Assembly: GCA_001664005.1 (NCBI GenBank)
Contig: CP016093.1
Coordinates: 875,001-939,000 of the forward strand
DNA: 64,000 bases
Direction of reading: 5' to 3'
From: Rhizobiales bacterium NRL2
GTDB lineage: Bacteria; Pseudomonadota; Alphaproteobacteria; Minwuiales; Minwuiaceae
Numbering within the stretch: the first letter of the stretch is position 1; each line of letters begins with the position of its first letter. The notes below the pieces were generated by a model. It had not been told where the DNA came from, did not search any database, and saw only the letters and a program-made list of their open reading frames with translations. A program made the position numbers and the translations under genes. This document shows, one piece after another, positions 1 to 64,000 of this stretch.

Positions 1-107
1 GCCAACAGCGCCTTGCTCTTTCGAAGGCGGATGTCGAGGACTCGTTCCCCCACGAGGAAGCGCGGCGGCCCGAGCAGTTCGGCTCGCAGCGCCATCGCCC
101 CATTCAT
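1..107 (-). CDS. SARP/BTAD-like transcriptional regulator, N-terminal fragment cut by the window edge
   Basis: An open frame begins at an ATG at 107 on the minus strand and runs off the left edge; 35 residues are visible. The fragment reads MALRAELLGPPRF then VGERVLDIRLRKSKALLA. That is the usual opening of the winged-helix domain of SARP/BTAD regulators and related large TPR regulators: a short beta strand, a Leu-Leu-Gly turn, then an R-K-x-(K/R)-A-L-L-A helix. These proteins bind direct repeats and often control secondary-metabolite or adenylate-cyclase-like loci. It lies 64 bases downstream of the YcaO gene on the same strand, so the two could be co-transcribed. Only the start is seen; the identity is inferred from one short motif, and the rest of the protein could be of another class. 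Confidence 0.5.
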   Translation of the reverse strand, partial: MNGAMALRAELLGPPRFLVGERVLDIRLRKSKALL

Positions 108-171
108 CGTTGGTCCGCTGCCGCCGTCTCCATCGGGCACGTCGACGCCTCCCCCTCACAGTCCCCTCGGT

Positions 172-1440
172 TCAGACTATGCGAATGGCCCGGTGGTTGT
201 GAACACGGCCGTGGGCTGCTTTCTGCGCCTCGCGGAGGCGGGGCAGCTCGGTGGTCGACGGCATGGGTTGCAGACCGGGTACAAAGGTTCGCCAGACAGG
301 TACTCCGATGTTGCCGCGCGTCAGGTCGAGGGTCAGAACATCCAGACCGGCCGCCGCGAGGGCAGCTTCCGGATCGGCCTGCGCGACATGATCCCGTGGC
401 GCCCCACCCGGGTGCAGAATCTCCCAGGAAGCGTCAATTTCGCTATGTCGCCGGAGGTGCATGCGGTCGGTGTCGTTGAGTTTGTCGTCGCCGCTTTCGT
501 GCCGCTTTGCGGCGACGATCCGATCGGCCAGTTCGATCTGGCAGAGTTCGAGAAAGGCCGCCTTCATGGCAGCCGCTGTGCTTGCTCCGGCGCCGAAGCC
601 GTAGGCGAAACCGTTTCCGTGTCCATCCGTGGAAAGCGCCACCATGACCGGCACACCGATGTCGGTCGAGATATCCAGGAACCATGTCCGCCGGGTCTGC
701 TTCCCCTGCCGGGCTCGGGTGACGATGCCGGCCATCTCCGTCTGCGCCAGGGTTTCGAGCGCAACGGGCCGACCTTGCAGGGCGCCAAGCCACCACAAGG
801 CCATCGCGTCCCGTTCGATCCATTCGAACAGCGCATGGTGCAGCGCCGCCGCCGACGTCGCGCCCGATCCGCAACCGATCCCGAGACTATGGAGCGGGGC
901 AGGGCCCGGCAGGTTGGCATTCCGATAGCAGAGGGTCGCAGGAAAGCGCCGCGTCGCTCCTCCGCCATCCGGCAACGGCACCGTCGCGACAGGGCCATCG
1001 TCGGACCAGTCAGCATAGCCTTGCGTCAACGAAATCACGGCGGGCTCCGGGCTGCAGATCCGCAAGTGTCCTGCCGCATCTCCGCCCAGGTACTGGCTGA
1101 CGAATTCTACGGCTTCGGCGATGCAGGCGCGGAATGCCGCCAGGCGGCTCTCTGCGACGCCCGAGACCCCGAAAATGCCGCTCTCGCCTTCTGCCCACCG
1201 GGCGATATCGAGTTCGGCGCCGAAGGCGCTGAGGCCGGGCGCATCGGGCAGGGGCAGTTCGAAGAGCCGGTGCAGTCCCTGAGCGAAACGAAGGAGCTTC
1301 CGAAAATCCTCGGCGTCATCCAGCACTTCCGGTTCGGCGATACCGAGCCAGGCTAGGAACCGCAGAATATCGGGTGCCGCTGTGCCTGATTCGAGAAATT
1401 CGATTGAGCCAGCGAGGAGCTTCGCTTGTTCAGGGGACAT
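172..1440 (-). CDS. YcaO-domain ATP-dependent cyclodehydratase-like protein
   Basis: A 422-residue protein whose C-terminal two thirds fit the YcaO fold. YcaO enzymes use ATP to activate a peptide amide for azoline, amidine or thioamide formation, or act on ribosomal protein S12. Visible Mg-ATP ligand motifs are ExxE at 109-112, the hallmark ExxER at 206-210 inside FEWIERDA, and ExxQ at 298-301. The preceding glycine-rich stretch GIGCGSGAT (187-195) replaces the usual SNGLA-type segment. Residues 1-80 are a helical N-terminal extension. The protein ends HNHRAIRIV, without the PxPxP tail of azoline-forming YcaOs. No E1-like, ocin-ThiF or TfuA partner and no precursor peptide is visible, so substrate and chemistry are unknown. 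No clear ribosome binding site precedes the ATG. Confidence in the fold is high; the function is open. Confidence 0.8.
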   Translation of the reverse strand: MSPEQAKLLAGSIEFLESGTAAPDILRFLAWLGIAEPEVLDDAEDFRKLLRFAQGLHRLFELPLPDAPGLSAFGAELDIARWAEGESGIFGVSGVAESRLAAFRACIAEAVEFVSQYLGGDAAGHLRICSPEPAVISLTQGYADWSDDGPVATVPLPDGGGATRRFPATLCYRNANLPGPAPLHSLGIGCGSGATSAAALHHALFEWIERDAMALWWLGALQGRPVALETLAQTEMAGIVTRARQGKQTRRTWFLDISTDIGVPVMVALSTDGHGNGFAYGFGAGASTAAAMKAAFLELCQIELADRIVAAKRHESGDDKLNDTDRMHLRRHSEIDASWEILHPGGAPRDHVAQADPEAALAAAGLDVLTLDLTRGNIGVPVWRTFVPGLQPMPSTTELPRLREAQKAAHGRVHNHRAIRIV

Positions 1441-1493
1441 TGTGAGAAACTAAGCGATCGTGAGCCAGGCCGGAATCCACTTGTCTCCCCACG

Positions 1494-1901
1494 CTACTCC
1501 GGGCGTGCCAGGGTCTTGGCGAGCGCGTAGAGCCGTTGACGCACCGCCGGTTCGGGAATGCGATCGTAGACACGTATGAACTCCAGGATTTCCCGGCGGA
1601 ACAGCTTCTCCGCGTCTTCTGCCGGGATCGCATTCTCATCGACATCGGGGCCTTCTGTCTCGGCCGCGTCGGCAACCGGCGCGCCATCGAAAAAGAAGGA
1701 GACCGGCACATCCAGGATGTGGCTCATCTCGAAAAGTCGGCTCGCACCGACGCGGTTTGTGCCCTTCTCGTACTTCTGTATCTGTTGAAACGTCAGTTTC
1801 AGAGCCTCGGCGAGCTTCTGCTGACTCATCCCCTTGAGTGTCCGGCAAAGCCGTATGCGGCTTCCCACGTAGATATCAACGGGATGGGGATGCTCGGCCA
1901 T
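1494..1901 (-). CDS. XRE-family helix-turn-helix transcriptional regulator
   Basis: A 135-residue protein. Residues 12-66 form a classic Cro/CI-type HTH: GSRIRLCRTLKGMSQQKLAE, then the recognition helix around LTFQQIQKYEKGTNRV and the closing helix LFEMSHIL. This exact style (FQQIQKYEKG) is typical of a large alphaproteobacterial regulator family with an acidic linker and a short C-terminal helix (here residues 92-133). The start is supported by GAGGAGAGG eight bases upstream. It sits 53 bases upstream of the YcaO gene on the same strand and may be its transcriptional partner. Family members respond to varied signals, so no ligand can be named. Confidence 0.9.
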   Translation of the reverse strand: MAEHPHPVDIYVGSRIRLCRTLKGMSQQKLAEALKLTFQQIQKYEKGTNRVGASRLFEMSHILDVPVSFFFDGAPVADAAETEGPDVDENAIPAEDAEKLFRREILEFIRVYDRIPEPAVRQRLYALAKTLARPE

Positions 1902-2157
1902 CGTCCTCTCCTCAATCTGGCGCCAGCCGCCATGTTACTGAAGTTGAACCGACGATGGTATCAGAGCCACAAATTCACTTCCGGATTGCTCAATATCGAG
2001 CTTCGTGATGCCGCTCCGACATGCTCCTTCAGATGGCCGAAAGCCGGTTGCAGCGATGGTTGGAAGCCGCTTTTGGCTACTGTTACCTATGCTGTTACCT
2101 ATTGCCTTGAATTTCAAATCTCCGGCTAGATAAAAGACCGTAACTATCTGATTTTGT
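1902..2157. other. Non-coding stretch between the XRE gene and tRNA-Met, with a short direct repeat
   Basis: No convincing gene is seen. The stretch is less G+C rich than its surroundings. Near 2080-2103 the decamer TGTTACCTAT occurs twice in direct orientation about 12 bases apart. Short spaced direct repeats next to a tRNA 3' end resemble arm-type sites of tyrosine recombinases, but no integrase gene or duplicated tRNA end is visible. A 60-codon minus-strand frame here (1935-2117) has no family resemblance that I recognise. Confidence 0.4.
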
Positions 2158-2234
2158 TGGTAGCGGGGGAGGGATTCGAACCCCCGACACGCGGATTATG
2201 ATTCCGCTGCTCTAACCGACTGAGCTACCCCGCC
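2158..2234 (-). tRNA. tRNA-Met (CAT), elongator type
   Basis: On the minus strand the sequence folds as a complete 77-base tRNA with an encoded CCA end (2158-2160). The acceptor stem GGCGGGG pairs with CCCCGCT; the D arm is AGCTCAGTCGGTTAGAGC; the anticodon stem is GCGGA/TCCGC around the loop ATCATAA (anticodon CAT); the T loop is GGTTCGAATCC. The general layout, with A-T-C-A-T-A-A in the loop and a G1-U72-type end, fits the elongator methionine tRNA rather than the initiator, which has three G-C pairs closing the anticodon stem. A tRNA-Ile2 with lysidine is the alternative for a CAT anticodon, but the body resembles elongator Met. Confidence 0.92.
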
Positions 2235-2245
2235 GCCGAGCGCGC

Positions 2246-2275
2246 GATATAGGTCCGGCGGGCTGCGCCTGTCAA
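2246..2275 (-). promoter_or_regulatory. Sigma-70-type promoter of tRNA-Met
   Basis: On the minus strand a perfect TTGACA (2275-2270) and TATATC (2251-2246) are separated by 18 bases, ending 11 bases before the tRNA 5' end. The near-consensus match and the position fit a strong stable-RNA promoter. Confidence 0.7.
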
Positions 2276-2305
2276 GACGCTTGGGCGCGACGCGGATTGG
2301 CTTCT

Positions 2306-3247
2306 TCAGAGGTCGCCCAGCAGCGGCCGGACCTCCTTCGCGAAGCGTTCGAGCTGCGCCATCTCCTCGCCGTCGGGGCCCGTCGGGTCCATGACGAAGT
2401 GGCGCACGCCCGCGGCGTGGAAGGCGCGGATCTGCTCCGCCACCTGCTCGGGCGTGCCGAGCGCGGCGTAGCGCTTCGCGGGCTTGCGGAAGTCCATGGC
2501 GTAGCGCCGCGTGAGGTGTTGGGTCGCCTTGTCCCAGGCCGTGTCGAAGTCGTCGTCGATGCGGAAGAAGTAGAGGTGCCCGGTGCCGTAGCGGTCCACC
2601 GTCCGGCCGGCCTTCTCCATCTCCTGCTCGATGGTGGCGAGCGATTCGGCGAACATCTCCGGGGTGACGACATAGGAAATCCAGCCGTCGCAGAGTTGCG
2701 CCGCGCGCCGGAGCGCCGCGCCCGACCGCCCGCCGACCCAGACCGGCGGGCCGCCGGGCTGCACGGGCTTCGGCAGCATCTGCGTCTCGGGGATGTCGAA
2801 GTGGCGGCCCTTGTGGCTCACCTTCTCGCCGGTCCAGAGCTTGCGGATGACCTCGATGGATTCGGAGACGCGGGCGCCGCGTTCCTTGTGAGGCACGCCG
2901 ACGGCGGCGAACTCGCCGGGGAACTCGCCGCCTACGCCGGTCCCGAAGATGAAGCGCCCGCCCGAGAGATTGTCGAGCGTCGAGGTCAGCTTGGCCGTCA
3001 GCGTCGGGTGGCGCAACGCCAGCAGGTAGACGCCGGTCGCCACCGTCACTTTGTCGGAAAGCGCGGCGGCCTGGGCGAGTTGCAGCAGCGGGTCCATGAT
3101 CGGCACAGCGAAGGCGATGTGATCGCCCAGCCAGATCGAGCTGAAGCCGTTGTCCTCGGCCAACTTCACGGTGGCGATTGCGGCCTCCCGGTCCGCCATC
3201 CGCCCCATGAACCCGAACTCGGTCTTCTCCGCCAGTTTCAGCGCCAT
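2306..3247 (-). CDS. LLM-class (luciferase-like) flavin oxidoreductase
   Basis: A 313-residue member of the bacterial luciferase-like TIM-barrel family, which uses FMNH2 or F420H2. Family marks are TEFGF at the start, ATGVYLLALRHP (about 78-90), the LSGGRFIFGTGVGGEFPGEF stretch (about 100-118), PVWVGGRS (about 175-182) and a C-terminal FHAAGVRHFVMDP strand. The internal ATG at 3247 is chosen because AGGGGAGG lies just upstream and the conserved barrel begins immediately after it; a longer frame upstream only mirrors the divergent gene. It is divergent from the related gene at 3342, so the two share a 94-base control region. Substrate is not inferable; family members act on alkanes, nitriles, sulfonates or F420-dependent substrates. 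Confidence 0.88.
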   Translation of the reverse strand: MALKLAEKTEFGFMGRMADREAAIATVKLAEDNGFSSIWLGDHIAFAVPIMDPLLQLAQAAALSDKVTVATGVYLLALRHPTLTAKLTSTLDNLSGGRFIFGTGVGGEFPGEFAAVGVPHKERGARVSESIEVIRKLWTGEKVSHKGRHFDIPETQMLPKPVQPGGPPVWVGGRSGAALRRAAQLCDGWISYVVTPEMFAESLATIEQEMEKAGRTVDRYGTGHLYFFRIDDDFDTAWDKATQHLTRRYAMDFRKPAKRYAALGTPEQVAEQIRAFHAAGVRHFVMDPTGPDGEEMAQLERFAKEVRPLLGDL

Positions 3248-3341
3248 CTCCCCGGCCTCCCCTTTGCCTAATGCGATCCGCCGCGCCACTATTCTGGAGA
3301 TTGTCGCGGCCACAGGCCAGCCATGAACGGGGAGAGACGCC

Positions 3342-4283
3342 ATGCCGGTAAGAGCGGGACTGGGATTCGGGGAGTTGCCCTTCTCGGGCGCGGCGGCGTT
3401 CTGGGACTGGATCGACATGCTGGAGGCGGGCGGGGTCAACAGCTTCTGGCAGTCCGACCGCATCGCGTCGTCGCGCCCCCACCTGGAGCCCATGACCGTA
3501 CTGGCGGCCATCGCGGGCCGGACGAAGAAACTGAAGTTCGGCATGAACGTCGCCTCGCTGGCGCTCAGGGAGCCGGTGCTGCTGGCCAAGCAGTGCGCGA
3601 CGATCGACTTCATTTCCGGCGGCGGGCGGCTGCTGCCGGCCTTCGGCATCGGCGCCAAGCTGGCCCCGGACTGGGAGGCCACGGGCACGCCGCTGGCCGG
3701 CCGCGGCGCGCGCGCCGACGAGGCCCTCGAGATCATCATGCGGCTCTGGCGCGGCGAGACGGTGGACTATGACGGCCGCTTCTTCCAGCTGAAGGGCGCG
3801 CGCATCTCGCCGACGCCGGTGAACCCGCGCATCCCCATGTGGATCGGCGGCTCGACCGCCGCGGCGGTGAAGCGGACCGCGAAATACGGCACCGGCTGGC
3901 AGGCCGCCTTCGAGACGCCGGCGCAGCTCGCGCCGGTGATCCGCTCGATCCGGGAAACGGCCATCGCCCAGGGCCGCGCGGTGCCCGAGGATCATTTCGG
4001 CGCGGGCTTCCCCTTCCGCTTCGGCAGCCCGGACGACCCGGCGGTGGCGAAGGAGATGGAGCGGTTCTCGAAGCGGCTGAAGCGCGATCCCTCGGACTAC
4101 TTCGTCGTCGGCGACGCCGCGACGATCCTGAAACGGCTGCGCGAGTATGTCGGCGCGGGGGCGAGCAAGTTCATCCTGCGCCCTGTGGGCGACGGCGACG
4201 CCGACCTGTTCGACCAGACGCGGCGCTTCATCGAGGAGGTCCAGCCCGACCTCATGGACATCCCCATGCCCGAGGCGGCGTAG
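3342..4283 (+). CDS. LLM-class (luciferase-like) flavin oxidoreductase
   Basis: A 313-residue luciferase-like oxidoreductase, clearly related in layout to the divergent neighbour though not close in sequence. Visible marks are the strand RAGLGFGELPFS, FGMNVASLALREPVLLAKQ (about 65-85), FISGGGRLLPAFGIG (about 90-104), RIPMWIGGS (about 164-172) and the C-terminal GASKFILRPVGDGD. The ATG is preceded by GGGGAGAG. Two luciferase-like genes back to back, with a third at 41105-42019, suggest a flavin-dependent catabolic or redox function, but nothing here fixes the substrate or says whether FMN or F420 is used. Confidence 0.9.
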   Translation: MPVRAGLGFGELPFSGAAAFWDWIDMLEAGGVNSFWQSDRIASSRPHLEPMTVLAAIAGRTKKLKFGMNVASLALREPVLLAKQCATIDFISGGGRLLPAFGIGAKLAPDWEATGTPLAGRGARADEALEIIMRLWRGETVDYDGRFFQLKGARISPTPVNPRIPMWIGGSTAAAVKRTAKYGTGWQAAFETPAQLAPVIRSIRETAIAQGRAVPEDHFGAGFPFRFGSPDDPAVAKEMERFSKRLKRDPSDYFVVGDAATILKRLREYVGAGASKFILRPVGDGDADLFDQTRRFIEEVQPDLMDIPMPEAA

Positions 4284-4301
4284 GGGCAGAGAGGGTATCG
4301 C

Positions 4302-5432
4302 ATGTTAGTCCAGTTCTTTGAAAATAGTGCACAAATTCGAGATATATCGATAATTATTTTCGGCATTATTGGCCTCCCGTTTCTTATTTGGAGGACAATT
4401 TCTCTTCATAACAACTCTAGATCGGCGACTATTCAAGCAAAATTAAGTGAATCCCGCCTTGAATCCGAAAGATTTACAAAGGCAATAGAATTGCTTTCTC
4501 ATGATGGAGTGTCTTCTTCAGGTGGTATATATACACTGGAGCAAATTTCAATTGAGCAGAGTAAATATCATTGGATTGTCATGGAGACGCTGGTGGCTCT
4601 AATTAAGTCGAGATCTAGTTTGCACCTAATACAGGACGGAGATGTCGAGGGAGATACAGTTCTCGAAACGAAGGCAGCGTTTCGAGTTCTGGCAAGGCGG
4701 GATTCAAAAAACGACCCTACGAATCAGCCTATACGACTAACGGCATGCAATTTGCGAGGCGTAGGCGCAAAAGGGGGGCAGTTTTCTGGGGCCGTACTAA
4801 GTAAATCAGATTTATTTAGGGCCTATCTGAAAGATTCGGATTTTTCAAATGCGCAAATGCGAGGCGCAAAGCTCTCTGGAATTGCATTTGACAGAACAAA
4901 TTTTTCAAATGCGCATATGCAACATTCCAATCTTTCAAATTCTAAATGCTGGAAATCAAAATTTAACAGATCATTATTGCGATACACAGTTCTTGATGGC
5001 ACGGATTTCGGACAATTGGAGGCTTTAGAAGTTCAATGTAGGTATGCAGTTGGCAGAAAATCATCTTTCAGGGGAGCAAATTTAGAGAATTCATCATTCC
5101 GTGACTGTGAATTTAATGAGTCTGATTTTTCGAACTCAAATTTTGTTGGTGCGTCCTTGTATGCAGGAACATTTCTTTCATGTAGGTTTAGCGGGGCAGT
5201 AATGAAATCAACTTCGCTACAGCGAGGCAATTTTGAAAACTCCGATTTTTCCAATGCAGATCTTTCTAGCGCAAATCTGCAAAATGCGGACTTCACCGGG
5301 TGTCGTTTGGATAATGTGAACATGAAGAATGCGAATATTCAAGGAGCATTGTTTGATTATTCAACGCTCGGAAAGGTTTTGAATTTAACAGACAGGCAAA
5401 AAAAATCGGCTCGTATAAATAGTGATAGATAG
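4302..5432 (+). CDS. Membrane-anchored pentapeptide-repeat protein, AT-rich and probably foreign
   Basis: A 376-residue protein with one N-terminal membrane segment (about 14-33, ISIIIFGIIGLPFLIW). A helical region follows (about 40-110, ERFTKAIELLSHDG and GGIYTLEQISIEQSKYHW) that is characteristic of a known class of membrane-linked pentapeptide-repeat proteins. From about 145 to 358 there are many A(D/N)Lxx-type repeats such as SDFSNAQMRGAKL and NADLSSANLQNADF, expected to form a right-handed quadrilateral beta-helix; they are interrupted near 230-250. The molecular role of this class is not established. The gene is visibly AT-rich, roughly 40% G+C by eye against about two thirds around it, with AAA, TTT and ATT codons frequent. 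It is therefore a strong candidate for recent transfer. It starts 18 bases after the oxidoreductase gene. Confidence 0.85.
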   Translation: MLVQFFENSAQIRDISIIIFGIIGLPFLIWRTISLHNNSRSATIQAKLSESRLESERFTKAIELLSHDGVSSSGGIYTLEQISIEQSKYHWIVMETLVALIKSRSSLHLIQDGDVEGDTVLETKAAFRVLARRDSKNDPTNQPIRLTACNLRGVGAKGGQFSGAVLSKSDLFRAYLKDSDFSNAQMRGAKLSGIAFDRTNFSNAHMQHSNLSNSKCWKSKFNRSLLRYTVLDGTDFGQLEALEVQCRYAVGRKSSFRGANLENSSFRDCEFNESDFSNSNFVGASLYAGTFLSCRFSGAVMKSTSLQRGNFENSDFSNADLSSANLQNADFTGCRLDNVNMKNANIQGALFDYSTLGKVLNLTDRQKKSARINSDR

Positions 5433-5514
5433 AATTGTCAGTTTATTGGGAGCGCTTTGGTTCGATGCGGCGTTGGGGCGCTGACAACAACGGGCAGTTG
5501 CGTCTGCGCCTGCG

Positions 5515-6654
5515 CTAGCCCTTCCCGAAGAAGCCCCGCAGCACCCGCTCGTAGATCGCGGTCAGCTTGGGGATGTCGGCCACGGCGCAGCGTTCGTCGA
5601 CCTTGTGCATGGTCTGGCTGACCAGCCCGAATTCGACCACCGGGCAGGCGTTCTTGATGAAGCGCGCGTCGGACGTGCCGCCCGTGGTCGAGAGGTCGGG
5701 CTCGACCGAAAGCTCGGCCAGAATGGCGTCGTGCAGGTTGGCCGTCAGATCGCCGGGTTCGGTCAGGAACGGGTCGCCCGAATTGCGCACCGTGAGTGTG
5801 TAGTCGCCGCCGACGCTGTCGCAGGCGGCGCGGATCTTCGCCTCCAGCCCGGCGGCGTCCTGCAGCGTGTTGTAGCGGACGTTGAAGAACGCCTGGCCGC
5901 TGGCCGGGATGACGTTGGAGGCGGTGTTGCCGACGTCGATCGTGGTGATCTCCAGGTTCGACGGCTGGAAGTGCTCGTTGCCCTCGTCCAGGTCGATCGC
6001 CGCAATGCGGTCGAGCATCTTCACCAGCCGCGGCAGGGGATTGTCGGCCAGGTGCGGATAGGCGATGTGGCCCTGGGTGCCGTTGACCACCAGCCGGCCG
6101 GAGAAGGAGCCGCGGCGGCCGATCTTGGCCATCTCCCCCAGCGCCACCGGGTTGGTCGGCTCGCCCACCAGGCAGGCGTCGATGGTCTCGCCCTGCGCGG
6201 CCATCCAGTCGAGCACCTTGGTCGTGCCGTTGATCGCCGGGCCTTCCTCGTCGCCGGTGATCAGGAAGGCGATCGAGCCCGTGAACCCGTCGGCGATGAC
6301 GCGCTCGGCGGCCTCGACCATGCAGGCGATGGCGGTCTTCATGTCGGTGGCGCCGCGGCCGTAGAGCTGGCCGTCCTCGATCTCCGCGCCGAAGGGATCG
6401 TGGCGCCAGGCCGCCGCGTCGCCGACGGGGACGACGTCGACATGGCCGGCGAAGCAGAAGACCGGCCCCTCGGCGCCGTAGCGGGCGTAGAGATTCTCCA
6501 CGTCCGGGGTGCCTTCCTCGGAAAAGGTGAGGCGGTGACAGGCGAAGCCCAGCGGCTTCAGCGCCGCCTCCAGGCAGTCCAGCGCGCCGGCTTCGGCCGG
6601 GGTCACGGACGGGCAGCGGATCAGGTCGCGGGCGAGGTCGAGGGCGTCGGTCAT
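5515..6654 (-). CDS. dapE: Succinyl-diaminopimelate desuccinylase
   Basis: A 379-residue M20 metallopeptidase-family enzyme. DapE hydrolyses N-succinyl-LL-2,6-diaminopimelate to LL-diaminopimelate and succinate in lysine and peptidoglycan precursor synthesis, in the cytoplasm. Marks include LIRCPSVTPAEAG at the N-terminus, the metal-binding FAGHVDVVPVGD with the following WRHDPF, GRGATDMKTAIA, the catalytic TGDEEGPA, and the C-terminal DARFIKNACPVVEFG before a HKVDERC motif. The length matches the family. The ATG at 6654 is preferred: the frame can be extended to 6687, but the family begins with the ALDLARDLIRCPS segment. The gene is alone on its strand and is flanked upstream by an intergenic palindrome. 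Confidence 0.95.
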   Translation of the reverse strand: MTDALDLARDLIRCPSVTPAEAGALDCLEAALKPLGFACHRLTFSEEGTPDVENLYARYGAEGPVFCFAGHVDVVPVGDAAAWRHDPFGAEIEDGQLYGRGATDMKTAIACMVEAAERVIADGFTGSIAFLITGDEEGPAINGTTKVLDWMAAQGETIDACLVGEPTNPVALGEMAKIGRRGSFSGRLVVNGTQGHIAYPHLADNPLPRLVKMLDRIAAIDLDEGNEHFQPSNLEITTIDVGNTASNVIPASGQAFFNVRYNTLQDAAGLEAKIRAACDSVGGDYTLTVRNSGDPFLTEPGDLTANLHDAILAELSVEPDLSTTGGTSDARFIKNACPVVEFGLVSQTMHKVDERCAVADIPKLTAIYERVLRGFFGKG

Positions 6655-6690
6655 GGAGGCTTCACCGGTCGTTGGATCGTCGCACATAGA

Positions 6691-6786
6691 GGAATGACGG
6701 CTTGCCCGGGCTCGACCCGGGCACCCGGTTCTTCGGATCGCTGGGCCCTCGGGTCAAGCCCGAGGGCGCCGACGGATGGTCATTCC
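6691..6786. repeat. Intergenic palindromic element with GGAATGAC/GTCATTCC ends
   Basis: Terminal inverted octamers GGAATGAC (6691-6698) and GTCATTCC (6779-6786) bracket two inner hairpins, one around TGCCCGGGCTCGACCCGGGCA and the other around CCTCGGGTCAAGCCCGAGG. The right end overlaps the last codons and the stop of the acyl-CoA dehydrogenase gene. This is the style of short dispersed palindromes common in alphaproteobacteria. Confidence 0.65.
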
Positions 6787-8009
6787 GCCGCCTGCTTCGG
6801 CGGCGGCGAGTTCTTTCCGGCATAGCCGTCGCGGGTCTGGGGCAGCTTCATGCCGAGCAGGCCGGAGGCGACAACCGTGCGCAGCACCTGAGCCGTGCCG
6901 CCGCCGATGGTGAACATGCGTGCGTCGCGCACCATCCGCTCCATCGGCGCATCGCGCGAATAGCCCTTCGCGCCGAAGACCTGCAGCGCGTCATTGGTCA
7001 CCTTGATCGCCATTTCCGAGGCGAAGACCTTGGCCTGGGCGGCCGAATAGGGATCGGGGAAGGGGCTGCCGCCGGGTCCGCGGCTGCGGGCTGCGCCCTG
7101 CAGCATCAGCCGCGCCGCGTCGACCTGGATCGCCATGTCGGCCAGCATCCATTGCAGGCCCTGGAACTCGGCGATGGGGCGTCCGAACTGGACCCGCTCC
7201 AGGGCGTAGTCGCGGGCATGCTCCAGCGCGCCGGCGGCGATGCCCAGCGCCATGGTGCCGGCGCCGACGCGCTGGGAATTGTATGCGTTCATCAGATCCG
7301 CGAAGCCGCGCCGGAAGCCGGAAGGCGGCATCAGCACTCGGGATTCCGGCAGTTCGAGATCCTCGAAGATCACCTCGGCCTCCGGGATCCCGCGCAGGCC
7401 CATGGTGGGCTCCCGCTTGCCGATGCGCAGGCCTTCGTCCTCCTCGCGCACGGCGATGAAGCCGCCGATGCCGAGCTCGCTCCCGTCCTCGTCGAAGGCG
7501 CGGGCGAAGATCAGGTGTAGCCGGGAGACCCCGCCGCCGGTGATCCAGTGCTTCCGGCCGTTCAGCACCCAGCGGTCGCCGCGCTTCTCGGCGCGGGTGG
7601 TCATCTCGGTCGCCGCCGAGCCCGCCTCCGGCTCGGTGATGCAGATCGCCGGCTTGTCGCCCGAAAGCACGAAATCGGCGGCCATACGGCGCTGCTCGGG
7701 CGTGCCGTAGGTCAGGACGGCGGAGATCGCGCCCATGTTGGATTCCACGGCGATGCGCCCGGTGACGCCGCAGACCTTTGCCATCTCCTCGATCACCAGC
7801 ACGGCGTCGAGAAAGCTCCGGCCCTGGCCGCCCAGATCCTTCGGGATGGTCAGGCCCATCAGCCCGGCGTCGTTCAGGGTCTTCACGTGGTCCCAGGGAT
7901 AGGCCTCGGTGCGGTCGATCTCCGCCGCGCGCGGGGCGATGGCGTCCCGTGCGATTTCCCGGGCCTTCTGCTGCAGGGCCCGTTCCCCGGGGCTCAGTTC
8001 GATCTGCAT
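6780..8009 (-). CDS. acdA: Acyl-CoA dehydrogenase-fold protein, probable 3-sulfinopropanoyl-CoA desulfinase
   Basis: A 409-residue acyl-CoA dehydrogenase fold with ICITEPEAGSAATEMTTRA (FAD/substrate region, about 122-140), WITGGG (155-160) and the C-terminal RDARMFTIGGGTAQVLRT. The usual catalytic glutamate of the YEGT motif is replaced by Gly370. From memory, the same replacement, with Arg at 85 (84 in the reference), AYNxQRVGAG around Gln246 and the tail MKLPQTRDGY, marks the Advenella enzyme that removes sulfite from 3-sulfinopropanoyl-CoA, giving propanoyl-CoA. It uses FAD but performs no net dehydrogenation. The match is strong along the chain. GAGGAGGAC precedes the start. Another non-dehydrogenating member of the family is possible, and no organosulfur genes are adjacent except a sulfatase 9 kb away. 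Confidence 0.75.
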   Translation of the reverse strand: MQIELSPGERALQQKAREIARDAIAPRAAEIDRTEAYPWDHVKTLNDAGLMGLTIPKDLGGQGRSFLDAVLVIEEMAKVCGVTGRIAVESNMGAISAVLTYGTPEQRRMAADFVLSGDKPAICITEPEAGSAATEMTTRAEKRGDRWVLNGRKHWITGGGVSRLHLIFARAFDEDGSELGIGGFIAVREEDEGLRIGKREPTMGLRGIPEAEVIFEDLELPESRVLMPPSGFRRGFADLMNAYNSQRVGAGTMALGIAAGALEHARDYALERVQFGRPIAEFQGLQWMLADMAIQVDAARLMLQGAARSRGPGGSPFPDPYSAAQAKVFASEMAIKVTNDALQVFGAKGYSRDAPMERMVRDARMFTIGGGTAQVLRTVVASGLLGMKLPQTRDGYAGKNSPPPKQAAE

Positions 8010-8023
8010 GGACGGTGTCCTCC

Positions 8024-8695
8024 TCAGCGTTTCGATACCATCGGCATGCCCCGGATTTCACGCACAAGTTTGCGCACCATGGCGGGCCGGAAGGCCTCGA
8101 AGCTGTCGGCGGCGATGACGAACGCACCGGGGCCGGCGATCAGCCAGTCCTGAAAGTACTGGCCCAGGCGCGGCTCGTCGCTGAGGATCGGCAGGCCGTT
8201 GATCGTTATTCCGCGCCGGATCGCTTCCGCCCTGGTCTCGCGCAGCAGGGGCGGGCCGCGGTTGACGCCGTCGCCCGAGAGATCGACCACCCGCCGCGCC
8301 GCGGGGAAAGGGGCGCGGTCGAGATGGTCGAAACAGAACCGGAGCGCCGCGCCGATCTTCGTGCCGCGGAAGCGGAAGGCGCGGGGCGCCGACCAGATCC
8401 GGGCGGCCAGCGCCTGCGCCGAGGCCGCGCCGTCGATCCGGGTCCACGGGACCACCACGGCCTGCTCGGCATCCGACGACCATTGCACCAGGGAGAGCGC
8501 CACGGCGCCCAACTCGCCACGCGCGATGGCGTCGATCACCGCGGGGTGGGCGATCGCCTCGGCGACGCCGCGCATCTGCAGGCCGTACTCGCCGGCGTCG
8601 ACGCTGGCCGAAACGTCGACCGCCAGCACGATGGCGACATCGACGGCCTGGGCACGGGCGGGGGCTTGCGGCAGCAGGGCGAGAAGGCCGACCAT
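8024..8695 (-). CDS. DUF1194 family protein (von Willebrand A-like), exported
   Basis: About 223 residues. After a short hydrophobic start ending APARAQA comes a vWA-like core: VAIVLAVDVSASVD (a MIDAS-like DxSxS), LVQWSSDAEQAVVVPWT, RGTKIGAALRFCFDHL, a second D in RRVVDLSGDGVN, and the C-terminal DWLIAGPGAFVIAAD with REI at the end. These are typical of DUF1194, an alphaproteobacterial exported family of unknown role. The start is uncertain. ATG 8695 gives a short signal peptide with no obvious ribosome binding site; an in-frame CTG just upstream (8707 or 8710) would lengthen it but would run into the leader of the divergent agmatinase-family gene. It ends 14 bases before the acyl-CoA dehydrogenase gene on the same strand. 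Confidence 0.75.
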   Translation of the reverse strand: MVGLLALLPQAPARAQAVDVAIVLAVDVSASVDAGEYGLQMRGVAEAIAHPAVIDAIARGELGAVALSLVQWSSDAEQAVVVPWTRIDGAASAQALAARIWSAPRAFRFRGTKIGAALRFCFDHLDRAPFPAARRVVDLSGDGVNRGPPLLRETRAEAIRRGITINGLPILSDEPRLGQYFQDWLIAGPGAFVIAADSFEAFRPAMVRKLVREIRGMPMVSKR

Positions 8696-8728
8696 GGCCG
8701 CGACCAGCAGAACCGGGAGAAAGCTTCG

Positions 8729-9694
8729 ATGACGGGCAACGCCTATGACTCCGGCCGGCTCAACCTGCCCTTCGTCGGGCACTGCACTTTCGCCAGGCAG
8801 CCCGTCTGCCTCGACTGGGACCGGATCGAGGCCGACGTCGCCGTCTTCGGCGCGCCCTACGATATGGGCACCCAGTACCGGGCCGGCGCGCGTTTCGGCC
8901 CCCGCGCGATCCGCGAGGCCTCGACCCTGTTCTCCTTCGGCCATGGCGGCGCCTACGATCATGAGGATGACGTGACCTACCTTCCCGCCGATCGGGTGCG
9001 CATCGTGGACATCGGCGACGCCGACATCATCCATACCGATACCACGAAAAGCCACGACAACATCGAGGCGGGCGTGCGGCGCATCCTGGACGCCGGGGCG
9101 TTGCCGGTGGTCCTCGGCGGCGACCATTCGGTCCACATCCCCTGCATCCGGGCCTTCGGTGACCAGCCGCCGGTGCATATCGTCCACATCGACGCCCATC
9201 TCGATTTCGTCGACGAACGCCACGGCGTCCGCTACGGCCACGGCAATCCGCTCAGGCGCGCCTCGGAGATGGCGCATGTCACCGGCTTCAGCCAGCTCGG
9301 CATCCGCAACGTCTCCTCGTCGAACCGCGACGACTACGCGGCCGCCCGGGCCGCGGGCTCCGACATCCTCTCGGTCCGGCAGTTCAGGAAGCTGGGCGTG
9401 GACGGCGTGCTGGCGCGGGTGCCGTCAGACAGGCGCTATTACCTGACCATCGACATCGACGGCTTCGATCCCTCGATCGCGCCGGGCACCGGCACGCCCA
9501 GCCATGGCGGCTTCCTCTACTACGAGATCCTGGAGTTCCTGCAGGGGCTGGCCGGCCGGGGCGAGATCGTCGGCGTCGACCTGGTCGAGGTGGCGCCCGA
9601 CTACGACCGCGACGGCACCACCGCCTTTCTGGCCGCGCAGTTGCTCATGAACCTGCTGGGCTTCGTCTTCCACGCCAGGGGGCGGAGCGCGTAG
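8729..9694 (+). CDS. speB: Agmatinase/arginase-family ureohydrolase
   Basis: A 321-residue binuclear manganese ureohydrolase. Metal-ligand motifs are intact: GGDHS (130-134), DAHLD (155-159) and the IDIDGFDP run (241-248). PGTGTP (252-257) follows, and the N-terminal GAPYDMGTQYRAGARFGP is the family signature. Agmatinase cleaves agmatine to putrescine and urea, but relatives cleave guanidinobutyrate, guanidinopropionate or proclavaminate, and the sequence alone does not decide. The ATG at 8729 has GGGAG nine bases upstream. It is divergent from the DUF1194 gene with almost no spacer. The downstream hairpin-rich repeat may act as terminator. Confidence 0.85.
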   Translation: MTGNAYDSGRLNLPFVGHCTFARQPVCLDWDRIEADVAVFGAPYDMGTQYRAGARFGPRAIREASTLFSFGHGGAYDHEDDVTYLPADRVRIVDIGDADIIHTDTTKSHDNIEAGVRRILDAGALPVVLGGDHSVHIPCIRAFGDQPPVHIVHIDAHLDFVDERHGVRYGHGNPLRRASEMAHVTGFSQLGIRNVSSSNRDDYAAARAAGSDILSVRQFRKLGVDGVLARVPSDRRYYLTIDIDGFDPSIAPGTGTPSHGGFLYYEILEFLQGLAGRGEIVGVDLVEVAPDYDRDGTTAFLAAQLLMNLLGFVFHARGRSA

Positions 9695-9760
9695 CGCAGG
9701 CGTCAGGCTTCCGGTTGATGATCGGTTCGACCCCCTCCCGCCTCCGCTGGCGCGGACGCA

Positions 9761-9786
9761 CCCTCCCCCTTGTCCAAGGGGGAGGG
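9761..9786. repeat. Hairpin within an intergenic C/G-run repeat, possible terminator of the ureohydrolase gene
   Basis: An 11-base perfect stem CCCTCCCCCTT/AAGGGGGAGGG with loop GTCC. It sits inside a C-rich then G-rich block (about 9729-9798) between the ureohydrolase and aminotransferase genes. Such blocks recur between genes in alphaproteobacteria. There is no T-run, so termination would not be classic. Confidence 0.55.
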
Positions 9787-9866
9787 CCGGGGAGGGGGAT
9801 TACTCCGTGCTGGCAAGCGGTTCGCCGTTGCCGCGCAACAATTGAAGCGTCAGTTGCGGAATTGTT

Positions 9867-9889
9867 CTCAACCAACTAATCTGGTTGAG
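9867..9889. promoter_or_regulatory. Operator-like inverted repeat upstream of the aminotransferase gene
   Basis: A perfect 8-base inverted repeat, CTCAACCA (9867-9874) and TGGTTGAG (9882-9889), with a 7-base spacer. It lies 37 bases before the aminotransferase start in a locally AT-richer stretch. The geometry suits a dimeric repressor or activator; a weak terminator followed by TCTTTTG is the alternative. Confidence 0.4.
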
Positions 9890-9925
9890 TCTTTTGTCTC
9901 CACCGATTCGCGCGACCGGCCTTCG

Positions 9926-11113
9926 ATGACCAATGCCCGCCTCGATCTGCTGACCGACTATCCGTTCCAGCGCCTGCGGGACCTGCTGGATGGCGTCGAG
10001 GGTGGGGGGGCGACGCTCAATTTCGCGCTCGGCGAGCCGCAGCTGGGTCCGCCGCCATTGTTGATGGACGCGCTGGCGAAGGACGCCGCCGGCTTCGGCA
10101 AGTATCCGGCGGCCAACAGCACGCCGGAACTGCGCCGCGCCATCGCCGACTGGCTCGACCGGCGCTATGGCCTGACCGGTGGCGCGGCGATGGATGCCGA
10201 AACCGAGATCATGCCGCTCAACGGCACGCGCGAAGGGCTCTACAACATCGCCCAGCTGGTGGTGCCCGCGGTCCGCGCGGCGACCCGACCGCTGGTGCTG
10301 GTCCCGAACCCCTTCTACCAGTGCTATCTGGGCGCCGCGACCATGGCCGGCGCCGAGGTCCACCTGATGCCGGCGACGGCGGCGAACGGCTTCCTGCCCG
10401 ATCTCGAGGCGCTGGAGCAGGACGTCCTGAAGCGCGCGGCGCTGCTCTACATCTGCACGCCGGCCAATCCGCAGGGCTCGATCGCCGACGCGGGCTATCT
10501 CCGCCGCGCGCTGGAGATCGCGCGCACCCACGACATCGTGCTGGCGCTGGACGAGTGCTATGCCGAAATCTACGACGAAACGCCGCCGCCGGGCGGGCTG
10601 GAGATCGCGGCGGCGACGCCCGGGCGGTTCCGCAATCTCGTCGTCTTCCATTCGCTCTCCAAGCGTTCCAGCGCACCGGGTCTGCGCTCCGGCTTCATGG
10701 CCGGCGATCCCGATCTGGTCGCGCGCTATGCGAAGCTGCGCAGTTTCGGCGGCGCGCCGCTGCCGAACCCGGTCGCGGCTGCCTCCACGGCGCTCTGGCG
10801 CGACGAGGAGCATGTCGGAAAGACCCGCGACCACTACCGCGCGCTGTTCGATCTGGCCGACGAGAAGCTGGGTAACCGCAAGGGCTATGCCCGCCCGGCC
10901 GGCGGCTTCTTCCTCTGGCTCGACGTCGGCGACGGGGAGGCCTTCGCCGCCCGCCTCTGGCAGCGCACGGGCGTGCGCGTGCTGCCCGGCGGCTATCTCG
11001 CCCGCGACGAGGCGGATGGCAATCCGGGCCGGCCCTTCGTCCGCGTCGCCCTGGTGCACGACCGCGAGACCGTGGCCGACGCGCTCACCAAGATTTCCGA
11101 ACTGATGGAGTAG
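9926..11113 (+). CDS. Class I/II pyridoxal-phosphate aminotransferase (DapC-like)
   Basis: A 395-residue fold-type I aminotransferase. Visible residues are the NG-T motif around LNGTREG (98-104), Asn181 in TPANPQG, the cofactor-ring aspartate and tyrosine in DECY (209-212), the Schiff-base lysine K246 in HSLSKRSSAPGLRSGF, and the C-terminal PGG/R carboxylate-binding region. The N-terminal DYPFQRLRDLL and FALGEPQ resemble the succinyl-diaminopimelate aminotransferases (DapC) of this class, and dapE is 3 kb away on the other strand, but substrate assignment remains inference. The ATG at 9926 is the conserved start; a longer frame upstream runs through repeat DNA. ftsK begins 6 bases after its stop. 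Confidence 0.85.
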   Translation: MTNARLDLLTDYPFQRLRDLLDGVEGGGATLNFALGEPQLGPPPLLMDALAKDAAGFGKYPAANSTPELRRAIADWLDRRYGLTGGAAMDAETEIMPLNGTREGLYNIAQLVVPAVRAATRPLVLVPNPFYQCYLGAATMAGAEVHLMPATAANGFLPDLEALEQDVLKRAALLYICTPANPQGSIADAGYLRRALEIARTHDIVLALDECYAEIYDETPPPGGLEIAAATPGRFRNLVVFHSLSKRSSAPGLRSGFMAGDPDLVARYAKLRSFGGAPLPNPVAAASTALWRDEEHVGKTRDHYRALFDLADEKLGNRKGYARPAGGFFLWLDVGDGEAFAARLWQRTGVRVLPGGYLARDEADGNPGRPFVRVALVHDRETVADALTKISELME

Positions 11114-11119
11114 TCCGCC

Positions 11120-13429
11120 ATGGCCGGATCCACCGCCAGCAGAACCGGCATCTCCTTCGCCGCGCCTGAACTGAAACGCTTCCTCGGCCGGCGTCTGGTC
11201 GAACTCGCCGGCGTGGTTCTGGCCGCGGTCGTCCTGGCGGCCATCGTCGCCGTCGCCAGCCATGACCCGGCGGACCCGAGCTGGAACCGCGCCGGGGCGG
11301 GCGAGACTGCGAACCTGCTGGGTCCGGCAGGCGCGGTGTTTGCCGATCTGATGCTGCAACTCACGGGCCCGATCGCCCTGATCGTGCTGGCCGTACCCTT
11401 CTGTCACGCGCTCCGCATCATCGCCCACCGGCCGGCATCCGCCCTGCGCTGGCGCGGCGCCGTGACGGTGTTCGCCGCCTGCGGCGGGGCCATGGGGCTC
11501 GGTGCGCTGGCGCCCTGGTTCGCCGCGCCGCCGGCGCATTTCGGCGGCGTGCTCGGCGCCGCGGGCGCCGGCATGGCCGCCTTCATCGACGGCGCGCCGG
11601 TCTGGGCCGGCGCAGCCACAGGCGCGTTGCTGGCCATCTTCGCCTTTGCCGGACTGGCCTGGGCCAGCGCCGTGCCGCCGGGCTGGATGGCGCTGCCCTT
11701 CTCGGCGCTGGGCGGCCTGACCCGCCGCCGCGGGACGGACGCCGGCCGGGACGATGCCGCAGACGAAAGAGAGACGGTCTCGGAGCGCCGGACCGCGAAG
11801 CCCAAGAAGACGAAGGCCACGAAGACGCAGCGGGTCGCACCGACGCCGGCCCGCACCAGGCCCGGCCAACGCGCGGCAAAGGAGCGCGAGCCCGAACTCG
11901 ACCTCGGCGCGAAGGACGGCGAGGAGCCGAAACTGCCGCCGCTCGGCCTGCTCTACGAGCCCACGGCGGAAGACTATCCCGCCCGCGCCGGCGCCGATGC
12001 GCTGGAGCAGAACGCGCGCATGCTGGAGAGCGTTCTCGACGACTTCGGCGTCAAGGGCGAGATCACCGATGTCCGCCCCGGTCCGGTGGTCACCCTCTAC
12101 GAGTTGAAACCGGCCCCGGGCACGAAGTCCTCGCGCGTCATCGGGCTGGCCGACGACATCGCCCGCTCGATGAGCGCCATCTCCGCCCGCGTCGCCGTGG
12201 TGCCGGGACGCGACGCGCTGGGCATCGAACTGCCCAACAACACCCGCGAGGTGGTCTATCTGCGCGAGATGCTGGCCTCGGCGGCGTTCGAGAAGAACCC
12301 GGGCACGCTGGCGCTGGCGCTGGGCAAGGACATCGGCGGCGAGCCGGTCTTCGCGGACCTGGCCCGCATGCCGCACCTGCTGATCGCGGGCACCACCGGC
12401 TCGGGCAAGTCGGTCGCCGTCAACACCATGATCCTGTCGCTCCTCTACCGCATGACGCCGGAGCAGTGCCGCATGATCATGATCGACCCGAAGATGCTGG
12501 AGCTGTCGGTCTACGAGGGCATTCCCCACCTGCTGACGCCGGTGGTCACCGAGCCGAAGAAGGCGGTCGTGGCGCTGAAATGGGCGGTCAAGGAGATGGA
12601 ATCCCGCTACCGCAAGATGTCGGACCTGAACGTCCGCAACATCGCCGCCTTCAACGAGCGGGTGAAGGAAGCGACAGCGAAGGGCGAGACGCTGTCCAAG
12701 CGGGTGCAGACGGGCTTCGACCCCGAGACCGATGAGCCGGCCTACGAGGACGTGCCGCTGGACACCGAGCCGATGCCGCAGATCGTCATCGTCGTCGACG
12801 AGATGGCCGACCTGATGCTGGTCGCCGGCAAGGACATCGAGGGCGCGATCCAGCGCCTGGCGCAGATGGCGCGGGCCGCCGGCATCCACCTGATCATGGC
12901 CACCCAGCGCCCGTCGGTGGACGTCATTACCGGCACCATCAAGGCCAACTTCCCGACCCGCATCAGCTTCTCGGTCACCTCCAAGATCGACAGCCGCACC
13001 ATCCTGGGCGAGCAGGGCGCCGAGCAGCTGCTGGGTCAGGGCGACATGCTCTACATGCCGAACGGCTCGCGGATCGTGCGCGTGCACGGCCCCTTCGTCT
13101 CCGACGGCGACGTGGAGAAGATCACCCGCTGGCTGGCGAAGACCGGACGTCCCCAGTACCTGGAGGACGTCACCAAGGAGCCCGAGGACGACGGCGACGG
13201 CTTTACCGGCGAGGGCGGCGGGTCGTCGGACGATCCGCTGTTCGACCAGGCGGTGGAGGTCGTGGCGCGCTCGGGCAAGGCGTCGACCAGCTTCGTCCAG
13301 CGCCAGCTCAAGATCGGCTACAACCGCGCCGCCCGCATCGTCGAGCAGATGGAGGAAGAGGGCATGGTCTCGGCCGCGGACCATGTCGGCAAGCGCGAGG
13401 TCCTGCTGCGCAATCCGGACCAGGACTGA
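11120..13429 (+). CDS. ftsK: DNA translocase FtsK
   Basis: A 769-residue septal DNA pump that drives chromosome segregation and XerCD dimer resolution. Four hydrophobic segments lie in the first 190 residues, as in other FtsK proteins. A charged linker (about 205-265) is short compared with enterobacterial FtsK. The RecA-like motor follows, with Walker A GTTGSGKS (424-431), the strand [13 protein letters not shown] (Walker B) and [12 protein letters not shown]. The C-terminal winged-helix gamma domain (about 703-769, from [11 protein letters not shown] to HVGKREVLL) reads KOPS sequences. It starts 6 bases after the aminotransferase and is probably co-transcribed. All key residues are present. 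Confidence 0.97.
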
Positions 13430-13518
13430 TGACCCGGCCCTGACCCGGGCCTCTGCGCTTGCCACTCAGCGCACTCCGGGGCTATGCCGGAACCGGAACA
13501 GATCCGGAGGAACGCGCC

Positions 13519-15324
<1,806 letters not shown>

Positions 15325-15352
15325 GCGCGTCGGAGAAGGCTGGCTCGTTTTG

Positions 15353-15450
15353 AAATGGGTCCCGGGATCGAGTCCCGGGACGGGCAGAATTTGTCGCGAC
15401 GTTGATGAAAACCCCCGACCCGCAGCGGGACTTGATCCCGCTGCCCAGCA
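15353..15450. repeat. Intergenic palindromic repeat
   Basis: Two inverted units lie between converging genes. One is GTCCCGGGATCGAGTCCCGGGAC (around 15359-15381); the other is AGCGGGACTTGATCCCGCT (around 15424-15442). Both carry the 'cgggatcaagtcccg'-type core seen again near 61960. They can fold on either strand and may serve as a bidirectional terminator. Confidence 0.6.
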
Positions 15451-15459
15451 GGCCTCGGT

Positions 15460-16800
15460 TCAGGTCCGGAACGCGTCTTCCATCTCGCGGCGGAAGGCGA
15501 CCGTCGGGTCGGCGGAGTCGAATTCGACGTCGTCCCAGGTGACGGCTGCATCCTCGGCGATGTCGCGTTTCAGCTTCACCCCGTGGGCCAGGCCGAGCGG
15601 CAGCACGCCGGCCTTGAGCGATTCATCGGCGCGCATCAGCCGGCCAAAGACCGTGTAGCCGCCTTCACCGTCCAGCATCTCGCCGGCCTTCAGCGGGCGC
15701 TTGGCGGTGGCGGCGACGTCGCCGCGGAAGCCGCCGGTCGCACCCGTCGCCTCGCCGCGCAGCGCCACCGAGGCGACCGAGATGCCGAGCTCCAGACCGA
15801 TCAGGTGATAGGGCCGCCAGAGCGCGGCATAGTCGCCGGTGTCGTCGACCACGAGGCCATAGTCCGAGAAGCAGCGGCGGACGTACTCGTCCGGCGCCTT
15901 GAAGGTGACATAGGTGCCCCAGCGCAGGTCGTTCGGCACGGGCGCGCCGTCGCGGGTCTCGCAGGAGACGACCTCGACAGTGCCCTCGTGCTCCAGCACG
16001 CCGCCCAGATTGTGCGGGCGCAGGATCGAGCAGAGCTCTTCCACCGCCGCGGGCGGGAAGCCCAGACCATGGCTCTGCGGCGTCAGTCCGCAGGCATTGG
16101 CCACCGCCGCCATCTCGATCGCCGACTTGGTGCCGTCCAGGAAGGAATTGAACATCTGCGGGTTCATGCCGGAGGCGGCGGCGTGTTCCGCGGTCAGGCC
16201 GTAGTAATCCCAGACCGTGTCCGGCGTGGAGCGGTGATAGACCGGGCGGTACTTGGTGCCCTTGCCGGCGCAGACCACCTCCAGGCCGATGGCGCGCGCC
16301 CAGTCGACCTGCTCGGAAATCAGCGCCGGCTGGTCGCCATAGGCCATGGAGCAGACCACGCCGGCCTCGGCCGCGCGCCGCGCCAGCAGCGGCCCGGCCA
16401 GCACGTCGGCCTCGACATTGACCATGACCACGTGGCGCCTGTTGCGGAAGGCCGCGAGCGCATGCTGGATGCCCGCCGCCGGATGCCCCGTGGCGTCGAT
16501 CACCACGTCCAGACCGTCCGCCTCGATCAGCTTCATCGCGTCCTGTCCGCACCAGGTCTTGCCGGTCGTCAGCGCGTCGGCCGGATCGATCGCGTCGATC
16601 CGTTCGTCGGGCCAGCCCGTGGTGCGGCAGCTTTCGGCGGCGCGGCCCTCGGCCAGGTCGACCACGCCAAGCAGGTGCATGCCGGGCGTCCGGCGGCACT
16701 GGGCCAGGAACATGGAGCCGAACTTGCCGGCTCCGATCAGTCCGACGCGGACGGGCTTGCCCTTCGCCTCGGCTTCCTGCAGCAGACGGTAGAGATTCAT
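15460..16800 (-). CDS. NAD(P)-binding homoserine-dehydrogenase-like oxidoreductase with C-terminal SAF-like domain
   Basis: A 446-residue protein. A Rossmann domain opens with VRVGLIGAGKFGSM (GxGxxG at 23-28), followed by VVDLAEGRAAE and DVVIDATGHPAAGIQHA, typical of Gfo/Idh and homoserine-dehydrogenase-like folds. The middle has KGTKYRPVYHRSTPDTVWDYYGLT. The last ~90 residues (from about 355) read as a SAF domain: KRPLKAGEMLDGEGGYTVFG and SLKAGVLPLGLAHGVKLKRDI. Proteins of this architecture occur in sugar-acid and polyol catabolism, but no reaction can be assigned. AGGGAGG precedes the ATG. It lies 31 bases downstream of the sulfatase gene on the same strand, so both probably belong to one operon. 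Confidence 0.8.
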   Translation of the reverse strand: MNLYRLLQEAEAKGKPVRVGLIGAGKFGSMFLAQCRRTPGMHLLGVVDLAEGRAAESCRTTGWPDERIDAIDPADALTTGKTWCGQDAMKLIEADGLDVVIDATGHPAAGIQHALAAFRNRRHVVMVNVEADVLAGPLLARRAAEAGVVCSMAYGDQPALISEQVDWARAIGLEVVCAGKGTKYRPVYHRSTPDTVWDYYGLTAEHAAASGMNPQMFNSFLDGTKSAIEMAAVANACGLTPQSHGLGFPPAAVEELCSILRPHNLGGVLEHEGTVEVVSCETRDGAPVPNDLRWGTYVTFKAPDEYVRRCFSDYGLVVDDTGDYAALWRPYHLIGLELGISVASVALRGEATGATGGFRGDVAATAKRPLKAGEMLDGEGGYTVFGRLMRADESLKAGVLPLGLAHGVKLKRDIAEDAAVTWDDVEFDSADPTVAFRREMEDAFRT

Positions 16801-16831
16801 GGTCGAGGCCTCCCTGGCGTTGCGGCGCGTC

Positions 16832-18364
16832 TCAGACCGGCGCGATCTTCTCCAGCGGTTCGGCGCGGCCCGCGGGCATGGATTCGCGCAGCGCCGCCAC
16901 GAGTTCGTCCCGGACCTTCCGGTAGCCCGGATCGTCCCACAGATTGAACCATTGCCGGGGATCGTTGGCGAGGTCGTAGAGCTCACCCTCCTCGCCGGTG
17001 AAGTAGTTGCCGGGTTCGTAGACCGTGACGATCCAGTCGCGCGTGGTCATGGTGACGAGATCGACGTCGGTCTCCTCGAAGCGGTCGTGCCATTCGGTGA
17101 AGGTGCAGGCGCGACCGGCCCCGGCAGCCTCGTCGAGCGGCAACGGCGCGCCCTGCATTTCCGGGTCCGGCGTCAGCCCGGCGATGGCGCAGATGGTGGG
17201 CGCCAGGTCGACATGACCGACGGGCGCGGCGACGCGGCCCGATGTGGCGCCCGCCGACGGCGCGGGCCGCCAGAACATGGGGACGCGCATCAGGGAGTCC
17301 ACGTGGTACGGCCCCTTGAACAGCATGCCGAAGTCGCCCTGGAACTCGCCGTGATCGGTGGTGTAGAGCACGTCCGTGTCCGCGTCCCAGCCGTACGCGC
17401 CGATGGCGTCCATGACCCGGCCCACGGCCTCGTCGATCAGTTCGTTCTCGACATGGGTGACGGCGTCGATCTCCCGGATCTGGTCGGGCGTCAGGTCGGC
17501 GGGCCGGAAGCTGGGCGGCGTCTCGAAGTTGAAGCGGCGACGGCCCTCGTACCAGTCCAGCCAGTGCCGGGGCTTGCCCGCCAGAAGCTCGCGGCAGGCC
17601 TCCGCCGAGCCCGGATAGCCCGCCGGCAGGTCGAGGTCGCGCCAGTTCACCCGGCCCAGCTGCGACTGCGGCGGGTCCCAGGGATGGTGCGGGTCGGGGA
17701 AGCTGAGCCAGAGGAACCACGGCGCGTCGCCCGCCAGGCTCTCCAGCCAGTCGATGGCGCGGTCGGCCGTCCAGTCGGTGTGGTAGAGGTCGCGCGGGAT
17801 CGGGTTGTGCCAGACCTGCGGCGCACCGGTGTCGCCGCCGCCGGCGCCGTTGACCTGCCGCCCGACGACCGTCTGGTAGTAGTCCTCGACATGGTCCGGG
17901 TGCCGGTCGGCCAGCCATTTCGGGTAATGGAACAGGCTGCGCCCCGGGCGGCCGGTATGACCCGCCAGCTCCATGCGGTCGAAGCCCCTGTGCGGGCCGA
18001 AATTGCCGGCCGCGGCGGCGCGGTTCTCGAAGAAGTCGGTATGGGAGGCGGGCTCGAAATGCGCCTTGCCGATCAGCGCCGTGGCGTAACCGGCGTCATT
18101 GAGGATGCGGGCCACGTGCGGCGCGTCCTCGGGCAGCGGGATGCCGTTGGAGACGACGCCGTGGCGGCGGATGTGCTGGCCCGTCAGGATGGTCGACCGC
18201 GCCGGCATGCAGACCACGTTCTGGTTCCGCGCCTGGTCGTAGACCACGCCTTCGCCGGCCAGCCGGTCCAGCACGGGCGTGCGGGCGATCCGGCCGCCGG
18301 TGCAGCCCAGCGCATCGTGGCGCTGCTGATCGGTGGTGATCAGCAGGACGTTTCGGCGATTCAA
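16832..18364 (-). CDS. Sulfatase of the alkaline-phosphatase superfamily
   Basis: A 510-residue type I sulfatase that hydrolyses a sulfate ester. The formylglycine signature CxPxR is Cys52-M-P-A-R56 followed by STILTGQ. Metal ligands are visible as TTDQ (about Asp12) and TTDHGEF in the C-terminal half, and DPHHPWDPP is also typical. There is no signal peptide, suggesting a cytoplasmic enzyme. The start is a TTG at 18364: GGGGAGGG lies nine bases upstream and the conserved strand NVLLITTDQQ begins right after it, whereas the ATG at 18430 has no such site. It requires a formylglycine-generating enzyme encoded elsewhere. The substrate (aryl, sugar or alkyl sulfate) is unknown. Confidence 0.92.
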   Translation of the reverse strand: MNRRNVLLITTDQQRHDALGCTGGRIARTPVLDRLAGEGVVYDQARNQNVVCMPARSTILTGQHIRRHGVVSNGIPLPEDAPHVARILNDAGYATALIGKAHFEPASHTDFFENRAAAAGNFGPHRGFDRMELAGHTGRPGRSLFHYPKWLADRHPDHVEDYYQTVVGRQVNGAGGGDTGAPQVWHNPIPRDLYHTDWTADRAIDWLESLAGDAPWFLWLSFPDPHHPWDPPQSQLGRVNWRDLDLPAGYPGSAEACRELLAGKPRHWLDWYEGRRRFNFETPPSFRPADLTPDQIREIDAVTHVENELIDEAVGRVMDAIGAYGWDADTDVLYTTDHGEFQGDFGMLFKGPYHVDSLMRVPMFWRPAPSAGATSGRVAAPVGHVDLAPTICAIAGLTPDPEMQGAPLPLDEAAGAGRACTFTEWHDRFEETDVDLVTMTTRDWIVTVYEPGNYFTGEEGELYDLANDPRQWFNLWDDPGYRKVRDELVAALRESMPAGRAEPLEKIAPV

Positions 18365-18528
18365 CGAAGAGCCCTCCCCAAGACCCGTTGGCAAGTCGCC
18401 GGCAGAGTGGGCCAAACGGCGTCCGTCCACAAGCCGATGCGGGGCGGCGATGCCGGTTTTGCGCGGGACAGGCCCCGCCCTATGTTGTAGCCAGCGAACA
18501 GCGAATTCCTGCCGAAGGAGACCCTCAG

Positions 18529-19719
18529 ATGAGCACCAGCGATCCGATTGTCGTCGTGGGCATGGCCCGCACCCCCATGGGCGGCTTCCAGGGCGAACTG
18601 GCCGGCGAGACCGCCGCCGTGCTGGGCGCCGCCGCCATCCGCGCCGCGCTGGAGCGCGCCGGCCTGAGCGGCGAGGACGTCGAGGAAGTGATCATGGGCA
18701 ACGTGCTGCCCGCCGGTCAGGGACAGGCGCCCGCCCGCCAGGCCTCCAGGGGCGCCGGCATCCCGGACGCCACGGGCTGCACGACGATCAACAAGATGTG
18801 TGGCTCCGGCATGAAGGCGGCCATGTTCAGCCACGACCTGCTGATCGCCGGCGTCAACAACGTCATGGTCGCCGGCGGCATGGAGTCCATGACCAACAGC
18901 CCCTATCTGCTGCCCAAGGCGCGCGGCGGACTCCGCCTCGGCCATGGCGAGGTCAAGGACCACATGTTCCTGGACGGCCTGGAGGACGCCTATGACAAGG
19001 GGCGGCTGATGGGCACCTTCGCCGAGGACTGCGCCCAGCACTACCAGTTCACCCGGGACCAGCAGGACGAGTACGCGATCCGCAGCCTGAAGCGGGCGCA
19101 GACCGCCCAGGCCGACGGCACCTTCGCCGGCGAGATCGCGCCGGTGACGGTGAAGACCCGCAAGGGCGAGGTGACGGTGGATTCCGACGAGCAGCCGCGC
19201 AACGCCAATCTGGACAAGATTCCGACGCTGAAGCCCGCCTTCCGCAAGGACGGCACGGTGACGGCGGCGAATTCGTCGTCCATCTCCGACGGCGCGGCGG
19301 CGCTGGTGATGATGCGCCAGTCGGAGGCCGAGCGCCGCGGGCTGACGCCCATCGCCCGGATCCTGGGCCACACCAGCCACGCCCAGGCGCCCAACTGGTT
19401 CACCACCGCGCCGGTCAAGGCCATCGACAAGCTGCACGAGAAGCTCGGCTGGACGAAGGACGACGTCGACCTCTACGAGATCAACGAGGCCTTCGCCGTC
19501 GTCCCCATGGCCGCGATGCAGGAGCTGCAGCTCGACGCCGAGCAGGTCAACGTCAATGGCGGGGCCTGCGCGATGGGCCATCCCATCGGTGCGTCGGGCG
19601 CGCGCATCATGATCACGCTGATCAATGCGCTGAAGGCCCGCAAGCTGGAGCGTGGCGTCGCCGGCATCTGCATCGGCGGCGGCGAGGCGACCGCCATCGG
19701 CCTCGAACTGGTGAACTGA
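18529..19719 (+). CDS. Acetyl-CoA C-acetyltransferase (acetoacetyl-CoA thiolase)
   Basis: A 396-residue thiolase condensing two acetyl-CoA to acetoacetyl-CoA, or the reverse. The catalytic set matches the Zoogloea enzyme closely in position: Cys91 in NKMCGSGMKA, His351 in GHPIGASGAR and Cys381 in ICIGGG, with NEAFA before the histidine. Length and spacing are those of AtoB/PhaA. It could feed polyhydroxybutyrate or the ethylmalonyl-CoA pathway, for which mesaconyl-CoA hydratase is present at 48742; no phaB or phaC is adjacent. GAAGGAG lies upstream of the ATG. It is divergent from the sulfatase operon, sharing about 165 bases. Confidence 0.93.
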   Translation: MSTSDPIVVVGMARTPMGGFQGELAGETAAVLGAAAIRAALERAGLSGEDVEEVIMGNVLPAGQGQAPARQASRGAGIPDATGCTTINKMCGSGMKAAMFSHDLLIAGVNNVMVAGGMESMTNSPYLLPKARGGLRLGHGEVKDHMFLDGLEDAYDKGRLMGTFAEDCAQHYQFTRDQQDEYAIRSLKRAQTAQADGTFAGEIAPVTVKTRKGEVTVDSDEQPRNANLDKIPTLKPAFRKDGTVTAANSSSISDGAAALVMMRQSEAERRGLTPIARILGHTSHAQAPNWFTTAPVKAIDKLHEKLGWTKDDVDLYEINEAFAVVPMAAMQELQLDAEQVNVNGGACAMGHPIGASGARIMITLINALKARKLERGVAGICIGGGEATAIGLELVN

Positions 19720-19792
19720 CCCGGTCCGCGCGCCGGGGGTGGTCCGGCCGGCCGGCGCTTGTAGGGGTGCCATGCCCGCCCCCCCGAACGGC

Positions 19793-19877
19793 GTCATGCC
19801 CGCCTCGTGCGGGCATCCGGCTGAATTGTTGACTTGTGGCGAAGCCGCTCCGGACCCCCGCACAGGGCGGGGGTGAC
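19793..19877. repeat. Dispersed palindromic repeat, GTCATnCC...GGGTGAC type
   Basis: Inverted ends GTCATGCC (19793-19800) and GGGTGAC (19871-19877), with an inner hairpin GCCCGCCTCGTGCGGGC. It sits between the converging thiolase and mnmA genes. The ends resemble those of the two longer elements at 26249-26350 and 36114-36220. Confidence 0.5.
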
Positions 19878-19900
19878 GAGCTTGCAGTGCGTCGTGCCCG

Positions 19901-21040
19901 CTACGCCGCAGCCGCGCTTTCGGCCTCGACGATCCAGCCGCCGCCCAGCACCCGGTCGCCGTCATAGAAGACGCAGGCCTGGCCCGGCGAGACGCCGAAC
20001 TCCGGTCGATCGAAGCGCACCGTCGCCCAGCCGTCGGCGCCGGCGAACAGCCGGGCCGGGGTGGCCGGCGCCGTGTTGCGAATCTTCGCCATCACCGGCA
20101 GGCCGTCTGAGGGGATGACGTCGGACCCCAGCCAGTTCATCTCCTTCACCGTCAGCGCGTGGCAGGCCAGGGCCTCGCGCGGGCCGACGACGACGCGGGC
20201 GCGCGCCGGATCGAGGCGGACGACATAGCGTGGCTCGGTCTCGCCGCCGCCTTCGCCGCCCAGTCCCAGGCCCTTGCGCTGGCCGATGGTGAAACCGATC
20301 ACGCCGTCATGGCGGCCCAGCACCCGGCCGGACAGGTCCACGATCTCGCCCGGCACGCGGGCGTCGGGGCGCAGGCGCTCGATCACGCGGCGGTAGTCGC
20401 CGTTGGGCACGAAGCAGATGTCCTGGCTGTCGGGCTTGGACGCCACCGGCAGGCCCAGGCGTTCCGCATGGGCGCGGACCGCCGGTTTGGGCAGGCCGCC
20501 CAGGGGAAAGCGCAGGAAACCGAGCTGTTCGCGGGTGGTGGCGAACAGGAAATAGCTCTGGTCGCGGCTGTCGTCGGCGGCGTTGCGCAGTTCCGGCCCG
20601 CCGGGTCCGTCGGCGCGGCGGACATAGTGTCCCGTCGCCAGCGCCGCGGCGCCCAGGTCCTTCGCCGTCTCCAGCAGGTCGCGGAACTTCACCGTCTGAT
20701 TGCAGCGGATGCAGGGCACCGGCGTCTCGCCGCGCAGATAGGCGTCGGCGAAATCGTCGACCACCGCGTCCCGAAAGCGGCTTTCATAGTCCAGCACGTA
20801 GTGGGGGATGCCGATCCGTTCGGCCACGCGGCGGGCGTCGTGGATGTCCTGGCCGGCGCAGCAGGCGCCCTTGCGCGCCGTCGCCAGGCCGTGGTCGTAG
20901 AGCTGCAGCGTGATGCCGACCACGTCATAGCCGGCTTCCTTGCAGAGCGCGGCCGTCACCGACGAGTCAACGCCGCCCGACATGGCGACGACGACGCGTG
21001 CGTCCGCCCGCGTGCCCGGGATATCCAGATCGATGTCCAT
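19901..21040 (-). CDS. mnmA: tRNA-specific 2-thiouridylase MnmA
   Basis: A 379-residue enzyme that thiolates U34 of tRNA-Lys, -Glu and -Gln using ATP and persulfide sulfur. The PP-loop is SGGVDSS (21-27). The catalytic cysteines are Cys113 in [11 protein letters not shown] and Cys209 in [21 protein letters not shown] and the C-terminal beta-barrel ending GGGWIVE are also present. The ATG at 21040 is the natural start; the frame extends further only as a shadow of the choX gene. It is transcribed towards a palindromic repeat and is divergent from choX. Confidence 0.96.
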
Positions 21041-21151
21041 GACCGGCGCTATATATCGCGGCCGGCGCGTGGCGCAAGGACGTCTTGACGCCCGGTGCGG
21101 CAGGACGGATCGTGGTTGCCCGACGCGAGAGATAACAAAAGGGAGTGCGTC

Positions 21152-22108
21152 ATGAGGAACCTGATCCTTTCCGTTGCGGCCGGTCTGGCCCTCGCCGTCT
21201 CGGCCTCGGCCTTCGCGGCGCAGAACGCCTATGACGAGCCGGAGAAGTGCAAGGAAGTCCGCTTCTCCGACGTGGGCTGGACCGATATCACCGCCACGAC
21301 CGCTGCCACCACGGTGGTGCTGGAGGCGCTGGGCTACAGTCCCGACGTGAAGGTGCTGTCGGTGCCGGTCACCTATACGTCGCTGAAGAACGCCGACATC
21401 GACGTCTTCCTGGGCAACTGGATGCCGACGATGGAAGCCGATCTGGCCCCCTACCGCGAGGAAGGCAGCGTCGACGTGGTCGGCGTCAATCTGGAGGGCG
21501 CCAAGTACACCCTGGCCGTGCCGCAGTACACCTATGATGCGGGACTGCAGGATTTCTCCGATATCGCCGAGTTCCGCGAACAGCTCGACGGCAAGATCTA
21601 CGGCATCGAGCCGGGCAATGACGGCAACCGCCTGATCCTCGACATGATCGCCGCCGACGCCTTCGGCCTGAACGGCTTCGAGGTTGTCGAAAGCTCCGAG
21701 CAGGGCATGCTGGCGCAGGTCGGCCGCGCGGTGAAGAACAAGGAGCATATCGTCTTCCTGGGCTGGGCCCCGCACCCGATGAACGCCAATTACGACATGG
21801 CCTATCTGTCGGGCGGCGACGACTATTTCGGCCCCGATTACGGCGGCGCCACGGTCTACACCAATGTCCGCCAGGGCTATCTGGAGGAGTGCCCGAACGT
21901 GGCCCGGTTCCTGAACAATCTGAAGTTCACGCTGGCCATGGAGAACGAGATCATGGGCGCGATCCTGAACGAGGATCAGGATCCCGAGAAGGCGGCCCGG
22001 GCCTGGCTGAAGAACCATCCCGAGATGCTGGAAACCTGGCTGAAAGGTGTCCGCACCACCGCGGACGGCAATGCGCTGGAAGCGGTGAAGGCCGAGCTCG
22101 GCATCTGA
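21152..22108 (+). CDS. choX: Choline ABC transporter substrate-binding protein ChoX
   Basis: A 318-residue periplasmic binding protein with a Sec signal peptide (cleavage near AFA-AQ, residue 22). It follows the rhizobial choline-binding ChoX pattern as I remember it: [74 protein letters not shown] and [20 protein letters not shown]. The conserved tryptophans and aspartates would form the aromatic cage for the trimethylammonium group. Glycine betaine is an alternative ligand. It is first in a three-gene operon with permease and ATPase. Confidence 0.92.
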
Positions 22109-22182
22109 ACCGCTCTGCGGGCGCGGGCGGCGCCGGGGCGCCGTCCGCCGCCTGAGCGGGGCGGTGCAGCGAGGGGGCGCGG

Positions 22183-23028
22183 ATGGACTGGCTGACGGAG
22201 CGAAAGATCCCGATCGGAGGCTGGGTCCGCGACCTGGTCGACTGGATCACCGACAATCTCGACTGGTTCTTCGACGCCGTGTCGGTGGGACTGGAGACCA
22301 TGATCGGCGGCCTGCTCTGGCTGCTGCAGACGCCGCACCCGTTCATCGTCATCGCTTTCACGGGCGTACTGGCCTGGGCGCTGAAACGCTCCATCGCCTT
22401 CACCGCCTTCGTCGTCCTCTCGCTGTTGCTGATCATCAACCAGGACTACTGGGAGGAGACGACCGAGACCCTGGCGCTGGTGCTGTCGGCGGCACTGGTC
22501 TGCATGGCGGCGGGCGTGCCGCTGGGCGTCGCCGCGGCGCACCGCCCCTGGCTCTACAAGGCGATCCGGCCGGTGCTCGACCTGATGCAGACGATCCCGA
22601 CCTTCGTCTATCTGATTCCGGCGCTGATCCTGTTCGGGCTGGGCATGGTGCCGGGGCTGATCGCTACCGTGATCTTCGCCCTGCCGGCGCCGATCCGGCT
22701 GACCCATCTCGGTGTCAGCTCGACGCCGAAGCCGCTGATCGAGGCCGGCGAGGCCTTCGGCGCCACCGGCTGGCAGCTGCTGTGGAAGGTGGAGCTGCCC
22801 TACGCCCTGCCGTCGATCCTGGCGGGGCTGACGCAGACCATCATGCTCTCGCTCTCCATGGTGGTCATCGCCGCCCTGGTGGGCGCGGACGGCCTGGGCG
22901 TGCCGACGCTGCGTGCGCTCAACACCGTCAACATCGCCAAGGGTTTCGAGGTCGGCCTCGCCATCGTGCTGATCGCCATCATCCTCGACCGGCTCTGCCG
23001 CCGCGACGACGGCCCCGCCGGCCGATGA
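22183..23028 (+). CDS. choW: Choline/betaine ABC transporter permease ChoW
   Basis: A 281-residue integral membrane permease of the ProW/OpuAB type. Several hydrophobic helices are evident from about residue 45 to 275. The cytoplasmic EAA loop reads [29 protein letters not shown] (about 187-215), the contact site for the ATPase. [14 protein letters not shown] is typical of this subfamily. It follows choX after 74 bases, and its stop overlaps the choV start (ATGA), indicating translational coupling. Confidence 0.93.
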
Positions 23029-24203
23029 GCGCGCCGGTCGTCCGCTTCCGCGACGTCGACATCGTCTTCGGCGAGAAGCCGGCCCGGGCCCTGCCCATGA
23101 TCGACCGGGGCATGAGCCGCGCCGAGATCCAGGCCGAGACCGGCAACGTGGTCGGCGTGAAGGGCGCCAGCCTGGACGTCAACGCGGGCGAGATCGTCGT
23201 CCTGATGGGGCTGTCGGGCTCGGGCAAGTCGACGCTGCTGCGCTGCGTCAACGGGCTCACCCGCGCCACGCGCGGCGAGGTGACGGTTCATGACGGCGAG
23301 CGCGAGGTCGAGGTCACGCGCTGTCCGGCCTCCGAGCTGCGGCGCCTGCGCACCGGCCGGGTCGCCATGGTGTTCCAGCAATTCGCGCTGCTGCCCTGGC
23401 GCAGCGTCGCCGAGAACGTCGGCTTCGGACTGGAGCTTTCCGGCGTGCCGGCCCGGGAACGCGCGGAGCGGGTGCGCCGCCAGCTGGATCTGGTGCATCT
23501 GGAGGACTGGGGCGAGCGGCGCGTCGACGAGCTCTCCGGCGGCATGCAGCAGCGCGTCGGCCTGGCCCGCGCCTTCGCCACCGACGCCCCCATCCTATTG
23601 ATGGACGAGCCGTTCTCGGCGCTCGATCCGCTGATCCGTACCCGCCTGCAGGATGAACTGCTGGACCTGCAGACGCGGCTGAAGAAGACCATCATCTTCG
23701 TCAGCCACGACCTGGACGAGGCGATCAAGCTGGGCAACCGCATCGCCATCATGGAGGGCGGGGAGATCGTCCAGACGGGCCAGCCGGAGGACATCGTGCT
23801 CAATCCGGCCAGCGACTACGTCGCCGATTTCGTCCAGCACATGAACCCGCTGCAGGTGCTGCGCGCCGCGACCATCATGCGCCCCCTCGCGAAGCTGGCG
23901 CGGGAGGATGGCGCGGTGCTGCTGGAAGGCGGCTGGCGCATCGACCTGAATGACGCGGGCGGTCCGGCGTCGGCCCGCCGGGACGGCCATGACGTGGCGA
24001 TCGTCCACCTGCAGGAGGGCGCGGTCGACATGATCCGGCCGGATACGGTCACCGCGGCCGGCCCGGATATCGTGATCCAGACGGCGATCGAACTCTGCGC
24101 CGGTTCGCGGGCGCCGGTGCTGGTGGTCGATGACGGCCGGCTGGTCGGCGTGGTCGGCGATCAGGAGATCTACCGCGGCCTGCTGCGCCGCCGCGCCGAC
24201 TGA
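23025..24203 (+). CDS. choV: Choline/betaine ABC transporter ATP-binding protein ChoV
   Basis: A 392-residue ATPase of the ProV/OpuAA type. Walker A is GLSGSGKST (about 64-72), Q-loop VFQQFALLPW, signature LSGGMQQRVGLARA, Walker B ILLMDEPFSALD and switch VSHDLDEA. An N-terminal extension with RGMSRAEIQAETG is characteristic of choline/glycine-betaine ATPases. The C-terminal ~100 residues form a CBS-like regulatory region ending VLVVDDGRLVGVVGDQEIYR. Its ATG overlaps the choW stop by four bases. Confidence 0.95.
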   Translation: MSAPVVRFRDVDIVFGEKPARALPMIDRGMSRAEIQAETGNVVGVKGASLDVNAGEIVVLMGLSGSGKSTLLRCVNGLTRATRGEVTVHDGEREVEVTRCPASELRRLRTGRVAMVFQQFALLPWRSVAENVGFGLELSGVPARERAERVRRQLDLVHLEDWGERRVDELSGGMQQRVGLARAFATDAPILLMDEPFSALDPLIRTRLQDELLDLQTRLKKTIIFVSHDLDEAIKLGNRIAIMEGGEIVQTGQPEDIVLNPASDYVADFVQHMNPLQVLRAATIMRPLAKLAREDGAVLLEGGWRIDLNDAGGPASARRDGHDVAIVHLQEGAVDMIRPDTVTAAGPDIVIQTAIELCAGSRAPVLVVDDGRLVGVVGDQEIYRGLLRRRAD

Positions 24204-24231
24204 GCGGGCGGCAATCCGTACCAATCCGCTC

Positions 24232-24259
24232 TTGATTTCCGCCAGCGGTCCGATACATA
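24232..24259 (+). promoter_or_regulatory. Promoter of the suf operon
   Basis: TTGATT (24232-24237) and TACATA (24254-24259) with a 16-base spacer, 44 bases before the first suf-operon gene. The fit to sigma-70 spacing and the position at the head of the operon support it. Confidence 0.5.
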
Positions 24260-24265
24260 GAGGAC

Positions 24266-24278
24266 CAGAACGGTTCGG
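24266..24278 (+). promoter_or_regulatory. Candidate Rrf2-regulator operator at the suf start site
   Basis: A dyad C-x-GAAC-g-GTTC-x-G directly downstream of the -10 box, where a bound dimer would block transcription. The first gene of the operon encodes an Rrf2 regulator, so autoregulation is a natural reading. The assignment is inference from position and symmetry only. Confidence 0.45.
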
Positions 24279-24302
24279 TATCGAAGCGGGCATGCCAAGG
24301 TC

Positions 24303-24761
24303 ATGATGCGTCTGAGTAAAATGACGGACTACGCGGTGGTGATGATGGGCCATATGGGCCAGTCCACCGGCCGCGTCTTCGCGGCGACGCAGATCGCCGA
24401 CGAAACGGGTGTGCCTCAGCCGACCGTCTCGAAGCTGTTGAAGGAACTGGCCCGCGGCGGACTGCTGATATCGATCCGCGGCGCGCAGGGCGGCTACAGG
24501 CTGGACCGGACGCCCGACGAAATCACGGTCGCCGAGATCGTCCAGGCCCTGGAAGGGCCCATCGCGCTGACCGCCTGCGTCGACGGCGCGGACGACAGCT
24601 GCAATGTCGAATCCTTCTGCGGCATGCGCGGTAACTGGAACAAGGTTAACAATGCCATCCGCACGGCGCTGGAGAGCGTCACGCTCGCCGACATGGCCGT
24701 GCAGCCGATGGCGTTTCCCCCGGCCGAACCCGTCCGGGAACGGGAAGAGGAGCGTATCTGA
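24303..24761 (+). CDS. Rrf2-family Fe-S-responsive regulator of the suf operon
   Basis: A 152-residue Rrf2 winged-helix protein (IscR/SufR relatives). HTH residues about 28-60 read QIADETGVPQPTVSKLLKELARGGLLISIRGAQGGYRL. Three cysteines that could bind a cluster lie at 92, 100 and 106 in ACVDGADDSCNVESFCG, the spacing typical of Fe-S-sensing members. It opens the operon and its stop abuts the sufB ATG. A dyad just downstream of the probable -10 box is a likely target. Two adjacent ATG codons (24303 and 24306) are possible starts. Confidence 0.9.
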   Translation: MMRLSKMTDYAVVMMGHMGQSTGRVFAATQIADETGVPQPTVSKLLKELARGGLLISIRGAQGGYRLDRTPDEITVAEIVQALEGPIALTACVDGADDSCNVESFCGMRGNWNKVNNAIRTALESVTLADMAVQPMAFPPAEPVREREEERI

Positions 24762-26231
<1,470 letters not shown>

Positions 26232-26248
26232 AGTGGCGTTTCAGTTTC

Positions 26249-26350
26249 GTCATCCCCGTCGCCGCGAGGCGGCGCACGGGGATCGGGCGCCGAAAGGCGT
26301 CAAGCGTTCGAACCGATCCCCGCGCGACACAAGGCGCCGGCGGGGATGAC
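26249..26350. repeat. Dispersed palindromic element inside the suf operon
   Basis: A 102-base element with inverted ends GTCATCCCCG (26249-26258) and CGGGGATGAC (26341-26350). Inner inverted segments share CACGGGGATCGGG and GATCCCCGCGCG with the element at 36114-36220. It lies between sufB and sufC without interrupting either, so the operon mRNA would carry the hairpin. Confidence 0.7.
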
Positions 26351-26376
26351 ATGAAGGAAAGCGAGGGCGGTAGCTC

Positions 26377-27129
26377 ATGCTGAAGATCGAGAACCTGCAC
26401 GTCGAAGTGGACGGCAAGCCCATCCTGAAGGGCATCGACCTGGAAGTGGCGGCGGGCGAGGTGCACGCCATCATGGGTCCGAACGGCGCCGGCAAGTCGA
26501 CGCTGGCCTATGCGCTGGCGGGCCGGGAGGGCTACGTCGTCACCGCGGGCAGCGCCACGTTCGCAGGCCGCGACATGCTGGCAATGGAACCGGAGGAGCG
26601 CGCCGCCGCAGGGCTGTTCCTGGGGTTCCAGTACCCCGTGGAGATTCCCGGTGTCGCCACGCTCACCTTCCTGAAGACCTCGGTCAACGCGCTGCGCCGC
26701 CAGCGCGGCGAGGAAGAGCTGAGCGCGCTCGAGTTCATGAAACTGGTGCGCGAGAAGGCGAAGGACCTCGACATCGCCGAAGCGATGCTGAAGCGCCCGG
26801 TCAATGTCGGCTTTTCCGGCGGCGAGAAGAAACGCAACGAGATCCTGCAGATGGCCATGCTGGCGCCGAAGTTCTGCCTGCTCGACGAGACCGACTCCGG
26901 TCTTGACATCGACGCGCTGAAGATCGTGGCCGACGGCGTCAACGCGCTGCGCAGCCCGGAACGCGGCATGCTGGTCATCACCCACTATCAGCGGCTGCTG
27001 GACCACATCGTGCCCGACCGCGTGCACGTGCTGGCGGACGGGCGGATCGCCAAGTCCGGCGACAAGTCCCTGGCCCTCGAGCTCGAGGAAAAGGGCTACG
27101 CGGCCTTCGGTTCGGAAAAGGCGGCTTGA
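26377..27129 (+). CDS. sufC: Fe-S cluster assembly ATPase SufC
   Basis: A 250-residue ABC-type ATPase that works with SufB and SufD. Walker A is GPNGAGKST (34-42), the signature is GFSGGEKKRNEILQMA, Walker B CLLDETDSGLDIDALK and the switch ITHYQRLLDHI. The LGFQYPVEIPGV segment is a SufC hallmark. No membrane partner is expected; it acts in the cytosol. It is followed 7 bases later by sufD. Confidence 0.97.
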   Translation: MLKIENLHVEVDGKPILKGIDLEVAAGEVHAIMGPNGAGKSTLAYALAGREGYVVTAGSATFAGRDMLAMEPEERAAAGLFLGFQYPVEIPGVATLTFLKTSVNALRRQRGEEELSALEFMKLVREKAKDLDIAEAMLKRPVNVGFSGGEKKRNEILQMAMLAPKFCLLDETDSGLDIDALKIVADGVNALRSPERGMLVITHYQRLLDHIVPDRVHVLADGRIAKSGDKSLALELEEKGYAAFGSEKAA

Positions 27130-27136
27130 GGCGGCA

Positions 27137-28343
27137 ATGAGCGAAGTTCTCGATATCCTGCTGGCGGGCCATGACCGCGGCGACGCCGTCCGCAAGGCGG
27201 CGGCCGAGCGGCTGCGCGACCGTGGCCTGCCGACAACACGGCAGGAGGACTGGAAGTTCACCAGCCTCCGCCCGCTGGAGAAGTTCCTGCAGAGCGGCGG
27301 ATGCGAAGGCGCGATGCCCGCTGTGCCGGCGCCGCTGGTCGACGGCGCGCTTCAGATCGTCGTCCGCAATGGCCGCGCCGAAGCGCCCGCCGCACATGTT
27401 AACGGAATTACGGTTGACGCTCGTCCGGAGCTTGCTGAAGAGCCGCATGACTCGGCGGTGCAGGATATCGTCACCGCACTGGCCAAGGGTGTCGTCGTCA
27501 TCGAGATCCCGCGCGGCAAGACCCTGACGCAGGCGATCGAGGTGGTCTTTCTCTCCGACGGCGCCGCCGGCGCGGCCGGGCACCATGCCGGCCTGCGCGT
27601 GCTGCTGGGCGAGAACGCCGAAGCGACGCTGATCGAACGGCACCTGGGCGATGGCGACTATCTCGCCGGCCATGGCGCCGCGGTGCGGCTGGGCCAGAAC
27701 GCGCGGCTGCGCCACATCAAGGTGCAGGACGAGGCGCGGGGCGCCTTCCACCTGGCCGATACCTCGGCCGAACTGGGACGCGACGCCCGCTATGAGCGGT
27801 TCATTCTCTCGCTGGGCGGACGGCTGGCGCGCGACGAGGTGCACGCGATCCTGATGGGCGAGGGCGCGGAGCTGCGCCTGCTGGGCGCCTATGCCGGCCG
27901 GGGCGAGCAGTTGCTGGACCACACGACGCGGATCGACCATGCGGTCCCGCGCACCTCCAGCCACGAGGTCTACAAGGGCGTGCTGGGCGACAGCGCGCGC
28001 GGCGTATTCCAGGGCGGCATCCTGGTGCGCAAGGACGCGCAGAAGACCGACGGTCATCAGCTCAACAAGGCGCTGCTGCTGGGTCCGAAGGCCGAGATCG
28101 ACTCCAAGCCGGCTTTGGAGATCTTCGCCGACGACGTGAAGTGCAGCCACGGCGCCACCGTGGGCGAACTGGACGCCGATCAGCTTTTCTACCTGCGCGC
28201 CCGCGGCGTGCCGGAGGCCGAGGCCCGGGCCCTGCTGGTCCAGGCCTTCCTCGAGGAGATCTTCGACGAGATCGCCGACGAGACGCTGCGCGGGCGGCTG
28301 CTGGAGCGGCTGCATGCGGCCCTGGGCGAAGGAGACGCGAACC

Positions 28344-28351
<8 letters not shown>
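27137..28351 (+). CDS. sufD: Fe-S cluster assembly protein SufD
   Basis: A 404-residue SufB paralogue completing the SufBC2D scaffold. The N-terminus has LPTTRQEDWKFTSLRPLEKF, a SufD mark. The C-terminal beta-helix has HTTRIDHAVPRTSSHEVYKGVLGDSARGVFQGGILV, then KTDGHQLNKALLLGPKAEIDSKPALEIFADDVKCSHGATVGELD, with the conserved cysteine and histidine. The stop overlaps the sufS ATG by eight bases. Confidence 0.96.
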
Positions 28352-29599
<1,248 letters not shown>

Positions 29600-29600
<1 letters not shown>

Positions 29601-30022
29601 TGGCGCGCGAGGACTACCAGGAATTCGCGGAGACGCTGGAGGCGCTGGACGACGAGGACATGCGCTTCGAGTACATCCTTGATCTGGCCAAGGCGCAGGA
29701 CCGCGAGGACTTCCCGGAGGAATGGAAGACCGAGGAAAACCTGATGCACGGCTGCATGTCCCGGGTCTGGATCGTCCATGACCGCGAGAGTGGACGGCAC
29801 TATTTCAGGGGCGCCTCGGAGGCCGCGATCGTCAAGGGACTGGTCCGCATGATGACGAAGACGTTCTCGGGCCTGACGGACGAGGAAATCCGGGAGTTCA
29901 ATGTCGACGACGTCAGGCGGCTCAATCTCGGCGCGCTCACCTTCCAGCGCCAGGTGGGCATGATGGCAATGCTGAAACACATGCAGAAACTGGCCGGTCA
30001 GCCGGCCGAGACGGAGGCTTGA
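29600..30022 (+). CDS. sufE: Sulfur acceptor protein SufE
   Basis: A 140-residue SufE that takes persulfide sulfur from SufS and hands it to SufB. The acceptor cysteine is Cys52 in NLMHGCMSRVWIV, and the fold continues through FRGASEAAIVKGLVRMM and LSxxR-type end LNLGALTFQRQVGMMAML. The ATG overlaps the sufS stop by one base, consistent with coupled translation and equal dosage. Confidence 0.95.
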
Positions 30023-30026
30023 GGCA

Positions 30027-30422
30027 ATGTCGATGAACGGCGCCCCCGGAATGGATTTCATGATGACCCCGCCCGAGGATGTGGTCGCCTATGCCGGCGA
30101 ATCCCGCGACGGGCTGTCGGCGGTGGACCCGGAGAAGGTCGTGACGCAGCTGAAGACCGTCTACGACCCGGAGATTCCGGTCGACATCTACGAACTCGGC
30201 CTTATCTACCGCCTCGACTGCAAGGACAACGGCGATATCGACGTCGACATGACGCTCACCGCGCCCGCCTGCCCGGTGGCCGAGGAAATCCCGCAATGGG
30301 TCGCCGACGCCGTCGTGAAGACCGAAGGCGCGGGCAAGGTAATGGTGCAACTCGTCTTCGAGCCGCCCTGGACCCCCGACCGCATGTCGGACGAGGCGCG
30401 TCTCGAACTGGACATGTTTTAG
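30027..30422 (+). CDS. sufT: SUF system protein SufT (DUF59/MIP18 family)
   Basis: A 131-residue protein with the DUF59 core DPEIPVDIYELGLIYRL (about 47-63) and TLTAPACPVAEEIPQW with the conserved Cys82. SufT is an Fe-S maturation accessory factor often placed in suf operons. The N-terminal ~35 residues are variable. It starts 4 bases after sufE and is followed by the A-type carrier. Confidence 0.93.
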   Translation: MSMNGAPGMDFMMTPPEDVVAYAGESRDGLSAVDPEKVVTQLKTVYDPEIPVDIYELGLIYRLDCKDNGDIDVDMTLTAPACPVAEEIPQWVADAVVKTEGAGKVMVQLVFEPPWTPDRMSDEARLELDMF

Positions 30423-30438
30423 GAAAGGAGACCCCCTG

Positions 30439-30834
30439 ATGTTTGGCGCTCCTGACGGCAAACCGATCATGACCGTGACCGAGCGTGCGGTCGAACAGGT
30501 CAAGGCGTTGATCGCGCGCGCGGAGAAGCAGGGCGAGAAGCCCCTCGGCGTCCGCGTCGGCGTCAGGTCCGGCGGTTGCTCGGGCATGACCTACAACGTG
30601 GAATACGCCACCGAGCAGAAGAAGTTCGAGGAGACCGTCGACGCCGCCGGCGTGAAGGTCTTCATCGACCCGACCGCGACCATGTTCCTGCTCGGCGCGG
30701 AGATGGACTACGAGGAGACCATGTTCCGCTCCGGCTTCACCTTCGCCAACCCGAACGAGGCCGACCGCTGCGGCTGCGGCGAAAGCGTCTCCTTCAAGGT
30801 CGGCGAGGACGGCCAGCCGGTTCCGCAGCAATAG
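30439..30834 (+). CDS. sufA: A-type Fe-S carrier SufA (HesB/IscA family)
   Basis: A 131-residue A-type carrier that delivers clusters to apoproteins. The three invariant cysteines are Cys47 in SGGCSGM and Cys111/Cys113 in DRCGCGES. The N-terminal ten residues and the C-terminal tail are short extensions of the core. AGGAAAGGAG precedes the start. It is the last gene of the suf operon. Confidence 0.95.
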   Translation: MFGAPDGKPIMTVTERAVEQVKALIARAEKQGEKPLGVRVGVRSGGCSGMTYNVEYATEQKKFEETVDAAGVKVFIDPTATMFLLGAEMDYEETMFRSGFTFANPNEADRCGCGESVSFKVGEDGQPVPQQ

Positions 30835-30886
30835 GCATCGGCCCCGGCGTCAATCGGGCGCATGGGCCCCTCGGCGCCGCGACCCG

Positions 30887-31372
30887 ATGTGCGCGGTGAT
30901 GACTTCGACACGCAAATGGCTGGGCCCCGCCGCGATCTTCGGCCTCGGCGCGCTGGCGGTCGCCATCCTCGGCGGGCTGGGCACCGAACTGGGGCCCTGG
31001 TACCGGTCCCTCGAGAAATCGGTCGTGCAGCCGCCCGGCTGGGTGTTCGGGCCGGTCTGGACCACACTCTACGTCATCATAGCGGTGGCCGGCGCCTGGA
31101 GCTGGATGACGGTGCCGCCGGGCGCGCGCCGCGGACTGGCAGCGCTCTGGATCGCCAACGCCTTGCTCAACGCCGCATGGACGTTCGTGTTCTTCACCCT
31201 GCAGCAGCCGCTGGCGGCGGTGGTCGTGATCGCGGCGCTCTGGCTGACGATCGTCCTGCTCATGCGGGCGATCTGGCCCCGTCGCCGCGGCCCGGCGCTG
31301 CTTCTCGCACCCTATCTTGTCTGGGTGTCCTTCGCGGCCTGGCTCAACATTGCGATCGTCGCGCTGAACTGA
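30887..31372 (+). CDS. tspO: TspO/MBR family membrane protein
   Basis: Up to 161 residues with five hydrophobic helices, as in the TspO/peripheral benzodiazepine receptor family, which binds tetrapyrroles and lipids. Marks are KSVVQPPGWVFGPVWTTLYVIIAVAGAWSW and the ANALLNAAWTFVFF helix, then PYLVWVSFAAWLNIAI. Two starts are possible (30887 or 30899); neither has a strong ribosome binding site. In photosynthetic alphaproteobacteria TspO modulates tetrapyrrole-related expression; here its role is unassigned. Confidence 0.92.
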   Translation: MCAVMTSTRKWLGPAAIFGLGALAVAILGGLGTELGPWYRSLEKSVVQPPGWVFGPVWTTLYVIIAVAGAWSWMTVPPGARRGLAALWIANALLNAAWTFVFFTLQQPLAAVVVIAALWLTIVLLMRAIWPRRRGPALLLAPYLVWVSFAAWLNIAIVALN

Positions 31373-31386
31373 GACCACGCGCGGCC

Positions 31387-32583
31387 TCAGGCCGCGACAT
31401 CGTCCAGCCGGTCCAGCACCGGCGTCCGGATCGCGGGGCGTACCCCCATCACCCGGTCGATCTCGGCGTGAAAGCCGTGCAGCGCCGGTTCGTTGCGGCC
31501 GAAGGTGAGGTGGCTCGCCGGCCCCTCGGCGTCCAGATTGGCCTGCACGCCGGTCATCATCCACAGGTCCTCGCGCTCGATGACGCCACCGGCGATGTCG
31601 AGGATGTGGCTCCAGTCCACATCGCGCTCCAGGCCCACGGGCGAGGAAGCGATCCAGAGCGTCCAGCGCATGCGGTTGGGCTGGCCGGGGACCGGATCGA
31701 AGCGGTGGATCTCCGAATGCTGTTCCATGCAGGCGATCACCGTATTCGGGAACAGGCAGTAGACGACGATGGCGTTGCGGTGCAGCGGCGCGGCCATCAG
31801 GTCGGCCTCGTCCTCCTTCAGGAACGGCCGCCTGGGCGCGACCAGCCGGGTGTGCCCGCCCAGATCCTCGTACAGGACGAAGTTGCAGGCGAGCGTCCGG
31901 CCCACGGTCTGTGCGTGCAGGACATTGACGTGATAGCCCTCCATGAACAGGTCGACGCCGAACTTCCAGTTGGTCGCCTTGTCCTTCGTCTGCGTGTGCT
32001 GGACCCGGTAGTCGCCGAAGCCGAAGCATTCGAGCTCGCGCATCGCCGGCTGCAGCCGCCGCCGCGCCGCGGCCTCGTCAAGGCCCGGCGGCAGCACGAA
32101 CAGAAGTCCCGCCCAGTCGAGCAGGCCGAATGCCTCCAGGCCGTCCCGGCCCTTGGCGACATGCTCGAAGCAGGGGCCCTCGGGAATCGCGGCCAGGTTG
32201 CCGTCCAGCCCATAGGTCCAGGCGTGGTAGGGACAGGTGAAGCGCCGCGCCGAGCCCGAACCCTCGGCCACGCGCGCGCCGCGGTGGCGGCAGCGGTTGC
32301 GGAAGGCGCGGACCTTGCCGTCCTTGCCGCGGATGGCCAGCACCGCCGCGCCGGGCAGCTCGCGCGTCAGGAAGTCGCCGGGCTCCGGCAGTTCCGCGGA
32401 AAGGCCCAGGAACATGGGCTCGCCGCGGAAGATCACGTCCATCTCGCGGTCGAGGAAGGCCGGGTCGACATAGCGGTCGGCCGGCACCTCGATCGATTCC
32501 GGGGCCAGCGGCGGCGCCTTGCGCGCCAGCCGGTCGATGGTCTCGCGGACCAGTCTTTCGTGGGTATCGTCGGGCAGATGCAT
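31387..32583 (-). CDS. Rieske non-heme iron oxygenase, alpha-subunit type
   Basis: A 398-residue aromatic-ring-hydroxylase-like oxygenase. The Rieske cluster ligands are Cys98-x-His100 and Cys117-x2-His120. Mononuclear iron ligands His218 and His223 sit in FMEGYHVNVLH, with a C-terminal carboxylate in the EREDLWM region. Such enzymes need a separate reductase, not seen here. The substrate may be aromatic, a quaternary ammonium compound or another. ATG 32583 has AGGTG upstream. A consensus -35 box and a perfect palindrome lie in its leader. Confidence 0.9.
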   Translation of the reverse strand: MHLPDDTHERLVRETIDRLARKAPPLAPESIEVPADRYVDPAFLDREMDVIFRGEPMFLGLSAELPEPGDFLTRELPGAAVLAIRGKDGKVRAFRNRCRHRGARVAEGSGSARRFTCPYHAWTYGLDGNLAAIPEGPCFEHVAKGRDGLEAFGLLDWAGLLFVLPPGLDEAAARRRLQPAMRELECFGFGDYRVQHTQTKDKATNWKFGVDLFMEGYHVNVLHAQTVGRTLACNFVLYEDLGGHTRLVAPRRPFLKEDEADLMAAPLHRNAIVVYCLFPNTVIACMEQHSEIHRFDPVPGQPNRMRWTLWIASSPVGLERDVDWSHILDIAGGVIEREDLWMMTGVQANLDAEGPASHLTFGRNEPALHGFHAEIDRVMGVRPAIRTPVLDRLDDVAA

Positions 32584-32613
32584 CTCGTTCACCTGTACTC
32601 TTGATCGTGTACT

Positions 32614-32649
32614 GAACGATCGTTCGCACAGGAAAGTGGATGATGTCAA
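32614..32649 (-). promoter_or_regulatory. Promoter with palindromic operator for the Rieske oxygenase gene
   Basis: On the minus strand a perfect TTGACA (32649-32644) is followed 18 bases later by the perfect 12-base palindrome GAACGATCGTTC (32625-32614), which covers the expected -10 region. The AACGATCGTT core is of a kind often bound by TetR-family repressors. No regulator gene is adjacent. Confidence 0.5.
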
Positions 32650-32672
32650 CCGGCGGGGTGACGCGGATCGAA

Positions 32673-33014
32673 CTAGCAGCTTTGCTGCGCGACCGCTTCA
32701 CCTGCGCGGGAGGGTGTCGCGCCATTGTTGTCCAGCCGGGTCAGGAGGCCTACCAGACAGCCCGGCGGCGGTGCGGTGACTTCCCGCGTGCTGACCGGGC
32801 TGCGCCGATACTCGAAGACCCGGATATCTTCGCCGAGCGTCAGCACTCGCCAGGCGCCGCCATCGGCGTCCGTGCGCCAGGGCACGGATTGCGACTGGCG
32901 TTCATAGGCGTTCAGATAGTCGCCGCGCGGCGGCATCGCTTCGAGGTCGACGAGAAAGGCGGCGCCGAAACCTGTCATGCAGGCCGCGGCGAGCCAGAGA
33001 TGAATGCACGGCAC
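32673..33014 (-). CDS. Small putative exported protein of unknown function
   Basis: A 113-residue frame starting at GTG 33014 with GGGGGA about seven bases upstream. A hydrophobic N-terminal stretch (about 4-22, IHLWLAAACMTGFGAAFLV) could be a signal peptide or anchor. The rest is polar, with a cysteine in PPPGCLVGLL and a C-terminal cysteine. I recognise no family. Third codon positions are G/C rich as in neighbouring genes, which supports it being real. It lies between a phage-like gene and the Rieske oxygenase gene on the same strand. Confidence 0.45.
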   Translation of the reverse strand: MPCIHLWLAAACMTGFGAAFLVDLEAMPPRGDYLNAYERQSQSVPWRTDADGGAWRVLTLGEDIRVFEYRRSPVSTREVTAPPPGCLVGLLTRLDNNGATPSRAGEAVAQQSC

Positions 33015-33101
33015 GATCGGTCCCCCATTTCCCTCGAGCCGAGCCTATCGGAGGCCCTGTGGGGTTTCTGTGGCCAAGCCGTGCCGGCCGGTGACAACGC
33101 G

Positions 33102-33503
33102 CTAGCCCTCGAAGATGGTCGGCGCGCGGCTGGCGAAGGTCTGGCCGAAGCTGATCAGGGCGCGGTTGCGGCGCTGGCGGGCCCGAAGCGCCTCGCTGGC
33201 GTTGGACAGCGAGGCCGAGCCGGCCGCCAGGCCAATGCGTCGCCGCGTTTCCCGGTCGGCGGCCAGCGCCTGTCGCATCAGGGAGCCAGATGACGCGCTG
33301 ACGCCGCGGGCGCCGGCGGTGACCTGTTGCCGAGCCAGACCGCGCGCGAGCTTCTCTTCCTCCTCGCGCCTGGTTTGGGCGAGCTGCAGCCGGGTCCGTG
33401 CCCGGCCGAGCTTCTTCCCGGCGTTGGCGGCGCCGATCTGATTGGCGGCGTTCAGGCCCGATAGCCCGACGAGCGCGATACCTTGGGTAACTGGATCAGC
33501 CAT
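33102..33503 (-). CDS. Phage internal virion-like protein (T7 gp14-like), tentative
   Basis: A 133-residue, alanine- and arginine-rich, mainly helical protein. It begins with a small hydrophobic part (IALVGLSGLNAANQIG), continues as a charged helix (RTRLQLAQTRREEEEKLARGLARQQVTAGARGV, about 36-68) and has SSGSLMRQALAADRETRRR. This pattern resembles the internal core proteins that follow the tail tubular genes in podoviruses. Its start overlaps the stop of the tail tubular B-like gene by one base. Assignment relies mainly on that position. Confidence 0.55.
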   Translation of the reverse strand: MADPVTQGIALVGLSGLNAANQIGAANAGKKLGRARTRLQLAQTRREEEEKLARGLARQQVTAGARGVSASSGSLMRQALAADRETRRRIGLAAGSASLSNASEALRARQRRNRALISFGQTFASRAPTIFEG

Positions 33504-35503
33504 TACTGCGCGACCTCCGCGGTGATGGAAAGAATGGATGCCGGCTCCGTCGAGCGGCCGGTGACCCGGACCGTGGCGCCCCCGCCCTCGCGGCCACCGC
33601 TCCAGCCCAGGAAGCGGACCGTCTTCAGGCCCGCAAAGGATTTCGGCGGCTGGTCGAAGCTCTCCGACTCCAGCCGGCCGCCCTTGACCTCGCGGCCATT
33701 CACCGCGAAGCGCGTGGCGCGGCCTGCGCGGACGGTCGCCCGGATCAGCCGGTGGCGGTTGCCCACCAGCGTGCCGTCGGTCAGTTCGGCCTCGATGGGC
33801 ATGGTCTCCACCGCCCAGTCGAAGACGAGGCCTGCCTCCAGCGTGGAAACGGGCAAAGGTGTCTCGACCGCGCCGCCGGCGACCGTGACCTCGCCCAGGT
33901 CCATGCCGTCGCCGACGAGGCGCACCGTCTCGCCCTCGAACAGGTCGAGCCCGGTCCAGTTCACGGCTGGCGGGTTGCCGTCGATCGTGGCCGTGACCGC
34001 GCTGTCCAGGCAGCAGGCGGCGTCGAGCCGTTCGACCAGCCGGCGGGTCGTCCCGCCGATCTGCCGTTCGATCAGGCAGTAGAGCTCGCCGCCCACGGTT
34101 GCCGCATCGCGGATCTCGCCGCCGCCGGCCGCCGCAATGCGCGTCCAGCCCGCGATCTTCTGGGCGCGGCGCGTGTTCAGCACCGCCATGTCACCGCCGG
34201 CGTTGACCACCAGCAGGTGGTTGGCGGCGTCCGTCGAGGTGCCGAGCCGGGCGGCAATGGCCACCGGATCGTCGATCAGGCCACCCGCCAGCAGCCCGAG
34301 GTCCTGGGCGACGAAGATCTGGCGGACATCGTCGAAGACAAGTTCGTTGCAGCTCGGGCGCGCGCCCGCCTCGCCGCGGCGGATGAAGGCCAGGGCGCCA
34401 TCGATCTCGACCGGGCGGAGCGCCGCCGCGGGCAGTTCGCTGTGGCGGCGCAGGAAGAAGTTCGCCGGGGTGACCGGCGTATCGGCATTGGCGAAGATGC
34501 CGCCGGAGGTGAAGGCGAAGAAGTCGTTGCCGGCGAAGAGCTGCTCGACCGCTGCGACCTGGTCGTTGTCCAGCGTCATCTCCACGGCCTCGTCCTCGAA
34601 GGCGTCGGCGGTGGTCTCGAAGCTGAAGAAGCGGCCGGCGCGGCTGCCCCAGATCGTCTGCGGCCGGCTGGCAGTGCCGGCGAAGTAGAGCCGGCCCTGG
34701 AACAGGTGCGCCGCGCGCGGCCAGCCGCGGCCGTCGGACCAGGCGTCCTCCTCCACCGTCCAGTCGCCGGCGTCCGCCTGCGCGGCGCCGTCCAGCTTCT
34801 GGATCACGTCGCCGCGCAGGGTGTCCGCATCGGTGCGGGAGGTGAGCTTTACCAGCCCGTCATTGATGCGGATCCAGTAGGCCGGGTCGCCGGGATCGAA
34901 GCTCACATGGTCGAAGTCGCTCGAATCCGTGGTCAATATCGCGATGTTCCCGGTGGTCGCCGAGGGCGTCGCCTTGCCCTTCGTACCGGCGCCGAAGTCG
35001 AATGTGGGCGTCTCCGTGAGCGGCAGATCTTCCAGCACCCATGCCGCGCCGCCGCCCTGGCGCATCAGCCGCTTCGGTGCGTGATCGGGATGGACCAGGA
35101 TCATGGTGTCCAGGCTCTGGGTCCAGTTGAGCGCCGCCAGTTCGTCCGCCGTGTAGAACCGGTCCTCGTCGCCGGGCGTCCCGGGGTCCGGCTCGACGGT
35201 CGCCGTCAGCGCGTCGCCGGCAAATACCTCGATCTTCCGGTGCGAGAAGACGATCAGATAGGTGGTCTCGAAGGAGAAGGCGAAGCGCGCCAGCCGGATC
35301 GCGGTCTCGCCCGGCGGTGTCGCGATCTCGGCGACATGGCGGAAGCCGCCGCGGGTCTCGACCCCGCCCTGGGCCAGCCCCAGCATGTTGGTCAGGTCCC
35401 GTGCGCCGGCGTAGTAGGCCTTCACATCCGTGCGGGCCAGCAGGGCCTCGTCCAGCATGCCGTTGGCGAAGCCGAACTGCTGCGATGGGGTGCGCCGCGG
35501 CAT
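33503..35503 (-). CDS. Phage tail tubular protein B-like (T7 gp12-like) nozzle protein
   Basis: A 666-residue protein beginning with FANGMLDEALLARTDVKAYYAGARDLTNML and GGVETRGGFRHVAEI, a typical opening of the large podovirus tail nozzle proteins. It continues with beta-rich repeats including LRFAFSFETTYLIVF-like segments, LNWTQSLDTMILVHPDHAPKRLMR and WPRAAHLFQGRLYFAGTASRPQTIWGSRAG. These beta-propeller-like stretches define the family. It forms the tip of the short tail together with the gp11-like protein encoded just upstream. The frame is intact and its base composition matches the host. Confidence 0.85.
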   Translation of the reverse strand: MPRRTPSQQFGFANGMLDEALLARTDVKAYYAGARDLTNMLGLAQGGVETRGGFRHVAEIATPPGETAIRLARFAFSFETTYLIVFSHRKIEVFAGDALTATVEPDPGTPGDEDRFYTADELAALNWTQSLDTMILVHPDHAPKRLMRQGGGAAWVLEDLPLTETPTFDFGAGTKGKATPSATTGNIAILTTDSSDFDHVSFDPGDPAYWIRINDGLVKLTSRTDADTLRGDVIQKLDGAAQADAGDWTVEEDAWSDGRGWPRAAHLFQGRLYFAGTASRPQTIWGSRAGRFFSFETTADAFEDEAVEMTLDNDQVAAVEQLFAGNDFFAFTSGGIFANADTPVTPANFFLRRHSELPAAALRPVEIDGALAFIRRGEAGARPSCNELVFDDVRQIFVAQDLGLLAGGLIDDPVAIAARLGTSTDAANHLLVVNAGGDMAVLNTRRAQKIAGWTRIAAAGGGEIRDAATVGGELYCLIERQIGGTTRRLVERLDAACCLDSAVTATIDGNPPAVNWTGLDLFEGETVRLVGDGMDLGEVTVAGGAVETPLPVSTLEAGLVFDWAVETMPIEAELTDGTLVGNRHRLIRATVRAGRATRFAVNGREVKGGRLESESFDQPPKSFAGLKTVRFLGWSGGREGGGATVRVTGRSTEPASILSITAEVAQ

Positions 35504-35504
35504 C

Positions 35505-36080
35505 TCAGGACCGGGCCTCGATCAGGGCGAAGTTCTCGATTGCCTGCGGCGTCTGCTGCTGGCCGTCGATGGAGCGGGCGCGGGCGAACTCGACCTCCGC
35601 CGCGCGGCTGAGCGCTTCCGTGCGGGCCGTGTTCTCGGTCAGCGGCAGGCAGAACTCGGCCGCCAGCCGCGCGATCAGCGCCTGGTCGAAGAAGGGCGGG
35701 AAGGCGGTCTCGTCGGGGCGGAAGACATAGGTCAGGTTGAGACTCTCGGCGCTGGCGTGCAGGCGGCGTTCGTGAATGCGGTAGGCGACGCCGCGGCCGC
35801 GCGCCGAACCGCCGGCGCCGACGGAGAGGACGCGCAGGAAATCCGCCGGCAGGGCGAAGGCCCGGTCGAAATCCGCGAGCGGCTTCACGGTCAGCGCCGG
35901 CAGTGCCTGCTGCGCCGTGGCGAAGGACCAGGGATGACCGGAGATCAGCGCGTCCCGGGTGACGCCGTAGAGCAGCGCGGCGATCTCGGCCTCGGCTGTG
36001 CCGTCCTCGAAGCTGGTGACGGGGCTCGCGCCGACCTTGAGCAGCGCGCGCGAGCAGAGCTGGATGCGGTTGAGGGCCAT
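35505..36080 (-). CDS. Phage tail tubular protein A-like (T7 gp11-like) adaptor
   Basis: A 191-residue protein starting MALNRIQLCSRALLKVGASPVTSFEDGT, the familiar opening of gp11-like adaptors that join portal and nozzle. LISGHPWSFATAQQALPAL and PADFLRVLSV, then the helical end AALRAEFCLPLTENTARTEA-type segment, also fit. It precedes the gp12-like gene, leaving only one base between stop and start, the same order as in T7-like phages. A 107-base palindromic repeat lies between it and the next upstream gene. Confidence 0.85.
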   Translation of the reverse strand: MALNRIQLCSRALLKVGASPVTSFEDGTAEAEIAALLYGVTRDALISGHPWSFATAQQALPALTVKPLADFDRAFALPADFLRVLSVGAGGSARGRGVAYRIHERRLHASAESLNLTYVFRPDETAFPPFFDQALIARLAAEFCLPLTENTARTEALSRAAEVEFARARSIDGQQQTPQAIENFALIEARS

Positions 36081-36113
36081 GGGGCGTTCCTGGGCTGAAG
36101 GATGGGATTTCTC

Positions 36114-36220
36114 GTCATCCCTGTTTCCGCGCAGCGGAACACGGGGATCGGGATACGGTCTGGCGCGGAGCATCTCCGGGGGTCGATCCCCGCGCGCCGC
36201 GGTGCGGCGGCGGGGATGAC
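36114..36220. repeat. Dispersed palindromic element inside the phage-like cluster
   Basis: Inverted ends GTCATCC (36114-36120) and GGATGAC (36214-36220). Inner segments CACGGGGATCGGG and GATCCCCGCGCG are the same as in the element at 26249-26350 in the suf operon. Its presence shows that a host repeat has inserted into or spread within the phage-derived block. Confidence 0.7.
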
Positions 36221-36244
36221 ACCAGGGAGACGCGCGCCGGGCCG

Positions 36245-36508
36245 CTACGCGGTGTCGGCGGCGCCGATCTGGGTGGCGTCGGTCAGATCCACCGTGCCCC
36301 CGGCATTGGCGTTGACGATGGCCACACCGCTGCCGTCGCCGGCCCGGATGAAGACCCAGTCGTCGACGCGCAGCATGTCGCGCGCCTCGTCGAAATAGCC
36401 GGCCGCGGTGACGTCGGCCAGGTCGTCGTCGGTGGTGACGTAGCCCCACATCGCGAAGCCCGCGCCGCCGCCGGCCATGCGTTCCAGTTCCTCGATCTTG
36501 AATGCCAT
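36245..36508 (-). CDS. Small protein downstream of the phage capsid gene
   Basis: An 87-residue protein, MAFKIEELERMAGG followed by a beta-rich core (FAMWGYVTTDDDLADVTAAGYF, then DDWVFIRAGDGSGVAIVNA). It resembles small phage structural or decoration proteins encoded beside capsid genes, but I cannot name the family with certainty. GAAGGAGAG lies upstream of the ATG. It starts 20 bases after the capsid gene's stop and is probably co-transcribed. Confidence 0.7.
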   Translation of the reverse strand: MAFKIEELERMAGGGAGFAMWGYVTTDDDLADVTAAGYFDEARDMLRVDDWVFIRAGDGSGVAIVNANAGGTVDLTDATQIGAADTA

Positions 36509-36528
36509 GATCAGCTCTCCTTCGGCGG

Positions 36529-37350
36529 TCAGGATTCGGCGCAGGGGATGGTGACGATGCCGTCGCCGTCGATCAGCACCGTGCCCTGGCTCATCCAGTT
36601 GTTGACGAAGTGCGCGGCCCGGTCGCCGTGCCAGGAGATGTCGGCGCGGACGTCGACGCCGATGGCGTGGCCGATGGCGGTCTTGTGGTACCAGTGACAG
36701 AGCCGGTTGCCCGAGCCGTCGGCGTTCAGCCCCGAATGCGGGAACCAGAGCGTGCTCAGCCAGCGCTTGGCCTGGGTGCCCTTCCACGGCAGGTCGTCGC
36801 CGCCGGCATAGTCGGCATTGGCGAATTCCTGGATGTCGAGCAACTCCGACCACTGCTTCCAGCCGATGACGGCGAAGCGGTCGCCGTCGTCGGGTACGTC
36901 GGCCTCGCCCAGCATCTCGAAGGCTTCCAGCACCTTGGCCTTGGTCAGGCCGCCGGCGGTGGTGGGCACGATGTTGGTCGACTTGTCCATCTCGGCCAGG
37001 ATCAGCTCGTCGGTCTTGCGGCCGAGCGCATAGGCGCCGGCATTGGCCTGGACGTGCATTTCCTCCGAGCCCGACTTGATCTGGTCGAGCTTGTCGACCC
37101 AGTCGCCGGCGTAATAGTCCTTCAGGAAGCACTCCACCGACTGGTGGGTGACGTTCATGGTCGGCACCATGCCGTGGCGGGCCTTGGTCGAGGCCGCGCC
37201 CTTGCCCACCTTGTGGAAGACGCAGGAGCTGCCCTCCACCTTGTCCTGGTTGCGCACGGTGTTGCGCAGTTTCGTCCCCTGGCGCTGATAGGCGATGTGG
37301 ACGCTGGTCGCGTATTCGCGACGGAACATCTGATCGACGGTGTCGCTCAT
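36529..37350 (-). CDS. Phage major capsid protein-like
   Basis: A 273-residue protein with the style of podovirus and related major capsid proteins. The N-terminal arm is DQMFRREYATSVHIAYQRQGTKLRNTVR. DIYYAG-like VECFLKDYYAGDWVDKLDQIKS, ANAGAYALGRKTDELILAEMDKS and GDRFAVIGWKQWSELLDIQEFANADY follow, with the C-terminal VDVRADISWHGDRAAHFVNNWMSQG. No scaffold or portal gene is found upstream. Two adjacent ATGs (37353 and 37350) follow GGAGAG; the second has better spacing. Confidence 0.8.
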   Translation of the reverse strand: MSDTVDQMFRREYATSVHIAYQRQGTKLRNTVRNQDKVEGSSCVFHKVGKGAASTKARHGMVPTMNVTHQSVECFLKDYYAGDWVDKLDQIKSGSEEMHVQANAGAYALGRKTDELILAEMDKSTNIVPTTAGGLTKAKVLEAFEMLGEADVPDDGDRFAVIGWKQWSELLDIQEFANADYAGGDDLPWKGTQAKRWLSTLWFPHSGLNADGSGNRLCHWYHKTAIGHAIGVDVRADISWHGDRAAHFVNNWMSQGTVLIDGDGIVTIPCAES

Positions 37351-37478
37351 CATTCTCTCCGGTGATGTCTCGGGATTGCCGGAGGGGTCCGCAAAGCCGC
37401 GGATGGGCCGACCGGTCGGCCGCGCGCCGGGTCCCGGGAGGGGATCGGCCGGCGCCGCGAACATGGCGGCATATTGTG

Positions 37479-37557
37479 TAATTTTACCGCTATTGTCAAG
37501 CGGGCCGGACTTGCCTTCCGTTCATCGCTGCATTAATTTTACCATATAGTTAAATAT
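37479..37557. promoter_or_regulatory. AT-rich divergent control region with direct repeats and an ArsR-type dyad
   Basis: TAATTTTACC occurs at 37479-37488 and again at 37534-37543. The second copy is part of an imperfect dyad which, on the minus strand, reads TTTAAC-TATAT-GGTAAA (about 37538-37555), very like operators of ArsR-family repressors that control DUF899 and SRPBCC genes. It sits immediately upstream of the DUF899 gene and behind the capsid gene promoter side. The regulator is not in the window. Confidence 0.5.
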
Positions 37558-37568
37558 AGGAGGCGAGG

Positions 37569-38207
37569 ATGACCGAGCCGGACAACGCCCATGCCGCCGC
37601 CCGCGCCAAACTGCTGGAAGCCGAGATGGCGCTCCGCGACCAGCGGGAGGCCGTGGCCCGGATGCGCCGCGCGCTGCCCGAGGGGCCGGCGGTGGAGGAC
37701 TATGTCTTCGAGGAGGCCGCCAGCGGCGCGGTCCGTGAAGTGCGCCTGTCCGAGTTGTTCGGCGCACATGACACCTTGATCGTGATCCATTTCATGTACG
37801 GCCGGGCGCAGACCAGGCCCTGCCCGATGTGCTCGATGTGGGCCGATACCTATGACCGCGCCCAGCCGCACGTGGCGCAGCGCGCCGCCATGGTGCTCGC
37901 CGCGGCCGCGCCCGCGGCGGAACTCGCCGCGCTGGCCGATGCGCGCGGCTGGACCAATCTCCGGATGCTGTCGTCGGAGAGGACGGGATTCAATCGCGAC
38001 TTCGGCATGGAGAACCCGGAGGGCGATCAGGAACCGGGTATCAGCGTCTTCACCCGCGGCGCGGACGGGTCGATCCGCCAGCACTACACCGCCGGCGCCG
38101 TCATGGCCGAGGGCGAGTATCGCGGGCTCGACCTGCTCTCGCCGGTCTGGAACCTCCTCGACCTGACCCCGGAAGGCCGCGGCGACTGGATGCCAGGCGG
38201 GATATAG
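37569..38207 (+). CDS. DUF899 family thioredoxin-like protein
   Basis: A 212-residue protein of the DUF899 family, predicted thioredoxin-like. Features are the N-terminal helix RAKLLEAEMALRDQREAVARMRRALP, VFEEA...REVRLSELFGAHDTLIVIHFMYG (about 46-78) and a CPMC motif (85-88) in RPCPMCSMWADTYD. FGMENPEGDQEPGISVF and the closing WNLLDLTPEGRGDW are family typical. The C-x2-C pair may be redox active, but the biochemical role is not established. TAGGAGG precedes the ATG. An ArsR-like dyad lies in its leader. Confidence 0.88.
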   Translation: MTEPDNAHAAARAKLLEAEMALRDQREAVARMRRALPEGPAVEDYVFEEAASGAVREVRLSELFGAHDTLIVIHFMYGRAQTRPCPMCSMWADTYDRAQPHVAQRAAMVLAAAAPAAELAALADARGWTNLRMLSSERTGFNRDFGMENPEGDQEPGISVFTRGADGSIRQHYTAGAVMAEGEYRGLDLLSPVWNLLDLTPEGRGDWMPGGI

Positions 38208-38285
38208 TCCGTCGCGGCGTTGCGCTTCCGGCGACCGGGCGGGCAGGTTACCCTTCATCGCCGTCAATGCCCGAGGAGCCTGCCG

Positions 38286-39698
38286 ATGACCGCGCCCTTT
38301 CCCGACCATCCGCAGCTTTCCGGCAATTACGCGCCGCTCCTCATGGAAGCGGACGCGCCGGACCTGGTGGTGCGCGGCGCGATCCCGCCGGAGCTGGATG
38401 GCACCCTGTTCCGCATCGGGCCGAACCCGCAATACCCGCCACGCGACCGCCAGCATCACTGGTTCGCCGGCGATGGCATGGTCCATGCCTTCCGCATCCG
38501 CGACGGCCGCGTGGGCTGGTCCAACCGCTGGGTCAGGACGCCGAAGTTCGAGCTGGAGCGCGCCGCGGGCGAGGCGCTGTTCGGCACCTTCGGCAATCCC
38601 CTGACCTCGGCGGACGAGGCGCGCGGGAAGGATTCCGGCCTCGCCAACACCAACATCGTCTGGCACGGCGGCCGCCTGCTGGCGCTGGAGGAGGCGCATC
38701 CGCCCTTCGAGATGAACCCGGCCGATCTCGCCTCGAAGGGATATTTCGATTTCGACGGCGGCCTGACCGGCGGGCGGATGACCGCGCATCCGAAGATCGA
38801 TCCGGCAACCGGCGAGATGCTGTTCTTCGGCTATTCCGTCGGTGGCTATTTCACCGACCGGCTGAGCTATCATGTCGTCGACGCTGGCGGAAACGTCACC
38901 CAGGCGGCCGCCTTCGATGCGCCCTACGCGGCGATGATCCACGACTTCATCGTCACCGAGGGGCACGTGGTCTTTCCCGTCCTGCCGCTGACCGGCAGCC
39001 TGGAGCGCGCCATGGCGGGCAGGCCGCCCTTCGCCTGGGAGCCCGACAAGCCCGGGTGGCTGGGCGTGCTGAAGCGCGGCCAGCACCCGGAGATGACCCA
39101 CTGGATCGAGATCCCCCCTTGTTACGTCTTCCACCCGATGAACGCCTTCGAACGGGAAGGCCGGATCGTCGCCGACGTCATGAAGTACGATGCCGCGCCG
39201 CTGTTCCCCCACGCCGACGGCACGCCGGGCGACCCGGCGACAGCCACGGCGCGGCTGGTGCGCTGGACCATCGATCCCGCCCACGATGAGGTGAAGGAGC
39301 AGGTGCTGGACGACCGGCCGGGGGAGTTCCCGCGCTTCGACGAACGCCGCGCCGGCCTCGGCTACCGCCATGGCTGGTTCGCCGCCGTCGAACAGCGCCG
39401 CAAGGGCGACCGGGGCAACTGGACCGAGATCGTCCACGCGGACCTGGAGAGCGGCCGCCGCACCGTCTTCTCCGATGGCGAGGCGCATCACGTCTCGGAG
39501 CCGGTGTTCGTGCCCCGCGCGCCCGATGCGGCGGAGGGCGACGGCTGGGTGCTGTTCAACGTCTACCGCGCCGAGCAGAACCGCAGCGATCTGGTGATCC
39601 TCAACGCCCGGGACGTGGACGGCGAACCGGTGGCGGTGGCCGAGATTCCCTGCCGCGTGCCCCACGGCTTCCACGGCAACTGGGTGCCGGGGGTCTGA
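38286..39698 (+). CDS. Carotenoid cleavage oxygenase family protein
   Basis: A 470-residue beta-propeller non-heme iron dioxygenase of the carotenoid/lignostilbene/isoeugenol oxygenase family. The four iron-binding histidines are visible at 168 (TAHPK), 219 (MIHDF), 283 (VFHPMNAFE) and 463 (GFHGNW). The first part GTLFRIGPNPQYPP and HHWFAGDGMVHAF are signature segments. It cleaves a double bond in a carotenoid-like or stilbene-like substrate; which one cannot be read from sequence. GAGGAG precedes the ATG. It is followed by a palindromic element. Confidence 0.93.
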   Translation: MTAPFPDHPQLSGNYAPLLMEADAPDLVVRGAIPPELDGTLFRIGPNPQYPPRDRQHHWFAGDGMVHAFRIRDGRVGWSNRWVRTPKFELERAAGEALFGTFGNPLTSADEARGKDSGLANTNIVWHGGRLLALEEAHPPFEMNPADLASKGYFDFDGGLTGGRMTAHPKIDPATGEMLFFGYSVGGYFTDRLSYHVVDAGGNVTQAAAFDAPYAAMIHDFIVTEGHVVFPVLPLTGSLERAMAGRPPFAWEPDKPGWLGVLKRGQHPEMTHWIEIPPCYVFHPMNAFEREGRIVADVMKYDAAPLFPHADGTPGDPATATARLVRWTIDPAHDEVKEQVLDDRPGEFPRFDERRAGLGYRHGWFAAVEQRRKGDRGNWTEIVHADLESGRRTVFSDGEAHHVSEPVFVPRAPDAAEGDGWVLFNVYRAEQNRSDLVILNARDVDGEPVAVAEIPCRVPHGFHGNWVPGV

Positions 39699-39722
39699 GG
39701 ACCCACCGCGTCCGCCAGACCA

Positions 39723-39834
39723 GCTCAGGCATGGATCCCCGCTCGGGCCTTCGGCCCGTCCAGGACGCGCAGGAGAGAGCCGATGCCCCAATCCAGGGGC
39801 CGGCGCAGCCGGAGCCCGGGATCCATGCCTGAGC
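39723..39834. repeat. 112-base element with 17-base perfect terminal inverted repeats
   Basis: The ends GCTCAGGCATGGATCCC (39723-39739) and GGGATCCATGCCTGAGC (39818-39834) are perfect inverted copies. Inside is a smaller hairpin GGGCCTTCGGCCC. It contains no gene. The form is that of a miniature palindromic element or a large bidirectional hairpin; it stands between the carotenoid oxygenase gene and a lone phage-like gene. Confidence 0.7.
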
Positions 39835-39944
39835 GGTTCCGCAAGTTCCGGCTCCCTTCGGAACGGACGCGACCGACCGCCGGCCCGACAACTCAGCAGG
39901 CCCGCCGGCCGGCCATCCCCGGCGGGCCATGTGGCGGCGCTTCT

Positions 39945-40145
39945 TTAGCCCAGCGTCGTCTGCAGGCCCGCGACGGGGGCCGTCTCGGTGAAGGCGAGCA
40001 GGGCGCGGCGTCCGCCCCGCCGGGCCCTGAGATTGCGCACGCGCGCGTCGTTCTTCGCCTCCAGCCGCTGTGCCTCCTCTTCCTCGCGTTTCGTCGCCGC
40101 TTCGAGCGCGGCCGTGTTCCCGCCGCCGCCGCCGATCTTCGCCAT
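39945..40145 (-). CDS. Short phage-associated protein, isolated from the other phage genes
   Basis: A 66-residue protein with a glycine-rich start (MAKIGGGGGN), a charged helix (EAATKREEEEAQRLEAK, about 14-30) and a tail RARRGGRRALLAFTETAPVAGLQTTLG. Very similar small proteins, with a G-R-(R/S)-x-L-L turn and an LG end, are found in podovirus and other structural operons. That likeness is the only ground for calling it phage related. It stands alone between the carotenoid oxygenase and the metallophosphatase genes. Confidence 0.6.
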   Translation of the reverse strand: MAKIGGGGGNTAALEAATKREEEEAQRLEAKNDARVRNLRARRGGRRALLAFTETAPVAGLQTTLG

Positions 40146-40234
40146 TGCCGTTCTCCTCGCTCGATCCGGGCCGGCCGCGCCGGCCGTCGAAGCGGGAGGA
40201 TAGGCGGTGGTTCGCTAAGCGTACCCCTCGACCG

Positions 40235-41092
40235 TCATTCCGCCGCCCGGTCGGGCGTCACGGGCGCGGGCGGGGCGTCCTTGAGATAGCGCTCGCCGCC
40301 CTTCAGCGGCTTCAGGCGGCGGTCGACCATGCCGTCGGGCTCGACCAGCTCGAAACGGAAGGCGTCGCCTGACAACGCCAGTTTCAGGAACCCCAGACAG
40401 GGCCGGGCGACGCCGACGTCAAGGCCGGAGCGGTAGGCCGTGGCCGGCGCCCAGACGAAGCGCGTCGGTCCCACGGCGACGTCGAGATACTTGTGCAGAT
40501 GGCCGCTGGCGACGAAGCGGACCCGGTGGCGGCGCAACAGGCTGAACAGCCGCGCCCTGGCCCCCGCCGGCAGGAAGATTTCCGCCGGGCGGTCGCCTTC
40601 CAGCCGGCGCGGGAAGAACAGCGGCTTGTGGGTGAAGACGCCGACCGGCCGGCCCGCTGCGGCGTCGAGTTCGCGGCTGAGCCAGGCGTCCTGCTCGCGC
40701 TCCCGGCCCAGGCCGGTGCCGATCACCTGCGCATTGATGCCGATCAGCCGCCAACGCCCCGCATCGCGCGCCCACCGGTCCGGTCCCGCGATCGCGCCAT
40801 AGCGCGCCAACCGGCGTTCGTCCGTCGGCTGGCCGAGCTGCATGAACCCCGGCTCCTCGCCGATGTCGTGGTTGCCGGGCAGGACCAGGACCGGCGCGTC
40901 GAAGCGCGCCATCTCGGCCACCGAGAAGGCGATGTCGGCGGCCCGGTCGGCGCCGTTGATCGACAGGTCGCCGGTGTGGATCACCAGGTCCGGCGCCCAG
41001 GCGTTCACCGCCTCGGCGACCCGCAGGAAGTTGTCGTGGAAAAAGCCGTGGCGGTCGCTCAGATGGGTGTCGGAAATCTGGGCGATCCGCAC
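40235..41092 (-). CDS. Metallophosphoesterase (calcineurin-like)
   Basis: A 285-residue metallophosphoesterase. The canonical set is present: DTH (Asp8, His10), GDLS, PGNHD, THKP and GHLH. The first strand MRIAQISDTHLS and the general size resemble 3',5'-cyclic AMP phosphodiesterase CpdA relatives, but the substrate is not certain. The start is GTG at 41092, needed to keep the first strand. It begins 12 bases after the end of the upstream luciferase-like oxidoreductase gene on the same strand, probably as one operon. Confidence 0.9.
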   Translation of the reverse strand: MRIAQISDTHLSDRHGFFHDNFLRVAEAVNAWAPDLVIHTGDLSINGADRAADIAFSVAEMARFDAPVLVLPGNHDIGEEPGFMQLGQPTDERRLARYGAIAGPDRWARDAGRWRLIGINAQVIGTGLGREREQDAWLSRELDAAAGRPVGVFTHKPLFFPRRLEGDRPAEIFLPAGARARLFSLLRRHRVRFVASGHLHKYLDVAVGPTRFVWAPATAYRSGLDVGVARPCLGFLKLALSGDAFRFELVEPDGMVDRRLKPLKGGERYLKDAPPAPVTPDRAAE

Positions 41093-41104
41093 CGGCCCGC
41101 CGCC

Positions 41105-42019
41105 TCAGGCGCGGTCGAACATGTCGAATATCGCCGCCAGCCCCGCCGTCTGGCCGCCCTTGGTCGCCGAGGGCACCAGGATCGGCGTCTTGATGCCGGC
41201 GTCGTACCAGGCCTCGACGCCTTCCATGACCCGGCTTTCGGGGCCGGAAAGGGTGGTGCTGTCCAGCCATTCGTCAGTCAGCAGCGAGGGCAGCCGGTCC
41301 AGATCGCCGCTCTCGATCGCCGCCTCGATGTCGGTCATCTCCTGCTCGAAGCCGGCGGTCTTCCAGTAGGCGCGGTAGTTGGGCAACTGCACGTAGCGCG
41401 CCAGCGTCTTGCGGTGCACGGCGCGGGCGGCGGTGACGTCGTCGTCGATCACCGTCGGAATCATGGCCGCGGTGGAGAAGTCGTCCTCGGCCGTACGCGG
41501 TCGTTCGGCGAGTTGCTTCCTGACCATCTCGCGTGGGCCGTTGGCCCAGACCGCGCCATCGGCCTTCTCGACCGCGAGATCGAGCATGCGGTTGCGCAGC
41601 GTCGCCAGCACGATGGGCGGCAGCGGCCCGACCTCCTGCTCGGCGGCGCGGAGTTCCTCGACATAGCGCCGCATGTCGGTCAGCGGCTTGCCCGAATTGC
41701 CGACGCCGTAGCGCTGCAGCGCCGGCGCATGGCTGATGCCGATCCCGAGACGGAACCGGCCGCCGGAGATCTCGTGCATGAAGGCCGCATTGTCGGCCAG
41801 CAGCCGCGCGCTCTGGAAGTAGATCGGCTGGATCGAGCTGCCGACGGTAATGCGGCTCGTCTCCTGCAGGACCGCCTGGCAGAAGGGCAGGCAGGCCGAC
41901 ACGCTGGTCACGAAGACGCCGGCGAAGCCGCGGCCTTCCACTTCCTTGGCCCACTCGATCATCCGCTGCCGCCGCCCGGGCAGGGCGGCAATGGCGACCG
42001 CCGGTTTCGTCACGCTCAT
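41105..42019 (-). CDS. LLM-class (luciferase-like) flavin oxidoreductase
   Basis: A 304-residue luciferase-like protein, third of this family in the window. It has FAGVFVTSVSACLPFCQAVLQ, ITVGSSIQPIYFQSARLLADNAAFMHEISGGRFRLGIGISHAP (about 57-98) and the C-terminal DAGIKTPILVPSATKGGQ. The SGGRFRLGIG segment is the family core. It differs clearly from the pair near 3 kb. GAGAGGAAACC precedes the ATG. It lies upstream of the metallophosphatase gene and is divergent from the phage tail-fibre gene. Flavin type and substrate are unknown. Confidence 0.88.
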   Translation of the reverse strand: MSVTKPAVAIAALPGRRQRMIEWAKEVEGRGFAGVFVTSVSACLPFCQAVLQETSRITVGSSIQPIYFQSARLLADNAAFMHEISGGRFRLGIGISHAPALQRYGVGNSGKPLTDMRRYVEELRAAEQEVGPLPPIVLATLRNRMLDLAVEKADGAVWANGPREMVRKQLAERPRTAEDDFSTAAMIPTVIDDDVTAARAVHRKTLARYVQLPNYRAYWKTAGFEQEMTDIEAAIESGDLDRLPSLLTDEWLDSTTLSGPESRVMEGVEAWYDAGIKTPILVPSATKGGQTAGLAAIFDMFDRA

Positions 42020-42160
42020 GCTGGTTTCCTCTCCCTCGTCTCGACGGGCGGCACTTTAGAGCAAGGCCCCGGCTTGGGCACCCCTTCGAAAAGCGGATAC
42101 GGCTTGCGGTTCAGCCGGTAAATTCACCGGCAGATGCCAACAGCCGATGCGGAGCCCGCG

Positions 42161-44452
42161 ATGAGCGACGAACACGTCAAGATCAACGATACCGAACCCC
42201 GGATCGCCCATCTGGGAGACGACGCGGCCACGGTCTTCGCCGCGCCGTTTCCGTATCTCGCGGCGGCCGATCTCGCCGTCTGGGCCGGCGGCCTGCTGCA
42301 GACAATCGAGGCGGACTACACCGTCGCTGGCGCAGGCGAGAGCGGCGGCGGATCGGTGACTTTCGCCGTCGCGCCGGCGGCCGGCGTCGAGATCGTCATC
42401 GCCCGGCGCACCGCCATCGAGCGCGTGAGCGATTTCCTGCCCGGCGGCGCGCTTCGCGCCGATGTGCTGAACACGGAACTGGACCGGCTGACCGCGATCG
42501 CGCAGGAACTGCGCGGCCGGCTGGACCGCGCGCTGCGTCTCGCCGATCACGACGCCGCTCCGGCGCTGGCCGCGGCCCCGGCGAAGACGGCGCTGGCCAA
42601 TCGCCTGCTGGCCTTCGACGGCGACGGCGAGCCCGTGGCCGGACCCCTCAGCGCCAGCCTGCAGCAGGTCGAGAACGCGGCCGCGCTGGAGGCGTCGGCG
42701 GCCGCTTCCGCCGCCAGCGCCGAGGCCAGCGCCGCGTCTGCCCAGGAGGACGCGAACGGCGTCGCCGCGCTGGTGCAGAACGTGCCCGCCGCGAGTTCCT
42801 TCTCTGGCGACGGGACCGGCACCGATTTCGCCCTCGCCGCCGCACCGGTCAGTCACCTGGCGCTGATCGTGGTCGTCGACGGCGCCGTCATCGACCCGCA
42901 GGACTATTCGGTCGACGGTGCGACGCTGAGTTTCGCCGCTGCACCCGCCGACGGGTCGGCCATCCTTGTGCGCGACCTCTCGGCGACGGCCGCCGTCGAT
43001 GCCGCGGCTGTCGCGGCGCTGGCGCCGCTCGCCGCCGAGATCGAGGCCGTCGGCCAGGCGGTGGGCGCGGTCGCACAGGTCGCCGCCGAACTCGAGGCGG
43101 TGGGCGAGGCCGCCCAGGTGGCGGCGCGGGCGGATTTGCTGCGCCGGCATCCGTCGACGCCGCCGCCGGCGCTGGTGCTGGCGCCCTCGATCGGCCACGG
43201 GACGGGCCTTCTGACCTGCGAGCGCGATGGCGCGGCCACCACCGCCGGCCCCGCGCGGCGGCTGACGACCGTCGCCGCGGACGCCGCCAGGCTGTGGCAC
43301 GATCCGCAATCGGGCCGGCCGCTCTACATCCTGAAGGAGGAAGCGGCGACCAATCTCTGTCTGCAGTCGGCCGACCTCGCCGCCGCGCCGTGGATCGACA
43401 GCGGCGCGCCCACGACCGGCATCGGCGCCACGGCCCCGGACGGCGGCCCGAGCACGCGCGTCACCGACGCCGAAGCGGGCGTCAGCTCCAGCCGCCGCCA
43501 GTTCATCGACCTGAGCGGCTTCCAGGCCGGCGCGGTGCTGACCGTCAGCGCCTGGATCCGTCGCTCCGATCCGGGCGTCTTTCCAGCGCTCCGGGTCTTC
43601 GTGTTCGACGATGCCCTGCCGGTCCGCAACAAGCTGTTCGACGCGGCGCTGCTTCCCTTCTCGACGGCGGAACTGACGAACCTGACCGGCGCGTGGGACG
43701 ACCACGGCTTCGAGCACTGGGCCGATGGCTGGGTGCGCTGCCGCGGCCGGATCGTCCTGCCCGATCCCGGCGCGCAGGCGCTGGACTACATGGACGTCCG
43801 GGCCTTCCCTGCCTGGAACGCCCAGGACCTCGGTTCGGCGGACGCCGCGGCAGAAGGCTTCGCCGATTTCTTCGGCTACCAGGTCGAGGCCGGCGGGCGC
43901 GCCTCCAGCTACATCCCGACCGTGGCCGCTCAGGTCACCCGGCCCGCGGACGCGCTGCAGGCGGCGCTGCCCCATCCGCCGGTGGCGAGCGAGTTCACCC
44001 TGCTCGCCCGATACCGCTATCTGGGGCCCGACGGCGCCGGCGGCGACCACGCCCATCCGCTCAGCCTCGGCGACGCCACGGACGGCGCGGACGCGTATCT
44101 GGCCTTCCGCCACGGCCATGCCGGCGGCGCGGCGGCAGAGAAACCGGGCGCGGTGATCGAGACGCCGGGCGGCGGCCTCGATTCGCTGGGCCAGGCCTCG
44201 GCGCGCGTGGCGGGGCTTTCGGTCGCCGTGGCGGCGACCGTGGACGGCGCGGGATCGGTCTTCGAGGTCGACGGCGAGGGCGATCCAGCCACGGCCACGC
44301 CCGCACAGCCCGATCCGGCGCGCCTCACCCATCTGATCGTCGGCGCGGAGCCGACCCTTGCCTGGGACACCCACCACAATATCGGCCTCGAGGAAGCGGC
44401 GCTCTGGCCCGTCCGGCTTTCCGACGCCCAGCTCACGGAGATCACGGCATGA
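42161..44452 (+). CDS. Phage tail fibre-like protein with T7 gp17-type N-terminus
   Basis: A 763-residue protein. The first ~110 residues (INDTEPRIAHLGDDAATVFAAPFPYL, LQTIEADYTVAGAG, VTFAVAPAAGVEIVIARRTAIERVSDF) follow the virion-attachment domain of T7 gp17-type fibres. A second copy of a similar fold appears near 215-272 (SFSGDGTGTDFALAAAPVSHLALIVVVDGAVIDPQDYSVDG). Between them are alanine-rich coiled segments. The C-terminal half is beta-rich with two lectin/concanavalin-like parts (from about 440 and about 600). ATG 42161 is preferred over 42134 because GGAG stands seven bases upstream. The C-terminus, which would bind a receptor, is not recognised. Confidence 0.8.
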   Translation: MSDEHVKINDTEPRIAHLGDDAATVFAAPFPYLAAADLAVWAGGLLQTIEADYTVAGAGESGGGSVTFAVAPAAGVEIVIARRTAIERVSDFLPGGALRADVLNTELDRLTAIAQELRGRLDRALRLADHDAAPALAAAPAKTALANRLLAFDGDGEPVAGPLSASLQQVENAAALEASAAASAASAEASAASAQEDANGVAALVQNVPAASSFSGDGTGTDFALAAAPVSHLALIVVVDGAVIDPQDYSVDGATLSFAAAPADGSAILVRDLSATAAVDAAAVAALAPLAAEIEAVGQAVGAVAQVAAELEAVGEAAQVAARADLLRRHPSTPPPALVLAPSIGHGTGLLTCERDGAATTAGPARRLTTVAADAARLWHDPQSGRPLYILKEEAATNLCLQSADLAAAPWIDSGAPTTGIGATAPDGGPSTRVTDAEAGVSSSRRQFIDLSGFQAGAVLTVSAWIRRSDPGVFPALRVFVFDDALPVRNKLFDAALLPFSTAELTNLTGAWDDHGFEHWADGWVRCRGRIVLPDPGAQALDYMDVRAFPAWNAQDLGSADAAAEGFADFFGYQVEAGGRASSYIPTVAAQVTRPADALQAALPHPPVASEFTLLARYRYLGPDGAGGDHAHPLSLGDATDGADAYLAFRHGHAGGAAAEKPGAVIETPGGGLDSLGQASARVAGLSVAVAATVDGAGSVFEVDGEGDPATATPAQPDPARLTHLIVGAEPTLAWDTHHNIGLEEAALWPVRLSDAQLTEITA

Positions 44453-44760
44453 CCAGCACCGACCTGTATCTGAAGTTCGCCGACAATGCCGGGATGGAGG
44501 CGGCCTTCGCCGCCGCCGGCTGGCCGGCGCCCGTGGCCGCGCAGCCGGTCGTCCGGGCCGGCGCGGCCATGATCGACCTGGTGGGCGAGATCCGCCTGCC
44601 GCCCGTCCTCGGTCCCGACGACACGGAACTCGCGCCGGCGGAGACGCAGCCCGGCTGGCACGTCAATCTGCGCCTCCGCCCGGGTGCTGCCCTGCCCGCC
44701 GCTCTTGCGCCCTGGGTGCTCGACCCGGCGCCCGCGACGCCGCACCGGCGGTTTCCCTGA
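44449..44760 (+). CDS. Small protein in the phage fibre/lysis block
   Basis: A 103-residue protein beginning MTSTDLYLKFADNAGMEAAFAAAGW, then a proline-rich middle and GWHVNLRLRPGAALPAALAPWVLDP. The pattern is common among small proteins encoded after tail-fibre genes in phages of alphaproteobacteria, but no function is known. Its ATG overlaps the fibre gene stop (ATGA), so it is translationally coupled. Confidence 0.7.
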   Translation: MTSTDLYLKFADNAGMEAAFAAAGWPAPVAAQPVVRAGAAMIDLVGEIRLPPVLGPDDTELAPAETQPGWHVNLRLRPGAALPAALAPWVLDPAPATPHRRFP

Positions 44761-44761
44761 G

Positions 44762-45118
44762 ATGCCGGCGGCCATGACGATGACCGGGGAAGGCGCGTCC
44801 GCGCGAATGGCGGCCGTTCCGGTGCGGTCCCTGCTGGCGGGCGGGCTGGGTCTGGCCGGCTACCTCGCCGCCGCCATCTGGTGGGGCGCCTCGCTGGACG
44901 GGCGGGTCCAGCGGCTGGAGCACGAACTGGTCCGCGCGGCGGAGGTGCGGGAGCGTATCTGGCGGCGTATCGAGGGGCTGGACGCTGGCCTGACGCGCCT
45001 CGACCGCGGCGTCGGGCAGGTGGACGAACGCACCCGCGCGATCGGTGTCCAGGTGGAAAGGATTCACGAGATGCTGCTGGCCGAACGCCGCCGCGCCACG
45101 GCGGAGGCGGGGCGGTGA
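44762..45118 (+). CDS. Membrane-anchored coiled-coil protein, spanin-like or accessory lysis protein
   Basis: A 118-residue protein with one membrane helix (about 24-42, LLAGGLGLAGYLAAAIWWG) followed by a long charged coiled coil (about 44-112, DGRVQRLEHELVRAAEVRERIWRRIEG and on). The shape, N-in membrane anchor and periplasmic coil, matches i-spanins (Rz) and similar phage lysis accessories. It is one base from the preceding gene and overlaps the holin start by four bases. Confidence 0.65.
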   Translation: MPAAMTMTGEGASARMAAVPVRSLLAGGLGLAGYLAAAIWWGASLDGRVQRLEHELVRAAEVRERIWRRIEGLDAGLTRLDRGVGQVDERTRAIGVQVERIHEMLLAERRRATAEAGR

Positions 45119-45531
45119 CGGGCCTGCTGCAGAACCTCTTCGGCGGCGCGGTGCTCTCCGCTGCCGAGGGCGTCGCCGGCATCATCGACCGTTTCGTCGA
45201 GACCGACGAGGAGAAGCGCGCCGCCGGCCTGATCAAGGCCCGGCTGATGATGCAGCCGTCTCTGGTGCAGGCGGAACTGAACAAGGTGGAAGCCGGTCAC
45301 CGCTCCGTCTTCGTCGCCGGCTGGCGGCCGTTCATCGGCTGGGTCTGCGGTCTGGCGCTGTTCTACAACTTCGTCGCCCGCGACCTGCTCGCCTGGGCGA
45401 TCCTCAACACCGGTCTGCAGGCCTCCATGCCGCCCGATCTCGCCATGGACGAACTGCTGACCGTGCTGCTCGGCATGCTCGGCCTCGGCGCCTTTCGCAC
45501 GGTGGAGAAATTCGGCGGCAAGGCGAAATAG
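45115..45531 (+). CDS. Phage holin of the 3TM superfamily
   Basis: A 138-residue protein. After an amphipathic start, GLLQNLFGGAVLSAAEGVAGIIDRFVETDEEKRAA, come AGWRPFIGWVCGLALFYNFVARDLLAWAI and LLTVLLGMLGLGAFRTVEKFGG. This is the standard 3TM holin layout (holin_3TM family) in alphaproteobacterial phages and gene-transfer-agent neighbourhoods. The start is GTG 45115, in a GTGA overlap with the preceding stop. No endolysin gene is adjacent. Confidence 0.85.
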   Translation: MTGLLQNLFGGAVLSAAEGVAGIIDRFVETDEEKRAAGLIKARLMMQPSLVQAELNKVEAGHRSVFVAGWRPFIGWVCGLALFYNFVARDLLAWAILNTGLQASMPPDLAMDELLTVLLGMLGLGAFRTVEKFGGKAK

Positions 45532-45599
45532 CCCCCGCCATTGCCGCCCGTCCGGGCGGGTGGCAGACTCCTCACCTGCGTAAACGGGAGGAGACGACG

Positions 45600-47303
45600 A
45601 TGAGCGACTGGGATCTGGTGATCCGTAATGCGCGGATCTATGACGGGCTGGGCAACGACCCGGTCGAAGGGGATCTGGCGGTCCGGGATGGCGTTGTCGG
45701 TGCGGTCGGCAAGGTCGACGGCCAGGGCGCCGAGGAGATCGATGCGGGCGGCGACGCCATCGCCCCGGGCATCGTCGACGTCCATACCCACTACGACGCG
45801 CAGCTGACCTGGGACCCGACGGCCTCGCCCTCGCCGGCGCTGGGAGTGACCACGGTGGTCATCGGCAATTGCGGCTTCGGCATCGCCCCGGCGCCGAAGG
45901 CGGCGCGGGACACGATTCTCGCCAATCTCTCCGTCGTCGAGGCCATGTCGCTGGAAAGCCTGCACGCGGGCGTCGACTGGTCGTTCACCAGCTTCGCCGA
46001 GTATCTCGACCTGGTGCAGGCCAAGCGGCCCTTCCCGAACGTCGCGGCCCTGGCCTCGCATTCGGTGATGCGCACGGCGGTGATGGGCGATGCGGGCTCC
46101 GAGCGCGCCGCCACCGAAGCGGAACTGGCGGAGATGCAGGCGCTGTTCCGTGACGCGCTGGCGGCCGGCGCGCTGGGCATGGGCTCGTCGACCTTCGAGA
46201 ACCATTTCGGCGCCGGCAACCGGCCCGTGCCGTCGCGCATGGCCGACGACGCCGAGTTCCGCGCCTTCGCCCGGACGCTCGGCGAGGCCGGGGGCGGCGG
46301 GATCATGATGGCGACCTGCGGCAATGCCACCTCCATCCCGCTGCTGGGCGAACTGGCCGAGCTGTCTCAGGGGGCGACGATCTATGCGCCGCTGCTGCAC
46401 TATTCCAACCAGCCCGAGCGCGCCATCGGCCTCGCCCGCGAATGCGCCGCCGAGCGCGAGAAGGGCCGGCCGGTCTTCCCGCAGTGCTCCTGCCAGCCGC
46501 TGTCCATGGACTTCACACTGGAGGCCGCCTACCCGATGCTGACCATCGACGGCTGGCCCGGCAGCGACGACGCGGTGGAGCTGAAGCGCGCCTTCGCCGA
46601 CCCGGCCGTCCGCCAGCGCATCCGCGACGATCTGGCGAAGCCGTCAGGCACCCGCATCTTCAACGGCCACTGGGACCGGGTGGAGATCACCATCGCGCAG
46701 AAGCCCGAGAACGCGGACCTCGTCGGCCTGACCCTGGCCGATCTGGGCCAGCGGCAGGGCAAGGATCCGCTGGACGCCTATCTCGACCTGGCGCTGGCGG
46801 AGGACCTGAAGACGGTCTTCACCGCCAAGCTGCTGAACGTCGAGGAGGACCGCGTGGCGGAGCTGCTGGCGATGCCGGGCAACCTGGTCAGCCTTTCCGA
46901 CGCCGGCGCCCATCACACGCTGTTCTGCGATGCGGGCTTCGGCATCCATTTCCTCAGCCACTGGGTGCGCGAGGCGCAGAAGTTCACCCTGGCCCAGGCC
47001 ATCGCCAAGCTGACCTCGGAGCCGGCGCGGATCTATGGTCTGGAAGGCCGCGGCGAGCTGCGTCCCGGCGCGGCGGCCGACTTCATCCGCTTCGATCCGG
47101 CGGCGCTGAAGCTCTCGAAGACTATCAAGCTGGCCGACCTGCCCGCGGGCGGGGAGCGGCTGGTGCGCGAGGCGCCGGGGCTCAAGGGCACCTGGGTCAA
47201 CGGCGTGCAGGTGCATGACGGCAAGGGCTACAGGGACGTCGCCGGTCCCGGCCTTGTGCTCCGCCGCCGCAGCGCGACGCCGGAACGGGCCGCGGCCGAA
47301 TAG
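45600..47303 (+). CDS. N-acyl-D-amino-acid deacylase family amidohydrolase
   Basis: A 567-residue amidohydrolase of the D-aminoacylase/dihydroorotase-like group. Metal ligands are His62 and His64 in VDVHTHYDAQLTWDP. The typical cysteine is Cys91 in GNCGFGIAP. The catalytic aspartate is in VSLSDAGAHHTLF near the C-terminus. SRMADDAEF and RGELRPGAAADF are family marks. These enzymes release D-amino acids from N-acyl forms; whether this one has that specificity is not shown. GGGAGGAG precedes the ATG. It begins 68 bases after the holin gene with no sign of co-regulation. Confidence 0.88.
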   Translation: MSDWDLVIRNARIYDGLGNDPVEGDLAVRDGVVGAVGKVDGQGAEEIDAGGDAIAPGIVDVHTHYDAQLTWDPTASPSPALGVTTVVIGNCGFGIAPAPKAARDTILANLSVVEAMSLESLHAGVDWSFTSFAEYLDLVQAKRPFPNVAALASHSVMRTAVMGDAGSERAATEAELAEMQALFRDALAAGALGMGSSTFENHFGAGNRPVPSRMADDAEFRAFARTLGEAGGGGIMMATCGNATSIPLLGELAELSQGATIYAPLLHYSNQPERAIGLARECAAEREKGRPVFPQCSCQPLSMDFTLEAAYPMLTIDGWPGSDDAVELKRAFADPAVRQRIRDDLAKPSGTRIFNGHWDRVEITIAQKPENADLVGLTLADLGQRQGKDPLDAYLDLALAEDLKTVFTAKLLNVEEDRVAELLAMPGNLVSLSDAGAHHTLFCDAGFGIHFLSHWVREAQKFTLAQAIAKLTSEPARIYGLEGRGELRPGAAADFIRFDPAALKLSKTIKLADLPAGGERLVREAPGLKGTWVNGVQVHDGKGYRDVAGPGLVLRRRSATPERAAAE

Positions 47304-47311
47304 CGCTCTGA

Positions 47312-48691
47312 ATGGAGGAAATCCCGCTCGTACAGGAACTGGGTCAGTGGATCGGCGAGGTCCTGCCGCTGATCCAGGACCGCGCCTTCTGGACCGAGCG
47401 GGTGCTGGAGCGATGGGTGCTGCTGCAGGTGGCGCTGGCGCTGGGGCTGCTGCTCGCCTCGATCTGGCTGCAGCGCCGTTCCGGGCCAATGCTGCTCGGT
47501 CTGGTCGGACGGATGGCCGGACAGCGCACGCTGCAGCGCTTCGTCATGCTGTTCGTCAGCCGCCGGCAGCAGATCCTCTACATGATCCTGCTCTGGCTGG
47601 CCGTCATCGTGCTGGCCAATGCGCCGCCGGCCAGGACCGAACTGCTCGGCGTGCTCGCCAACCTGGTCACGGCCTGGGTGGTGATCTCCATCATCTCCCG
47701 CATCATCCGCAACAAGCCCGTGGCGCGTTCGGTCGCCCTGGTCATCTGGACGGTGGCGGCGCTGAACATTCTCGGCATCCTGCCGGCAACAATCGATGCG
47801 CTGGACAATATCGGCCTGAGCATCGGCGACACGCGGATCACGGCGCTTTCGGTGGTCAACGCCATCGGACTCTCGGTCATCCTGATCTGGCTGTCGGTGC
47901 TGGCCAGCCGCCTGGTGGAAAGCCGGCTGGAGGCCAGCCAGGACCTGCGGCCGGCCACGCGGGTGCTGCTGGGCAAGCTGTTCCGCATCGTCGTGCTGTC
48001 GCTCGCGGTGCTCGTGGCCCTCGACCTGACCGGCATCGACCTGACGGCGCTGGCGGTGTTCGGCGGCGCGCTGGGCCTCGGCCTCGGCTTCGGCCTGCAG
48101 AAGGTGATCTCCAACCTGGTGAGCGGCTTCATCCTGCTGATGGACAAGTCGATCAAGCCCGGCGACGTGATCGAGCTGGACGAGACCTTCGGCTGGATCA
48201 CCAAGCTGCAGGCGCGCTACGTCTCCGTCATCACCCGCGACGGGCGGGAGTATCTGATCCCCAACGAGGATCTGATCACCAACCGGGTGATCAACTGGTC
48301 CTACACCGACGCCAATGTCCGCCTGGAGATCGCCTTCGGCGTCGCATATGGCAGCAATCCCCATCAGGTGCGGGAACTCGCCGTGGAGGCGGCGCGCACC
48401 GCCGACCGGGTGCTGAAGACGCCGACGCCGGTCTGTCACTTCGTCGAGTTCGGCGACAGTTCGCTGAAGTTCGTGCTGCGCTTCTGGATCCGCGACCCGG
48501 CCGACGGCGTGGTCAACATCAAGGGCAAGGTGATGCTGGCGCTCTGGGACACCTTCCAGGAGCACGGCGTCACCATCCCCTTCCCGCACCGCGAGGTCTA
48601 TTTCCGCAACCCGCTGGAGGTGGTGGAAAGGGGTGGCGACGGCGCGGCGTCCCGGCGGCCGGACGAGGCGGTGGAGCCCCCGAAGGATTAG
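47312..48691 (+). CDS. MscS-family mechanosensitive channel
   Basis: A 459-residue inner-membrane channel. Several N-terminal hydrophobic helices (about 25-200) precede the pore helix LTALAVFGGALGLGLGFGLQKVISNLVSGFILLMD (about 245-280), with the glycine/alanine packing of MscS. The beta domain then starts at KPGDVIELDETFGWITKL and includes NEDLITNRVINWSYTD. The larger size and extra helices place it with the YnaI/YbiO-like long MscS proteins. It follows the deacylase by 8 bases. Confidence 0.93.
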   Translation: MEEIPLVQELGQWIGEVLPLIQDRAFWTERVLERWVLLQVALALGLLLASIWLQRRSGPMLLGLVGRMAGQRTLQRFVMLFVSRRQQILYMILLWLAVIVLANAPPARTELLGVLANLVTAWVVISIISRIIRNKPVARSVALVIWTVAALNILGILPATIDALDNIGLSIGDTRITALSVVNAIGLSVILIWLSVLASRLVESRLEASQDLRPATRVLLGKLFRIVVLSLAVLVALDLTGIDLTALAVFGGALGLGLGFGLQKVISNLVSGFILLMDKSIKPGDVIELDETFGWITKLQARYVSVITRDGREYLIPNEDLITNRVINWSYTDANVRLEIAFGVAYGSNPHQVRELAVEAARTADRVLKTPTPVCHFVEFGDSSLKFVLRFWIRDPADGVVNIKGKVMLALWDTFQEHGVTIPFPHREVYFRNPLEVVERGGDGAASRRPDEAVEPPKD

Positions 48692-48741
48692 TGATAGGTG
48701 GAAAACGCCTTCATCCACCAATCAACCCAGCCGGAGCGCCC

Positions 48742-49785
48742 ATGTCGGACAAGACCAACCCAGGCAACTTCTTCGAGGATTTCGAGATCGGGCAGGAGCT
48801 GGTCCACGCCACGCCGCGGACCATCACCGAGGGCGAGGTGGCGCTCTACACCGCGCTCTATGGCGGGCGCTTCGCGCTGCAGAGCGCCGACATGGCCGCG
48901 CAGGCGCTGGGCTATCCCGGCGCGCCGGTCGACGACTGGCTGGTCTTCCACATCGTCTTCGGCAAGACCGTGCCCGACGTCTCGCTCAACGCCGTGGCCA
49001 ATCTGGGCTACGCCCGGGGCCGCTTCCTGGCGCCGGTCTTTCCCGGCGACACGCTGGCCGCCACCTCGAAGGTGATCGGGCTGAAGGAGAATTCCAACGG
49101 CAAGACCGGCACGGTCTACGTCAACTCGACCGGCACCAACCAGGCCGGCGAGACGGTGCTCGACTACTGCCGCTGGGTGATGATCCGCAAGCGCGACGAG
49201 AACGCGCCGGCGCCCGCGCCGGTGGTGCCCGACCTGCCGGCCCGGGTCGACCCGGGCGACCTCGCGATCCCCGACATCGAGGCCGCGGGCTACAACGCGG
49301 CCTGGGTCGGCCAGCCGCACCGCTTCGGCGACTACCGGGCGGGCGAGCGCATCGACCATGCCGACGGCGTCACCATCGAGGAAGCCGAGCACATGATGGC
49401 GACCCGGCTCTATCAGAACACGGCCAGGGTGCACTTCAACCAGCATACCGAAGGCCAGGGCCGGTTCGGGCGGCGGCTGATCTACGGCGGCCACATCATC
49501 AGCCTCGCGCGGTCGCTGAGCTACAACGGCCTGGCGCCGGCCATGTGGATCGCGGCGATCAACGGCGGGGCGCACACCGCGCCGACCTTCGCGGGCGACA
49601 CCATCTACGCCTGGTCGGAGGTGCTGGAGACCGCCGACCTGCCGGGACCGGTTGGCGCGCTGCGGTTGCGCACGGTGGCCTGCAAGGACCGCGCGGCCAC
49701 CGACTTCCCCGACAAGGCTGAAGACGGCAAGCGCGATCCCGCGGTGGTGCTGGATCTCGACTACTGGGCGCTGATGGTGAAATGA
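48742..49785 (+). CDS. mch: Mesaconyl-CoA hydratase (tandem MaoC) of the ethylmalonyl-CoA pathway
   Basis: A 347-residue protein with two MaoC hotdog domains. It follows mesaconyl-CoA hydratase of Rhodobacter almost segment by segment, as I remember it: NPGNFFEDFEIGQELVHATPRTITEG, VFGKTVPDVSLNAVANLGYA, GRFLAPVFPGDTLAATS, HRFGDYRAGERIDHADGVTIEEAEH, ATRLYQNTARVHF and GRFGRRLIYGGHIISLARSLSYNGLA. It converts mesaconyl-C1-CoA to beta-methylmalyl-CoA in the ethylmalonyl-CoA pathway of acetate assimilation. Other pathway genes (ccr, mcd, mcl) are not in the window. ATGA overlap with the next gene. Confidence 0.85.
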   Translation: MSDKTNPGNFFEDFEIGQELVHATPRTITEGEVALYTALYGGRFALQSADMAAQALGYPGAPVDDWLVFHIVFGKTVPDVSLNAVANLGYARGRFLAPVFPGDTLAATSKVIGLKENSNGKTGTVYVNSTGTNQAGETVLDYCRWVMIRKRDENAPAPAPVVPDLPARVDPGDLAIPDIEAAGYNAAWVGQPHRFGDYRAGERIDHADGVTIEEAEHMMATRLYQNTARVHFNQHTEGQGRFGRRLIYGGHIISLARSLSYNGLAPAMWIAAINGGAHTAPTFAGDTIYAWSEVLETADLPGPVGALRLRTVACKDRAATDFPDKAEDGKRDPAVVLDLDYWALMVK

Positions 49786-50507
49786 GCGGCGGGGGCCAGG
49801 ACGCCGCCGCCGAATCGCGGCGGCTGATGCGGAGCGAGCCGACGGCGGTGCTCTCGACGGGGCTGGGCGCCGACGGCTGGCCCTATGGCTCCCTGTTGCT
49901 GACGGCGGTCGATCATGCGGCGCGGCCGGTCCTGCTGATCTCGACGCTTGCCGAGCACACGAAGAACCTCGCCCGCGACGACCGGGTCTCGCTGCTGTTC
50001 GACGGCACCGGCGGCCATCGCGAGCGTCTGACCGGGCCGCGGGTCACCGTACTGGGCCGGGCGGCGAAGACCGGTGACGAACACGCGAAGGCGCGGTTCC
50101 TCGCCCGTCACCCCTCGGCGGCCATGTACGCCGGCTTCGGCGACTTCGCCTTCTGGCGAATCGAGCCCGAGCGCGCCCACATCGTCGCCGGCTTCGGGCG
50201 GATCGACTGGGTGGACGCGGACCGCCTGCTGACCGATGTTTCCGGCGCGGCGGCGCTGGCCGGGGCCGAGTCCGGCGTCGTCCGGCACATGAACGAGGAC
50301 CATTCCGACGCGGTCGGCCTTTACGCGAACGTGCTCTGCGGGCAGGACGGCGTCGGCTGGCGCATGACCGGCGTCGACCCGGAAGGCGCGGATCTGGCGC
50401 GCGCCGGCGCGCACTGCCGCGTCGCTTTCGGGAAGCCCGTGACGGACGCCGACGGCGCCCGCGCGGAACTGGTCCGGCTGGTCAGGCAGGCGCGCGGGCG
50501 CGGATGA
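49782..50507 (+). CDS. HugZ-type pyridoxamine-phosphate-oxidase-fold protein with DUF2470 domain
   Basis: A 241-residue protein. The N-terminal split-barrel (about 10-150, PTAVLSTGLGADGWPYGSLL, VLLISTLAEHTKNLARDDRVSLLFDG) is a PPOX/FMN-binding-like fold. The C-terminal DUF2470 part (about 165-235) has SGVVRHMNEDHSDAVGLYANV and a DPEGADL. In HugZ/HutZ a histidine of this part binds heme for degradation; the HMNEDHxDA motif is present here. The role may be heme use or flavin chemistry. It overlaps the hydratase stop by four bases. Confidence 0.85.
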   Translation: MSGGGQDAAAESRRLMRSEPTAVLSTGLGADGWPYGSLLLTAVDHAARPVLLISTLAEHTKNLARDDRVSLLFDGTGGHRERLTGPRVTVLGRAAKTGDEHAKARFLARHPSAAMYAGFGDFAFWRIEPERAHIVAGFGRIDWVDADRLLTDVSGAAALAGAESGVVRHMNEDHSDAVGLYANVLCGQDGVGWRMTGVDPEGADLARAGAHCRVAFGKPVTDADGARAELVRLVRQARGRG

Positions 50508-50539
50508 AAACAATCCGAAAGTCTGTTGCGAATCCTTCT

Positions 50540-50577
50540 CACGGCATGTGACAGTAACGCACGGCATGTGACAGTAA
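50540..50577 (+). promoter_or_regulatory. Two perfect 18-base direct repeats upstream of the pckA promoter
   Basis: CACGGCATGTGACAGTAA occurs at 50540-50557 and again at 50560-50577, a 20-base period that puts both copies on the same face of the helix. The second copy ends seven bases before the -35 box. This is the geometry of an OmpR-family response-regulator activator site. Confidence 0.65.
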
Positions 50578-50583
50578 ATCCGG

Positions 50584-50611
50584 TTGAAACGGTCGCCGCC
50601 TTGGATATGGT
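50584..50611 (+). promoter_or_regulatory. Promoter of pckA
   Basis: TTGAAA (50584-50589) and TATGGT (50606-50611) with a 16-base spacer. The start codon follows about 115 bases later, leaving a leader of roughly 100 bases. A direct-repeat site lies immediately upstream. Confidence 0.5.
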
Positions 50612-50726
50612 TGCGGCTCTTTCGTGACAGCGCGCGGAATCAGGGTGACGCGGAGAAGGGCGTTACTTCCGCATCTGTTTCTGGCGTCCGACGCCGTGGC
50701 GGGACCTATTCCATCGGGAGGAAGCT

Positions 50727-52337
<1,611 letters not shown>

Positions 52338-52371
52338 TCAGGGGCGCGCCTGCTGACTTCTCTGAAGGACC

Positions 52372-52425
52372 GGGTGCCCTGGATCAGGCCCGGGGACGCC
52401 GGACAACACTTCCCGGAATGACGCC
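52372..52425. repeat. Partial intergenic palindrome
   Basis: A CCCTGGATCAGGCCCGGGG-type core with a GGAATGAC end, like other short intergenic repeats in the window (6691-6786). It lies between the converging pckA and DUF6898-like genes. Confidence 0.5.
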
Positions 52426-52439
52426 CGGTATTACGTGAA

Positions 52440-52655
52440 CTACGCCCAGTAGCCGGGGCGGGGGGTGTCGGACCGGGCCGCCTTCGCCTGCTTCGCCAGC
52501 ACGTATTCCAGTTTCTGGATCGCGGCCTGCTTCAGGGCCTTGCGGCCGGCGCTGACCGGGCCGATCAAAATGGCTTCCGTGCCCGTCGCCTCGTCGATGG
52601 CGGCGACCCGGACCATGTCGTCCATGACCGTGTATTCCAGATAGACGTCGGACAT
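52440..52655 (-). CDS. Small conserved protein, DUF6898-like
   Basis: A 71-residue protein beginning MSDVYLEYTVMDDMVRVAAIDEATGTEAILIG then PVSAGRKALKQAAIQKLEYVL. Very similar short proteins occur widely in alphaproteobacteria, often beside acyl-CoA ligases, under the DUF6898 label as I recall it. No function is known. It follows the acyl-CoA ligase gene on the same strand after 93 bases. Confidence 0.75.
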   Translation of the reverse strand: MSDVYLEYTVMDDMVRVAAIDEATGTEAILIGPVSAGRKALKQAAIQKLEYVLAKQAKAARSDTPRPGYWA

Positions 52656-52748
52656 CGGGCCCGCTCCCGGCTTCTCGCGATCCGGCCATGTTCGCCGGCA
52701 GCGGTAAAGATGCCGTTAAGCCTGCCCGCTGCCCGTGCGGCGCGCCGC

Positions 52749-54287
52749 TCAGCTCCCGGCGACCCGGCGGTCGACGCCTTCCCAGTAGGGCTCGCGCAGC
52801 TCCTTGCGGCGGATCTTGCCGACCGGCGACTTGGGCAGCGGCTCCTTGCGGAAGACCACCTGCGAGGGCTTCTTGTAGGAGCCGAGGCGCTCGGTGCAGG
52901 TGCGGATCACGTCGTCTTCCGTGACCTCGTGGCTGCCGTCGAGGACGCAGAGCGCCATCGGCGTCTCGCCCCAGCGTTCGTGCGGCACCCCGAAGACCGC
53001 GACCTCGACCACGCCGGGCAGGTCGGCGATGACGTTCTCCAGCTCCAGCGGCCAGATGTTGTAGCCGCCGGAGATGATCATGTCGTCGGCGCGGTCGAGG
53101 ATGTAGAGATAGCCGTTCGCATCCAGGCGCCCGACATCGCCGGTCTTCACCCAGCCGTCGACGATGCGCTCGGCCGTGGCCTCGGGGTTGTTCCAGAACT
53201 CGGTCATCTGCCCGTCGGACTTGGCGACGATTTCGCCCGGATCGCCCAGCGGCACGGGATTGTTCGCCTCGTCCCAGATCTGCACCTCGATATAGGGCAG
53301 CGGCATGCCGCAGGCGCGCAGCGGCGTCGAGCCTTCGATCTCCGCGAACCACTGGCGCGGTCCCATGATGGCGACGGGCAGCACCTCGGTCTGGCCATAG
53401 CCCTGGTACATGGCGTCGCCGAACACCTCGTAAGCCTTCAGCGCGGTGGCGTCGGCGATGGGGGCCGCGGCGGCCAGAATGCACTTCAGCTTCGAGAAGT
53501 CGCGGGTCTCGGCGCTCGGATCCTGCAGCATGGTGTTCAGCATGGTCGGCACGAAGAAGGCGTAGGCGACACGCTCCTTCTCCATGATCTCCAGCGTCTC
53601 GCCGGGGTGGAAATGGTCCAGCAGCAGGTTGCAGCCGCCGCCCAGGAAGACCGGCAGGAACTGGTAGCCCGAACCGTGGCTGATCGGTCCCACATGCAGG
53701 CAGACGTCGCCCGGCTCGACCGGCGGGAACAGGTAGAACCAGTCGCGCCCGGCGGCGAGCCAGGCCCTGTGGGAATAGGCCACACCCTTGGGCCGGCCCG
53801 TGGTGCCGCCGGTATGGCGGATGATGAACTTGTCGTCCGGGTCGACCTTGATGTCGGGCGTCTCGGCGGACTGTTTCATCAGCCAGTCCTCGTAGCCGCC
53901 ATCGCGCACGATTACGCGCTCCAGATCGGGCAGTTCGTCGACGAATCCGTCCATGTCGCCGGCATAGTGCTCGGCGACCAGCACCGCGCGGCAGTTGGTG
54001 TGCCCCAGCATGTGCAGGTGCATCTCGCGCCGGTCGCGGGCATAGAGCGGCACGCGGACGATGTTGGCGATCGCCGCGCCGAGGAAGAAGTCGGCGGCCT
54101 CGATGGAGTTGTCCTCCAGCACGCCGACCCTGTCGCCCGGCTTAAGCCCCATGCCGAGCAGCGCATTGGCCAGCCGGACGCCGCGGTCCCAGGCCTGCCG
54201 GAACGTCAGCCGCCGGTCGCGCCAGACGATGCATTCCCGGTCGGCGTAGAACGTCGCCGAACGTTCCATCAGCGTGCGTACATCCAT
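52749..54287 (-). CDS. AMP-dependent acyl-CoA synthetase/ligase
   Basis: A 512-residue ANL-superfamily enzyme. The AMP-binding loop HTGGTTGRPKG is at 158-168. The YGQTE motif (A5) follows in the centre, and TGDVGRLDANGYLYILDR (A7-A8 hinge) after it. The catalytic lysine is Lys491 in SPVGKIRRKEL. It activates a carboxylic acid to its acyl-AMP and then CoA thioester; the acid is unknown (medium- or long-chain fatty or aromatic). GGGGAGGG precedes the ATG. Confidence 0.92.
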   Translation of the reverse strand: MDVRTLMERSATFYADRECIVWRDRRLTFRQAWDRGVRLANALLGMGLKPGDRVGVLEDNSIEAADFFLGAAIANIVRVPLYARDRREMHLHMLGHTNCRAVLVAEHYAGDMDGFVDELPDLERVIVRDGGYEDWLMKQSAETPDIKVDPDDKFIIRHTGGTTGRPKGVAYSHRAWLAAGRDWFYLFPPVEPGDVCLHVGPISHGSGYQFLPVFLGGGCNLLLDHFHPGETLEIMEKERVAYAFFVPTMLNTMLQDPSAETRDFSKLKCILAAAAPIADATALKAYEVFGDAMYQGYGQTEVLPVAIMGPRQWFAEIEGSTPLRACGMPLPYIEVQIWDEANNPVPLGDPGEIVAKSDGQMTEFWNNPEATAERIVDGWVKTGDVGRLDANGYLYILDRADDMIISGGYNIWPLELENVIADLPGVVEVAVFGVPHERWGETPMALCVLDGSHEVTEDDVIRTCTERLGSYKKPSQVVFRKEPLPKSPVGKIRRKELREPYWEGVDRRVAGS

Positions 54288-54367
54288 TTCGTCCCTCCCC
54301 AGGTCGACGATCTCAAGCTTCGCTCTTTTCGCCCGGAACCGTCGTGCGGCGCAAGCGCCACCCGCCT

Positions 54368-54829
54368 TCAGCGGACCACGCGGAAGGTGAGAAAGCGCTG
54401 GCCGCGCCGCGCCGTGACCCGGCGGCCCGTCACACTGTAGCCGGCGCGCTCGAAGACGGCGCGGGAGACGGCGCTGGCCCAGGCGCTGCGGTGGCGCACG
54501 CCCCGGACGGCGAGCGCTTCGTCGCCGGCGGCGAGCAGAGCCCGGCCGACGCCGCGCCGGGTAAAGGCGGGATCGGTGTAGAGCATGTGCACATGGCCGT
54601 CTGGGCGCAGTTCGGCGAAGCCGGCGATCGTGCTTCCGATCTCCGCCACCAGCGTCAGGTTGCGTGTCTGCCGGATCCGCCAGGCCGCGAGCGGCAGGCG
54701 GGCCGGCGCCCAGACCCGCCGCTGGGGCAGGGAATAGAGCCCGGCGGCGCCGATCCGGACCGCACGGCGGTAGAGGCGGAGCGTCGCCGGCGCGTCGGCC
54801 GGCGTGGCGGAGCGAATCGAGACGGCCAT
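54368..54829 (-). CDS. GNAT-family N-acetyltransferase
   Basis: About 153 residues from ATG 54829 (an earlier ATG at 54841 adds four). The GNAT core is visible: SIRSATPADAPATLRLYRRA, the beta4 VHMLYTDPAFTRRGVGRALLAAG with the acetyl-CoA pyrophosphate motif RRGVGRA, and the RAVFERAGY helix near the C-terminus. Substrate is unknown. It starts just beyond the terminator of the upstream methyltransferase gene on the same strand. Confidence 0.85.
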   Translation of the reverse strand: MAVSIRSATPADAPATLRLYRRAVRIGAAGLYSLPQRRVWAPARLPLAAWRIRQTRNLTLVAEIGSTIAGFAELRPDGHVHMLYTDPAFTRRGVGRALLAAGDEALAVRGVRHRSAWASAVSRAVFERAGYSVTGRRVTARRGQRFLTFRVVR

Positions 54830-54846
54830 GAGGCTCTTCATACAGA

Positions 54847-54875
54847 AAACCCCGCCGGCGTCACCGGCGGGGTTT
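54847..54875 (-). terminator. Rho-independent terminator of the homocysteine methyltransferase gene
   Basis: A 12-base perfect stem AAACCCCGCCGG/CCGGCGGGGTTT with loop CGTCA. On the minus strand it is followed by TTTTCTG. It lies 22 bases beyond the methyltransferase stop. Confidence 0.8.
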
Positions 54876-54897
54876 GCTGCCCGGGAAGGCGCAAGGG

Positions 54898-55860
54898 TCA
54901 GGCCGCCTGGCGCGCCGGGGCCACGCAATGGGCTGCGATCGCCTCCACATGGCGGTGGTCCGTGCCGCAGCAGCCGCCGACCACCGCGGTGGCGGGCAGG
55001 AGCGACAGCAGTTCGGCATAGTCCCGGCCGAGTTCGGCAGGGTTGCCGTCGTCCAGTTCCTCCGCGGCGTCCAGTTCGGCATGGCTGAGCCGGGAGGCGT
55101 TGGCCCGCAATCCCCGGATGCGCCGGATCCAGTCGCCGCCCTGACGCAGCGTTCCGGCGAAGTGGTCCGGGTGGGCGCAGTTGATCATGAAATAGGCGGC
55201 GTAGCCGTCGGTCGCGGCGTCGACCGCCCGGATGGCCTGGCCCAGCGTCTCGCCGGTCGGCAGCCGTCCGTCCGTTTCCACCGTGAAGGAGATGGCCGCG
55301 GGCATGTCGGCCGCCCGGGCGGCGCGGACGATGCCGATGGCCTCGGGCGTGTTGGTGATGGTCAGGGCGGCGACCATGTCGGCGCCGGCGCTGGCGAAGG
55401 TGCCGATCTGGGCGGCGTGGTAGTTGCAGGCCGCCGCCTCGGTCATCACCTCGCCGGGGTCGTAGCCGTCGCCGCGCGGACCGAGATTGCCGGAGATGAC
55501 GCAGGGCGTCGCCGCCGTTTCCAGGTCGTCGCGTATCGACTTCAGCATGGCGATGGCGTCGCGGTTGACGGCGTCAAGGCCGTGCGCGTCATAGCCCAGC
55601 TTCGCGCCCCAGTCCGGATTGGCCCGCCAGGTGGGGGATTCGAGCACGAACCCGCAGCCCCGGTCGCGCGCGATCTTCACGTGCCGGCGGTAGTAATTGT
55701 CGATCAACTGGCGGCCGACCCGGTCGCGCAGCAGGTCGAAGGCCGCGAAATGCGGCATTTCCACGCCCATCTGGAAGGCCAGCGTGGTTTCCATGCCGCT
55801 GTCGGTCAGGAATACCGCACTGTCAAGCTGGGGGAGGTTGTCGCGGTACTTCGCATTCAT
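54898..55860 (-). CDS. Homocysteine S-methyltransferase family protein
   Basis: A 320-residue betaine/S-methylmethionine-homocysteine methyltransferase barrel. It begins FLTDSGMETTLAFQMG, has ESPTWRANPDWGAKLGY, and carries the zinc-binding cysteines Cys228 (MINCAH) and Cys297/Cys298 (GGCCGTDHRH). The methyl donor may be glycine betaine, dimethylsulfoniopropionate, S-methylmethionine or an unknown compound. A choline transporter is encoded at 21 kb, which would fit a betaine link but is no proof. AGGAGAGCGAG precedes the ATG. It is divergent from a TetR regulator. Confidence 0.88.
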   Translation of the reverse strand: MNAKYRDNLPQLDSAVFLTDSGMETTLAFQMGVEMPHFAAFDLLRDRVGRQLIDNYYRRHVKIARDRGCGFVLESPTWRANPDWGAKLGYDAHGLDAVNRDAIAMLKSIRDDLETAATPCVISGNLGPRGDGYDPGEVMTEAAACNYHAAQIGTFASAGADMVAALTITNTPEAIGIVRAARAADMPAAISFTVETDGRLPTGETLGQAIRAVDAATDGYAAYFMINCAHPDHFAGTLRQGGDWIRRIRGLRANASRLSHAELDAAEELDDGNPAELGRDYAELLSLLPATAVVGGCCGTDHRHVEAIAAHCVAPARQAA

Positions 55861-56057
55861 CTCTCGCTCTCCTATGACTGAATGGTCCGCCGCGGCTTCT
55901 CCCCCCGCGGCAGGCGAGGCGACCATCGCGCGCCCGGGCGCACGGCGATAGAAGATGCGTGGTGCGGAAAGTCCGGTTTCCGTTTTTCGCCGTGGTTTCA
56001 ATTGCCTGGGGGACCGCGGCCGGCTCTTTGGCGTTGCCAGCGTGACGGCCGTGCGGC
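55861..56057. other. Intergenic control region between methyltransferase and TetR genes
   Basis: About 200 bases of non-coding DNA with a CCGCGG-type hairpin near 55880-55910 and a T-rich part near 55975-56000. I looked for SAM-II, SAH and cobalamin riboswitch cores on the minus strand and found none that I could align. Confidence 0.35.
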
Positions 56058-56082
56058 AAAACCGTACTCGCGATACGGTTTT
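56058..56082. promoter_or_regulatory. TetR-type operator upstream of the TetR gene
   Basis: A perfect 9-base inverted repeat AAAACCGTA (56058-56066)/TACGGTTTT (56074-56082) with a 7-base centre that itself contains TCGCGA. It lies 15 bases before the regulator's ATG, ideal for autorepression and for control of the divergent methyltransferase gene. Confidence 0.7.
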
Positions 56083-56097
56083 CGCCGGAGAAATGCG

Positions 56098-56718
56098 ATG
56101 CGCAAGGGCTTCGAGACGCGTGAACGCATCATGGACGTCGCGGAACAGGCGGTCCTGGAGAAGGGCTTCGGCGCCACCTCGATCGACGAGATCATCGCCG
56201 CTGCCGAGATCACCAAGAGCGGCTTCATCTACCATTTCCCCGACAAGCCGGCGCTCGCGCGGGCCTTGCTGGAGCGCTACATCGAGCGCGACAACCAGGT
56301 GCTGGACGACGTCTTCGGACGCGCCTTCGAACTGACCGACGACCCGCTGCAGGCGATGCTGGTGGGGCTGAAACTGTTCGCCGAACTGATGACCGACCTG
56401 CCGGCCGGTCATCCGGGCTGTCTGGTGGCGACCTACTGCTATCAGGAGCGGCTGTTCGACAGCGAGATCCGCGAGATCAACGCGCGCGCGGTGCAGGCCT
56501 GGCGGCGGCGCTTCCGCAGCCTCCTCGACGACATCGCGGCAACCTGTCCGCCGCGCGACGAGGTCGATCTCGACGATCTGGCCGACATGTTCTCGACCGT
56601 GATCGAGGGCGGCATCGTGATGTCCAAGGCGTTGCGCGATCCGCCGCTGCTGGCGCGGCAGGTCCTGCTGCTCCGGTCCTATGTGAAATTGCTGTTCACG
56701 CCGCGCCTGGACTACTGA
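56098..56718 (+). CDS. TetR/AcrR-family transcriptional regulator
   Basis: A 206-residue TetR protein. The N-terminal HTH (about 5-52) reads TRERIMDVAEQAVLEKGFGATSIDEIIAAAEITKSGFIYHFPDKPALARALL. The C-terminal ligand domain is all-helical; its YCYQERLF and IEGGIVMSKAL helices recall the subgroup with a TetR_C_6-like or similar domain. CGGAG precedes the ATG. A perfect inverted repeat lies directly upstream. The ligand is not known. Confidence 0.93.
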   Translation: MRKGFETRERIMDVAEQAVLEKGFGATSIDEIIAAAEITKSGFIYHFPDKPALARALLERYIERDNQVLDDVFGRAFELTDDPLQAMLVGLKLFAELMTDLPAGHPGCLVATYCYQERLFDSEIREINARAVQAWRRRFRSLLDDIAATCPPRDEVDLDDLADMFSTVIEGGIVMSKALRDPPLLARQVLLLRSYVKLLFTPRLDY

Positions 56719-56727
56719 AGCCGAAGA

Positions 56728-56759
56728 AAGCCCCGCCGGTGAGGTGTTCGGCGGGGCTT
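56728..56759. terminator. Strong hairpin terminator, usable in both directions
   Basis: An 11-base stem AAGCCCCGCCG/CGGCGGGGCTT with a 10-base loop, 10 bases after the TetR stop. On the minus strand it is followed by TCTTCGGC, so it could end both the TetR transcript and a leftward transcript from the 57 kb promoter. Confidence 0.7.
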
Positions 56760-57190
56760 CCCCTTCGCACCGTTGGCTTTCGGCGCCGCCGGTGCGGGTT
56801 CCGCGTGCGCGCCGGCATCAGAGGAGGGCGCGTCGCGGCCGCGGAACCTTTCGCGGCGCGGCCCGGGCTGTTTCCGGGCGCCGGAGGATGTGTTCTCCGG
56901 CAGTCTGCGGCGGACGGACCGCCGTCTTTCGGTGATGCCGGCTTCATTGGCGGCGCCGGCGGGCCGTATGCGTGGGGTCAGAGCCGAGCCTGCTTGGGCG
57001 GCTTCATATTCCTAGCCTCCCGTTCACTGTTGACGCTAGGTAAACTACGCCTCCGCCGGCGGCGTGGTCAACGGGATTCGGCGGCGCCGGGTGGCATTGT
57101 CACAGGGGCCGGTCCGTCCTATGGATGCAGACGCATGTTCCGCGTGTCAGGGAGGGCCGCGATGACAGCCACAGACCGGAGCGTGGGCCG
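56760..57190 (-). other. Leader-like transcription unit with a nine-codon ORF and no larger gene
   Basis: Reading leftwards: TTGACC (57071-57066) and TAGTTT (57047-57042), 18 bases apart, look like a promoter. GCTAGG/CCTAGC arms (57035-57040 and 57011-57016) flank a GGGAGG ribosome binding site (57016-57021). Eight bases after it an ATG (57007) opens MKPPKQARL followed by TGA (56978). Downstream is about 220 bases of GC-rich DNA with no gene I trust, then the terminator at 56728-56759. It could be a small RNA, an attenuator relic or a short-peptide gene. On the plus strand nothing convincing is seen. Confidence 0.4.
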
Positions 57191-57628
57191 TTGAGCGTCG
57201 CGCGGCTGATCCTCGCCATGGGCGCCTGGACGCGCCTGCGCCAGGCCGCCGGCGATCTCTCGGCCCGGATCGAGGGGGAACTGAAGGCGCAGGGCCTGCC
57301 GCCGGTGATCTGGCACGACGCGCTGCAGGCGCTGAAACGCGCCGGCGATGACGGCCTGCGCATGTACGAACTGCAGGACGAACTCCGTCTGCGCCAGTAC
57401 AACGCCTCCCGCCTGGTCGAGCGCATGGCCATCGACGGGCTGGTGGCCCGGCGCCGCCCCGAGGCGGACCGCCGCGGCCAGGTGCTGACCATCACCGACA
57501 GGGGCCGCCAGCGCCTGGACGAGAGCTGGCCGGTCTACCGCCAGGCGGTCGAGCGCCACGTCATGGCCCGCCTGGACGAGGCCGACGCCGACAAGCTGGC
57601 CGAGCTTGTGGAGAAGCTCGCGCGCTAG
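57191..57628 (+). CDS. MarR-family transcriptional regulator
   Basis: About 145 residues. The winged HTH reads GLRMYELQDELRLRQYNASRLVERMAIDGLVARRRPEADRRGQVLTITDRGRQRL, the MarR core with DxRxxxVxLTxxG. The start is uncertain: a TTG at 57191 has GGAG upstream and gives a normal-length N-terminal helix, while the ATG at 57125 would add 22 residues of unlikely sequence. It is followed at once by the promoter of rpmI. Confidence 0.88.
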   Translation: MSVARLILAMGAWTRLRQAAGDLSARIEGELKAQGLPPVIWHDALQALKRAGDDGLRMYELQDELRLRQYNASRLVERMAIDGLVARRRPEADRRGQVLTITDRGRQRLDESWPVYRQAVERHVMARLDEADADKLAELVEKLAR

Positions 57629-57631
57629 GGC

Positions 57632-57660
57632 TTGAACCCTGTCATTGGCGCCGCTATAAG
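57632..57660 (+). promoter_or_regulatory. Promoter of the rpmI-rplT-pheS-pheT operon
   Basis: TTGAAC (57632-57637) and TATAAG (57655-57660) with the ideal 17-base spacer. It lies directly after the MarR stop and about 93 bases before rpmI. Confidence 0.7.
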
Positions 57661-57709
57661 CCGCGGTTCCGGTCTTCCGGCAGGGCATGCCGTGTCGACC
57701 GTTCAGCTA

Positions 57710-57726
57710 GGGGGCAACCGGCCCCC
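57710..57726 (+). promoter_or_regulatory. Leader hairpin upstream of rpmI
   Basis: A 6-base GGGGGC/GCCCCC stem with loop AACCG in the 5' leader of the ribosomal-protein operon, 26 bases before the rpmI ATG. L20-bound leaders control rpmI-rplT in other bacteria. This hairpin is a candidate part of such a site but is too short to identify on its own. Confidence 0.35.
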
Positions 57727-57752
57727 GCACCCTTAAGTTCAAGAGGAAGCAA

Positions 57753-57953
57753 ATGCCCAAGATGAAGACGAAGAGCGGGGCGAAGAAGCGATTCAGCCTC
57801 ACCGCCACCGGCAAGGTGCGGCGCCAGCAGGCCGGCAAGCAGCACGGCATGATCAAGCGCACCAACAAGCAGATCCGCGACCAGCGCGGCACGACGATCA
57901 TGGCCGACAGCGACGCCAAGTTCGTCAAGAAATACTTCCTGCCCAACGACTGA
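57753..57953 (+). CDS. rpmI: 50S ribosomal protein L35
   Basis: A 66-residue basic protein, [24 protein letters not shown] and the RNA-binding [21 protein letters not shown] that define L35. The length is standard. AAGAGGAAG precedes the ATG. It is first in the operon with its own promoter; infC is not present upstream, unlike in many bacteria. Confidence 0.97.
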
Positions 57954-57977
57954 ACGCTGACCAAGGAGACGTAACTC

Positions 57978-58352
57978 ATGGCACGTGTGAAACGTGGCGT
58001 CGCCAGTCGTGCGCGGCGCAAGGAAATCCTGGAACAGGCCAAGGGCTACCGCGGCCGCCAGAAGAACGTCCTCTCCATCGCGCGCCAGCGCGTCGAGAAG
58101 GGCCTGCAGTACCAGTACCGCGACCGCAAGGTCCGCAAGCGCAATTTCCGGAGCCTCTGGATTCAGCGCATCAACGCGGGCGTGCGCGAGCACGGCGTGA
58201 CCTACGCGGTCTTTATCGACGGCCTGCGGTCCGCCGGTATCGAAGTTGACCGCAAGGTGCTGGCCGACATCGCCGTGCGCGATCCCGACGGCTTCAAGGT
58301 CCTGGTCGAGAAGGCCAAGGACGCCCACGAAGCGAAATACGCCGGGAACTGA
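57978..58352 (+). CDS. rplT: 50S ribosomal protein L20
   Basis: A 124-residue L20: [71 protein letters not shown], then the globular part that can bind its own mRNA ([25 protein letters not shown]). It starts 24 bases after rpmI, with AAGGAG upstream. It helps early assembly of the large subunit. Confidence 0.97.
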
Positions 58353-58398
58353 GATCGCCGGCTGACGCTTCGCCCGAACTATCGCGGAAGCGTTTGAC

Positions 58399-59472
58399 AT
58401 GGACATCCAGAAACTCGAGACCGAGCTGACCGGTCCGATCGAGAGCGCCGCCTCCATGGCGGCGCTCGAGGACGCGCGCATCGCCGCGCTGGGCAAGAAG
58501 GGGCGGCTGACCGAGCTGATGCGCTCGCTGGGCGGGATGGACCCGGCGGAGCGTCAGCAGGTCGCCCCGGAGCTCAACCGCCTCAAGAACGAGCTCACCG
58601 CCGCCATCGAGACCCGCCGGGCCGAGCTCAAGCGGGCCGAGATGGAGGCGAGGCTCGCCACCGAGGCGGTCGACGTCACCCTGCCGGTCCGGCCCGAGGA
58701 GACGGGCCGCATCCATCCCGTCAGCCAGGTGGTGGACGAGATCACCGAGATCTTCGCCGATCTCGGCTTCGCCGTGGCCGAGGGCCCGGATATCGAAGAC
58801 GACTTCCACAACTTCACGGCGCTGAACTTCCCGCCGGCCCACCCGGCCCGGGAGATGCACGACACCTTCTTCTTCCACCCCGACGAGGCGGGCGAACGCA
58901 AGCTGCTGCGCACCCACACCTCCTCGGTGCAGATTCGCTGGATGGAGAACAACCCGCCGCCGCACCGCATCGTGGTGCCGGGGCGGACCTACCGCTCCGA
59001 CAGCGACATGACCCACACGCCCATGTTCCACCAGATCGAGGGTCTGGTGATCGACCGGAACGTGCACATGGGTCACCTCAAGGGCGTGCTGGAGGCCTTC
59101 TGCGAGGCCTTCTTCGAGGTCGACGAGGTGCAGATGCGCTTCCGTCCCAGCTTCTTCCCCTTCACGGAGCCATCGGCCGAGGTCGATATCGGCTGCGCCT
59201 TCGACGAGGGCCAGATCCGTATCGGCGAGGGCGACGACTGGCTGGAGATCCTGGGCTGCGGCATGGTGCACCCCAACGTGCTGCGCTTCTGCGGCCTGGA
59301 CCCCGACGAGTGGCAGGGCTTCGCCTGGGGCATGGGCATCGACCGGATCGCCATGCTGAAATACGGCATTCCCGATCTGCGCGCCTTCTTCGAGGCCGAT
59401 CTGCGCTGGCTGAAGCACTACGGCTTCATGCCCTTCGACGTGCCGGCGCTGGGCGGAGGGCTCAGCCGATGA
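58399..59472 (+). CDS. pheS: Phenylalanine-tRNA ligase alpha subunit
   Basis: A 357-residue catalytic subunit of the (alpha-beta)2 class II synthetase. The N-terminal coiled coil (about 1-85) binds tRNA. Class II motifs are visible as [14 protein letters not shown] and MHDTFFF, motif 2 [19 protein letters not shown] and motif 3 [15 protein letters not shown]. The stop overlaps the pheT ATG (ATGA). Confidence 0.98.
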
Positions 59473-61877
59473 AGTTCACGCTGAGCTGGCTGAAGGAGCA
59501 TCTCGACACCGATGCCACGCTGGACGAGATCACCGCGAAGCTGACGGCCATCGGCCTGGAGGTCGAGGCGGTGGAGGACCGGGCGGCGGAGCTGAAGGAT
59601 TTCACCGTCTGCCGCGTGGTCGAGGCCGCGCCGCATCCCGACGCCGACCGGCTGCGCGTCTGCACCGTCGATACCGGCACGGAGACCGTGCAGGTGGTCT
59701 GCGGCGCACCCAACGCCCGGACGGGCATGAAGGGCGTCTTCGCGCGCTCGGGCCTCACCGTGCCGGGGACGGGTCTGCTGCTGAAGCCGACGAAGATCCG
59801 CGGCGTCGATTCCAACGGCATGCTGGTCTCGGAGCGGGAGATGGGTCTCTCCGACGAGCACACCGGCATCATCGAACTGCCCGAAGACGCGGTCGTGGGC
59901 CAGCCCTTCGCGCCGGTCATGGGTCTGGACGATCCGATGATCGAGATCGCGATCACCCCGAACCGCCAGGACTGCCTGGGCGTGAACGGCATCGCCCGCG
60001 ACCTGGCCGCCGCCGGTCTGGGCCGGCTGATGGCGCCGGACCTCACCGGCCCGGAAGGCAAGTACCAGAGCCCCGTCGGCGTGCGCCTCGCCTTCGAGGA
60101 CCCGGAAACGGCCGACGCCTGCCCGGTGTTCCACGGCTGCCATGTCCGCGGCGTGAAGAATGGCCCCAGCCCGAAATGGCTGCAGGAGCGGCTGCTGGCC
60201 ATCGGTCTCAGGCCCATCTCCACGCTGGTCGACATCACCAACTTCGTCACCTTCGACCTGGGCCGGCCGCTGCACGTCTTCGACGCCGACAAGGTGAAGG
60301 GCGACATCCAGGTCCGCCTGGGCCGGCCGGGCGAGAGCTTCATGGCCCTCGACGGCGAGACCTACGAGATGACCGGCGAGGAATGCGTCATCGCCGATGA
60401 CGGTGGCGCGCACGGCTTCGGCGGCGTCATGGGCGGCGAGGCGAACGGCGTCACCGCGGAGACCGTCAACGTCTTCATCGAAAGCGCCTGGTTCGATCCC
60501 GTGCGCACCGCGCGCACCGGCCGTCGCCACGGCATCGATTCGGACGCGCGCTACCGCTTCGAGCGCGGCGTCGACCCGGAGAGCGTCGCCTGGGGCATCC
60601 GGGTCGCGGCGCGTCTGGTCACCGAACTCTGCGGCGGCGAGCCGAGCGAAATCGTCACCGCCGGCGAGATCCCCGACACCGGCCGCACGGTCACGCTCCG
60701 CGCCTCACGCGTCGCCAGCCTGGGTGGCGTGGAGGTCGACGAGGCCGAATGCCGCCGCATCCTGGAGGCGCTGGGCTTCGGCGTCTCGGGCTCGGGCGAG
60801 GCCATACAGGTGGCGGTGCCGTCATGGCGGCGCGACATCGACGGCGAAACCGACCTGGTCGAGGAGGTCGTGCGCATTCACGGCTATGACCATATCCGCT
60901 CGGCGCAGCTGCCGCCCGTCTCCGACGTGGCGCGGCCCTCGCTGACCCCGGGCCAGCGGAACGTGCGCACCGCGCGCCGTGTGCTGGCGGGCCGGGGCAT
61001 GGTGGAGGCCGTCACCTGGTCCTTCCTGCCGCGCGCCCATGCGGCGCTGTTCGGCGGCGGGCAGGATGCGCTGGTCCTCTCCAACCCGATCTCCGCCGAT
61101 CTCGACTGCATGCGGCCCTCGTTGCTGGCGAACTTGATCGCCGCCGCCGGGCGCAATGCCGACCGGGGCGCGCCCGACACGGCGCTATTCGAGGTCGGCC
61201 CGCAATACCGCGGCGACGGCCCCGACGAGCAGGACACCGTCGCCGGCGGCATCCGCCGCGGCCAGATCGGCGCCCGCCACTGGGCCGGCGGCCCGCGCGC
61301 CGCCGACGCCTTCGACGCCAAGGCCGACGCCCTGGCCGCGCTCACGGCGCTGGGCGTGGACGCGGAGAAGGCGCAGATCGCGGCGGAAGCGCCCGACTGG
61401 TACCATCCGGGCCGCTCGGGCGTGATCCGGCTGGGACCGAAGCTGGTGCTGGCGCATTTCGGCGAGATCCACCCCGCAGTGCTCGACGCGCTGGACGTGA
61501 AGGGGCCGCTGGTCGGCTTCGAGGTTTTCGTGGAGCGCGCGCCGCTGCCCAAGGCCGGGCGCAAGACCACCCGCCCGCCGCTGAAGGTCTCCGACTACCC
61601 GGCGGTCAGCCGCGACTTCGCCTTCATCGTCGACCGCTCCGTCGCCGTGGCCGAGATGATCCGCGCCGCCCGCGGGGCCGACCGCAACCTGATCGAGGAC
61701 GTCCAGGTCTTCGACGTCTACGAGGGCGCCAGTATCGGCGAGGGCAGGAAGTCGATCGCGCTCGGCGTGAAGCTGCAGCCCACGGACCGCACGCTCACCG
61801 ACGACGAGATCGAGCAGGTGGTCGGAAAGATCGTCGCCAACGTGACGAAGTCCACCGGCGGCGTGCTGCGCGGCTGA
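59469..61877 (+). CDS. pheT: Phenylalanine-tRNA ligase beta subunit
   Basis: An 802-residue subunit. It begins [21 protein letters not shown]. The EMAP/tRNA-binding-like domain lies at about 40-150 ([18 protein letters not shown]). The B3/B4 editing domain includes [33 protein letters not shown]. The B5 domain is near 400-475, and the FDX-ACB anticodon-binding domain forms the last ~95 residues, from [13 protein letters not shown]. It overlaps pheS by four bases and closes the operon. Confidence 0.98.
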
Positions 61878-61903
61878 AGGCCGGCATCCGGCGCGATTGC
61901 CAA

Positions 61904-61986
61904 AACCGGCCCGTTCCGGGGCTTGACCCCGGAACCCAGTGTGGCGTCGATCCGAACTGGGCCCCGGGATCAAGTCCCGGGGCGGC
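61904..61986. repeat. Intergenic palindromic repeat
   Basis: Nested inverted units between converging pheT and the glutathione transferase gene: CCGGGGCTTGACCCCGG, CCCAGT/ACTGGG, and CCCCGGGATCAAGTCCCGGGG-type arms. The last unit repeats the core seen at 15353-15450. Confidence 0.65.
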
Positions 61987-62019
61987 AATCGTTTCAATCC
62001 GGTCTTGGATCGACCGCCT

Positions 62020-62655
62020 TCAGCCCGGCGGGGTCGCCTCCGGCCCGGCGATTTCCATGGCCTTGCGGTAGGCGGGGCGGGCGGTGATCCGCTCGACATA
62101 GGCTTGAGCATTGGGCAGATCGTCGATCTTGCGGCCGCCGAAGATCGGCAGGCTGGTCAGGTTGAAGGCGACCATGATGTCGGCGCAGGTGAAATCGTCC
62201 CCGGCGAGATACGGGACTTCGCCCAGCCGCTGCTCCAGATAGCCGTAATAGCCCTCCCGGCGGCGGTTCAGCAGCCCGCGATAGCGTTCCGCGGCCTCCC
62301 CCGTCGGGTTGGCGCCCAGCGCGTTGGTGGCGAAGAAGATGCCCTGCACGTTGTTGTTGAAGTGCATCCAGTAGAGATAGTCGGCGTAGTTCGGCTGCGC
62401 CGGCCCGACCGTCAGCCGTCCGCCGGCGTGGCGGTGGCAGATATATTCCACGATCACCGCGGATTCGGTCAGCCGCCGACCGTCGTCGTCGATCACCGGC
62501 GCCGTCGCCGCCGGATGCAGGGCGATGTAGTCGTCGGGCATCAGCCGGTCGGCCTTGCGGTGATACCATTTCAGCTCGTAGGGCAGGCCGAGTTCCTCCA
62601 TCAGCCAGACGATACGGTCCGACTGGGAGACGCCGAGATGGTGTATCGTGATCAT
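62020..62655 (-). CDS. Glutathione S-transferase family protein
   Basis: A 211-residue two-domain GST. The N-terminal thioredoxin-like domain (about 1-80) is MITIHHLGVSQSDRIVWLMEELGLPYELKWYHR and reaches the glutathione-binding APVIDDDGRRLTESAVIVEYI. The C-terminal helical domain includes ADIMVAFNLTSLPI. GGAAGGAAACG precedes the ATG. The catalytic residue and substrate are not certain. Confidence 0.92.
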   Translation of the reverse strand: MITIHHLGVSQSDRIVWLMEELGLPYELKWYHRKADRLMPDDYIALHPAATAPVIDDDGRRLTESAVIVEYICHRHAGGRLTVGPAQPNYADYLYWMHFNNNVQGIFFATNALGANPTGEAAERYRGLLNRRREGYYGYLEQRLGEVPYLAGDDFTCADIMVAFNLTSLPIFGGRKIDDLPNAQAYVERITARPAYRKAMEIAGPEATPPG

Positions 62656-62797
62656 GGTCGTTTCCTTCCGCCTGCTTTCGCCCAGCATAGACAGCCGCTC
62701 GGCGGCCGGGGAAGCGCGGTTTGACTGGCGCGGCCAATAGGCTATGACGCTGTGGCGAAACGGCTGACCGGCGGACTCGAATCGGGGAGGATAGGGT

Positions 62798-63292
62798 ATG
62801 TCGAGCAATGCTCCGATGGACATTCTGCAGGCGGTCGTCCTGCCGGAATGGATCGACTACAACGGCCACATGAACGTCGGCTACTACAACGTCGCCTTCG
62901 ACAAGGCGACGGACGGCCTGTTCGACCATCTCGACATGGGGCTGGACTACGTGAAGCGGGAGAACAAGTCGTTCTTCACGCTGGAGACCCATGTCCACTA
63001 TGTCCGCGAAGTCCTCGAGGGCACGCCGCTGCGCTACACGGTCCAGCTCCTCGACTTCGACGCCAAGCGCGTCCACGCCTTCTTCCAGATGTTCCACGCG
63101 GAGGAGGGCTATCTGTCCGCGACGTCGGAGCAGATGTGCGTCCATGTCGACCTGGCCACCCGCCGCACCGCGGCGATGCCCGACGATCTCTACGCCCGGG
63201 TGGAGAAGCTCGGACTGGCGCACCGTGACCTGCCCTGGCCCGAGCAGGCCGGGCGCGGCATGAAGATCCGCCGCCGCGGCGCGGCGGCCTGA
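62798..63292 (+). CDS. Hotdog-fold thioesterase, betainyl-CoA thioesterase-like
   Basis: A 164-residue 4-hydroxybenzoyl-CoA thioesterase-type hotdog protein. The catalytic Asp20 lies in EWIDYNGHMNVGYYNVAFDKATD, a form that I associate with the thioesterases of carnitine breakdown, which hydrolyse betainyl-CoA. No carnitine dehydrogenase or CoA-transferase gene is adjacent, so the substrate is inference. GGGGAGG precedes the ATG. The ClC gene follows 6 bases later. Confidence 0.82.
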   Translation: MSSNAPMDILQAVVLPEWIDYNGHMNVGYYNVAFDKATDGLFDHLDMGLDYVKRENKSFFTLETHVHYVREVLEGTPLRYTVQLLDFDAKRVHAFFQMFHAEEGYLSATSEQMCVHVDLATRRTAAMPDDLYARVEKLGLAHRDLPWPEQAGRGMKIRRRGAAA

Positions 63293-63298
63293 CGCGCC

Positions 63299-64000
63299 AT
63301 GCCGCCCGTGGTCCAGCGCGCCCGCGAATGGATCACGAAGCTGTTCCGCGAAAGCCTGCGCGACTTCCGGCCCTTCCGGGATCTGGCCGCGCGCGAACAG
63401 ATGACGATGCTGCTGTTCGCGGTGCTGACGGGCCTGACCGTCGGCTACGCGGCCTACGGCTTCCGCCTGTCGCTGTCGGCGGTCCAGTACCTGTTCTACG
63501 GCGTCGGCACCGAATATCTGGTGCAGACGATCCTGGTCCTGCCCTGGTGGCACGTCGTGCTGGCCCCGGCGCTGGGCGGCCTGGCGGTGGCGCTGTTCCT
63601 GAAGTTCGTGATGCCCGGCCACCGGCCGCAGGGTGTCGCCGAGGTGATCGAGGCCGGCATGTATCACAACGGGCGGATGTCGTTCCGCGCAGGCATGGGC
63701 GCGGCGTTCACCAGTGCGCTGTCGATCGGTGCCGGCGCCTCGGTCGGGCGGGAGGGGCCGCTGGTCCATCTCGGCGGCTCCATCGCCAGCATCCTGACCA
63801 AACGCCTCAACCTGAGCCGGCTGGACGGCCACACCATGCTGGCCTGCGGCGTGGCCGCGGGCGTCGCGGCGTCGTTCAACGCGCCCATCGCGGGCGTGAT
63901 CTTCGCCCACGAGGTCGTGCTGGGCCATTACGCGCTGCGCGCCCTGGCGCCGGTGGTGATCTCCGGGGTCTGCGGCACCATCATCACCCGCATCCACATC
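63299..64000 (+). CDS. ClC-family chloride channel/antiporter, N-terminal part cut by the window edge
   Basis: An open frame from ATG 63299 to the end of the window gives 234 residues. The selectivity-filter segment GAGASVGREGPLVHLGG carries the gating glutamate at Glu152 (GREGP 150-154). AGVAASFNAPIAGVIFAHEVVLG (about 187-209) is the second ClC signature. Hydrophobic helices at about 37-60 and 84-105 fit the fold. A glutamate in the GREGP motif is common to both channels and H+/Cl- exchangers. The rest of the gene, including any C-terminal CBS domains, lies outside. Confidence 0.93.
   Translation, partial: MPPVVQRAREWITKLFRESLRDFRPFRDLAAREQMTMLLFAVLTGLTVGYAAYGFRLSLSAVQYLFYGVGTEYLVQTILVLPWWHVVLAPALGGLAVALFLKFVMPGHRPQGVAEVIEAGMYHNGRMSFRAGMGAAFTSALSIGAGASVGREGPLVHLGGSIASILTKRLNLSRLDGHTMLACGVAAGVAASFNAPIAGVIFAHEVVLGHYALRALAPVVISGVCGTIITRIHI

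Follow-up and report, generated by a model that had tools for sequence, protein, structure and literature searches.

The open reading frame at 6780-8009 in a 64,000-nucleotide stretch of DNA from Rhizobiales bacterium NRL2 (the window) most likely encodes a 3-sulfinopropanoyl-CoA desulfinase that, judging from its sequence, carries out the same reaction as the characterised homologue. It very probably encodes an enzyme of an already known kind, as an additional member of the desulfinase family. The frame lies on the minus strand, runs intact from an ATG start through the stop codon included in the coordinates, and specifies 409 amino acids with the N-terminal, middle and C-terminal Pfam domains of acyl-CoA dehydrogenases.

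The product would be a flavoenzyme with the acyl-CoA dehydrogenase fold that lacks the catalytic glutamate. It would bind the CoA thioester of 3-sulfinopropionate, with Arg85 holding the sulfinate and Gln246 nearby, and cleave the C-S bond without net oxidation to yield propionyl-CoA and sulfite. The FAD dependence, substrate, products and roles of Arg85 and Gln246 are all proposed by analogy with the characterised homologue. Excerpts from the literature describe the conversion of 3SP-CoA to propionyl-CoA and sulfite by the desulfinase (PMC5373536, PMC6370202), and a further excerpt describes the reaction as a non-redox elimination of sulfite (PMC8360864).

Family assignment, fold and active-site residues

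The protein scores 677.2 bits against NF042439.1, the NCBI curated equivalog model for 3-sulfinopropanoyl-CoA desulfinase (cut-off 600). This is the only model over its cut-off among the 13 NCBIfam models that match at E 1e-20 or better, and the second, for acryloyl-CoA reductase (AcrC), reaches 308.7 bits, below its cut-off of 640. When the whole genome was scanned with NF042439, one of the 50 matching places passed the cut-off and the runner-up scored 282.9 bits. A chance match is ruled out because 677 bits stand against 283 for the next of the 50. Among solved structures, the best relative by sequence is the Advenella desulfinase 5af7 (521 bits, 62.6% identity), and the next chain scores 264 bits.

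An AlphaFold model was built from a 20-sequence alignment, from which L040 (which contains a stop), L025, L070, L074 and L079 were left out (mean pLDDT 86, pTM 0.86). Foldseek places the Advenella desulfinase at ranks 1-3 with an E value of 7.1e-45, and the next entry at 3.1e-30. VIA-align gives the Advenella entries Z scores of 56.6 (5ahs; rmsd 1.6, 386 aligned) and 56.4, with the next entry outside the family at 49.7. A common fold is by itself no proof of function; what counts is the gap to the next-ranked entries.

We aligned the NRL2 protein with the Advenella chain, 80 loci (the best 80 of at least 577 confirmed when 84,980 species genomes were scanned), five plasmid-borne relatives and seven acyl-CoA dehydrogenase paralogues from the same genome, giving 87 family rows besides the paralogues. 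Five of the seven plasmid matches were used; H4 and L094 were left out. The L094 match, on a Parasedimentitalea plasmid, is spread over five tblastn pieces (8001-9193) with no gene listed, and is possibly a broken copy.

Arg85, Gln246 and Gly370 align with Arg84, Gln246 and Gly366 of 5af7, and this set occurs in 87 of 87 family rows and none of the seven paralogues; the 80 loci were retrieved with patterns from the NRL2 protein itself, so this invariance is partly a product of selection and not independent. We take Arg84 and Gln246 of the Advenella enzyme to be important for function, with Arg84 acting at the sulfinate. The earlier note had read the dehydrogenase motif YEGT as replaced by GGGT at Gly370, and had pointed to Arg85, Gln246 and a C-terminal MKLPQTRDGY tail as agreeing with the Advenella enzyme. 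All are present. The motif region reads MFTIGGGTAQ, with Gly370 at the column usually held by the catalytic Glu, and KLPQTRDG is found in 52 of the 87 family rows, with QTRDG present in 70 of the 87 and in none of the paralogues.

Twelve positions set the three betaproteobacterial rows apart: these rows have a residue in common there, and 90% or more of the remaining 83 rows have a different one. The positions include Ala365 (Gly369 in NRL2, beside the catalytic column) and Val205 (Leu205 in NRL2). With 62.6% identity to the characterised enzyme and these 12 clade-marking positions, there may be room for an altered substrate.

Table 1. Features of the desulfinase locus, with positions counted from the first nucleotide of the window
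Feature	Position	Strand	Basis
acdA-like gene, probable 3-sulfinopropanoyl-CoA desulfinase (409 aa)	6780..8009	minus	NF042439.1, 5af7 match, fold match
AGGAGGA, Shine-Dalgarno-like	8018..8024	minus	Read from sequence; overlaps the end of the upstream stop codon
DUF1194 gene, domain part only, start approximate	8024..8650	minus	PF06707, 218.8 bits
M20 peptidase, downstream of the desulfinase gene	5515..6687	minus	PF01546 and PF07687
Arg85 codon (Arg84 of 5af7)	7755..7757	minus	Arg in 87/87 family rows, 0/7 paralogues
Gln246 codon, aligned with base Glu254 of isovaleryl-CoA dehydrogenase	7272..7274	minus	Gln in 87/87 family rows; Glu in 3/7 paralogues
Gly370 codon, at the usual catalytic Glu column	6900..6902	minus	Gly in 87/87 family rows

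Neighbouring genes and pathway partners

An AGGAGGA motif lies immediately 5' of the desulfinase ATG. The DUF1194 gene is upstream, its stop separated from the desulfinase start by 14 bp (the PF06707 match covers residues 211-411 of ORF 8024-9277), and the two genes are probably co-transcribed in NRL2. Pfam assigns the neighbouring ORFs to the DUF1194, M20 peptidase, arginase, aminotransferase, luciferase-like and pentapeptide-repeat families, and none of these matches has a link to sulfur; the M20 peptidase is presumably DapE-like, as judged by eye. Further off, a YcaO-domain protein (172-1440, minus) lies near two luciferase-like monooxygenases (2306-3739, minus, and 3342-4283, plus). Among the regions of eight relatives, the DUF1194-desulfinase order is kept in the nearest genome (G004) only, and in the other seven, one of which is a contig of only 4.2 kb (G006), the genes adjoining the desulfinase differ. 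One of them (G005, L131) has, about 5 kb away from its desulfinase gene, a region that matches the arginase/DUF1194 stretch at 67%. Because the order is kept in G004 only, the neighbours give no function.

The earlier note had also thought it notable that a sulfatase lies in the same window. The sulfatase exists (16832-18430, minus), at one of the three sites where PF00884 matches the genome, and contains CMPAR, which we take to fit the sulfatase C-x-P-x-R signature. It is 8.8 kb from the desulfinase, with at least six ORFs between; five have Pfam matches (DUF1194, arginase, aminotransferase, oxidoreductase, DRL) and the sixth, 11120-13429, is presumably FtsK-like, as judged by eye. Sulfatases hydrolyse sulfate esters, and such an enzyme would release sulfate, not feed the desulfinase reaction. 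On the distance and the intervening ORFs we rejected a functional link, and as far as the evidence goes the sulfatase is nearby by coincidence of position.

The desulfinase passes the cut-off in 12 of 60 relative genomes, own included: all seven of the genus (NRL2 among them), one of two others in the family and four of the 51 drawn more widely from the class. Across the phylum it is rare: of 398 sampled genomes (own included), 7 are over the cut-off. One literature search that combined this desulfinase with Minwuia, apparently the genus of NRL2, turned up no paper on the two together, and the assignment places a carbon-sulfur-cleaving step in that genus, in all seven of its genomes searched. 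Tracing the substrate to its source, should that succeed, would reveal an organosulfur compound used for growth or detoxified in the lineage of NRL2.

Excerpts of published work have 3-sulfinopropionate activated by SucCD or by the CoA-transferase Act (PMC5373536, PMC6370202). In NRL2, possible activators are succinyl-CoA synthetase and the family-III CoA-transferases, for which the genome has 18 matches. The best (L097) is 42% identical to the Diaphorobacter CoA-transferase that adjoins a desulfinase, and passes no NCBIfam cut-off. According to Pfam, no CoA-transferase or dioxygenase gene adjoins the desulfinase among the neighbouring ORFs at the NRL2 locus. The Diaphorobacter dioxygenase, used as sole query, had two matches in the genome, of which the better was 30% identical, and this one-query search found no clear 3-mercaptopropionate dioxygenase. 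The better match, a thiol dioxygenase, is nearest to the mercaptosuccinate dioxygenase 8vni (111 bits), and scores 30 bits against the 3-mercaptopropionate dioxygenase 4wvz. This thiol dioxygenase (L095 1459-2055, minus; genome 1413948-1414436) has no Pfam match at E 0.001 and sits between ORFs that by eye are rhodanese-like and aminotransferase-like. As for a sulfite oxidase, the sole PF00174 match in the genome is MsrP (425 bits, cut-off 207) and was rejected.

Which genes accompany the desulfinase in other lineages? Within 4 kb at the 80 loci, clustering of ORFs found a ThDP enzyme at 21, a TPR protein at 18, a LysR regulator at 14, a P450 at 11, a family-III CoA-transferase at 11 and a glutamine-synthetase-like protein at 3; no gene caller was used, and short contigs lower these counts. 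The ThDP gene lies on the same strand as the desulfinase in all 21 clustered cases. The ThDP enzyme is acetolactate-synthase-like (for example L018 9251-10870, and also 9223-10839 at the plasmid locus L094), and the solved chains nearest to the ThDP proteins are acetolactate synthases; no NCBIfam cut-off was passed among the families listed for these proteins (25 of 45; 24 in another scan). Examples of the TPR protein are L014 684-2066 and L017 3557-4978, and among the 18 loci with it are all of the five (L012-L015 and L017) whose rows are joined to the same-genus clade in the tree. In the genome of NRL2 itself, the ThDP enzyme has nine matches (best 36% identical), none at the desulfinase locus, and the TPR protein has one relative (38%), away from it.

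Plasmids offer further contexts. On a Diaphorobacter plasmid the desulfinase gene lies between a CoA-transferase gene and a gene annotated as cysteine dioxygenase, on a Paraburkholderia plasmid a CoA-transferase adjoins it and the annotated dioxygenase is about 6 kb off, and on a Mesorhizobium plasmid (L091) it has a CoA-transferase on one side and a sulfate exporter on the other. In the stretches read around the Sulfitobacter and Ruegeria copies, no CoA-transferase and no dioxygenase is present. At L041, L069, L063 and L040 (Actinomycetota) and L091, a P450, a glutamine-synthetase-like protein or a family-III CoA-transferase is found near the desulfinase, in sets that vary, and the Mesorhizobium locus also has an APC permease. 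These gene sets are perhaps an unrecognised sulfur-amine route.

Because the ThDP, TPR, P450 and CoA-transferase genes recur in the 80 loci, we tentatively suggest, as a possibility still open to considerable doubt, that across much of the family's range (Minwuia, other Alphaproteobacteria, Acidimicrobiia and Binatia) the desulfinase works in a route that releases sulfite but is distinct from 3-mercaptopropionate breakdown, with these partners supplying the substrate. The NRL2 locus has no sign of such a role. The listed partners are absent within 4 kb at the same-genus loci L009, L010 and L016, an argument against extending any of them to NRL2. If this wider role is real, the sole characterised pathway is a special case.

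A related alternative for NRL2 is that the protein is a desulfinase by chemistry, with another sulfinyl acyl-CoA as its natural substrate or a place in a pathway other than 3-mercaptopropionate breakdown. This overlaps with our main reading, which fixes only the reaction. It would fit the outcome of the one-query search for a 3-mercaptopropionate dioxygenase, the ThDP, TPR, P450 and CoA-transferase neighbours at related loci and the 12 positions that separate the betaproteobacterial rows. However, in its three functional residues and its fold the NRL2 protein matches the characterised enzyme, the Mesorhizobium protein, which has Gly at column 365 like NRL2, is encoded beside a CoA-transferase and a sulfate exporter, and the same-genus loci L009, L010 and L016 lack the listed partners. 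On balance we regard it as rather unlikely.

Catalytic base positions and phylogeny

Is the protein, then, a true acyl-CoA dehydrogenase? Such an enzyme could have its catalytic acid elsewhere, as isovaleryl-CoA dehydrogenase does, or none at all, as in the decarboxylating benzylmalonyl-CoA dehydrogenase with its GGG motif. The fold and Pfam domains are shared, and Glu is missing from its usual position in some dehydrogenases, according to excerpts of three publications (PMC11659651, PMC12369846, PMC8360864). In one of these excerpts the Advenella desulfinase has the motif AGG, whereas GGG is the motif of benzylmalonyl-CoA dehydrogenase, which is a true oxidising enzyme, and SGG and YGG are found in other dehydrogenases (PMC8360864). 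Because benzylmalonyl-CoA dehydrogenase also reads GGG without Glu, loss of the glutamate alone is no proof of a desulfinase. What carries the proposed desulfinase function is the family score, together with the Arg-Gln pair and the closeness in sequence to 5af7.

The paralogues of the same genome indicate where an acid would be expected. At the Gly370 column, three have Glu, one has Asp (L008), two have Ala and one has Gly (L007), and the three with Ala or Gly have Glu at the Gln246 column instead. All seven thus carry an acid at one base column or the other, whereas the NRL2 protein has one at neither. The best matches of one paralogue (L004) among solved structures, 4o5m (670 bits) and 1ivh (564 bits), mark it as an isovaleryl-CoA dehydrogenase, and its Glu at the Gln246 column aligns with residue 254 of 1ivh, which we take to be the residue numbered Glu286 in the literature. 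An excerpt of that literature names Glu286 as the alternative base of isovaleryl-CoA dehydrogenase (PMC12369846). The earlier note had allowed that a catalytic acid elsewhere would speak for a dehydrogenase; no such acid was found at the two known acid positions, which are taken by Gly370 and Gln246.

The maximum-likelihood tree points the same way. Of its 94 rows, the 87 of the family lie on one side of a long branch (100/100) and the seven paralogues on the other, and the NRL2 protein does not fall in a clade of true dehydrogenases, as represented by these seven paralogues, among them the isovaleryl-CoA dehydrogenase L004. The branches among the paralogues are long and their branching order is not to be trusted. 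Within the family, the NRL2 protein groups with four same-genus rows (100/99); the next to join this clade (100/98) are five rows, two of them proteobacterial and three Binatia-like, of which one bears the label Desulfurellaceae. A separate group with 100/100 support holds the Advenella, Paraburkholderia and Diaphorobacter rows. The Mesorhizobium row is not settled in this careful tree; in a quick first tree it went with the Advenella/Paraburkholderia/Diaphorobacter group at 88.

Given Gln at the alternative base position, the desulfinase model alone over its cut-off among the 13 listed and a tree that parts the NRL2 protein from all seven paralogues (benzylmalonyl-CoA dehydrogenase is not among them), a true dehydrogenase is very unlikely. 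A decayed, non-catalytic dehydrogenase paralogue would fit the loss of the catalytic acid alone, and is extremely improbable in view of the intact frame, the 87 invariant columns over the 87 family rows and the retention of the gene in all seven same-genus genomes searched. The earlier note's choice of 3-sulfinopropanoyl-CoA desulfinase over dehydrogenase is backed by NF042439.1, 5af7 and 5ahs, the three residues, the base positions without an acid and the tree.

Comparison with known enzymes

The closest parallel is the desulfinase of Advenella mimigardefordensis DPN7 (5af7, 5ahs), which shares with the NRL2 protein the fold, 62.6% of aligned residues, the Arg/Gln/Gly set, an acid at neither base column and the C-terminal KLPQTRDGY. 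The two differ in the motif (GGGT in NRL2, AGGT in Advenella) and at the 12 clade-marking positions. According to an excerpt of its description, the Advenella gene adjoins mdo and a CoA-transferase gene (PMC5373536), whereas the NRL2 gene does not. AcdA of Variovorax paradoxus TBEA6 goes by the same enzyme name and, according to an excerpt (PMC6370202), catalyses the reaction proposed here; the acdA cluster there has act and mdo, a context that the 64-kb window of NRL2 lacks.

More distant comparisons set the limits of the likeness. Acryloyl-CoA reductase AcrC shares the superfamily, and its model ranks second for the NRL2 protein, short of its cut-off. Isovaleryl-CoA dehydrogenase shares the fold and likewise has no Glu at the usual position, but has Glu254 where NRL2 has Gln246. 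Benzylmalonyl-CoA dehydrogenase IaaF, likened by motif alone, has GGG for YEG and no Glu, according to an excerpt (PMC8360864). Unlike the reaction proposed for the NRL2 protein, in which sulfite would be released without net oxidation, IaaF both oxidises and decarboxylates its substrate.
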